From Bdellovibrio sp. (lineage in GTDB: Bacteria; Bdellovibrionota; Bacteriovoracia; Bacteriovoracales; Bacteriovoracaceae), in assembly GCA_016187935.1 (NCBI GenBank), contig JACPIU010000029.1, forward strand, positions 1 to 36,310: DNA of 36,310 nucleotides. Direction: 5' to 3'. The position numbers and the translations under genes are program-made. The notes under the pieces were generated by a model. The model made no database searches and was not told the DNA's origin. It saw nothing but the letters and a program-made list of their open reading frames with translations. Below, piece by piece: positions 1 through 36,310 of this stretch (within the stretch, counting starts at the first letter, position 1; every line of letters starts with the position of its first letter).

Positions 1-2
1 AA

Positions 3-47
3 TTTGTGGCGGAGATCGCGGAAACCATAAAACACTTTTTCCGGTAG
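3..47 (+). CDS. Possible C-terminal end of a gene entering the window
   Basis: An open frame enters from the left edge and reads FVAEIAETIKHFFR before a TAG stop. The fragment is too short to assign. Its first residues, with the preceding partial codon ending in aa, would read (E)FVAE. The gene that leaves the right edge of the window reaches EFV, so the two could be copies of one family. The 115 bases between this stop and the next gene hold a short stem (GTAGG...CCTAC) and nothing else I can name. The frame may be chance. Confidence 0.2.
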   Translation, partial: FVAEIAETIKHFFR

Positions 48-162
48 GACTCTCACCTACGAATGGTCAGATAGCTTCGCTACCTTCAAACAATTCTAAG
101 CTTACTCCCTTGCATTACAAAGACAAGTTGAACGATGCTTCCAACAATAATGAGCAAGATCA

Positions 163-1560
163 TTATGCCGACAAGGATACATTATTGGTGTCAACCTCTT
201 CGCCTGGCTCCGCAATAGCAACCTTATAGTCATATTCACTTTCAATCAGCATTTTTAAATGATTCAATGCTTTAGTCTCGCCGTGATTTAAAATAATCAA
301 TTTCGGACTCTTTTTCAAACTAGCAAGCCATTCCAAAATATCTAAATAATCTCCATGTGCGGAGAGCCCGTCAATATTAAATATGTCGGCATTAACAGGA
401 ACTTCTTTATGGAAAATTCGAATTTTCTCAATTCCTTCTATCAGCAATCTTCCTTTCGTCTCCTCCGCTTGATAACCGACAAATAAGACTCCATTCTCCT
501 TATATGGTAATCTGTCTTTCAAGTGATGCAACACTCTCCCACCGGAAATCATCCCTGAGGCGGTTACAATTATCATGGGCCCTTTTTGTTTCGAGATATT
601 CTTACTTTCTGCTACGGACAAAACTTCATGATAGCTCGGTGGTAAAATCGGCGACACAAGTTGATCATTTTCGATTTTTAGAACATGATCATCCGGATTA
701 TCCATGAATATCCGATTGGCCGATGCCGACATTGGACTATCCACATAAACAGGAACCTCATTGATGACTTTGGCCTCCATGAGTTTATTAATCAAAAATA
801 ATATTTCCTGAGTTCGACCGACACTAAAGGCAGGAATGATCATAACTCCTTTACGTTTTAAGACGATATTCAGATATCTTTTCATTAATTCCTCGGCAGA
901 AATGCGTACTTGCAAGCGATTTCCGTATGTTGCTTCCATAATTAGAAAATCTGTTTCTGTAATAGTCACCGGGGGCTTGATTATTTGCGAACGACTATTA
1001 CCGATATCACCAGAGAAGGTAATAATTTGCGACTCATTTTTTTCGCTTATTTGTATTTGGACAAAGGAAGATCCTATAATATGCCCGGATCGCAAAAAAC
1101 GGATTTTAATATCATTTCCTACATCATGCCATTCATCTCTTGGAAGAATTTTGAACAACGCCAAAACATTTTCCGCATCTTTTACGGTATAAAGTGGCAA
1201 TGCTGGTTTATGACTAGAATGTCCAGTTTTATTAGCATATTCCGCATCTTCTTCCTGCAAATGTGCTGAATCCTTTAATAATATTTCCGCTAGTTCGAAT
1301 GTTCCTTTGGTACTGTAAATAGGACAATTCATTCCCTCACGATAAAGCTTTGGAAGTAATCCCGAATGATCAATATGAGCATGGGTTAAAATCACAAAAT
1401 CCAAAACTTTAGGATTAAAATCTAATTCCCAATTCAAAAGGCGATTTTGGTTTGAACCTTGAAAAAGACCGGCATCAACGAGAAATTTCGAATTTTTCGT
1501 TTCACATAATATTTTACTACCAGTAACTGTTCGTGCGGCTCCAATGAACTTTAGCTTCAT
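163..1560 (-). CDS. Beta-CASP metallo-beta-lactamase fold hydrolase (RNase-like)
   Basis: This 465-residue protein carries the metallo-beta-lactamase zinc motif HAHIDH at residues 60-65, a GHIIGSS segment, an SGDIGN segment with the metal-bridging Asp, and the beta-CASP insert beginning near MEATYGNR. The C-terminal LSAHGD is the RMMBL-type motif. This order is typical of the bacterial YSH1/CPSF-like family of predicted exoribonucleases or endoribonucleases, which act on RNA in the cytoplasm. The exact substrate is not known for this branch. A strong Shine-Dalgarno (AGAGGAG) precedes the ATG. It lies 109 bases downstream of the Hsp20 gene on the same strand and may be co-transcribed. In many proteobacteria this family sits beside Hsp20 and FNR-type genes in stress or anaerobic regulons, which fits here. 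Confidence 0.9.
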   Translation of the reverse strand: MKLKFIGAARTVTGSKILCETKNSKFLVDAGLFQGSNQNRLLNWELDFNPKVLDFVILTHAHIDHSGLLPKLYREGMNCPIYSTKGTFELAEILLKDSAHLQEEDAEYANKTGHSSHKPALPLYTVKDAENVLALFKILPRDEWHDVGNDIKIRFLRSGHIIGSSFVQIQISEKNESQIITFSGDIGNSRSQIIKPPVTITETDFLIMEATYGNRLQVRISAEELMKRYLNIVLKRKGVMIIPAFSVGRTQEILFLINKLMEAKVINEVPVYVDSPMSASANRIFMDNPDDHVLKIENDQLVSPILPPSYHEVLSVAESKNISKQKGPMIIVTASGMISGGRVLHHLKDRLPYKENGVLFVGYQAEETKGRLLIEGIEKIRIFHKEVPVNADIFNIDGLSAHGDYLDILEWLASLKKSPKLIILNHGETKALNHLKMLIESEYDYKVAIAEPGEEVDTNNVSLSA

Positions 1561-1668
1561 AAGTCCCCCACTCCTCTAATTTGGAATTGGCATTTCCAAC
1601 AGATGAATCAGAGGAATCCAAAAGTAAGTACACATCCCTTCGAATTCCTCAATAGGTCTTACTTTCTG

Positions 1669-2163
1669 TCATTGGCGAATTTCAATCTTCTTATGTTGAG
1701 GAATCTCAATATTTTTCTTTTTAAGTTCAACATGAAGAACACCATCCTTCAATTCCGCATTGATGTTTTCAACATTGACTTCCTCGTCGAAAGGTATTTT
1801 CCGCGAAAACGCCCCTCGCGCACGTTCACAACAGATGTATCCATTTTCCTTTGCTGCCTCAGTACCTGTCTCACCTTTTATAAATAGGGAATTATTTACA
1901 ACCTCGATATCGATGTCCTTCGCCAACAGACCTGGAAGTTCTGCATCGACGGTATAACTCTCAGGGGTTTCTCTTATATCAATTGAGGGGAAGGTCCGAA
2001 AACCGTAATCACCATCCGGTGAAAAATCTACATCCGCATTAAGGTTTCGCATGAATTCATCAATGTCTGATTCAAATCGATCTGAATCAAAATCACTAGG
2101 AAACGACCATAAGGGTGAACTCGAAAATGGAGAACGCCGTGGCGTTAGATCAGAAAATTTCAT
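1669..2163 (-). CDS. Small heat shock protein, Hsp20/alpha-crystallin family
   Basis: The product of about 164 residues has a variable N-terminal arm followed by an alpha-crystallin domain (DIRETPESYTVDAELPGL through VLHVELKKK) and a C-terminal IEIP/IEI anchoring motif. Such proteins form oligomers that hold unfolded proteins for refolding. I chose the ATG at 2163 because AAGGAGC lies just upstream. The frame extends to 2190 but that further start has no ribosome site. It is followed by the beta-CASP hydrolase and preceded by the HPF-like gene on the same strand, so the three form a likely stress-response group. Confidence 0.92.
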   Translation of the reverse strand: MKFSDLTPRRSPFSSSPLWSFPSDFDSDRFESDIDEFMRNLNADVDFSPDGDYGFRTFPSIDIRETPESYTVDAELPGLLAKDIDIEVVNNSLFIKGETGTEAAKENGYICCERARGAFSRKIPFDEEVNVENINAELKDGVLHVELKKKNIEIPQHKKIEIRQ

Positions 2164-2305
2164 AAATGCTCCTTGATTCTTGTTAAACAACCAAAATCAT
2201 GTTTATTTTTATATTATTTAACGAAAATCAGATATTAAGTGGCTCATTCAAACAAGTGCTTTTATCTACAAAACGGATTGTTTGATTAATTGCCATCTAA
2301 TGACA

Positions 2306-2596
2306 TTAAATAAATTTGTAGGCCAGACCACTTATTTCCTTTGAGAGTTTCTTGCAAAGTTGATATATGTTGGCGCCATCTTGACTCGATTCAAAAACAT
2401 GATTAACGCATAATACTTTTAGATTTCCATGCAACGACTGGCTATTTTTTTTCTTCTCAATTTGTAATTGAATTTTTGCATTCCTCAATACCTGCTTATC
2501 TAACAAACTCAATTCTTGGCCTACAAAATCCTTTTCCCTATTGTCTAAGCTGACGCCTACTAATTCCAAATCATAATCAACACTATTCTCGTCCAT
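2306..2596 (-). CDS. HPF/RaiA-like ribosome hibernation factor
   Basis: This 96-residue protein matches the short HPF pattern by eye. An N-terminal strand (LELVGVSLD) leads into a helix with a Leu-x-x-Leu-Asp pattern. A basic central strand (IQLQIEKKKN) and a further strand follow, then the FESSQDGANIYQLCKKLSKEISGL segment. That segment aligns with the S/A-x-G-x-D-M-Y-x-A-I helix of HPF, which binds the 16S decoding region and silences ribosomes during starvation. It lacks the long C-terminal dimerisation domain of long HPF. AAGGAGG lies at the right distance before the ATG. The assignment rests on pattern, not on a search. Confidence 0.6.
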   Translation of the reverse strand: MDENSVDYDLELVGVSLDNREKDFVGQELSLLDKQVLRNAKIQLQIEKKKNSQSLHGNLKVLCVNHVFESSQDGANIYQLCKKLSKEISGLAYKFI

Positions 2597-2621
2597 TCAA
2601 TCCTCCTTATATTACTTCACC

Positions 2622-2858
2622 TCATCCGTTGAGGTAGAATTCAGTGCAGATATCATAACTATCTATCAGCTTTATATTTGCGTAAACACCAGCTCGAACA
2701 ATGCCGCTAAACATATAAATCTCTCTAGCAAGGTTTAACTCATCACAACTAATTACTGAGTCGAAATAATTTTCAAATACTGAAATGATCTTGGATACGA
2801 GCAAAATCAATGGTTGCCTTGATTTTCGATATGACCTCACAAAATAAAACAGAAGCAT
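2622..2858 (-). CDS. Small hypothetical protein upstream of the HPF-like gene
   Basis: This 78-codon frame ends 25 bases before the HPF-like ATG, whose ribosome site fits in the gap, so the two could be one transcript. The start at 2858 has no clear Shine-Dalgarno. A GTG start nearby (V7 in this frame) is an alternative. The protein has a basic N-terminus, a hydrophobic patch (PLILLVSKIISVFE) and no motif I recognise. A plus-strand frame overlaps the same bases and is equally unsupported, so this may not be a gene. Confidence 0.35.
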   Translation of the reverse strand: MLLFYFVRSYRKSRQPLILLVSKIISVFENYFDSVISCDELNLAREIYMFSGIVRAGVYANIKLIDSYDICTEFYLNG

Positions 2859-3111
2859 TTTTAAAAATTCAAATCATTTCTGATGATGAGATTCTCGCAA
2901 TACCACTGCGTGTTTTTAGTAACTGGAATCCTCATATTGCATGTTGCATTTTACTATCACTTCAACACATTCCTCCTCAAAAGGAAGGGACGTGAATGAC
3001 CACATTGTGTCCATGTTCTTAATCAATCTTCTAATAAAGCGGAATCATATTAATAATTTTCAATGTACATTATAAATAATATGTGTCGTTATCCATCCAA
3101 GAGGTGTCAGT

Positions 3112-3330
3112 ATGGGCTATTCAAACAAGACAAACCGCAAAAACAATATGACGAGTGATTTGTATCCTGATGATTTCAAAGTCAAAATTCCAAAAGTAAA
3201 TTTCAAAAAGAGGCAGTGCGCCGGATGTGGTAAACTTTTCACACCCGCAATGAAGCTTGATTATTGCTGCAATCAATGTAAAATTGAAAATAGTGAAATG
3301 TTTTCACAATATTCCGACCTGGGATATTAG
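3112..3330 (+). CDS. Small zinc-ribbon protein, copy 1
   Basis: The 72-residue product is Lys/Asn-rich at the N-terminus and carries CAGC followed after 14 residues by the second pair in YCCNQC, a four-Cys zinc knuckle or ribbon. The segment KLFTP between the Cys pairs and the C-terminal aromatic tail recur in the 72-residue protein encoded at 4086-4304. A weak ribosome site (AGAGGTG) precedes the ATG. An imperfect FNR-type half-match palindrome (ATGTT-N4-ATCAA) lies at 3013-3026. The function is unknown. The size and metal site suggest a nucleic-acid or protein-binding regulator. Confidence 0.65.
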   Translation: MGYSNKTNRKNNMTSDLYPDDFKVKIPKVNFKKRQCAGCGKLFTPAMKLDYCCNQCKIENSEMFSQYSDLGY

Positions 3331-3338
3331 TTCGCACT

Positions 3339-3821
3339 CTAGTCCAAAGTCCCAATCTCATTATAATAACCACACAGGGAAACCTTATTCACAGTATTTA
3401 AAGTAGAATGCATTGCGGCTGAAATGTTTTCGATTTCATTTCTCAAAAAATTAATTTCATGCTGCGGCCACGACGATGCAAAATACGCATTCGAAATATA
3501 TTCCCTTAAATTGCGTATTCTTTCGACAAGTTGGTCAATGGCTTGATTAAAGCTTCTAACTGTATCTTTACCGCATTCTGAACTCAAATTATCCATTTCG
3601 TTATTTATCATGAAGTCAAGACTTACCACTTTATAGTCTAGAAGTTGCTTTGATAAAGTTTCAAGCAATTTTACTAAGTCTTCTTTAGGCTGCATTGAAT
3701 TCTTGTCGAATTTAAGTATTTCAAATACTTCTTGAATGGATTTAAAAGATATTTTTATATCTCTCACCACATCTTCATAAGGAAGTTCACCATTGTAATT
3801 AGTAGCACCACTATTCATCAT
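3339..3821 (-). CDS. Helical hypothetical protein
   Basis: This 160-residue soluble protein is predicted by eye to be almost all helical. Heptad-like Leu/Ile spacing occurs in the segments around IKISFKSIQEVFEIL, LVKLLETLSKQLLDY and LVERIRNLREYI. It has no signal peptide, membrane span or catalytic motif I can name. A GGGGTG ribosome site precedes two adjacent ATG codons. It converges with the first zinc-ribbon gene with only 8 bases between stops. It could be a coiled-coil partner or histidine-phosphotransfer-like bundle, but nothing in the sequence decides this. Confidence 0.6.
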   Translation of the reverse strand: MMNSGATNYNGELPYEDVVRDIKISFKSIQEVFEILKFDKNSMQPKEDLVKLLETLSKQLLDYKVVSLDFMINNEMDNLSSECGKDTVRSFNQAIDQLVERIRNLREYISNAYFASSWPQHEINFLRNEIENISAAMHSTLNTVNKVSLCGYYNEIGTLD

Positions 3822-4085
3822 GATAATTGCACCCCAAAATCAAAACCACACCATTAAATTACTCTCACAGATCTAGAAATCAAGATGAACGATGCTGTTC
3901 TTCATATTAACAATACTCACAACATCAAACTCAAATGCTGACCTGGAACATGGCAATGCATGAGAAAATTTGCATGCGCTTTGAGTACAATCATTTCAGG
4001 CAAAACTATTTATCAATGCCTAAATGTTTTTTTTAAATAAGCTAATATGCAAGATGTCTGTAAGCGATAACGATGAGGTCAAGAT

Positions 4086-4304
4086 ATGATTTTCTCCGAT
4101 GTAACGTCCCATGCACCTATCATAAATTATCTTGATCGTGTTGGCATTTTTACTACCAACGATATTCTTTTACATCGCTTGGACAAAAGTAAGTGCAAAA
4201 TCTGCAAAACCTTATTTCTACCAAATTTAAACAGTGATGAACTCTGCATGCACTGTAGAAACAAGAGAACTTTCTTGTTGAATTATCTCAGCAGCGACAA
4301 ATAA
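4086..4304 (+). CDS. Small zinc-ribbon protein, copy 2
   Basis: The 72-residue product has CKIC and CMHC separated by 14 residues, matching the length and Cys layout of the protein at 3112-3330. Shared positions include Lys-x-Cys-x-x-Cys, Leu-Phe-x-Pro after the first pair, and a C-terminal aromatic/Tyr stretch. The N-terminal half differs completely. A GAGG ribosome site precedes the ATG. The gene is divergent from the helical protein and lies upstream of the FNR-like regulator. The function is unknown, and a metal-binding regulatory role is an inference. Confidence 0.6.
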   Translation: MIFSDVTSHAPIINYLDRVGIFTTNDILLHRLDKSKCKICKTLFLPNLNSDELCMHCRNKRTFLLNYLSSDK

Positions 4305-4672
4305 TTTTCCATTCCAAACATTTATAATGATGGGGATTTTCGATACAGAATCTATCATGTAAACCATACGCATATTTCGACAGTATGTTTTCCAACGCAT
4401 TCAATACTGATTTTAAACATGATAGAATCAAGTCACAGCTCACGTTTCGTTGATAAAACGGTAATCACTTGATCTGAGTAATTACATTTATATCAATGAT
4501 GGATCTAATTACCAAATTCTATTATCCCCATAAACTTATTTAATCTTAGTAAACTTTGCACTCGGAAATTGCTACGTACATATTTGACTAATATGACATG
4601 GCAACAAGAGAGAAGGAAATTACCAAAGATAAGAAAGAAAATATTTAAACCTATTTCGAGACTGGAGGAAAG
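4305..4672. other. Gene-free stretch upstream of the FNR-like regulator
   Basis: These 368 bases carry no credible gene. They are AT-rich and contain an imperfect FNR-type palindrome (TACAT-N4-ATCAA, 8 of 10 consensus positions) at 4483-4496, about 180 bases before the regulator start. It could mark autoregulation or be chance. No terminator with a clear T-run was found. Confidence 0.4.
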
Positions 4673-5395
4673 ATGAGTACTAGACAAGAAATCCCATCGC
4701 ATTGCAAAGAATGCAACACTTACAAAAAATCACTATTCTGTGATATTGCAAATGAACCTTTAGATTGTATATCAAAGAGTAAAGTAACTAACTTTTATAA
4801 GAAGGGAACCACCTTGTTTTTCGAGGGAACTCCTAACTATGGTTTATTTGAAGTTTGCTCTGGGAAGATAAAAATTTCAAAGTTGACCTCCAATGGAAGC
4901 TGCACAATTGTAGATATCGCCACATCGGGGGACACTATCGGATTAAGTTCCATTCTTGAACAGCAACTATACACAACTTCTGCCGAGGCGGTAGAAGACT
5001 CTGTTGTATGTTTCTTTGACAAGAATTTTTTCACCACCACGGTCTTAAAGGAGAGACCGGTTGTTATCAACATCATTGATCGGCTTTCAAGAGAAATTCA
5101 TAACTCAACGAATCGTATTTCCTCATTGTCTCAAAAAAATGTGAGAGAAAAATTAGCAGAACTCATCCTATCCCTGTCTGAAAACTACGGTAAAATCGAG
5201 GGTGAAGGTAATAATCAAAAGCTTGACATTCTACTGAGCCGCGATGAAATGGCTTCAATGATAGGTGTTGCCAAAGAAACGCTTATTCGCACCTTAAGTG
5301 ATTTTAAGGATGAAGGATTAATTTCACAAAAAGGCAAATATCTTTATTTGCAAAATAGAACAAAATTAAATCAATATGCCAACTTGCAGTATTAA
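4673..5395 (+). CDS. CRP/FNR-family transcription regulator with N-terminal cysteines
   Basis: This 240-residue protein has Cys at 11, 14, 23 and 32 before a cyclic-nucleotide-binding-type beta-roll (YKKGTTLFFEGTPNYG onward), a long dimerisation helix, and a winged helix-turn-helix near residues 185-218. The spaced N-terminal Cys suggest an oxygen-sensing iron-sulfur cluster as in FNR, although the spacing differs from E. coli FNR. The recognition helix contains KETLIRTL. The Glu and Arg align with the FNR and CRP residues that contact the TGA core, while Ile replaces the FNR Ser. A strong GGAGG precedes the ATG. A perfect FNR box lies at 12167-12180 in this window. It converges with the TonB-like gene. 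Confidence 0.88.
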   Translation: MSTRQEIPSHCKECNTYKKSLFCDIANEPLDCISKSKVTNFYKKGTTLFFEGTPNYGLFEVCSGKIKISKLTSNGSCTIVDIATSGDTIGLSSILEQQLYTTSAEAVEDSVVCFFDKNFFTTTVLKERPVVINIIDRLSREIHNSTNRISSLSQKNVREKLAELILSLSENYGKIEGEGNNQKLDILLSRDEMASMIGVAKETLIRTLSDFKDEGLISQKGKYLYLQNRTKLNQYANLQY

Positions 5396-5400
5396 GGACG

Positions 5401-6282
5401 CTAAGGAGTAACTACGAAACCCCATTCGATTTCAACAATTTTATCGACGAGCATCTGCCGAGGGACACTAGCAAAAGGGCCAGATAATGTAATGGCATCA
5501 ATTGCAATGTCGTCAATCTCGGCGATGCCGGATGAATGTAAAACTTTCAGCCGAAAAACATTTCCTTCTTCATCGAGAGTGATCTTTATAAGTGTCATTG
5601 TCTGACTTCCAATCATGATTTTTTTGCCATGGACATAATTTCTTCTAATTCTCTCATCAAGTAATTTTTCCCAAATGGGTTCAAGTCTAAGACGCATTCG
5701 ATTATAAAAGCCCCAGAATTTATATTCTTTAGTATTTAGATTCGTTGCATCTCCCACATCGACACCTTCGAGATAATCATTGTTACTCGCCTGCATATTT
5801 TCCTCAATACCAATATAAAATGTTTTGTGCTGTAGAGGGCTTTTAACGGCAAAGTCTTCAATATTTCCTGGTTTCTTTACCAAGAGATCGGCCATTGTAA
5901 TTTTCTTTTTTTTGTTGGTCATACCATTAGCTGTTTCTTCCTCGGGATGATTACTTGGTTTAAATCGCCCAACATTTCTAGGAATTGTCTCATGCTTATA
6001 GGTTTGGTTTTTTTTGCCATAATATTTATGTAATTCATCAGCTGTTTCTTCGCCATTAAGTTCATTATTTACAACTTGCTGATGCTTTAACTTTTCAATA
6101 ATTTTTGCAGGAATTTCTCTAGGTTTAAGCACAACTCTGAGCGATTTTGAAGTTTCTCTATTTGAAAGTCTTTGGTTGTAATCTTGCTTTATAAAGAAAA
6201 GAACACATAAATGTAGAACCAAAGAAATACAGTATAAGAGCCATTTTAATTTAGCATGCTGGTGCATTATATTAAAACCCAC
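5401..6282 (-). CDS. TonB/TolA-like energy-transducing protein
   Basis: This 293-residue protein has a single N-terminal membrane span (about residues 14-31), a charged Lys/Glu-rich periplasmic linker, and a C-terminal domain of the TonB/TolA type. The pattern there is TLIKITLDEEGNVFRLKVLHSSG, then a helix with IDDIAIDAI, then PFASVP and a final strand. Such proteins span the periplasm and couple inner-membrane energy to outer-membrane partners. No ExbB/ExbD genes are adjacent. The first codon of the open frame is GTG at 6282. The ATG at 6267 is an alternative and the ribosome sites do not decide between them. Confidence 0.7.
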   Translation of the reverse strand: MGFNIMHQHAKLKWLLYCISLVLHLCVLFFIKQDYNQRLSNRETSKSLRVVLKPREIPAKIIEKLKHQQVVNNELNGEETADELHKYYGKKNQTYKHETIPRNVGRFKPSNHPEEETANGMTNKKKKITMADLLVKKPGNIEDFAVKSPLQHKTFYIGIEENMQASNNDYLEGVDVGDATNLNTKEYKFWGFYNRMRLRLEPIWEKLLDERIRRNYVHGKKIMIGSQTMTLIKITLDEEGNVFRLKVLHSSGIAEIDDIAIDAITLSGPFASVPRQMLVDKIVEIEWGFVVTP

Positions 6283-6384
6283 TTTGAGCTCAATACCTTC
6301 TCAGATTTTGAATTTTATATATTGCCCAGGCAATGAATCTACTTAAAGATGTGTATGATACAACTCATAGTGAAATATAAACAC

Positions 6385-6819
6385 TCAGGAGAATGATGTT
6401 AATTTAAAAGGAAAACATATTGATGCAAAAGCATCGCCAAGCTCAGAAGTGCTTTTGACAACTTTACTATCAATTACATGAACTAATGCAAATCGTCTCA
6501 CCGAGTTTGCAAAATAATGAAAAGGATTAAGACGTTCAATTTGGTCGCTAATCTCCTGTTTTACATTTTTACTCACGTGAAAATCTAATCGTGAGAAATG
6601 TAATAGTAAATTTGCCAATTTAAAGGTGCGATTCATTGAGTATGTACTGGAGGTGTAATTTTCATTTTTCAACATTTGAAAAATCAATTGCTTGTTTTTT
6701 ATTAGCTCAATCTGCTCGACTTGGATTCTATTCAGTTCACTTGAATTACTTTCCGTTATATACATACATCCCAGCAGAGAAAATAGAATAATCATACGAG
6801 AAATTGTTAAGATCAGCAT
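6385..6819 (-). CDS. Putative small lipoprotein
   Basis: The 144-residue product begins with a hydrophobic stretch ending in LLGC (Cys18), which fits a lipobox, so it is probably membrane-anchored in the periplasm or outer membrane. The mature part is mostly helical (IQVEQIELIKNKQLIFQML and later segments), with two Cys in all. No family is recognised. It lies 102 bases upstream of the TonB-like gene on the same strand and may share its transcript. Confidence 0.5.
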   Translation of the reverse strand: MLILTISRMIILFSLLGCMYITESNSSELNRIQVEQIELIKNKQLIFQMLKNENYTSSTYSMNRTFKLANLLLHFSRLDFHVSKNVKQEISDQIERLNPFHYFANSVRRFALVHVIDSKVVKSTSELGDAFASICFPFKLTSFS

Positions 6820-7111
6820 TTTAAATTCTACCCAAATAAAGGTTTATTGACAGCGCCGAATATCTAGGCCCAGCAAGACTCTTTAACAATGATTAAAAAC
6901 AAAACATCGCTTGATATTAAACGCCCCAACGAGACCGATTGATAACAAGTCTCATTCATGACTATCATCATTTATCGACAGTTTATCGTTCACACTCGCT
7001 ACATTCACTAATCATCCTCAAGAATTCAAATCACAAGTATAAGTAGGATGTCTCAAATTTGGGCCGAGATACTTATCTTAGTTCATTGATACATTTTAAC
7101 AAGGATGGATT

Positions 7112-7867
7112 ATGATAGAAATGAATTCCGTATCAAAACTTCTCGCGAAAGACTCTCTGCTGAATCATTTCAGGCACTTTCTACGCAATGAAAATGCATT
7201 AGACAAGGTGGCCATATTATTTTCAGATCAGAAAACCTTGGCAAATCAAAAATTAGCAAATGTAAAGGGCCATATTTTTGATTCAATTTTTTCAATAGCA
7301 GAAATTTTGTCCGCAATTGCTTTGACTGTCATTTTATTACCCTTAATGATTTTGATTTTTGTTGGCGTAAAACTTACATCCAATGGGCCCGGAATATACA
7401 GCCAAAAACGTGTCGGAAAACATGGGCATGAATTTAATATCTATAAATTCAGAACAATGATTCAGAACGCCGAGAAGGAAAGTGGGGCGGTGCTTTCCTG
7501 GCATGGCGATCCTCGCATAACCACATTTGGCAATTTCCTCCGCTCAACTCATCTTGATGAATTGCCACAGATCATCAATATCATTAAAGGTGAAATGTCA
7601 TTCATTGGTCCTAGACCGGAAAGGCAAGAAATTATCAAGACGTTTGAACAACACGTAAAGGGATATAATCATCGCGCAGTGGTTCTACCAGGAATTACAG
7701 GACTTGCACAAATTTGTTGCCCGTATGATGCCACACCTGAAACCAAGCTGAAATATGATCTATATTATATCCTAAACAGGTCGTCGATTTCGCTAAATTT
7801 AATGATTCTATACTTCACAGTTGGTAAATTCTTTTATGGAATTTCTGGCAATAACTCGCAAACTTAA
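7112..7867 (+). CDS. Initiating sugar-phosphate transferase (bacterial sugar transferase family)
   Basis: This 251-residue enzyme has a leading soluble stretch, one membrane hairpin near residues 60-86, then the family motifs YSQKRVG, KFRTM (112-116), the catalytic Asp-Glu pair in LDELPQ (149-150) and GPRPER (166-171). The family transfers a sugar-1-phosphate from a nucleotide sugar to undecaprenyl phosphate, the first step of a repeat unit at the inner membrane. It is a short form without the multi-span N-terminal domain. AAGGATGG precedes the ATG. The beta-barrel gene starts 4 bases after its stop, so they form one operon. It is the plausible priming enzyme for the whole locus. Confidence 0.92.
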   Translation: MIEMNSVSKLLAKDSLLNHFRHFLRNENALDKVAILFSDQKTLANQKLANVKGHIFDSIFSIAEILSAIALTVILLPLMILIFVGVKLTSNGPGIYSQKRVGKHGHEFNIYKFRTMIQNAEKESGAVLSWHGDPRITTFGNFLRSTHLDELPQIINIIKGEMSFIGPRPERQEIIKTFEQHVKGYNHRAVVLPGITGLAQICCPYDATPETKLKYDLYYILNRSSISLNLMILYFTVGKFFYGISGNNSQT

Positions 7868-7871
7868 ACAA

Positions 7872-8873
7872 ATGTCAGACAAAAGGTCATTCTCATTATT
7901 GCTCAAAATAATTATTAGTACTCTTATGTATTCTTCGATAAGGGGAAATGCAGGAGAACCCGGCATAATTTTAACCAAAATAAGAAACGATTCAGCGGCA
8001 AATGATATTAATATGAGAACTCTATCGGTGAATTATCAGAACAATAGGAGAAACATCTTTTGGCCATACGAGAACTCGACTTTGGCGGCCTATGATTTAG
8101 GAATAGGTTTTCAGCAAAATAAAGGAAATACGCCGGAATATATGTTTGAAGGTGATCATATAATGGCATTGTTGGGCAGAATGTTTTCACCGAATCATTA
8201 TTTATCATTAAATGTCGGCACACATATTTTGAAAAAAAGCACAGACGCAATAACCAGTACAGAACATGCCTTGACAACAGAAGGATTAGACTATTCCTAT
8301 ATCAAGGGATTTTTTCAACTCCATTTTGAGTTTAAAAAAGACTTTATGTACAGCAATCTATTTCTACCTGCCGGCGTCCAATATGATTTAATCGAAAACA
8401 AGTTCGAACTGGTGGCAAAGATTAAAACATTAGGCGGGACAGAATACTCGACATCTATAAAACATAGCTTAATCAATGATGATAACCAATTTACCTCTTT
8501 CAATGCCGGAATCGTTGATGTTTTTGAATTACACCCATTGTATTTTTTCGGCGGTGTAAATGTAAATTATGGTCAGAGTCGATTTACAACACAAAAATAT
8601 CCCTCACCCTGGTATATTCTTGGAGCGGGACCACAGTTCGGCGTCAACTATGCTCCCAGTGATATTCTCACGCTGTCTTTAGGATATTCCTATACACGAT
8701 CAGTTGATAATTTAAAAGTCAAAGGCAGTGAAGAAAACAAGTTTATTCAAGTAGAATTTGGAAATAGAAATTCACTTGAAATGACATTATCCTACATCAA
8801 AATGAGTTCACTGAGCCTAGGTGAAAAGTGGTATGATGATCAACTTAATTTTAGTCTTAATTTTTCAATTTGA
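7872..8873 (+). CDS. Outer-membrane beta-barrel protein of the polysaccharide locus
   Basis: The protein has a signal peptide (MSDKRSFSLLLKIIISTLMY with a likely cut after GNA) followed by about 300 residues of alternating, aromatic-rich strands such as LAAYDLGIGFQQ, HYLSLNVGTHIL and ILTLSLGYSYT, which is the texture of a transmembrane barrel. I used the ATG at 7872 because the longer frame begins inside the preceding gene. The last residues are LNFSLNFSI, without the usual terminal Phe or Trp. Being sandwiched between the priming transferase and an acyltransferase, it may be the outer-membrane exit pore for the polymer, as barrel proteins are in some Myxococcus loci. This role is an inference. 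Confidence 0.7.
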   Translation: MSDKRSFSLLLKIIISTLMYSSIRGNAGEPGIILTKIRNDSAANDINMRTLSVNYQNNRRNIFWPYENSTLAAYDLGIGFQQNKGNTPEYMFEGDHIMALLGRMFSPNHYLSLNVGTHILKKSTDAITSTEHALTTEGLDYSYIKGFFQLHFEFKKDFMYSNLFLPAGVQYDLIENKFELVAKIKTLGGTEYSTSIKHSLINDDNQFTSFNAGIVDVFELHPLYFFGGVNVNYGQSRFTTQKYPSPWYILGAGPQFGVNYAPSDILTLSLGYSYTRSVDNLKVKGSEENKFIQVEFGNRNSLEMTLSYIKMSSLSLGEKWYDDQLNFSLNFSI

Positions 8874-8882
8874 TTTAAACAC

Positions 8883-10067
8883 ATGGATGACTTTATGAAT
8901 GAACTTATTTTAAACAACATTGTATTTTCTCCTGATAATAAAGATCTAAAAGACAACTGGGAACGATTATCCTCACAAATCCTTCCCCGTGGACTATCCA
9001 TGGAATACATCTGGTTCAAAAGCTGCGCAGAAGCTTGCAACAAGTTTCTCATAAATACGAATGTATTCGAAATTAAGGATCCACTAACAGATAAGATCGT
9101 CGCTCTTATTCCGAACGTCGTAAGACAAGAGACTTTATATCGTTTTTTTCCAATCAAGGCCTTATATCTCATGCGATTTAATCTGGAATATGGCGATCAT
9201 TATGAACTATTAATTGCACCCGGATACTATACGGCAACAATAAAACTACTGACAGCGTGGATGATTAATAATCACATTGACGCTTGCTTCTTAAATAACA
9301 TGCACTGCAATTCAAAGCTAGCATCGGTATTTCCCATCTCACGGAAATCATCATTACTCTCAGCAAGATATAAAAAAATTCCATGTGCCTATATTCTATT
9401 GCCGACACAGGATAAATACGGAGATTGGAGTGCTGGAAAATTCAAAAGAATTTTGCAATATAAACGAAAGCTCGAACGGACATTTAACGTCTCCTATTTG
9501 AGAATTGAAAACCAAGAAGAGTTATCTTTGGTTCTATCACGCTATAAAATCATGCATACAAGTCGTTTTCTGAACAAAGGTACAGCAAGTTCAATTTGCT
9601 CAGACCCTGTACAATTCAACTTTCTTGAAAGATTGGCACACAATGCTTTTGACACGGGGACCCTACTGGCCCATTATATAAAACTTAATGACGTCATCGC
9701 CTCTGTGGAAATATCATTTTTAATTCAAGGTAACGTATTCGCATACACTGTGGCATTTGATGAAAGTTATGCCCAATATAGAATAGGCTCAATTCAAACT
9801 CTTATTATGATAGAGAGAGCTATTGAACATGGAGCGGATATTTTAGATTTACTTCAAGGAGACGAAGGTTATAAGCAATTCTGGTCTAAAAGTTTGCAAC
9901 TTGATTATGATCTTATTGCCTTCCCAAAAAACAGATATGGATATTTCTTGTACCTAATCACAATTTTTCGCAGGCCACTTAAATTAGTTTATGACATTAT
10001 TCGATTATCCAAGATTTTTGTGCCTAAGATTGGTGCCAATGTTAATCCACGCGAAATAAACACGTAG
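8883..10067 (+). CDS. FemAB/CelD-type acyltransferase (GNAT fold)
   Basis: This protein of about 394 residues belongs by pattern to the Acetyltransf_6/CelD-BcsL group related to FemAB. The clearest block is the C-terminal segment running from FDESYAQYRIGSIQTL through GADILDLLQGDEGYKQFWS, where the G-D-E-x-Y-K-x-x-W signature is typical. Members are common in cellulose and exosortase-associated polysaccharide loci and probably acylate sugars or add amino acids in the cytoplasm. The ATG at 8895 has a better ribosome site (GGATG) than the one at 8883. The last 79 bases overlap the 3' end of the convergent ligase gene. Confidence 0.8.
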   Translation: MDDFMNELILNNIVFSPDNKDLKDNWERLSSQILPRGLSMEYIWFKSCAEACNKFLINTNVFEIKDPLTDKIVALIPNVVRQETLYRFFPIKALYLMRFNLEYGDHYELLIAPGYYTATIKLLTAWMINNHIDACFLNNMHCNSKLASVFPISRKSSLLSARYKKIPCAYILLPTQDKYGDWSAGKFKRILQYKRKLERTFNVSYLRIENQEELSLVLSRYKIMHTSRFLNKGTASSICSDPVQFNFLERLAHNAFDTGTLLAHYIKLNDVIASVEISFLIQGNVFAYTVAFDESYAQYRIGSIQTLIMIERAIEHGADILDLLQGDEGYKQFWSKSLQLDYDLIAFPKNRYGYFLYLITIFRRPLKLVYDIIRLSKIFVPKIGANVNPREINT

Positions 10068-11284
10068 GCCATACCATCGTGATTGCACACAATATAAATA
10101 AGAATCATCCATAAAATATAAATTTCTTTGTAGCCGGCCGAAATGGTCATGCTATTTATCATCAGGCCCAAGACAATCGCCATATTCATAACGGCCAGTT
10201 CCTTGTCCCTATTGTAATTTTTCACAATGGCTTTAGCGATAACTGAAATAAAGAAAACATAAAGCATTAGACCCAAAATACCTGTCTCACAAACAATTTT
10301 CAGGATTGTGTTGTGTACCTCATAAGGTGAGGCGGCCGATTGAAAGGCAGGGAATTCCGAGAATTGATAGTAATATTCGGAAGATTGATTCCAACCTACT
10401 CCAAACCATGGTGACTTTAAGAAAGTACGATAACCTGCATTGAGCGTTTTTAAACGGTCCATATTAGATGCATCACTCATATTGATAAATCGGGTAAGAA
10501 TCTTATCACCAAAAGAAAATAATGAGCTAAGAAATAAACTAACACTTGCCAATGAAATTAGAATCATTTTTCTTTCCCACTTTAACATGCCAGCGAGCAA
10601 TAATAAAATAGTCACAAGTGCAATAATCCCCATGCGAGATTGATTCATTATGGTGCAAAGAAGAAAAAATCCTGCGAGCAAAACATAAAAAAAACTTTGA
10701 TGGAGTTGTTGTGATTGACGATAGCGGTATATCGTCAGGGGAATACAGGCCGTGAAATATGTGCTTAAGAAATTAGGATCTCCGTTTTTAATCTTTAGCA
10801 AAGGTCTCAAATCGTATTCGCGTACTTCGTGCAGAATTAAAAAGCGGTACATGAATATGATGCCTAAAACGGTAAAAGAGATCAGCATAACACTCATGAG
10901 TTGATTCTTTCTTATTTTATTGTTCATGTAAAATACCATAAGTGGTGCCAATGAAACAATTTTGAAGAAGCTACGGTATTCACCATTCGCTATCACGTTC
11001 AAATAATCATTATTAACTAATGAAGTAATTTGCGGGCAAATTAGTACAAGCAAGACGAATATTGAATTCTTAATGAATTTTTGATCATAGATTATTGCGA
11101 ATCTGTTTACTACAAAAACATCTAATGCCGCTGAAGCAAAGATCATCAGGGAACAGCCTAGTTCAAGCGGAAGAGCACTTAGGAAAGGAATTTGAAGATG
11201 CAGATTTGTTACAATAAAAAAAATATATAGATATATATAAGTAAGGGGAGAGAAAAATAGTGCAAAGGGTTTTAACTTATTCAT
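9989..11284 (-). CDS. O-antigen ligase/polymerase family membrane protein (Wzy-like)
   Basis: The protein of about 431 residues has roughly ten hydrophobic spans and a large periplasmic loop. That loop carries PWFGVGWNQ and then VHNTILKIVCETGILGLMLY, the conserved Wzy_C/WaaL block with its His. The family polymerises or ligates undecaprenyl-linked glycans on the periplasmic side. Here, next to Wzz and without a lipid A core locus, a polymerase role is more likely. The ATG at 11284 overlaps the Wzz stop by 8 bases. The longer frame starts with TTG and is less likely. Its 3' end overlaps the acyltransferase gene by 79 bases. Confidence 0.85.
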   Translation of the reverse strand: MNKLKPFALFFSPLTYIYLYIFFIVTNLHLQIPFLSALPLELGCSLMIFASAALDVFVVNRFAIIYDQKFIKNSIFVLLVLICPQITSLVNNDYLNVIANGEYRSFFKIVSLAPLMVFYMNNKIRKNQLMSVMLISFTVLGIIFMYRFLILHEVREYDLRPLLKIKNGDPNFLSTYFTACIPLTIYRYRQSQQLHQSFFYVLLAGFFLLCTIMNQSRMGIIALVTILLLLAGMLKWERKMILISLASVSLFLSSLFSFGDKILTRFINMSDASNMDRLKTLNAGYRTFLKSPWFGVGWNQSSEYYYQFSEFPAFQSAASPYEVHNTILKIVCETGILGLMLYVFFISVIAKAIVKNYNRDKELAVMNMAIVLGLMINSMTISAGYKEIYILWMILIYIVCNHDGMAYVFISRGLTLAPILGTKILDNRIMS

Positions 11285-12089
11285 GAATACGTGATACAAT
11301 ATAGTAGAATACTATCCCAACTAATAATCCCGTGAAGGTGGAAAAAAATATTATTAAATCCCATCTTGGCCATATCGGATGAGTTGGAATATATGGGTTA
11401 TTTATAGTTTTTACTAATGTCTTACTTTGAATAGTTTGCAGAATGTTTTCAACATATAGTTTTGCATCTGCCTCATAAGCGGCGTTAATTCTTCGTTGTA
11501 AAAATGAATTCATATCATCATTTCGTTCCTTTCCAAGTTCATGCTTGATCGATATTGCTTTAATCTGTAATTCCTCAAGCGAGACATCATTTCGCTTAAA
11601 CATAACTTCTTCATACAATGACTTCAGCTGTGACATCAGCAAGCTTACAATCTCTTTCGCCAACACTGGGTTTGTATCTACCACTGTAAAAATAAAGACA
11701 TTGGCATCACCACCAGTGTATTGTATTTTTATTGCTTTCTTCATTACATTAATGTAATTCGCAACTAAATCTTCCTGTTCCATATTCGGAAATTTTTTTG
11801 AAAACATCTCATATCTGCTTTTTAACTGGCGTGACGTATTTAGGACATCATGAAGAAGAGTGTCTTGCAGCAGCATGCTTTTCATGGAAAGACCATCTCG
11901 AATCCATACCCATCTATTTTGAGTTTCCGGCATAAAATTAGAAACAGGAGGCAGACTAGGGCGCATGATTCCAATAGAACCAGAAACCTCATACACAGGT
12001 CTCGCTAATGTGCAATAGACAATGCTCAGCAAGAATCCGATCAATGCAAAAGACGGTATGGACCAGTACGATTTATAGTGTTTCATCAT
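11277..12089 (-). CDS. Wzz-type polysaccharide chain-length determinant
   Basis: The protein of about 270 residues has a membrane span near its N-terminus (YWSIPSFALIGFLLSIVYCTL), a periplasmic helical region, and a second span near the C-terminus preceded by a Pro-rich NNPYIPTHPIWPR segment. This is the Wzz/PCP topology with the Pro-rich motif before the second helix. There is no attached tyrosine kinase domain. It would set polymer length together with the overlapping ligase/polymerase. The start at 12089 is preceded by AAGG. The longer frame would use TTG. A perfect FNR box sits 78 bases upstream. Confidence 0.85.
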   Translation of the reverse strand: MMKHYKSYWSIPSFALIGFLLSIVYCTLARPVYEVSGSIGIMRPSLPPVSNFMPETQNRWVWIRDGLSMKSMLLQDTLLHDVLNTSRQLKSRYEMFSKKFPNMEQEDLVANYINVMKKAIKIQYTGGDANVFIFTVVDTNPVLAKEIVSLLMSQLKSLYEEVMFKRNDVSLEELQIKAISIKHELGKERNDDMNSFLQRRINAAYEADAKLYVENILQTIQSKTLVKTINNPYIPTHPIWPRWDLIIFFSTFTGLLVGIVFYYIVSRIHE

Positions 12090-12166
12090 GCAGTACCTTG
12101 TGACTAAGAACAAACATTTTTTCCATGATAAGTCTTAAATGAAAATGATAATATCTGGTGTGGATA

Positions 12167-12180
12167 TTGATCTCAATCAA
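12167..12180. promoter_or_regulatory. Perfect FNR-type operator, TTGATCTCAATCAA
   Basis: This 14-base site matches the FNR consensus TTGAT-N4-ATCAA at all ten fixed positions, and the arms extend to ATTGAT/ATCAAT. It lies between the divergent Wzz (start 12089) and methyltransferase (start 12247) genes. An FNR-like regulator is encoded at 4673-5395. Binding and direction of control are inferred. Confidence 0.7.
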
Positions 12181-12246
12181 TGTCGTTCTGATTAAACAAA
12201 GATATTTTTCAAATACATCACTACAATTATAACGAGGAGAAAGACC

Positions 12247-12993
12247 TTGCCGCTAGTAGCTTATCACTCTTCAAAAACAGCGCATGAGAACTATACCCGT
12301 TTCTTAACCGATTACATTATAAAAAATCAATTAAGAAACATCTGCGAAGTCGGTGGGGGTTCAAACCCTTCCTTGTCACTTAAATTTATTCAAGACAACA
12401 ACATTCAGTATACTCTGCTTGACGTTTCACAAGATGAGTTAAATAAGGCTTCCGATGACTTTCATAAAATAAGGACCGATATCGTCTCTTCTGATATTAG
12501 AAGCCTTACTTCAAAGTTTGATTTTATTTTTACAAAAATGGTTGCTGAACATGTGAGTGATGATGAAATTTTTCATAAAAATATCTATCATCTTTTAGAA
12601 AAAGGTGGACATGCATTTCACTTTATACCAACCTTATGGGCGCCACCCTATATTGCTAACCTGCTGATTCCTGAAAAACTTGCTTATAAGGTCTTGTTAT
12701 GGATCGATCCAAACAGGGCAGAGGCCGGACATTTTCGAAAATTTCCAGCTTATTATAAGGGATGCAGAGGGCCGACAAAAGGCCAAATCAAAAAGCTGGC
12801 ATCTTATGGATACAATGTTATGGAATATATAGGCTTCTTCGGACACGCTTATTATTACCAGAAAATTAAACCGCTTAAATGGCTGCATGAAAAATTAGCT
12901 TCGTTTCTAATCCAGCACCCAATCGCATGGTTAACAAGTTATGCCTATATCACGTTACAAAAACCTTTGGAGACGTCACGACAATCACGATGA
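12247..12993 (+). CDS. SAM-dependent class I methyltransferase
   Basis: This 248-residue protein has the Rossmann motif I ICEVGGGSNPSLSLKF near residues 32-47, an acidic ribose-binding strand (YTLLDVSQDEL) and the later segment FDFIFTKMVAEHV as motif II. It probably methylates a sugar or a lipid-linked intermediate in the polysaccharide pathway. The start codon is TTG at 12247, supported by a GAGGAG ribosome site seven bases upstream. No ATG with a comparable site is nearby. It opens the rightward transcript that continues into the GH44-like lipoprotein and a glycosyltransferase, and lies just downstream of the FNR box. Confidence 0.8.
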   Translation: MPLVAYHSSKTAHENYTRFLTDYIIKNQLRNICEVGGGSNPSLSLKFIQDNNIQYTLLDVSQDELNKASDDFHKIRTDIVSSDIRSLTSKFDFIFTKMVAEHVSDDEIFHKNIYHLLEKGGHAFHFIPTLWAPPYIANLLIPEKLAYKVLLWIDPNRAEAGHFRKFPAYYKGCRGPTKGQIKKLASYGYNVMEYIGFFGHAYYYQKIKPLKWLHEKLASFLIQHPIAWLTSYAYITLQKPLETSRQSR

Positions 12994-13102
12994 GTAAAAT
13001 CATCGCAACTCAAGCTCACCATCATTTTCACAAACGTATTTTTTTAACAAAATCCTTTGGCCCAATTATTTTAATTCAAATCATTAAGATGGAGTTACAA
13101 CA

Positions 13103-14788
13103 ATGCTTAAATTATTACTTGTCTCAGCTTGTCTCGTAGGATGTAATATTTCTGAATCCGAAAAATATCATGAAACTAACTTGCAAGAAGCAACAGCATC
13201 CGTTGGCGAGATTCGAGAAGAAATAAAAGATGAATTGTCGGGGACAATCTCCATCAATCTCAACACAGCCGGAAATAGAGGAACCGTTACACGTGAATTT
13301 TATGGCACACAGCTCTCCCCTTTTACCGATTATCCAAGCACAGAAATTGTAAAGAAATTAGCGCTCGGTACGATTCGAATAGGTGGAAATCTCTATGATA
13401 CTTTTAATTGGGAAAATGGAATGGCCTTTCTTGCCAGAGGACATTACAAAAAACTTCAACCTTATGAAGAGGCCATCAGCAAAGTAAGAGAGTATGGCGC
13501 AGAACCAATCATGCAAATCAACTTGCTTGGACAGATGCCTATTTACCGTAATGGTCGTCCAACTATGTCAAATACCGCAAGCGCCCAATCCGCTGCAAAT
13601 TTTATCCAACATGCCAATGGCATCTTAAAATTAAACATAAAACATATTTGTCTTGGCAATGAATTTGACCAATGGGCAGATACACATGCAGATATTTGGC
13701 AATACGATGAACCAATGTCGGCCGATGAATACATTGATCGATACATTGAATATGCAATCGCAGTTAGAGGCGGTCAGGAAAAAGTTTCCGGGAATCCAAA
13801 CGATATCAAGCTTTGGGGACCTGAAATTGCGAATTCATTTGCTGATTGGCAAAGTGGTAATATGAAAAAAGATTGTCAATGGACTTCAGTTCAAGGAGTC
13901 ATGGAATGCAGCTATGGCAATGGGGAATTCGATCACTTTCTGCCATATTTCTATCATCGATTATCAAAAGCTGAAAATGATACCTCTATCAATCCGAAAG
14001 GATATAAATTGCTGGATTATGCAAGTTTTCATTACTACCCCACTTTCAGAACGAAAGTGAGTGATCCTAATTCCATTATTGTCGACCGTACAGGACGTCA
14101 GATGGTCAATGAAATGCTCGAATCAACCCAACTCTTTCATGTTAGCGATTATGTAAATATCTACGATAGAGGATCGTATATGAATTTCCGGCCCAATCTA
14201 TTCAATCGCATGCAAGAATGGAAGAACCAGTATTATCCAGATGCGAAACTTGTCCTTTCTGAATTTGCGGTTGATTCCTTAGATACGACTCCCAACTATC
14301 ATCCTATTGTTCGACCGCTTTACATGGCAGAGTTGGTGGGAATAGCAGCTAATAGTGGAATCGAAAATTTCAATCGCTCCTTCTTAAATACAAATCATCC
14401 CCAACCAATTCCTTGGGCACTTGTGTTAGATGATGCACCTACAAATTTGTATAATATGTATAATTTGTACACAGAACATTTTTTGGGTCAACTTGTCGAT
14501 GTAGAAGATACTTTTGAAGATAAGGTAAATTCCTACGCAACAATTAACACTGACAATGATAATAAGCACATTGCCCTATTTGTAGTTAACAAAAGTGCTA
14601 ACATGCACGCGGCCAGCATTCATCTCAAAAATGAGTCAACAGATTTGCCACTGTTCGATTATGAAGTTAAGCCATGGGGAGTCACATTATTTTTGATACC
14701 AATGAATAACCCAACTCCAGAGGATATCAAAATAATCGAATATGGAGCGAAAGAAATGGGAATCACTGTTGATTCACATTATCAATGA
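13103..14788 (+). CDS. GH44-like glycoside hydrolase lipoprotein
   Basis: This 561-residue protein starts with a short hydrophobic stretch and LVGC (Cys14), so it is a probable lipoprotein. The mature part resembles a TIM-barrel clan A hydrolase. It has IRIGGNLYDTFNWENG (about 91-106), close to the RWGGN-x-x-x-x-x-NW block of GH44, GNEFDQW with a candidate acid/base Glu187, and LSEFAV with a candidate nucleophile Glu387. A C-terminal beta-sandwich (HIALFVVNKS through VKPWGVTLFLI) is also typical. It probably cuts or trims a beta-linked polymer in the cell envelope. GGAG precedes the ATG. Assignment to GH44 is by motif only, and GH30/GH51-like families are alternatives. Confidence 0.72.
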   Translation: MLKLLLVSACLVGCNISESEKYHETNLQEATASVGEIREEIKDELSGTISINLNTAGNRGTVTREFYGTQLSPFTDYPSTEIVKKLALGTIRIGGNLYDTFNWENGMAFLARGHYKKLQPYEEAISKVREYGAEPIMQINLLGQMPIYRNGRPTMSNTASAQSAANFIQHANGILKLNIKHICLGNEFDQWADTHADIWQYDEPMSADEYIDRYIEYAIAVRGGQEKVSGNPNDIKLWGPEIANSFADWQSGNMKKDCQWTSVQGVMECSYGNGEFDHFLPYFYHRLSKAENDTSINPKGYKLLDYASFHYYPTFRTKVSDPNSIIVDRTGRQMVNEMLESTQLFHVSDYVNIYDRGSYMNFRPNLFNRMQEWKNQYYPDAKLVLSEFAVDSLDTTPNYHPIVRPLYMAELVGIAANSGIENFNRSFLNTNHPQPIPWALVLDDAPTNLYNMYNLYTEHFLGQLVDVEDTFEDKVNSYATINTDNDNKHIALFVVNKSANMHAASIHLKNESTDLPLFDYEVKPWGVTLFLIPMNNPTPEDIKIIEYGAKEMGITVDSHYQ

Positions 14789-14795
14789 GCAATAA

Positions 14796-15893
14796 ATGGC
14801 GCTGAAGATTTTACATCTTGTTGAATATCTGTATCAGGGAGGAATAGAAAGATTCTTATCTGAAGTTGCTCGAATTGTTCCAAACTCAGTGTTGCAACAA
14901 AGCTTCTTCGCCTATGAAATGAGTGATTTTTCTGGTATTGCGAAAGAATTAAAGAACACGGGACGTGACATCAGAATCTACAAGAAGGAATATGGATATG
15001 ATTTTAGTCTACTCACTCGATTGTCTAGGATAATACGAGAAGAAAAGATTGAGATAATACACACCCATGATTTCGGACCGATGGAATATGCCGTGCCCTT
15101 AAAAATATTGAACCCTCATTTGATTCTAATTCATACTCAACATACTCTGCACCATTTCGTCATAAATTTAAAATATAGACTGTTCTTTCAGTTTGCCAGT
15201 TACTTTTATAACAAGGTTATTGCAGTCTCCGAGCACGTAAACGATATTGTATCCAAAAAGTGTCCTCATATGAAAAATCGCCCAACCGTAATTCACAATG
15301 GCGTTGATGTCGAACACTTTTCGCAATTAAAAAACACAACCATTGTGGGTAACAATGCTTTACGCTTGGTATGCATTTCAAGAATCTCAAAAGAGAAAAA
15401 CCTAATACACATTCTACGGGCCTGTAATAAACTAAAGCAATTCAATGTTGATTTTCATCTACATCATGCCGGTACTGGAACAAAAAAAGAAGTTGATTCG
15501 ATTCTAGGATTTATTGAAACTAATCAATTAGGTCAAAACATCACACTTCATGGGCATCAGGATGATGTCAGAGAAATACTAAAGCACGGGGATATTTTCA
15601 TTTCAAGCTCATTCACAGAAGGACATCCGATTGCTGTATTAGAGGCCATGGCAAGTTATAAACTTTGCTTATGCAGCAACATACCTCCACATCAGAAAAT
15701 TTCACCCAATGGGATAATTCTATTTAACCTCGATGATGAGCATGACTTGTTTAACAAGTTACTTCAAATAAGTAAAAAACAAATCAACTACAGTAATAAT
15801 CTTTCACAAGCAGTTATTTCGATTTCGGAAAAGTATACAATTCAAGAAATGATCAATCAGTACATTAACATTTACTCATTAGCAATCAGTTAA
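14796..15893 (+). CDS. GT4-type glycosyltransferase
   Basis: This 365-residue GT-B enzyme has the N-terminal YQGGIERFLSEVA glycine loop, a central LVCISRISKEKN strand opening the nucleotide-sugar domain, and the E-x7-E motif (Glu275, Glu283) in FTEGHPIAVLEAMA. It should retain the anomeric configuration when moving a sugar from a nucleotide donor to the lipid-linked glycan at the cytoplasmic face. It begins 7 bases after the hydrolase stop, so the two are in one transcript. Acceptor and donor cannot be read from sequence. Confidence 0.9.
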   Translation: MALKILHLVEYLYQGGIERFLSEVARIVPNSVLQQSFFAYEMSDFSGIAKELKNTGRDIRIYKKEYGYDFSLLTRLSRIIREEKIEIIHTHDFGPMEYAVPLKILNPHLILIHTQHTLHHFVINLKYRLFFQFASYFYNKVIAVSEHVNDIVSKKCPHMKNRPTVIHNGVDVEHFSQLKNTTIVGNNALRLVCISRISKEKNLIHILRACNKLKQFNVDFHLHHAGTGTKKEVDSILGFIETNQLGQNITLHGHQDDVREILKHGDIFISSSFTEGHPIAVLEAMASYKLCLCSNIPPHQKISPNGIILFNLDDEHDLFNKLLQISKKQINYSNNLSQAVISISEKYTIQEMINQYINIYSLAIS

Positions 15894-15997
15894 CAATCAC
15901 ACTCATTACAAGCTTAAAGCATAATTGTCAAAAGTATTATCCAGCGCTTTAACAGAATTTCAATGTTACTTTTTTTTGATTTTGCAAAGGATGAAAA

Positions 15998-16876
15998 ATG
16001 AACACAATTGCACTCAGTTTTGATATTGAAGATTGGTTCTGTGTCCAAAACATGAAAGAGATTTTTCCATTTAAAAAATGGAATTTATGTGAATTGAGAG
16101 TATATGAAAGTACAAATTACATTCTCAAAACCTTAAATGAAAGAAATATCAAGGCCACATTTTTTGTTTTGGGATGGGTGGCCGAGAGAATACCTGACCT
16201 AGTTCTCAATATTGCAAAGCAGGGACATGAAATTGCTACCCATGGCTACTCTCACACCCCAATTAACCATATGACCAGAAACGAGTTTCAAAAGGACACA
16301 GAAAAGTCTTTGTCCCTTCTCCAGGATATTGTCGGACGACCGATATATGGGTATCGCGCCCCAAGTTTTTCAATTACTAAAAACACACTTTGGGCCTTGG
16401 ACATCCTGAGAGAACTTGGAATCAAATACGATAGTAGCATCAATCCTATAAAACATCCCGAATACGGAATCGTCGGATTCAATCAGGAAATTCATTTCGT
16501 CAATGGGATTCTTGAAGTACCTCTTGCAGCATCATCATTGTGGGGGGTAGAAATTCCAATTTCAGGCGGCGGTTTTTTTAGATTATATCCTTATTGGTTT
16601 TTTAAAATGATGTTGCGAAAAAAAAGTTCGAATGGACATGCCGTCACCTATTTTCATCCTTGGGAATTCGACAGCAAACAACCGAAAATAAAGTTACCAC
16701 TATCAAAAAAATTCCGTCACTATATAGGATTAGAAAAAAACAAAAATAAGTTCGAGAAATTCTTAAATGACTTTGAGTTCGTTCCAATCTGCCAGCTCAT
16801 AAATGGACACTTGCCGCTTATGATATCACATGAGAAAGGGCCCAAGCTTGATCAGGAAGTAATATATCTGCCTTAA
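15998..16876 (+). CDS. Polysaccharide deacetylase, exosortase-A-locus type
   Basis: This 292-residue NodB-fold protein begins LSFDIEDWF, with Asp12 as the likely metal ligand. It continues with ATFFVLGW, HGYSH (His82, His86), YRAPSFS and a late YFHPWEFD. The opening DIEDWF and the closing HPWEFD are characteristic of the deacetylase subfamily found with XrtA/EpsH loci, which is about this length. It would remove N-acetyl groups from the sugar polymer or its precursor. A good AAGGATG site precedes the ATG. Its 3' end overlaps the convergent GNAT gene by 59 bases. Confidence 0.9.
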   Translation: MNTIALSFDIEDWFCVQNMKEIFPFKKWNLCELRVYESTNYILKTLNERNIKATFFVLGWVAERIPDLVLNIAKQGHEIATHGYSHTPINHMTRNEFQKDTEKSLSLLQDIVGRPIYGYRAPSFSITKNTLWALDILRELGIKYDSSINPIKHPEYGIVGFNQEIHFVNGILEVPLAASSLWGVEIPISGGGFFRLYPYWFFKMMLRKKSSNGHAVTYFHPWEFDSKQPKIKLPLSKKFRHYIGLEKNKNKFEKFLNDFEFVPICQLINGHLPLMISHEKGPKLDQEVIYLP

Positions 16877-17561
16877 TTTTCACCATTGCGCGATCTTTAC
16901 TATAGGAATGGAATTTGATCGAGAACCTTTTTTCATTTCTTATTATATGCCACTGCAAATGGCCAATTGTTAAGCAACTAAGTTGAAAGCTTTTCACAAA
17001 TCCCAAGCGCTTGTGGGAATTAAATGAATTATGATTATCGAGATCTGTTGCAGTAATGAATCGACTACCGATGGGAAATTGCTTGATACAGTAACTTGCA
17101 AAATGAGGAAAGACACCCTTTAATCGGTATTCAGGATGAATAAAGCCATTTCCGAAAAAAATCATATTTGGAGAAAGTTCAATGGCAATATTTTTTTTCT
17201 TATAATCGTCATACGTGATTATATGCTGATTCAAAAAGGCCCAATAATACCCGATTAAGACATCGTTTTTTCTCGCTACAAAACAAATATTTCCAGCTTT
17301 AAAAAAATTCGAAAATATTTCTCGTTGTGCGGCGACTCCACTTTCTCCTGTCATAAAAACGAGTTCGTCAAGAAGAGAATCAAATTCAGGCCTAGATAGT
17401 ATGTCTTGGTTAATTCTTTCAAACTTAATATTCGACAGATTACGCACAAGTAATTTTTCATTCAGTGTCGAGAATTCAAGGCCAAGTATCGTATGAAAAT
17501 AAAATCTATCATGAGAACAAAAACGTGATTCTGAAATGCGCGCAAGAACTCGTGAAATCAT
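16818..17561 (-). CDS. GNAT-like acetyltransferase
   Basis: The C-terminal half of this 247-residue protein carries a GNAT layout. A strand ending in FGNGFIHPEYRLKGVFPHFA (motif A with a degenerate R-x-x-G loop) is followed by FITATDLDNHNSFNSHKRLGFV, the N-x-x-x-x-x-x-x-x-G-F block. The N-terminal half is unrecognised. It could N-acetylate or O-acylate a sugar of the repeat unit. AAGGAG precedes the ATG. It is divergent from the acyl-AMP ligase and convergent with the deacetylase. Confidence 0.68.
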   Translation of the reverse strand: MISRVLARISESRFCSHDRFYFHTILGLEFSTLNEKLLVRNLSNIKFERINQDILSRPEFDSLLDELVFMTGESGVAAQREIFSNFFKAGNICFVARKNDVLIGYYWAFLNQHIITYDDYKKKNIAIELSPNMIFFGNGFIHPEYRLKGVFPHFASYCIKQFPIGSRFITATDLDNHNSFNSHKRLGFVKSFQLSCLTIGHLQWHIIRNEKRFSIKFHSYSKDRAMVKIKADILLPDQAWALSHVIS

Positions 17562-17616
17562 GATCTCTCCTTAACAGTAATAGGCAAAATTAATGTATTT
17601 TTTCATTATCGCCAAG

Positions 17617-17630
17617 GTGACTATAATCAA
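17617..17630. promoter_or_regulatory. Possible FNR-type site, 8 of 10 positions
   Basis: GTGACTATAATCAA matches eight of the ten fixed FNR positions. It lies between the divergent GNAT and acyl-AMP ligase genes. It is weaker than the site at 12167 and could be chance. Confidence 0.35.
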
Positions 17631-17713
17631 AGGTGGCGGTGAGCTGACTCATTTACGCTCGGGAGACCGGTCCGTATAAAATACTGCATTAATCTTGCTA
17701 GGAGAAATTAAGT

Positions 17714-19306
17714 ATGGATAAATTTCTGTATCCTATCAGTTTAAGCGATTTCCTCGTGCGTGCGGTAGAAAAATCGCCCACTAAAATTGCTTGCATTGAA
17801 CAAGGAATTCCATATTCATATGCATCTATCTACGATCAATCCTGCAAACTTGCAAACGCATTACAAAATAAAGGACTCAGTCGCGGTGATCGTGTTGTTC
17901 TTTTCATGGATAACTCGGTTAAAACTATCATCTCACTTTTCGGAACATTATTGGCCGGAGGAGTCTTTTCAATCATAAATCATCAAACAAAGGCAAATAA
18001 GTTAAAGTTCATTTTAGACGATAGTGATGCCAAAATTCTAATCACCAATTACGCGTTACAGGGAACTTATCGGAAAGCATTAGAATTAGGGACACAGATA
18101 AAGGCGACTATCGTAACTGAACTTACACCGGATAGTAGATCATCTTTATGTGAAAATGCATTTGAGGATTTAACCCAGTCTATCGAACCGATTGTAAGCC
18201 CCTATCGAAACATCCCAACTGATCTCGCGGCATTAATCTACACATCTGGAAGTACCGGCGATCCAAAAGGGGTTATGATGAATCATCAGTCGATGATTTT
18301 TATGACTCACTGTCTCGATTATTATCTTGGTCTTGATAGTGAAGAACGCATTTTGAACTTCCTGCCCTTATCATTTGATTACGGACTTTATCAGGTTTTC
18401 ATGACGATTAGCCTGGGAGCAACTTTGGTTTTGGAGAAATCATTCAGTTATCCGGAGAAGATAATTGAAACGATAAGCAAAGAAAAGGTTACAGTTTTTC
18501 CCGGTGTCCCCACAGTTTATAAAACATTGATCGCATTAACCCAAAAAAGAAAAATCGTATTTGATAAAGTTCGAAAAATCACGAATACAGCAGCGTCACT
18601 ATCTGCGGACTTGATCCCAGACTTGCAAGCAATATTTCCCAATTCCCAAATATATAAAATGTACGGTTTAACTGAATGCAAGAGGGTCAGTTATCTTTCA
18701 CCCGACAATCTTCAAAAGGCCCCTCATTCGGTAGGCAAGGCCATTCCCGGCACTGAAGTCTTCTTACTCTCTCAAAACGGACTTCCTGTTGCTGCTGGCG
18801 ACCTTGGTATTCTCCATGTTCGCGGCCCTCATCTTATGATGGGTTATTGGAAGCGTCCTTATGAAACAGATCAGATGCTCAAAGAAGGGCTTTATCCCGG
18901 TGAAAAGATTTTATGTACCCATGACTGGTTTACAATCGATAGCGATGGTTTTCTTTATTTCAAAGGCAGAAGTGACGATATTATTAAAACACGCGGAGAA
19001 AAAGTATCACCGATTGAAGTAGAAAATTGCTTAGACGGAATTGAAGGAGTCAAGGACTCGGCAGTCATGGGAGCACCGGATGAATTATGGGGACAATCAA
19101 TTATCGCCTATATTGTTCCGGACGGAACGGTCGAGCTTAATGAGCATACAATAATAAAATCATGTCGAAATAAACTCGAAAACCATATGGTTCCTAAAAA
19201 AGTCATTTTTGTGGATGAATTGCCTGTAACTGCATCAGGCAAAGTGACCAAGTCAGGATTAATTCGAACGCAGCACATGGAGGAAGCCTATGCAGGCAAT
19301 AATTGA
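17714..19306 (+). CDS. Acyl-CoA ligase-like AMP-forming enzyme, exosortase-locus type
   Basis: This 530-residue ANL-family enzyme has the phosphate loop YTSGSTGDPKG (176-186), a MYGLTE motif, the hinge region FKGRSDDIIKTRGEKVSPIE, and a C-terminal catalytic Lys510 in TASGKVTK. It activates a carboxylic acid as an acyl-adenylate and passes it to a thiol. The next gene encodes an acyl carrier protein and overlaps by 17 bases, so the ACP phosphopantetheine is the likely acceptor. AGGAGAAA precedes the ATG. The acid cannot be deduced. The set closely resembles acyl-ligase/ACP pairs of XrtA/PEP-CTERM loci. Confidence 0.9.
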   Translation: MDKFLYPISLSDFLVRAVEKSPTKIACIEQGIPYSYASIYDQSCKLANALQNKGLSRGDRVVLFMDNSVKTIISLFGTLLAGGVFSIINHQTKANKLKFILDDSDAKILITNYALQGTYRKALELGTQIKATIVTELTPDSRSSLCENAFEDLTQSIEPIVSPYRNIPTDLAALIYTSGSTGDPKGVMMNHQSMIFMTHCLDYYLGLDSEERILNFLPLSFDYGLYQVFMTISLGATLVLEKSFSYPEKIIETISKEKVTVFPGVPTVYKTLIALTQKRKIVFDKVRKITNTAASLSADLIPDLQAIFPNSQIYKMYGLTECKRVSYLSPDNLQKAPHSVGKAIPGTEVFLLSQNGLPVAAGDLGILHVRGPHLMMGYWKRPYETDQMLKEGLYPGEKILCTHDWFTIDSDGFLYFKGRSDDIIKTRGEKVSPIEVENCLDGIEGVKDSAVMGAPDELWGQSIIAYIVPDGTVELNEHTIIKSCRNKLENHMVPKKVIFVDELPVTASGKVTKSGLIRTQHMEEAYAGNN

Positions 19307-19544
19307 TAATTTACGCCATTTCATCACTGACAATTTCCTATACGGTGTCGATATTTCTAATTTGCAAAACGACACATCATTAATAAATTCTGGTTTGGTC
19401 GACTCGGCTGGGATTATGGAAGTTGTCGCTTACGTTGAGGAAACGTTTAACATTTCCGTTGATGATGCTGATTTACTTCCTACGAATTTTGATAGCATGA
19501 ATGGTATTGCCCACTTTATTAACAATAAAAAAATGCGATTATAA
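19290..19544 (+). CDS. Acyl carrier protein
   Basis: This 84-residue acidic four-helix protein has a GLVDSAGIMEVV motif in which Ser39 is the expected phosphopantetheine attachment site (the usual motif is D-S-L). It presumably carries the acyl group made by the overlapping AMP ligase. The gene starts 17 bases inside the ligase, and the NadE-like gene starts 1 base after its stop, so translation is probably coupled. Confidence 0.9.
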   Translation: MQAIIDNLRHFITDNFLYGVDISNLQNDTSLINSGLVDSAGIMEVVAYVEETFNISVDDADLLPTNFDSMNGIAHFINNKKMRL

Positions 19545-19545
19545 A

Positions 19546-20541
19546 ATGCTTGATACAACATCATTTACCGATGACATCTTAAAAATTGATCCACAAGAAG
19601 AAGTCGATTATATAGTGGATCAATTAAGAACAACTGTGTATACAAAATTCAAAAAGAAAGGTGCAGTACTAGGCATATCAGGTGGTGTTGATAGCAGTGT
19701 CGTCGCAGTTTTATGCCTGCGGGCCTTTGGTAGAGATAAAGTTTTAACTTTAACAATGCCTGAGTACGATACTGCCAGTGACACTGCATACCTATCACAA
19801 CTTCTCATTGACAAATATAAATTCAGAAACATCAATGAAAATATCGGCGGCATCCTAAAAGAATTAAAATGCTACAAAAGACGCAACGATGCTATCAGGG
19901 AAGTGATTCCTGAATTCGAAGATGATTGGAAATGCAAAATCGCACTTCCCAAAACGCATTTAACAGGACAATTGAATTTTTTTTCAGTTTTCGTCATGTC
20001 GCCAGAAGGAAAAACAATATCGCGACGACTTGATCTTTCTTCATATCAAAAAATTGTAGCCGCATCGAATCTCAAGCAACGCGTGAGGAAAATGATTGAA
20101 TACTACTATTGTGAATCCTTGAATTATGCCGACATAGGAACACCTAACCAAGTCGAATATGATCAGGGATTCTTTGTTAAGTACGGAGATGGAGCAGCAG
20201 ACGTCAAACCGATTGCACATCTCTACAAAACCCAAGTTTATCAGCTCGCCGAATATTTCGGTATTCCTGAAGAAATTACCAAAAAAGCTCCAACAACTGA
20301 TACCTATTCGCTGCCACAAACACAGGATGAGTTTTACTTTTCCATTCCCTATCGTGAAATGGATTTGTGTCTATATGGACTTGACAATCATGTTCCGGCA
20401 GAAGATGTTGCTCGTGCTATAGGCATCGATACAAAGCAAGTCGAACGCATCTACCAAAATATTACACAAAAAAAGAGAATGGCAAAATATCTGCATAGCA
20501 GCCCAGAAATATTTAATAACGTTGCTCCTCCGGAACTATAA
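19546..20541 (+). CDS. NadE-like ATP-dependent amide synthetase
   Basis: This 331-residue protein is related to ammonia-dependent NAD synthetase. It shows the PP-loop SGGVDSS (45-51), the helix block ASNLKQRVRKMIEYY, and KYGDGAADVKPIAHLYKTQVYQLA, all placed as in NadE. It is longer than E. coli NadE because of an extra segment in the middle (about 110-170). The ATG at 19546 follows the ACP stop directly. The longer frame begins inside the ACP gene and is not real. Within a polysaccharide locus a housekeeping NAD role is unlikely. It may instead form an amide on a carboxylated sugar or on the ACP-bound acyl group, which is an inference. Confidence 0.8.
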   Translation: MLDTTSFTDDILKIDPQEEVDYIVDQLRTTVYTKFKKKGAVLGISGGVDSSVVAVLCLRAFGRDKVLTLTMPEYDTASDTAYLSQLLIDKYKFRNINENIGGILKELKCYKRRNDAIREVIPEFEDDWKCKIALPKTHLTGQLNFFSVFVMSPEGKTISRRLDLSSYQKIVAASNLKQRVRKMIEYYYCESLNYADIGTPNQVEYDQGFFVKYGDGAADVKPIAHLYKTQVYQLAEYFGIPEEITKKAPTTDTYSLPQTQDEFYFSIPYREMDLCLYGLDNHVPAEDVARAIGIDTKQVERIYQNITQKKRMAKYLHSSPEIFNNVAPPEL

Positions 20542-20544
20542 ATC

Positions 20545-22467
20545 ATGTGTGGCATCACCGGTATTTATCATGTAAAGACAAGAAAAAGATTAGATGCTTT
20601 TGACAAAATCTCAGTTCAAAAAATGACTGATACATTATGGCATCGCGGACCGGATGGAAAATCGCATTATTTCGATGAAATAATCGGTCTGGGACATCGC
20701 AGGTTAAGCATTATCGATATCGAAGGTGGGACGCAGCCAATTCACAATGAAGACGAATCAATTTGTGTTATTTTTAACGGTGAAATTTTTAATTTCATCG
20801 AATTGAGAAATAATTTAAAAGCGCATGGACACTGTTTTAAAACTCTATCGGACACCGAGGTTATTGTTCATGCCTACGAACAATATGGATATGACTTTCC
20901 AAGATTTTTGAATGGACAATTTTCAATTGCCCTCTGGGATCGGCATACTGAAGAATTAATCTTGGTTCGCGATCGAGTTGGGATAACTCCGCTCTTTTAT
21001 AGCGTCCTTCCAAATGGTGATTTTATATTTGCTTCCGAAATGAAATCACTACTCGTACATCCTTCGGTAACAACTGAGATTGATCTCGCTGGACTTGAGC
21101 AGATATTTACTTTATGGGTGAACATCCCACCACGTACTATTTTTAAAAACATCAGCGAATTATCGCCCGGGACATCGATGCGAATCTCTCGCGAAGGTCT
21201 ATCGATTAAACAATACTGGTCCTTTGATTTTCCTCGTGAAAGCGACTATTGCGATCAACCGATTGATGTATACATAGAAAGGATTAGTGAAATATTATCG
21301 GATTCAATCAAATTGAGATTACGTGCCGATGTTCCTGTCGGTGCCTATCTTAGTGGTGGCATTGATTCCTCTCTGATTTGCGGATTACTAGGTAAAATTA
21401 CAAATAATGATTTTGAAACTTTTTCCCTGTCTTTTGAAAATAAAATCTACGACGAAAGTGATAGTCAGGAAATTGTACAGAAACATCTCAAGGTAAAACA
21501 CAGTTCTTATCTGATCAAAGATGAGGATATTTCAAATTCATTACCGCAGGTAGTGAGATTAGCAGAGCGTCCCCTACTTAGAACCGCTCCAGCGCCGATG
21601 TTAAAACTTTCTCAACATGTCTCGTCAAAAGCATATAAAGTCGTGCTCTCAGGCGAGGGTTCGGATGAAATATTTGGAGGATATAATATTTTCAAGGAAG
21701 ATAAAATTCGACGATACTGGGCAAAGAATCATCAATCTAAATTGCGGCCTCAATTGTTACAGAAAATTTATCCATACATTAATAACAAAGAGAGAAATGG
21801 ATTTGGATGGCAATATTTCTTCTCGCAAGGATTAAAGGATACCAACAATCCTTTCTATTCACACATGATTCGCTGGAATAATACTGCATTTATAAAAAAC
21901 TTTTTCCATCCAGATGTTCGTCGATGTTTTAATCCTGAGAACAATGTTTACCGGCCATTAAGAGATTTATTACCCCGTGATTTTATGGCCTGGCATCCTT
22001 TATCCAGAGCACAATTCCTTGAGGCCACATTATTTCTGCCCGGTAATCTGTTGTCGTCCCAAGGCGATCGAATGTTAATGGGTAATTCCGTCGAAGGACG
22101 CTTTCCCTTCTTGGATCACCGATTGATTGACTTTGTTGCAACAATCCCACCTCAATATAAGCTCTATGGTTTGGATGAAAAATATATTTTAAAAAAAGTG
22201 GCATCAGCATATGTACCCAAGAGCATACTTATGAGGGGCAAGCAACCCTATCGTGCCCCAATACAAAAGAGTCTGTCGTGCATTAATAACCAAGTCTCAG
22301 AGCTCATAGGGCCACCCAAGATCAAAGACTTCGGATACTACGATTTAATAAGGGCGCAAACATTAGTGGAAAAAGCACGCTCAGAGGCAACCCTAAGCGA
22401 GAGAGAAGACATGGCATTGATTGGGATGGCGTCCCTTCAATTACTTCATCATCAATTCCTTACTTGA
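20545..22467 (+). CDS. Asparagine-synthase-like glutamine amidotransferase
   Basis: The 640-residue enzyme has an N-terminal class II glutaminase domain starting with the nucleophile Cys2 (MCGITGI), plus HRGPDG and FNGEIFN. The synthetase domain has the PP-loop SGGIDSS (270-276) and a later GEGSDEIFGGY. It releases ammonia from glutamine and transfers it to an adenylated carboxylate. Paralogues with this architecture occur in XrtA/EpsH loci (amidotransferase 1) and in O-antigen loci, where they make uronamides. It starts 3 bases after the NadE-like stop. Its last 27 bases overlap a convergent glycosyltransferase. Confidence 0.9.
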   Translation: MCGITGIYHVKTRKRLDAFDKISVQKMTDTLWHRGPDGKSHYFDEIIGLGHRRLSIIDIEGGTQPIHNEDESICVIFNGEIFNFIELRNNLKAHGHCFKTLSDTEVIVHAYEQYGYDFPRFLNGQFSIALWDRHTEELILVRDRVGITPLFYSVLPNGDFIFASEMKSLLVHPSVTTEIDLAGLEQIFTLWVNIPPRTIFKNISELSPGTSMRISREGLSIKQYWSFDFPRESDYCDQPIDVYIERISEILSDSIKLRLRADVPVGAYLSGGIDSSLICGLLGKITNNDFETFSLSFENKIYDESDSQEIVQKHLKVKHSSYLIKDEDISNSLPQVVRLAERPLLRTAPAPMLKLSQHVSSKAYKVVLSGEGSDEIFGGYNIFKEDKIRRYWAKNHQSKLRPQLLQKIYPYINNKERNGFGWQYFFSQGLKDTNNPFYSHMIRWNNTAFIKNFFHPDVRRCFNPENNVYRPLRDLLPRDFMAWHPLSRAQFLEATLFLPGNLLSSQGDRMLMGNSVEGRFPFLDHRLIDFVATIPPQYKLYGLDEKYILKKVASAYVPKSILMRGKQPYRAPIQKSLSCINNQVSELIGPPKIKDFGYYDLIRAQTLVEKARSEATLSEREDMALIGMASLQLLHHQFLT

Positions 22468-23607
22468 CATTGCATCACGCATTTTATTGCTGAAAAAATT
22501 TGCTTTTGCCTTCCATGTTTCGTTCTGTACCAAGAATCGATGCGTTTCTTGAGCTGAATGGACAACAGTCCCTTGTATCAACCCTTGCAGCAGGTTAACA
22601 AATTCTACTGGAGTTTCAGCGATATAAAGAAATTCTGCCAATTTTACAACCTCCGGTAAAGCAGTCGAAACCACAGGCCGCCCAGTCGCTAAATATTCCT
22701 TGATTTTTAGTGGATTGATATTATTGGTTAGCTCATTAATGTGATATGGCAGAATAAAATAATCTTGATCTTGAATTTTATCTGGTAGTTCTTCATAGGT
22801 AACACGTTTCTCAAATATGATATTTGAACATTTCTTCAATATTGCAGTATTCGGAACGACCACTTCACCGATAATCGTAATAGTGCATTCAGGTAATGCT
22901 TCGGCGATAAAAGCAATAAGTTTTTGATCACAACGCTCATCAATCAGTCCAAAATAACAAATTTTTTTCTGCTTCTTCTTATTCTTTATAATTTTCAAGC
23001 TAAAATGATTCACATCTACTCCATGGGTCAGGAGATGCGTTTCTCTTCCGATGCTATTCTTCGATCTGACAAGAGATGAGGACGTTGCAAATATCAAATC
23101 ACTTTTGGCAATCAACTCCCGCTCCATTCTTTTCACTCTATCTTGAGGAATACCGGGCCAAAGCGAAAACTCATCAACACAATAATATACCGTTAATTTC
23201 TCTTTAAATAGTTTCACAAAGTCGCAAGCACTTGGGATCGAGGTAATCACAATCGGAGCGGATAATCCCATCCTTTTGATTTCTTTATCTATTTTTCGGC
23301 GCACGGAAAAAAGATTAATTTTTCGCACTAACTTCCAGGATGTAAAAGGCAGCATAGGCGGTGCTATGATTTTAAGATTTCTGTTTGCCTTGTTGACATT
23401 TTTTTTACCTCGATTCAATGTCCATTTATAAATTAATTGCAAAATTCTTTTAACATCATAAAAAGAAAAATTAGGCGAACGCATCCCTATAGTTTCGATC
23501 CAGAATACCGTATTTAACGGCATTAGTTCTTTAATAATGTGCTCTAAACAATGAGGATGGCGACCAAAATCTTCACCAAAAACGAGCAATAACTCATTCT
23601 TCATCAT
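22441..23607 (-). CDS. Glycosyltransferase, GT4-like
   Basis: This 388-residue protein has the GT-B fold pattern of a retaining glycosyltransferase. An N-terminal domain contains YYCVDEFSLWPG and a DLIFATSSSL strand, a linker LLTHGVDVNHF follows, and the donor domain starts with ICYFGLIDER. The region NNINPLKIKEYLATGRPVVST replaces the classical E-x7-E motif. Two ATG codons lie at the start and AAGG is nearby. It begins 18 bases after the GT2 gene stop, as the last gene of a leftward operon. Substrates are unknown. Confidence 0.82.
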   Translation of the reverse strand: MMKNELLLVFGEDFGRHPHCLEHIIKELMPLNTVFWIETIGMRSPNFSFYDVKRILQLIYKWTLNRGKKNVNKANRNLKIIAPPMLPFTSWKLVRKINLFSVRRKIDKEIKRMGLSAPIVITSIPSACDFVKLFKEKLTVYYCVDEFSLWPGIPQDRVKRMERELIAKSDLIFATSSSLVRSKNSIGRETHLLTHGVDVNHFSLKIIKNKKKQKKICYFGLIDERCDQKLIAFIAEALPECTITIIGEVVVPNTAILKKCSNIIFEKRVTYEELPDKIQDQDYFILPYHINELTNNINPLKIKEYLATGRPVVSTALPEVVKLAEFLYIAETPVEFVNLLQGLIQGTVVHSAQETHRFLVQNETWKAKANFFSNKMRDAMSSKELMMK

Positions 23608-23625
23608 ATAAAACCTTAAATGAAT

Positions 23626-24771
23626 TTAACGAACTGCTTTCTTCCATATCTCATTAGGTGACATATTTCTAAGAAAATAAATAATTCCTTTTAAAGCTGC
23701 GAGATTCACCATGCAGTAATACATGGGATAATAGAAAAAGACATTTCGAATGCCTTTTTTGTATTGTCGAAATCCAATGAGGGCAGATAAATAAAATGAC
23801 AATTGTGCAACAAGGAATATCCAATAAAAAGATCCAGCAAGAAACAAGTTACTTACTAATAATAGAATCAAGAATATTGGCATTGAATAGCGCAGAACTT
23901 TGTGAGAAATAAATTGAAAAACAAAAAAATTTTTAAATTGTTTCAGTGAGTTTTTATATCGTCTCACTATTTGCAATCCTCCATAAACCATGCGTGCTTT
24001 TACATTGAAATCATCCTTCAATGTAATTGACGCTTCTTCACTACTAAGGGCCTCGGGTTCATAAATGACACGATGACCTTTTTTTACAATATCAAAGGTT
24101 ATAGCTGAATCATCATTAATTGTTCCTTCTGGCAGGGTTTCAAAAAGCATGCGTCTAATTGCAAAGATTTCACCATCTCCGGTTGGAATTGAATCGATTT
24201 GGCTTTCCTTTAATTTTAGGGCCGATTCAAATTCCCAGTAAGTTTGATCACCTAAATCAGCACTGCGATCCTTGTCACTCTTTTTGATCACCTTTTTACC
24301 AGACACTCCCCCCACTTTCATGTCGTGGAAATTTCGGACAAGTTTTCCCAGACAGCTCTTATCAAGAATCGTGTTTGCATCCGTAAAAAAGAGTATTTCA
24401 CCCTTGGCCTTTCCCACGCCACGATTTATTGCCATAGATTTTCCTTTCCGTTGCGGGTCGGTTATAGCTATAACTCCACGATCGGCATATTCTTGAACAA
24501 TCGAATGTGTTCGGTCATTTGAACCATCAGAAACGACAATAATTTCAATTTTATTTTTTGGATACTCAAGCTCTAGAGAGTTAAGTATTTTCTGCCTAAT
24601 TACTTTCTCTTCATTATAAGCGGCGATAATCATAGAAACGGATGGACGATCATCACCCGTCAGAATAACTTTCTTTCTCAAAGCGGATAATACAAAAATT
24701 ATTAGAATAAATATGGCATAGTGATAAAAAATTACGCTAAAACTGGACCAAAAAATAAATGCACTAATCAT
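23626..24771 (-). CDS. Membrane-bound GT2 glycosyltransferase
   Basis: This 381-residue protein has one N-terminal membrane span, a GT-A catalytic domain and two or three C-terminal spans. Visible motifs are SMIIAAYNEEKVI, EIIVVSDGSNDRT, FFTDANT (the D-x-D equivalent), TGDGEIFAIRR and EEASITLKDDFNVKARMV, near where processive enzymes carry Q-x-x-R-W. The exact Q-x-x-R-W motif is not present, so a single-addition enzyme is possible. The ATG overlaps the upstream GT4 stop in an ATGA arrangement, showing tight coupling. Confidence 0.87.
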   Translation of the reverse strand: MISAFIFWSSFSVIFYHYAIFILIIFVLSALRKKVILTGDDRPSVSMIIAAYNEEKVIRQKILNSLELEYPKNKIEIIVVSDGSNDRTHSIVQEYADRGVIAITDPQRKGKSMAINRGVGKAKGEILFFTDANTILDKSCLGKLVRNFHDMKVGGVSGKKVIKKSDKDRSADLGDQTYWEFESALKLKESQIDSIPTGDGEIFAIRRMLFETLPEGTINDDSAITFDIVKKGHRVIYEPEALSSEEASITLKDDFNVKARMVYGGLQIVRRYKNSLKQFKNFFVFQFISHKVLRYSMPIFLILLLVSNLFLAGSFYWIFLVAQLSFYLSALIGFRQYKKGIRNVFFYYPMYYCMVNLAALKGIIYFLRNMSPNEIWKKAVR

Positions 24772-25943
24772 AGAGTTCTCCTCATATTTTCCTTAATATC
24801 AATTAATCTGAGATTGTCATCAAAGGCCTGCTTCGCCATGGCATAAGTTCTATTTTGTTTGTTTTCTTTGAAGGCCTTTAACAGAACACTCTTTAAATTA
24901 CTTAAATCAAAATAGAAGCAACTCAGTCCATCTTGAAGGTTGAATCCCCGCGCCCCAAAAGATGTCGTAAAAATCGGAAGTCTGAATGCAATATATTCGC
25001 TCATTTTAATATTACTGCCTGATCCTGAGACAATGGGATTGATAGCGGCATCACAAGCTGCAAAATAAGGATAGACATCATCAACTCTTCCTGTTGATAA
25101 ATAAAAATCTGTGCTTGCTGCCGTGGCCGCGACAGTTCCCACAATAAGAAATTTAATGTCCAAAGTTCGCAACAAACTGAGATGATGCTGGCAAAATTCC
25201 TTAATGAAGTCGAAGGCCTCTGTATTTGGACGATATGAGCTTCCAGAAAAAAGAATCAAGATGGTCTTCATACTAATCCCTAGTTTATTTCTGATTTCAT
25301 ACTTGTCGCCATTATTCAGAACTTTCTCTATCCGCGCGAGATTGACTCCATTAGGAATTATGATGGCCTTATCGTTATTTAACTTATAACAGCTCTCAAA
25401 ATATTCTTTATCGCGATTGATACAAAACAGAACAGAGGATGCATTCCTTACGGCATTTCGTTCAATATAACCGACTAGCGATCTTTTAATTTTTTCCGAT
25501 CCCCTTCGAGCATAGAGGTTGGCCTCCACATTATGAGTATTTAAAATATATTTATTGTGAGAACTGATTGCCGCAGGATAGAGAAATGGGAAATCAATGA
25601 TTAAAACATCTGCATGACGCATGAACATTTTAAGAACTTTTGGAATGCACCAGCGTGACAACAACGTCAGCCAGACTGGCGGAAAATTCATCTTGTAAAA
25701 AAGGAACTGGGTTAGGCCATAAAGAGGATTCCGATTGACATATTCCGAAATACCTTTCGCGATAGTTTGGTGGGATGACTTTCTCATACCTAAATAATCT
25801 CTTTTCCTTCCAGTGTAGGAATATATTGTTGTATCATCACCATTTGCCGCGAATGCTTCGGCGATTGAGGCAGTTCTAATCTGCCCTCCCGATTCGGCGG
25901 GAAATATTTGCAATCCCGAAATTATTAATACATGCCTGGCCAT
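24768..25943 (-). CDS. GT4-type glycosyltransferase, exosortase-locus-like
   Basis: This 391-residue GT-B enzyme begins with LQIFPAESGGQIRT, the Gly-Gly loop typical of sugar transferases of PEP-CTERM/EpsH loci. It continues with KYILNTHNVEANLY, IPNGVNLARIE and ILILFSGSSYRPNTEA, then a donor-binding end with NPIVSGSGSNIKMSEYIAF. It should add one sugar at the cytoplasmic face. Its stop overlaps the GT2 start by four bases, and the flippase gene ends 7 bases upstream. Confidence 0.87.
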   Translation of the reverse strand: MARHVLIISGLQIFPAESGGQIRTASIAEAFAANGDDTTIYSYTGRKRDYLGMRKSSHQTIAKGISEYVNRNPLYGLTQFLFYKMNFPPVWLTLLSRWCIPKVLKMFMRHADVLIIDFPFLYPAAISSHNKYILNTHNVEANLYARRGSEKIKRSLVGYIERNAVRNASSVLFCINRDKEYFESCYKLNNDKAIIIPNGVNLARIEKVLNNGDKYEIRNKLGISMKTILILFSGSSYRPNTEAFDFIKEFCQHHLSLLRTLDIKFLIVGTVAATAASTDFYLSTGRVDDVYPYFAACDAAINPIVSGSGSNIKMSEYIAFRLPIFTTSFGARGFNLQDGLSCFYFDLSNLKSVLLKAFKENKQNRTYAMAKQAFDDNLRLIDIKENMRRTL

Positions 25944-25950
25944 ATTGTGA

Positions 25951-27450
25951 TCACACTATCCTTTGCTTAACAAAAATGTTCAAATGTTCCATTTTGCGTT
26001 TGAAATAGTCTTTTTCTGTTTCTGTTACAATTCCAAGTCGTGCAAAAATTAAAAACGCAGATGGAAAATAAAGTAATGCGGCAAGAGATAACTGAAGCAT
26101 GAGATTTTGGTTAATGTTAACAGTGATAATGTAGATTAAGGACAAGAGGAACAGGCAAAGTAATAACATTCGTACAATCTGCCCCCATGGTATAAAATCC
26201 GCCAGTGGTACATCTAATATGCTCCGCACTTTTTTAAACATAATTAACAAGCTAATTGAACTTGCGGCAACTTTTCCGGCCAAGGCCCCCATCGGGCCGT
26301 AGGTCTTTCCCAACGTAATCATCAATAACAAAGTCAGACAAAGATTTACTGCTTGTATTTTTAGAAATGCTTTATTTTCTCTGAACACCCTGAAGAGAAG
26401 TTCACAATCAAATGAGTTGGTCAAAAACGTCAACATGAATAATCTGAAATATGGAACACTACTCTTATAGGTTGAAGAAAAAATAAATATTATTATTTCA
26501 TTCCCAAAGATGATGCCAAACAAGGCAATTGGGATCGCCAGGATAGAAATTTTTCTTATCGTATCGCGCATCATAGTAATGACATAGGAGCGATCATTGT
26601 TATTACGGGCAGCAACCATCTCCAAGGCGGCCAATTCCCAGATGGTATTCAGAACCGTATGTACAAAAGGAATTTCGAAACAGCCAACAGAGTAAATAGT
26701 AAATTGCGCAACCGAATACATTAAGGAAATAATCAGCTTATCAAAATAGATGATGGCGGAAATGACGCGAGCAATTCCGAGAGGAACGCCGTACAAAATC
26801 TGCTTTTTCATATAATTTAAAATGCTTGCATAATTGATATTCACCCAATCGAAGAGACCATGATTAAACCAAATGAGGATACTTAGCTTGACGAAGTACA
26901 AGATCGACAGCATTACCAGGACACTCTCTAACGAATTGTAAAATAGAAATCCAATAATAATGATGCATGACTTTGAGATTTCATGAACACCCTCTAAGAT
27001 AAATGCTGATTTAATTTTTCCGAGACTAACTAAATAATTCTCAAAATGTTGAGCCGGTATTGAAAAAAGCAATACAAATGAAAAATATGGGATATATGTT
27101 GTCAATTGAGGATTATTAAGAAAATTTGCGACATGAAAAGAGAAATAGTTCAAGGCCGAAATCGTGAGCAACGTTGTTACGGTATTAATGCTTATGACAT
27201 TTATTGAAAATATAGGTGCGCTGCCAGGATATGTTTTGACAAAATAGAACAGGCCAAGATCCATTCCCAGATTTTGGACTTGCATGAAGATCATCCACAG
27301 CAGAATCAATTGTTTGTAGGTGCCGTATTCCTGAATTGAAAGCCAGCGACTTAAGAAGAATGGAATGATGAATGCAAGCATAAACCCAAGAAATTTTCCT
27401 AAAGAAAGGAGCATCATATTTTCCAGATTTTTTTCAGCGTTCTGCAACAT
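25951..27450 (-). CDS. Wzx-type polysaccharide flippase
   Basis: The product of about 499 residues is an integral membrane protein with around twelve to fourteen hydrophobic spans and the Wzx/MATE-like N-terminal pattern (GKFLGFMLAFIIPFFLSRWLSIQEYGTYKQ split over the first two helices). It would move the completed lipid-linked repeat unit to the periplasm for polymerisation. I prefer the ATG at 27450, close to a GGGGGA ribosome site. The longer frame begins with a GTG at 27483 inside the deacetylase gene. It is part of the leftward operon with the deacetylase and three glycosyltransferases. Confidence 0.88.
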   Translation of the reverse strand: MLQNAEKNLENMMLLSLGKFLGFMLAFIIPFFLSRWLSIQEYGTYKQLILLWMIFMQVQNLGMDLGLFYFVKTYPGSAPIFSINVISINTVTTLLTISALNYFSFHVANFLNNPQLTTYIPYFSFVLLFSIPAQHFENYLVSLGKIKSAFILEGVHEISKSCIIIIGFLFYNSLESVLVMLSILYFVKLSILIWFNHGLFDWVNINYASILNYMKKQILYGVPLGIARVISAIIYFDKLIISLMYSVAQFTIYSVGCFEIPFVHTVLNTIWELAALEMVAARNNNDRSYVITMMRDTIRKISILAIPIALFGIIFGNEIIIFIFSSTYKSSVPYFRLFMLTFLTNSFDCELLFRVFRENKAFLKIQAVNLCLTLLLMITLGKTYGPMGALAGKVAASSISLLIMFKKVRSILDVPLADFIPWGQIVRMLLLCLFLLSLIYIITVNINQNLMLQLSLAALLYFPSAFLIFARLGIVTETEKDYFKRKMEHLNIFVKQRIV

Positions 27451-27461
27451 TTCCCCCTTTT

Positions 27462-28508
27462 CTACACCAACAACAATCGCCACAACGTCAAAGACGCCGA
27501 GAAATCCCCTGACTTATCACATACAAAGTTGTCCCATATATTTATTCGTTTCAATTCAAATAAGCTTGTTTCGGCAGTATTAACGCCAGAAATAGTTGTA
27601 AATGCCAGTGAGTATCCGGCTTTCTTCACCTCTTGAACAATCTCCTGATTATGCATCCCTGATGGATAAGCGAAAGCAATAACTCTCTTGTTCACATTCA
27701 ATTCCAGATCACTTTTTGACTGACAGAGTTCCTCTCGGACTTCATGGATTGGAATCTTAGTGAGGAATCGATGAGTCATTGTATGAGAGCCAATAGTGCT
27801 TCCAGTTGCTTCAAATTCTAATAATGAATTTAATGTCATCGATTTTGCCAGCGGGCCATGACGACCCTGCAGGTATCTATTATAACTTTGGGTAAGATAA
27901 TTTGTGATTCCGTCGATTAATTTAAAATCTAGATTTTTTAAATGCTCAATGAACAGGTACACCGGAACTATCCTGTCCTTCCAAGACATCAGAAGTATTT
28001 CTTCGAAGTTTTTCTTCAAATCATCTTGCAAGAGTGAATACAATCGAGAATCGACCGGTGTGGTCAAATCAGCGCAACTGAGAAAGCCAAAAACTGCATC
28101 CCACCAGAAAACCGACGAGGTCCCTAATGTTTTAGCAACAGCAAACATGGTGGATGGAACGGAATATCTCTGAAGCGCTGATAACGCATATAAATATGTC
28201 TCCTCATAAGCATCATCAAATGTCAGCATGATGGCCCTGCGTGGTAATTTCTTTCCTGTCTTTTTGGCCTCTAACAGATCATGAACCGAAATCACCGTAA
28301 AATACCTCTTGATCAGCTTAATCAATTTTTCGTAATTGCCTTTGCCAATGCTGATAGTAGGGAGTCCTACAACTGTGCCATCAGTTACCCGATGGAACAT
28401 TAAGATAGTTAGCCGAGGTTTAGACAGATTACGAAAGAAAAAAGCAATTTCGAAGCCCTTCAGATAATAAAGTAACTTTATAATGGCATACAATATTTTT
28501 CTCTTCAT
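27462..28508 (-). CDS. NodB-type polysaccharide deacetylase
   Basis: This 348-residue protein has a hydrophobic N-terminal stretch, then LTILMFHRV, the catalytic TFDDAYEE (Asp98, Asp99), an insertion of about 90 residues, SHTMTH (His242, His246) and AYPSG. All are NodB-domain landmarks. It is a different subfamily from the deacetylase at 15998 and would deacetylate another sugar or act at another stage. It is the first gene of the leftward operon continuing into Wzx. Confidence 0.87.
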   Translation of the reverse strand: MKRKILYAIIKLLYYLKGFEIAFFFRNLSKPRLTILMFHRVTDGTVVGLPTISIGKGNYEKLIKLIKRYFTVISVHDLLEAKKTGKKLPRRAIMLTFDDAYEETYLYALSALQRYSVPSTMFAVAKTLGTSSVFWWDAVFGFLSCADLTTPVDSRLYSLLQDDLKKNFEEILLMSWKDRIVPVYLFIEHLKNLDFKLIDGITNYLTQSYNRYLQGRHGPLAKSMTLNSLLEFEATGSTIGSHTMTHRFLTKIPIHEVREELCQSKSDLELNVNKRVIAFAYPSGMHNQEIVQEVKKAGYSLAFTTISGVNTAETSLFELKRINIWDNFVCDKSGDFSASLTLWRLLLV

Positions 28509-28809
28509 CGTTGCATCTTTATTTTCGATTCAGAATTGTTCATCCTGTAAAAATCAAACAACAAATGCAATCATTATTTGCGATGGTCTACCGAGAAATG
28601 ATAAAGATAATTAGTGCCACTGGTCTGCATCTGCTATGAGTATGACTTCGGTCAGCACCAAAAAAGACATAGCATATCCGCGGCTTCATCAGCGACATCG
28701 TTGCTTAAAATCATTCCTGACATTGATTGATGCATTTTCCTCAAATAAATCTTTAAGGCAAATTGTCTGGCACCAATGATTTAATTCATCTAACACAAAA
28801 GGATTATTT
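28509..28809. other. Divergent intergenic region
   Basis: About 300 bases separate the leftward deacetylase operon from the rightward protease gene. No gene, strong palindrome or FNR box was found. Promoters for both directions must lie here but no -35/-10 pair stands out. Confidence 0.35.
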
Positions 28810-30462
28810 ATGTGGAATGGCCGGCCTTTATTTTCATTTCTCTTCATCTTCAGTTTTATTTTCACAACTTCATATATAAGCGCGCAAAGTGAAACTGAAA
28901 CAGATAATACAGAAGATGTCGTTTACTTAATCAAGACGAAGAAAGAGATGACCCTATCAGACCTCAATGAGATTCTTGATAAGCATGGCTTTAAAGTCAA
29001 AAAGCATTTCAAACAAATTAACGTTACTGTAGCTGCCCACAATAATCCACAGCAAGTGCAGGGTTTTAAAGACGAACAAAAAGATAAAATCGTTTATATG
29101 GAAATCGATGCTCCTGTTTCCATTGTTAAAACACCCAATGACAAATTATTTCAAGAGCAAGATTCACTGCATCGTCTCGGGATAGAAAGGGCGTGGGATG
29201 TCACCACAGGTTCCTTCAAAGTCATTATAGCTGTGAGCGATACCGGAATTTATGCACTCCACGAAGACCTGGCCAATCAGATTTGGACAAATTTCAAGGA
29301 AATTCCAAATAATGCCAAAGACGATGATGGGAATGGATTTGTCGATGATGTCAGCGGCTGGAATTTTATCACAAGCACAGGGAGACCGACCGATGACCAC
29401 GGTCACGGAACACACGTGTCGGGTATTATCGGGGCAGAAGGAAATAACAATTACGGCGTCTCAGGCGTGAATTGGGACGTCCTTGTTATGCCTCTAAAAT
29501 TTCTCGACAAAAATGGCAGTGGCACAACCTCAGGCGGAATCTCAACCATTTTGTATGCTGCGGACAACGGTGCCAAAGTTTTGAATGCGAGCTGGGGTTC
29601 TTCAAGCAATTCAGCGGCATTAAAAGACGCCATCGATTATGGCTATTCAAAAGGGATGCTCACAATCGCGGCCGCCGGAAACAATGCTGCCAACAGCGAT
29701 AAAGAGCCCATTTATCCAGCAGGAACAGATAGCGATGGAGTGATTGCGATCGCCTCTTCATCTGCAGATGGCGAGCTGTCGTCATTTAGTAATTTCGGTG
29801 GCACTTCAGTGCACTTGGCCGCACCGGGCTCAAATGTGCTTTCCACTTATTTGAATAACACCTTTAAACGCATGAGTGGAACTTCTATGGCCACTCCCAT
29901 GGCGTCCGGTGTAGCAGGTCTCTTTCTGGCCGTTGACCCAACATTGACAGCGCTCGAATTAAGAAATGCCCTTCTCAACAGCGTGGCAATTAGAACGAGT
30001 TATGACGGCCTTTTAATTACCGAAGGCGATCTTGATCCTTCAGTCACCTTAGGCCAGATGAATGAAGAATTTAAAATCTGGCCGCACCAGGTTAACATTA
30101 ATAATGGGGATAGTTTCCAATTCGCTGCTCTCAAAGCTCGAGGCCAAGTGGTATGGAAATTGAGCGGAAAAAAAGATAGAAAATTGGCCAGCATTGATCA
30201 AAATGGCCGATTAACAACAGTTCAAGGCAAGTCCGGCGTTCTGACAGTTTCTGCAACGGATGAGCAAGGCCATGAAGCATTTACGGGAACTATCACGGTG
30301 GTAAATGCTGGAGGCAACCGGGGTGGAGGTTGTACTAAAGAGGCCTATGCTGCTGGGGCCATGGAAAATCAACATAATTCAAAAGCACAATATCTTCTTG
30401 GATATATTTTCCTTATAGGTTTGATTCTTGCTTATAAGAAGCTCAAAAAGAATTTTTTCTAA
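28810..30462 (+). CDS. Subtilisin-like S8 protease with a C-terminal anchor signal
   Basis: This 550-residue secreted protease has a signal peptide (cut near SYISAQ), an I9-like propeptide (about 34-105), and an S8 domain with the triad Asp144 (SDTGI), His199 (HGHGTHVSG) and Ser359 (GTSMATPMASG). A beta-rich Big_2-like domain follows (about 420-500). The C-terminus reads GGNRGGGC with Cys508, then a polar spacer of about 19 residues, a hydrophobic helix (YLLGYIFLIGLILAY) and KKLKKNFF. This looks like a sorting tag removed at or near the Cys by a membrane protease. AAGGATT precedes the ATG. A perfect 12-bp hairpin terminator follows. Confidence 0.92.
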   Translation: MWNGRPLFSFLFIFSFIFTTSYISAQSETETDNTEDVVYLIKTKKEMTLSDLNEILDKHGFKVKKHFKQINVTVAAHNNPQQVQGFKDEQKDKIVYMEIDAPVSIVKTPNDKLFQEQDSLHRLGIERAWDVTTGSFKVIIAVSDTGIYALHEDLANQIWTNFKEIPNNAKDDDGNGFVDDVSGWNFITSTGRPTDDHGHGTHVSGIIGAEGNNNYGVSGVNWDVLVMPLKFLDKNGSGTTSGGISTILYAADNGAKVLNASWGSSSNSAALKDAIDYGYSKGMLTIAAAGNNAANSDKEPIYPAGTDSDGVIAIASSSADGELSSFSNFGGTSVHLAAPGSNVLSTYLNNTFKRMSGTSMATPMASGVAGLFLAVDPTLTALELRNALLNSVAIRTSYDGLLITEGDLDPSVTLGQMNEEFKIWPHQVNINNGDSFQFAALKARGQVVWKLSGKKDRKLASIDQNGRLTTVQGKSGVLTVSATDEQGHEAFTGTITVVNAGGNRGGGCTKEAYAAGAMENQHNSKAQYLLGYIFLIGLILAYKKLKKNFF

Positions 30463-30470
30463 CTCTTAGA

Positions 30471-30510
30471 AAGGAAGCCGTAAAATATTTATAACTACGG
30501 CTTCCTTTTA
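30471..30510 (+). terminator. Rho-independent terminator of the S8 protease gene
   Basis: AAGGAAGCCGTA (30471-30482) pairs perfectly with TACGGCTTCCTT (30496-30507) around a 13-base loop and is followed by a short T-run. It lies 8 bases after the protease stop. Confidence 0.9.
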
Positions 30511-30588
30511 ATACCGCGTGACGATGATCACTTTACTGACGCGGCCACAATCATGCTGGTTAAACGCTTTCATCTTGATTTTTTCTAT

Positions 30589-30604
30589 AATGTCTCATCT
30601 TGAA
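30589..30604 (+). promoter_or_regulatory. Upstream motif shared by the two paralogous secreted-protein genes, copy 1
   Basis: AATGTCTCATCTTGAA lies 120 bases before the secreted-protein ATG. Fifteen of 16 bases recur at 34170-34185 upstream of the broken paralogue. It could be an operator or just residual duplicated sequence. Confidence 0.4.
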
Positions 30605-30708
30605 TAAAAAATAGATATTCATTATAAAAAACATGGGGAGCAAAGCTAATTTTACTATTCTAGAGCAAAATTGTTGACGACATTGAGTTTTTTACAAGGA
30701 GTGAGATC

Positions 30709-31287
30709 ATGAAACATTTATCCATTTTAGTCTTATCATTAATATTTTTGGCCTTTGGTAAGGTATCCGCGAAAGAAGCAGATGTTCAAAGTATGCTTAC
30801 AAAGGGATTCGGTGGAATTGATTATACCTACTCTTCTCCAGAAATTTTCTTCTCCGATCCAGACACCCTAAAACTGTCTGCAATCTGGGAAATCCTGAAT
30901 TGCTATTTCTGGGATGAAGAAGATCACCTCATAAACCAATGCTTCAATCTTGAATTTTATGTTGTGAATCCGACTCCAGGTGGGGATATGGCCTTTACCA
31001 GCATCCTGGAGGGGTCACAATGTCTCACAGAAGAAAACTGCGAAGCGATTGTCCAGATGCCTTTGGTTGCTCTTCTTACACCGCTTGAATATGAAAAGTA
31101 TCAACTAGGGTTGATCGTAATGAAGGACATCAGATTGCATCTTGCTTTTGGGGGGGAGGAAGATGTATTTGGAAGAATTATCGGAAGAAAGTTGGCAACT
31201 GCCTACTATGATTTGAAGTTCGTTCTCAACGGTACCGGATTTGGAAGTATTGCAATCATGCGAATGGATCGCGAGCTGGCCTTGTAG
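30709..31287 (+). CDS. Small secreted protein of unknown function, intact copy
   Basis: The 192-residue product has a signal peptide (MKHLSILVLSLIFLAFGKVSA) and a mature domain with Cys in LNCYFW, NQCFN, SQCLTEENC, suggesting disulfides. Conserved blocks shared with the broken copy at 34388 are TYSSPE-x-FF, LK-L-S-x-IWEILNC, LPLVALLTP-like and YYDL-x-FVLNGTGFGS. No known family is recognised. It has a strong AAGGAG site. It sits downstream of the protease and converges with the GH5 gene. Its position among secreted hydrolases suggests an extracellular role, but nothing shows what it does. Confidence 0.72.
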   Translation: MKHLSILVLSLIFLAFGKVSAKEADVQSMLTKGFGGIDYTYSSPEIFFSDPDTLKLSAIWEILNCYFWDEEDHLINQCFNLEFYVVNPTPGGDMAFTSILEGSQCLTEENCEAIVQMPLVALLTPLEYEKYQLGLIVMKDIRLHLAFGGEEDVFGRIIGRKLATAYYDLKFVLNGTGFGSIAIMRMDRELAL

Positions 31288-31317
31288 ATTACAGCTGAGC
31301 AAGACCAACCTCCGAGA

Positions 31318-31349
31318 GAAAAGGAATGGGAGGAAAACCTCCCATTCCT
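31318..31349 (-). terminator. Bidirectional hairpin between the secreted protein and GH5 genes
   Basis: AGGAATGGGAGG (31322-31333) pairs with CCTCCCATTCCT (31338-31349) around an AAAA loop, a 12-bp perfect stem. Read leftward it ends in CCTTTTCT, so it is a good terminator for GH5. Rightward the T-run is poor but it can still serve the convergent gene. Confidence 0.82.
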
Positions 31350-31359
31350 AATGGGAACA

Positions 31360-33612
31360 TTAGTAGTTATTCAAGTGATTTTGCAAAAGGAGATCTTGCA
31401 CAAAGGTGCCCATGCCTCCTTCACCACCCAACAAATTCCAATTTCCATCAAACATTCTCGGTCCCCAGCGCGTATCAAAACACCACGCGGTCCAGCTGAA
31501 CTGGTGGTCGGCCATCCACTGGGCAAATGGTATTCCATAACCTGTTCTATTGCCTCCCTCGGTCCCGCCAGTCTCAAAGCCCCACTCCGTAACAAAGAAG
31601 GGAAGCTCTTCAATGGCCTGTCCGAAATTTTTTGCAATATGGGTCGGCCATTGATTGGAATAAATATGTGCAGTATACACAATATTTTTTCCGACGATCG
31701 GATTGGCCAGAGCACCGGCCATATGCGCGCTCCAGAGAGGGCCTCCGACAATGATGAGATTCTCAGGGGCATGGCCTCTGACCAAATCAACCGCAGGTTG
31801 CGCGATCTCGGATTTCCATTTGTTCCAATCATCAGGATAGATTGGCTCATTATAAATCTCATAGATCACGTATGGGTTATCTTTGAATTGCGGGGCGACT
31901 AAATTCCAAAACGCCGCAACCTTGGGAAATTTGCCGGACCAGTCCTCCACATAGTGCAAATCAATGATCGTGTATATCTTCAAAGACGTCAGATAATTCA
32001 CGAGTGGTTTGACGTGGTCATCCAGGTATTTCTGGCCACCATTGGCCCCAAACCAACCCTCGTTCGGGTAGCTTGGGCTTCCGGGGTGAATAGGCAAACG
32101 AATCACTTTAGCATGAAAATTCTCCACCGCATTCTTAGTCACACTCATGGCCGTCACATTCGGGCGCTCCCAAGGTTTGAGGTTCAAATGCTCAGGATCA
32201 GCGATATTGACACCCATGAGAACGACAACATCTCCGTTTGAATTCTTGATGTAACGCCCCTCCACATGCAATCTTCCGTCAGCAGGATTTGGATTTGGGC
32301 CAGGAGTCGGCGTTGGTACAGGTGTTGGCGTTGGAGTCGGTGTGGGCACGGGGACTTGCTCTTGAATTCCAGTTCCTTGAAGTCCTATGGTTACTGCCAC
32401 CCACTTCCAGGTATCGCCGGGATAATACCCGACAACCATGTTTTGGGAAACTTGTCCGACACTGGTTGGGGCAAATGTTACATTATAGGTACAAGTTGCC
32501 TTGGCCTGTAAGACGAGACCACCAGAACCACAGGTTCCCCCTGTCACGGTAAAAAGTTTGGCACCACCTTCAAAGTAAAACTCATCTATTCGCACCTTTT
32601 CATCTCCGATGTTTTTCAAGGTGTAGATGATTTGTTTTTTATTGTTTATCAATGTATCACCATGAATCAGCGGAACATCAACCACAAGCTCGCCTGGTTT
32701 TGTAGGCACGGGTGTTGGCGACGGTGTAGGTATAGGTGTCGGTGTAGGTACAGGAACTTGTTCTTGAATTCCAGTCCCTTGCAGTCCGATGGTTATGGCC
32801 AGCCAATTCCAGCTATCACCGGGATAATACCCGACCACCAGATTTTGAGAAACTTGTCCAATGCTGGTTGGGGCGAACGTTACATTATAGGTACAGGTTG
32901 CCTTGGCCTGTAGAACGAGACCGCCAGAACCACAGGTCCCCCCTGTCACGGTAAAAAGTTTGGCCCCACCTTCAAAGTAGAACTCATCTATCCTCACCTT
33001 TTCATCCCCGATGTTTTTCAAGGTGTAGATGATTTCTTTCTTATTGTTTATCAATGTATCATCATGAATCAGCGGAACATCAACCACAAGTTCGCCTGGT
33101 TTTGGAAGCACAGGTGGCACTGGTGAAGGCGAAGGTGTTGGTGTTGGTGTCGGTACAGGTGTACTTGTCACAACCTGGAACTGCAGCCCCATTTTCAGCT
33201 GCTTTAAAACAGTACTGTCGCCGGAATAATAACCTAAGGTAAATCCCAATGAATATACTCCCTCGGCAGAAGGAGAAAATTCCAAAAGATAATTACAACT
33301 CTCGGCAGGCGCCAATTCCAATAGACTCGTGCCACAAGTTCCGCCACTGATGCGAAAATTGTCAGCACCTTCGGTGATGACAAATTCGCCCACGGATACG
33401 CGTTGCAATCCAGTATTTTCAATTTTTAAGTCCAATTCAGCAACCGATTGAGCGTAAATTGAGCTGGGTTGAGTAACATTTTTCAACGTCAGCGTCCCTT
33501 CAAGTAAGCTCGGGACGTCGGTTTCACTATTACATCCAAGCAACAAGAAGAAACATAGAAATGTCAGAAAATAGTAGCAGGATGGAAATACCTTTCCATT
33601 TTTTGTCAGCAT
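31360..33612 (-). CDS. Modular GH5 cellulase-like lipoprotein
   Basis: This 750-residue protein has a lipobox LLLGC (Cys27), a divergent Ig-like domain, two almost identical Ig-like/choice-of-anchor domains separated by Pro-Thr linkers, and a C-terminal GH5 TIM-barrel. The GH5 residues are visible as YEIYNEP (acid/base Glu589) and FVTEWGF (nucleophile Glu676). It should hydrolyse a beta-1,4-glucan or mannan at the cell surface, held out by the linkers. GGAGGAG precedes the ATG. The region looks richer in G and C than the polysaccharide locus, which may reflect transfer or its Pro/Gly content. Confidence 0.92.
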   Translation of the reverse strand: MLTKNGKVFPSCYYFLTFLCFFLLLGCNSETDVPSLLEGTLTLKNVTQPSSIYAQSVAELDLKIENTGLQRVSVGEFVITEGADNFRISGGTCGTSLLELAPAESCNYLLEFSPSAEGVYSLGFTLGYYSGDSTVLKQLKMGLQFQVVTSTPVPTPTPTPSPSPVPPVLPKPGELVVDVPLIHDDTLINNKKEIIYTLKNIGDEKVRIDEFYFEGGAKLFTVTGGTCGSGGLVLQAKATCTYNVTFAPTSIGQVSQNLVVGYYPGDSWNWLAITIGLQGTGIQEQVPVPTPTPIPTPSPTPVPTKPGELVVDVPLIHGDTLINNKKQIIYTLKNIGDEKVRIDEFYFEGGAKLFTVTGGTCGSGGLVLQAKATCTYNVTFAPTSVGQVSQNMVVGYYPGDTWKWVAVTIGLQGTGIQEQVPVPTPTPTPTPVPTPTPGPNPNPADGRLHVEGRYIKNSNGDVVVLMGVNIADPEHLNLKPWERPNVTAMSVTKNAVENFHAKVIRLPIHPGSPSYPNEGWFGANGGQKYLDDHVKPLVNYLTSLKIYTIIDLHYVEDWSGKFPKVAAFWNLVAPQFKDNPYVIYEIYNEPIYPDDWNKWKSEIAQPAVDLVRGHAPENLIIVGGPLWSAHMAGALANPIVGKNIVYTAHIYSNQWPTHIAKNFGQAIEELPFFVTEWGFETGGTEGGNRTGYGIPFAQWMADHQFSWTAWCFDTRWGPRMFDGNWNLLGGEGGMGTFVQDLLLQNHLNNY
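32353..32701. repeat. Near-identical 349-base domain repeat in the GH5 gene, copy next to the catalytic domain
   Basis: The unit starts in the Gln-Glu-Gln-Val linker and ends in Pro-Gly-Glu-Leu. It is almost identical at DNA level to 32755-33103 at an offset of 402 bases. Substitutions are scattered (for example Trp-Asn versus Trp-Lys). Confidence 0.85.
32755..33103. repeat. Near-identical 349-base domain repeat in the GH5 gene, N-terminal-side copy
   Basis: This is the partner of 32353-32701. Both encode an Ig-like domain with GELVVDVPLIH, TLKNIGDEKVRIDEFYF and TGGTCGSGGLVLQ. The two copies remain in frame. Confidence 0.85.
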
Positions 33613-33843
33613 GACAACTCCTCCATAAATAAAAGATTAAAAAAATGATTAAGGGTTACACCCTTTTTAAAAGCTAGCGCTGATAAGATAGTAAACGGTA
33701 ACAAAAGAAATTAATCTGATTCCAAAGAACTCTCAAATCGCGGGTCGGATTAAAAAAAAGAACCTCCTTATAATAATTTCTTAATCGGTGCTACCCTGAC
33801 AGATCATCCATGAATCATGATCTACTGATTTTGAACCAGTACC

Positions 33844-33890
33844 TTTGCGGGATGTGTCCGTTTCTCGCTATCGCGAAGGTCACTCCTACA
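33844..33890 (-). repeat. REP-like palindromic element (single copy)
   Basis: On the minus strand it begins TGTAGGAGTGACC, has an imperfect palindrome TTCGCGATAGCGAGAA and ends near CCCGC. A GTAG head followed by a small palindrome is the layout of bacterial REP sequences. Only one copy occurs in this window, so repeat status is inferred. Confidence 0.35.
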
Positions 33891-34169
33891 AAATAACCAA
33901 CGTCAGTCTTACTGTAAAAACCTTATCATCAAACAAAATAGGCCGCAACAATTATTGAACTGATAATTATAAGCTTAGAAATAAACGAGAGTCCGACCTA
34001 GACGGTTTTATGTATGTTAAAAAAAAGGTGCGATCAGTGCAGATTTTTTAAATTTTTCTCTGGAGAACATTGGCACAATAACATTAGTCATTCGTAAAAG
34101 AGATTTTTAGGCATGGATAAGATGATCGAGAGCGCCTGATCAGATAGCAGCTATTTTGAATTTTCATTA

Positions 34170-34185
34170 AATGTCTCATATTGAA
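34170..34185 (+). promoter_or_regulatory. Upstream motif shared by the two paralogous secreted-protein genes, copy 2
   Basis: AATGTCTCATATTGAA lies 218 bases before the broken paralogue and differs by one base from the copy at 30589. The wider distance to the start suggests indels between motif and gene. Confidence 0.4.
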
Positions 34186-34387
34186 AATAGCCACACTTTT
34201 AAATATAAATTCAGAGTGATTTTAAGTGAAATTCATTAATCCCATTGTGGCGTTTATAAGCAAGATTCAAACCAAAGGAGGGAGTAAAAAGAATCGCACT
34301 ACAACTGGAGAAGACCACTATAGTATTAATGAATTTTAGAATCAATGTCGTAGTGTTATCGAAATTAGCTTTAAAAGGAGTGAGACA

Positions 34388-34940
34388 ATGAAGCATTTAG
34401 TACTACTTGTAATATCATTTATGTTTTTAACGCTGGGAAACGCATTTGCCGATGAGGGAACTGGACCGAACGACAATAACTCGCAATGCGGGCACGGTGT
34501 CGGAATAGATTTCACGTATTCTTCCCCGGAGATGTTCTTCCCTGAACCCGATGTATTGAAACTTTCTGTTATTTGGGAAATTCTCAACTGCTTCGAATGG
34601 CGCCATGGACGACCTGTGAATCAATGTCGAAATCTTGAATTTTTAGTAAAAAGCCCAATCGTCGGTGGAGAAGCAGTTTTCACAAGCGTTCTAGAAGGAA
34701 CCGAGTGCCTTACAGATGGCTGTGAAGCCATTGTTAGACTTCCACTTGTGGCCCTGCTTACCCCTGATGAATATGAAAGATATCGGATGGGATTGGTTGT
34801 CATTAAGGACATTCAGCAGGATTGTCGGTCGTAAACTTGCCTGTCCCTACTACGATTTAAGATTCGTCTTAAATGGTACAGGTTTTGGTTCCGTAGCTGT
34901 TATCAGTTTGGAACGTTCTGTATTTGCCCCTTTGTTCTAG
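34388..34940 (+). pseudogene. Second copy of the small secreted protein, frameshifted
   Basis: The first frame reads a signal peptide (MKHLVLLVISFMFLTLG...) and domain blocks (TYSSPEMFF, VIWEILNC, CEAIVRLPLVALLTP) that align along their length with the protein at 30709, then stops at 34834 soon after VVIKDI. The following frame carries RIVGRKLACPYYDLRFVLNGTGFGS up to 34940, which is the missing C-terminus. Relative to the intact copy, about 38 bases between KDI and RI(I/V)GRKLA are gone, which shifts the frame. The AAGGAGTGAGA ribosome site is conserved. A truncated 148-residue secreted protein could still be made. Confidence 0.8.
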
Positions 34941-34959
34941 TAATATGATTTTAAATGAG

Positions 34960-34985
34960 GGATTGGGAGAAATCCCAATCCTTCA
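34960..34985 (+). terminator. Hairpin after the broken secreted-protein gene
   Basis: GGATTGGGA (34960-34968) pairs with TCCCAATCC (34973-34981) around a GAAA loop, 20 bases after the second-frame stop. The T-run is weak. The intact paralogue has a different-sequence hairpin in the same place. Confidence 0.65.
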
Positions 34986-35371
34986 AGTCCTGGCCGCCCG
35001 AAAGATTAGAAGCTATCCATTGACGAATAAATCTACTAACACTTGCCTAAATCCTCACAACTATCATGCTATAAAGCTTTAGCAATCCTTAAGGCGGCCA
35101 GAACTAAGACAGTTGACGAATGTGTTTTGCCATTTTGACTTAAATTTAAAATGAATGTTCTTCCGCAGGCCAACGAAAAATCCGAAGGCCATGACGCATC
35201 CGTGCTAATCGCCAATATATTCAAATTTTAAATCATGAATTATTTATTTGTGAATGTATGTCACCTGGACATAATTGAGCAATCTGGCGCCCCTTTGAAG
35301 GCATCTCGCCAGCAAAATGGTGTTCTGATAAATCTTCCGAACTTTCTTGGCGCATACGATTGAGCAGATAA

Positions 35372-35686
35372 TCGCCAGATAAAAATGCTCAGAAGTGGCT
35401 GCCAGACGCTGTTTCAGCAGCACAACCTGATTTATATTCTTCTTTAGATATATTTAATTCTAGCAAGCCGGCATTATTTGAATCAAATCTGATCATTTCA
35501 TGCGTGGTTAATCTCGGCCAAAAGAATAACATCAACTTCGTCATCACACCGTTAAAAACGCCATATGGACTGATGAATATCAAAAATATGGCCTCTTTTT
35601 TGAATGAAAAAATACATAAATTTCGTTTTGACATGACCGTGTGCACGCCTTTAAAAGCACACAAACTTAGAAATCACAACCTTTGA
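35372..35686 (+). other. Weak open frame in a gene-poor stretch, possible gene remnant
   Basis: Between 34986 and 35739 I find no solid gene. One frame is open from about 35372 to a stop at 35686. It has no ATG near its beginning and no ribosome site at its GTG (35504). Its translation (for example LIISCVVNLGQ and FVITPLKTPYG) is protein-like, with mixed strands, and could be a decayed gene. An opposing frame covers part of the same bases. Confidence 0.25.
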
Positions 35687-35739
35687 GGATTTTCCCTTGA
35701 AGGAGTGGCAAATTTAGTATTTAAAAAAGGAGTGTTCTT

Positions 35740-36174
35740 GTGTTTACAACAAATGGAGTTAGAGTCGAGCATGTTCATGGACTCAGGGCCAATGCCCATC
35801 ATTCGATGGGAGATCTTATGGATCTTCCCTTTTTTAGCAGCTGTCCAGCTTCACTTATCGATGAATTGGAAAACGCTAAAATTAAAAGCCATTACAAAAA
35901 AGGGCAGACAATACATTATCAAGGCACTCCATTTTTTGGTATCTCATGCATCGTAAACGGACTCGTCAAAAAAGTTAAAAGCCTGGACAATGGTGAAGAC
36001 ATCATCATTAGCCTTGCAGAAAGGGGTGATTTTTTCGGGATCAATTGCATTCTTTCAAAATCGACTAGCTTCGCCACCTACTCGACTGTGGCCATGGAAA
36101 ACAGCACAGTCTATTTCTTTGATAAAGCATTTATGCAGAATCAAATCAACAAATACCCTCAACTGGCCAGGTGA
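35740..36174 (+). CDS. Truncated CRP/FNR-family protein (sensor domain only)
   Basis: The 144-residue product starts at GTG with a good AAGGAG site. It holds only the beta-roll effector domain of the CRP/FNR family (HYKKGQTIHYQGTPFFG, GDFFGINCILSK, STVYFFDKAFM). It is clearly a paralogue of the regulator at 4673, sharing YKKG-x-T, GTP-x-x-G and FFDK. It stops just where the dimerisation helix should begin. The following 90 bases encode no winged helix in any frame, so the DNA-binding domain is absent, not shifted. It may be a decayed regulator or a sensor-only protein that acts by protein contact. Confidence 0.72.
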   Translation: MFTTNGVRVEHVHGLRANAHHSMGDLMDLPFFSSCPASLIDELENAKIKSHYKKGQTIHYQGTPFFGISCIVNGLVKKVKSLDNGEDIIISLAERGDFFGINCILSKSTSFATYSTVAMENSTVYFFDKAFMQNQINKYPQLAR

Positions 36175-36264
36175 TGTAAAAAATCTTGTGTAAATTCCAA
36201 AAGGGCCAAAGCAAGGCTTCCTCTATAGAATGACTTACCACAGTTATTCACAAGGAGAAAGACC

Positions 36265-36310
36265 ATGCTTGAGCTTAGACTGAATCTACCAGAGGTAGCG
36301 GAATTCGTAA
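36265..36310 (+). CDS. Start of a gene leaving the window
   Basis: The ATG is preceded by AAGGAGA and the frame reads MLELRLNLPEVAEFV before the right edge. This is too short to identify. The leading alternating strand and helix start is seen at the N-termini of several families including some transposases, which I cannot confirm. It may be homologous to the fragment at the left edge of the window. Confidence 0.5.
   Translation, partial: MLELRLNLPEVAEFV

Follow-up and report, generated by a model that had tools for sequence, protein, structure and literature searches.

Conserved FNR-type operator candidates between divergent exopolysaccharide operons in a Bdellovibrio-related bacterium

Does a single FNR-type palindrome between two divergent polysaccharide transcripts mark an operator, and if so, which protein would use it? 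The question is raised by a contig of Bdellovibrio sp. (GCA_016187935.1, JACPIU010000029.1), analysed here over a stretch of 36,310 nucleotides, which we refer to as the window. The palindrome TTGATCTCAATCAA at 12167–12180 (no strand assigned) matches all ten fixed positions of the FNR box and has the core TGAT-CTCA-ATCA at 12168–12179. As the initial annotation had stated, it lies in a divergent intergenic region, with the gene for a Wzz-like chain-length protein on its left (11277–12113, minus strand; the listed start is TTG, the probable one an ATG near 12091) and a methyltransferase-like gene on its right (12247–12993, plus strand; TTG start behind GAGGAG).

The genes around the palindrome form a polysaccharide cluster. 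On the minus strand it includes a Wzy/O-antigen-ligase-like polymerase (9989–11299; PF04932), and on the plus strand a GH44-family-like protein (13103–14788; PF12891, with weak similarity to the EpsB model NF041873), a GT4 glycosyltransferase (14796–15893), a polysaccharide deacetylase of the exosortase-A (XrtA) type (15998–16876) and a polyprenyl-phosphate sugar transferase (7112–7867; PF02397). The deacetylase matches TIGR03006 above cut-off (312 bits vs. 276), a feature shared with XrtA-type and Myxococcus-EPS-type clusters, as are the AMP ligase, amidotransferase, Wzz-like, Wzy-like, FemAB-like and GH44/EpsB-like genes. The other signature models (TIGR03098, TIGR03108, TIGR03007 and TIGR03097) score below cut-off, and the window genes scanned include no exosortase gene.

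A perfect match does not by itself say much. Shuffled versions of the window contained 0.26 perfect boxes each on expectation, with at least one box in 24 of 100 shuffles, and a single perfect box at this scale is within chance expectation. When two mismatches were allowed, 74 matches were found vs. 56 expected, and for this reason sites described as ‘8/10’ carry no weight as such. Genome-wide, 29 perfect boxes with the N4 spacer were counted, vs. a mean of 23.8 per spacer for TTGAT/ATCAA half-site pairs over spacers N0–N12 (309 in total); in the stretches read around these boxes, 25 of the 29 fall within long ORFs. On this spacer control and these positions we rejected the idea that the perfect box is enriched genome-wide, and a canonical FNR regulon with the perfect-box pattern is thus not visible at that scale. 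Six of the 29 boxes share the spacer CAAA/TTTG (TTGATCAAAATCAA; contigs C8, C25, C31, C47 and C48); five of these lie inside ORFs, and one lies between a gene for a cysteine-less CRP/FNR protein (L007) and a histidine kinase gene.

What exceeds chance for the palindrome is its conservation, not the match itself. The window is syntenic almost end to end with contig MEPP01000009.1 of Bdellovibrionales GWA2_49_15, and at the orthologous wzz/methyltransferase promoter of that genome TTGATCTGAGTCAA is found at the aligned position of TTGATCTCAATCAA, the rest of the region having diverged. Loss of the site in close relatives had been named beforehand as the outcome that would speak against it, and the site is retained. 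Beyond the palindrome, a wzz transcript leader is also conserved at 12118–12160 (TTTTTTCCATG, TAAATGrAAATGA). A −24/−12 sigma-54 promoter over 12150–12180, judged by eye, was rejected on finding that the relative is without the required GG.

The comparison with GWA2_49_15 was extended to 12 orthologous intergenic pairs (3149 aligned columns, 61% identity), in which we counted 896 half-site and spacer patterns and scored a palindrome as conserved only if both genomes have it in matching alignment columns. For TGAY-N4-RTCA there are three such copies, at 12168, 17618 and 28643, and it is the sole pattern with two or more; 13 others have one copy and none has two. With TGAY at any other spacer from N0 to N12, the 12 pairs contain zero conserved matches. 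All three copies sit in divergent promoter regions of the polysaccharide cluster. A reading of the palindrome at 12167 as an accident of AT-rich DNA could appeal to the shuffling result and to the absence of genome-wide enrichment, but the retention at the aligned position, together with conservation of the motif at two more divergent promoters, leads us to regard it as highly improbable. The early emphasis on the perfect ten-position match was nevertheless misplaced, since the conserved motif is the looser TGAY-N4-RTCA.

The second conserved core, TGACTATAATCA at 17618–17629 (within GTGACTATAATCAA; no strand assigned), has the counterpart GTGACTATTATCAA in GWA2_49_15 and is embedded in a conserved 23-bp block, CGCCAAGGTGACTATwATCAAAG. 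Leftward from it runs a GNAT-like gene (16818–17561, minus) and rightward an acyl-CoA/AMP ligase gene (17714–19306, plus; TIGR03098-like, below cut-off). The third, TGACTTCGGTCA at 28643–28654 (likewise unstranded), lies in the divergent promoter between a PgaB-like polysaccharide deacetylase gene (27462–28508, minus) and a subtilisin-like protease gene (28810–30462, plus); its core is kept in three species, with immediate flanks that have largely diverged. In total the window contains seven TGAY-N4-RTCA cores, five of them intergenic. A weaker candidate, TGACTATCATCA at 6959–6970 (unstranded), is found in a fourth divergent region, between the TonB side and the sugar transferase, where GWA2_49_15 has TGACCTTCCTCA with seven of the eight core positions. 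Most of this footprinting compares two genomes, and the stretches of the fragmentary third species cover one of the three promoters. Three weaker sites had also been proposed from the sequence: the one at 17617 is genuine, as its conservation (GTGACTATAATCAA/GTGACTATTATCAA) shows, and those at 4483, where the core is not conserved, and at 3013, where no conserved core was found, are noise. With a TGA core, an N4 spacer and palindromes conserved at promoters, a cluster-wide set of FNR-type operators at divergent promoters is well supported by the sequence comparison.

The spacing of these sites to promoter elements gives some indication of how they might act. The centre of the site at 17618 lies at −65.5 relative to a −10-like element, a spacing that is conserved in both genomes and hints at class-I-like activation. 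The site at 12168 is centred at −41.5 from a weak rightward −10 element found in the window only, which would suit class-II activation, and at −32.5 for the leftward wzz promoter, overlapping the −35 element, a position compatible with repression. Neither −10 element at 12168 is well conserved.

An FNR-like gene in the same window, as had been noted, is found at 4673–5395 on the plus strand. Its product, P0001, has four cysteines at FNR-type positions (residues 11, 14, 23 and 113), a recognition helix KETLIR and the two-domain CRP/FNR architecture known from FNR of E. coli and Aliivibrio fischeri, with a cNMP-binding-like domain (PF00027) and a Crp-type HTH (PF13545), both above cut-off; among the NCBIfam models, Fnr (NF008365) matches it best, though below cut-off at 88 bits vs. 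228. Among 21 aligned regulator proteins, C11, C14 and C113 are invariant and C23 is present in 20. In E. coli FNR the cluster is ligated by C20, C23, C29 and C122, and C11, C14 and C113 align with C20, C23 and C122. The third N-terminal cysteine, the counterpart of C29, is shifted by three residues, giving C-X2-C-X8-C where FNR has C-X2-C-X5-C. All 21 proteins moreover have an ExxIR recognition helix (E202-x-x-I205-R206) instead of the ExxSR of FNR. The cluster sites resemble the FNR box TTGAT-N4-ATCAA in being palindromic with a TGA core and an N4 spacer, and differ from it in that the outer T/A is dispensable.

The regulator gene is syntenic in GWA2_49_15. That genome has a second copy nearby (L071:16999–17721), 81% identical to the window protein and located beside MBL and Hsp20-like genes; in the counterpart of that locus, window positions 2191–3338, the flanks are kept and the regulator gene is absent. 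In a third species a regulator copy is found beside genes for a subtilisin and a deacetylase that are similar to the ones in the window cluster. A further genome with the regulator and Wzz on one contig (G119) was excluded as independent support, because the regulator there adjoins a cNMP-domain-like gene, as does the other cysteine-bearing FNR-like gene of the window genome, L005 (contig C16). Across the order, 88 of 129 genomes encode homologues of the regulator. The genome of the window has at least five CRP/FNR-type genes, with ExxIR helices also in paralogues of the linked regulator.

The motif is found across the order. Of 31 orthologues or paralogues of the regulator, 21, in nine genera, have TGAY-N4-RTCA upstream, with each of the other spacers from N0 to N10 found at zero to two loci. 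Counted by genus, the core stands ahead of the FNR-like regulator gene in eight of 12 others of the order. It is also found upstream of several ccoS-ccoN units in other genera. Since the core precedes these regulator genes and ccoS-ccoN units, the motif of the cluster promoters matches that of the regulator lineage, and the relatives use this form and not the strict TTGAT-N4-ATCAA. Upstream of the regulator genes the base outside TGA is usually C or A, not T. In a matrix built from the order-wide sites, the core at 12168 ranks fourth in the window and scores only 9.2 vs. a training median of 16.4; the low score arises because an outer T/A is unusual among those sites. The upstream region of the local regulator gene at 4673–5395 is itself without a core site.

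In many relatives (e.g., L077–L106) ccoI-ccoS-ccoN is separated from an FNR-like gene by a few kilobases; the genome of the window has no convincing ccoN (24.6 bits), though it keeps an FNR-like gene on contig C16. The canonical TTGAY-N4-RTCAA was searched for upstream of ccoN in 30 relatives, was not above other spacers and gave one single-mismatch match. The bases just upstream of ccoN are often coding (ccoS/ccoI) and not promoter, and a de novo palindromic EM search of these regions was discarded, its patterns having stemmed from coding sequence.

Which protein would bind the cluster sites can be approached by asking where sites and regulator occur together. In three other genera with FNR-like orthologues, homologous polysaccharide clusters (GH44, Wzz, Wzy, deacetylase) have no core sites in their intergenic regions, and within the stretches read no regulator copy is linked to them. 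As sites and linked paralogue thus occur together, we favor the linked protein as the binder. A serious rival is L005, which as a global FNR could bind the same, real operators, with the linked gene having other targets or modulating the response. Its cysteine pattern and ExxIR helix are identical in type to those of the linked regulator, its promoter bears the same core in two species (TTGACCTATGTCAT upstream of L005 and TTGATCTATGTCAT upstream of its GWA2_49_15 orthologue), and the motif is spread over the order rather than confined to the duplicate; the joint occurrence of sites and linked paralogue, however, makes this assignment the less likely one in our view. We consider it unlikely that a cysteine-less CRP/FNR paralogue of the L007, L008 or L009 type uses the sites in response to a different signal: such proteins also have E-T-x-I-R helices, and in the window genome a perfect TTGATCAAAATCAA precedes L007, but that site is not seen ahead of related regulator genes of G001 and G002, and the genes of this type are unlinked to the cluster.

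With the linked regulator as the favored binder, we find it probable, with moderate confidence, that the palindrome at 12167 belongs to a set of three or more conserved operators (12168, 17618 and 28643) for an FNR-type homodimer, most likely the product of 4673–5395, that co-switches the divergent EPS operons. Such a dimer would bind TGAY-N4-RTCA at the divergent promoters of the cluster, so that slime production would be switched as one unit. The four cysteines could hold a labile Fe-S cluster and make DNA binding dependent on oxygen or redox state, as in FNR, with the dimer probably active while the cluster is intact, i.e., at low oxygen. We infer this oxygen or redox control from the cysteines and the family context, and binding by the 4673–5395 protein, the Fe-S cofactor and the direction of control are likewise predictions from sequence. 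The proposal of oxygen- or redox-controlled polymer production in the initial annotation stands in part: the linked FNR-like regulator and the recurrent conserved sites speak for it, and on the other side are the ExxIR helix and a cysteine-bearing paralogue elsewhere in the genome as an alternative candidate binder.

Capsule and biofilm under FNR-type control have been described in other bacteria (PMC12309544, PMC3797731, PMC11227560). FNR of K. pneumoniae influences hypermucoviscosity, by a route described as compensatory or indirect (PMC12309544), and Anr affects biofilm in P. extremaustralis (PMC3797731). The system predicted here would resemble both in that an oxygen-responsive FNR-type regulator affects surface polymer or attachment. 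It differs from these global regulators in having its operators within the cluster, at divergent promoters, and in the linkage of a regulator paralogue to that cluster, a linkage that also sets it apart from FNR itself, as does the genome without a convincing ccoN. The kind of control is known; what is new is the lineage in which it would act, the paralogue linked to the cluster, a set of operators spread over several promoters, and a cysteine spacing, helix and operator that depart from those of FNR.

More tentatively, and with somewhat less than even confidence, we suggest that this Bdellovibrio-related order uses an FNR lineage with C-X2-C-X8-C, ExxIR and a relaxed TGAY-N4-RTCA operator, whose ancestral targets may have included its own promoter and cbb3-oxidase genes, and that in one genus a duplicate moved beside an EPS cluster and captured it by operator gain at divergent promoters. 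If true, this would link oxygen to exopolysaccharide through a concrete, testable switch in a little-studied Bdellovibrio-related lineage, indicate that a duplicated global regulator can become cluster-linked with its ancestral DNA motif retained, and correct the pattern for FNR-target searches in the order from TTGAT-N4-ATCAA to TGAY-N4-RTCA.

Two observations elsewhere in the window may be added. The gene at 163–1560 encodes an MBL beta-CASP protein whose best NCBIfam similarity is to type VII Cas14 (377 bits, below the cut-off of 800), with 300 bits against aCPSF1 (below the cut-off of 580). Upstream of the regulator gene, at 4536–4566, some 30 bases beginning with TTATTTAATCTTAGTAAACTTTG are nearly identical in GWA2_49_15; they do not form an FNR-type core, and we point them out as a further candidate regulatory element.
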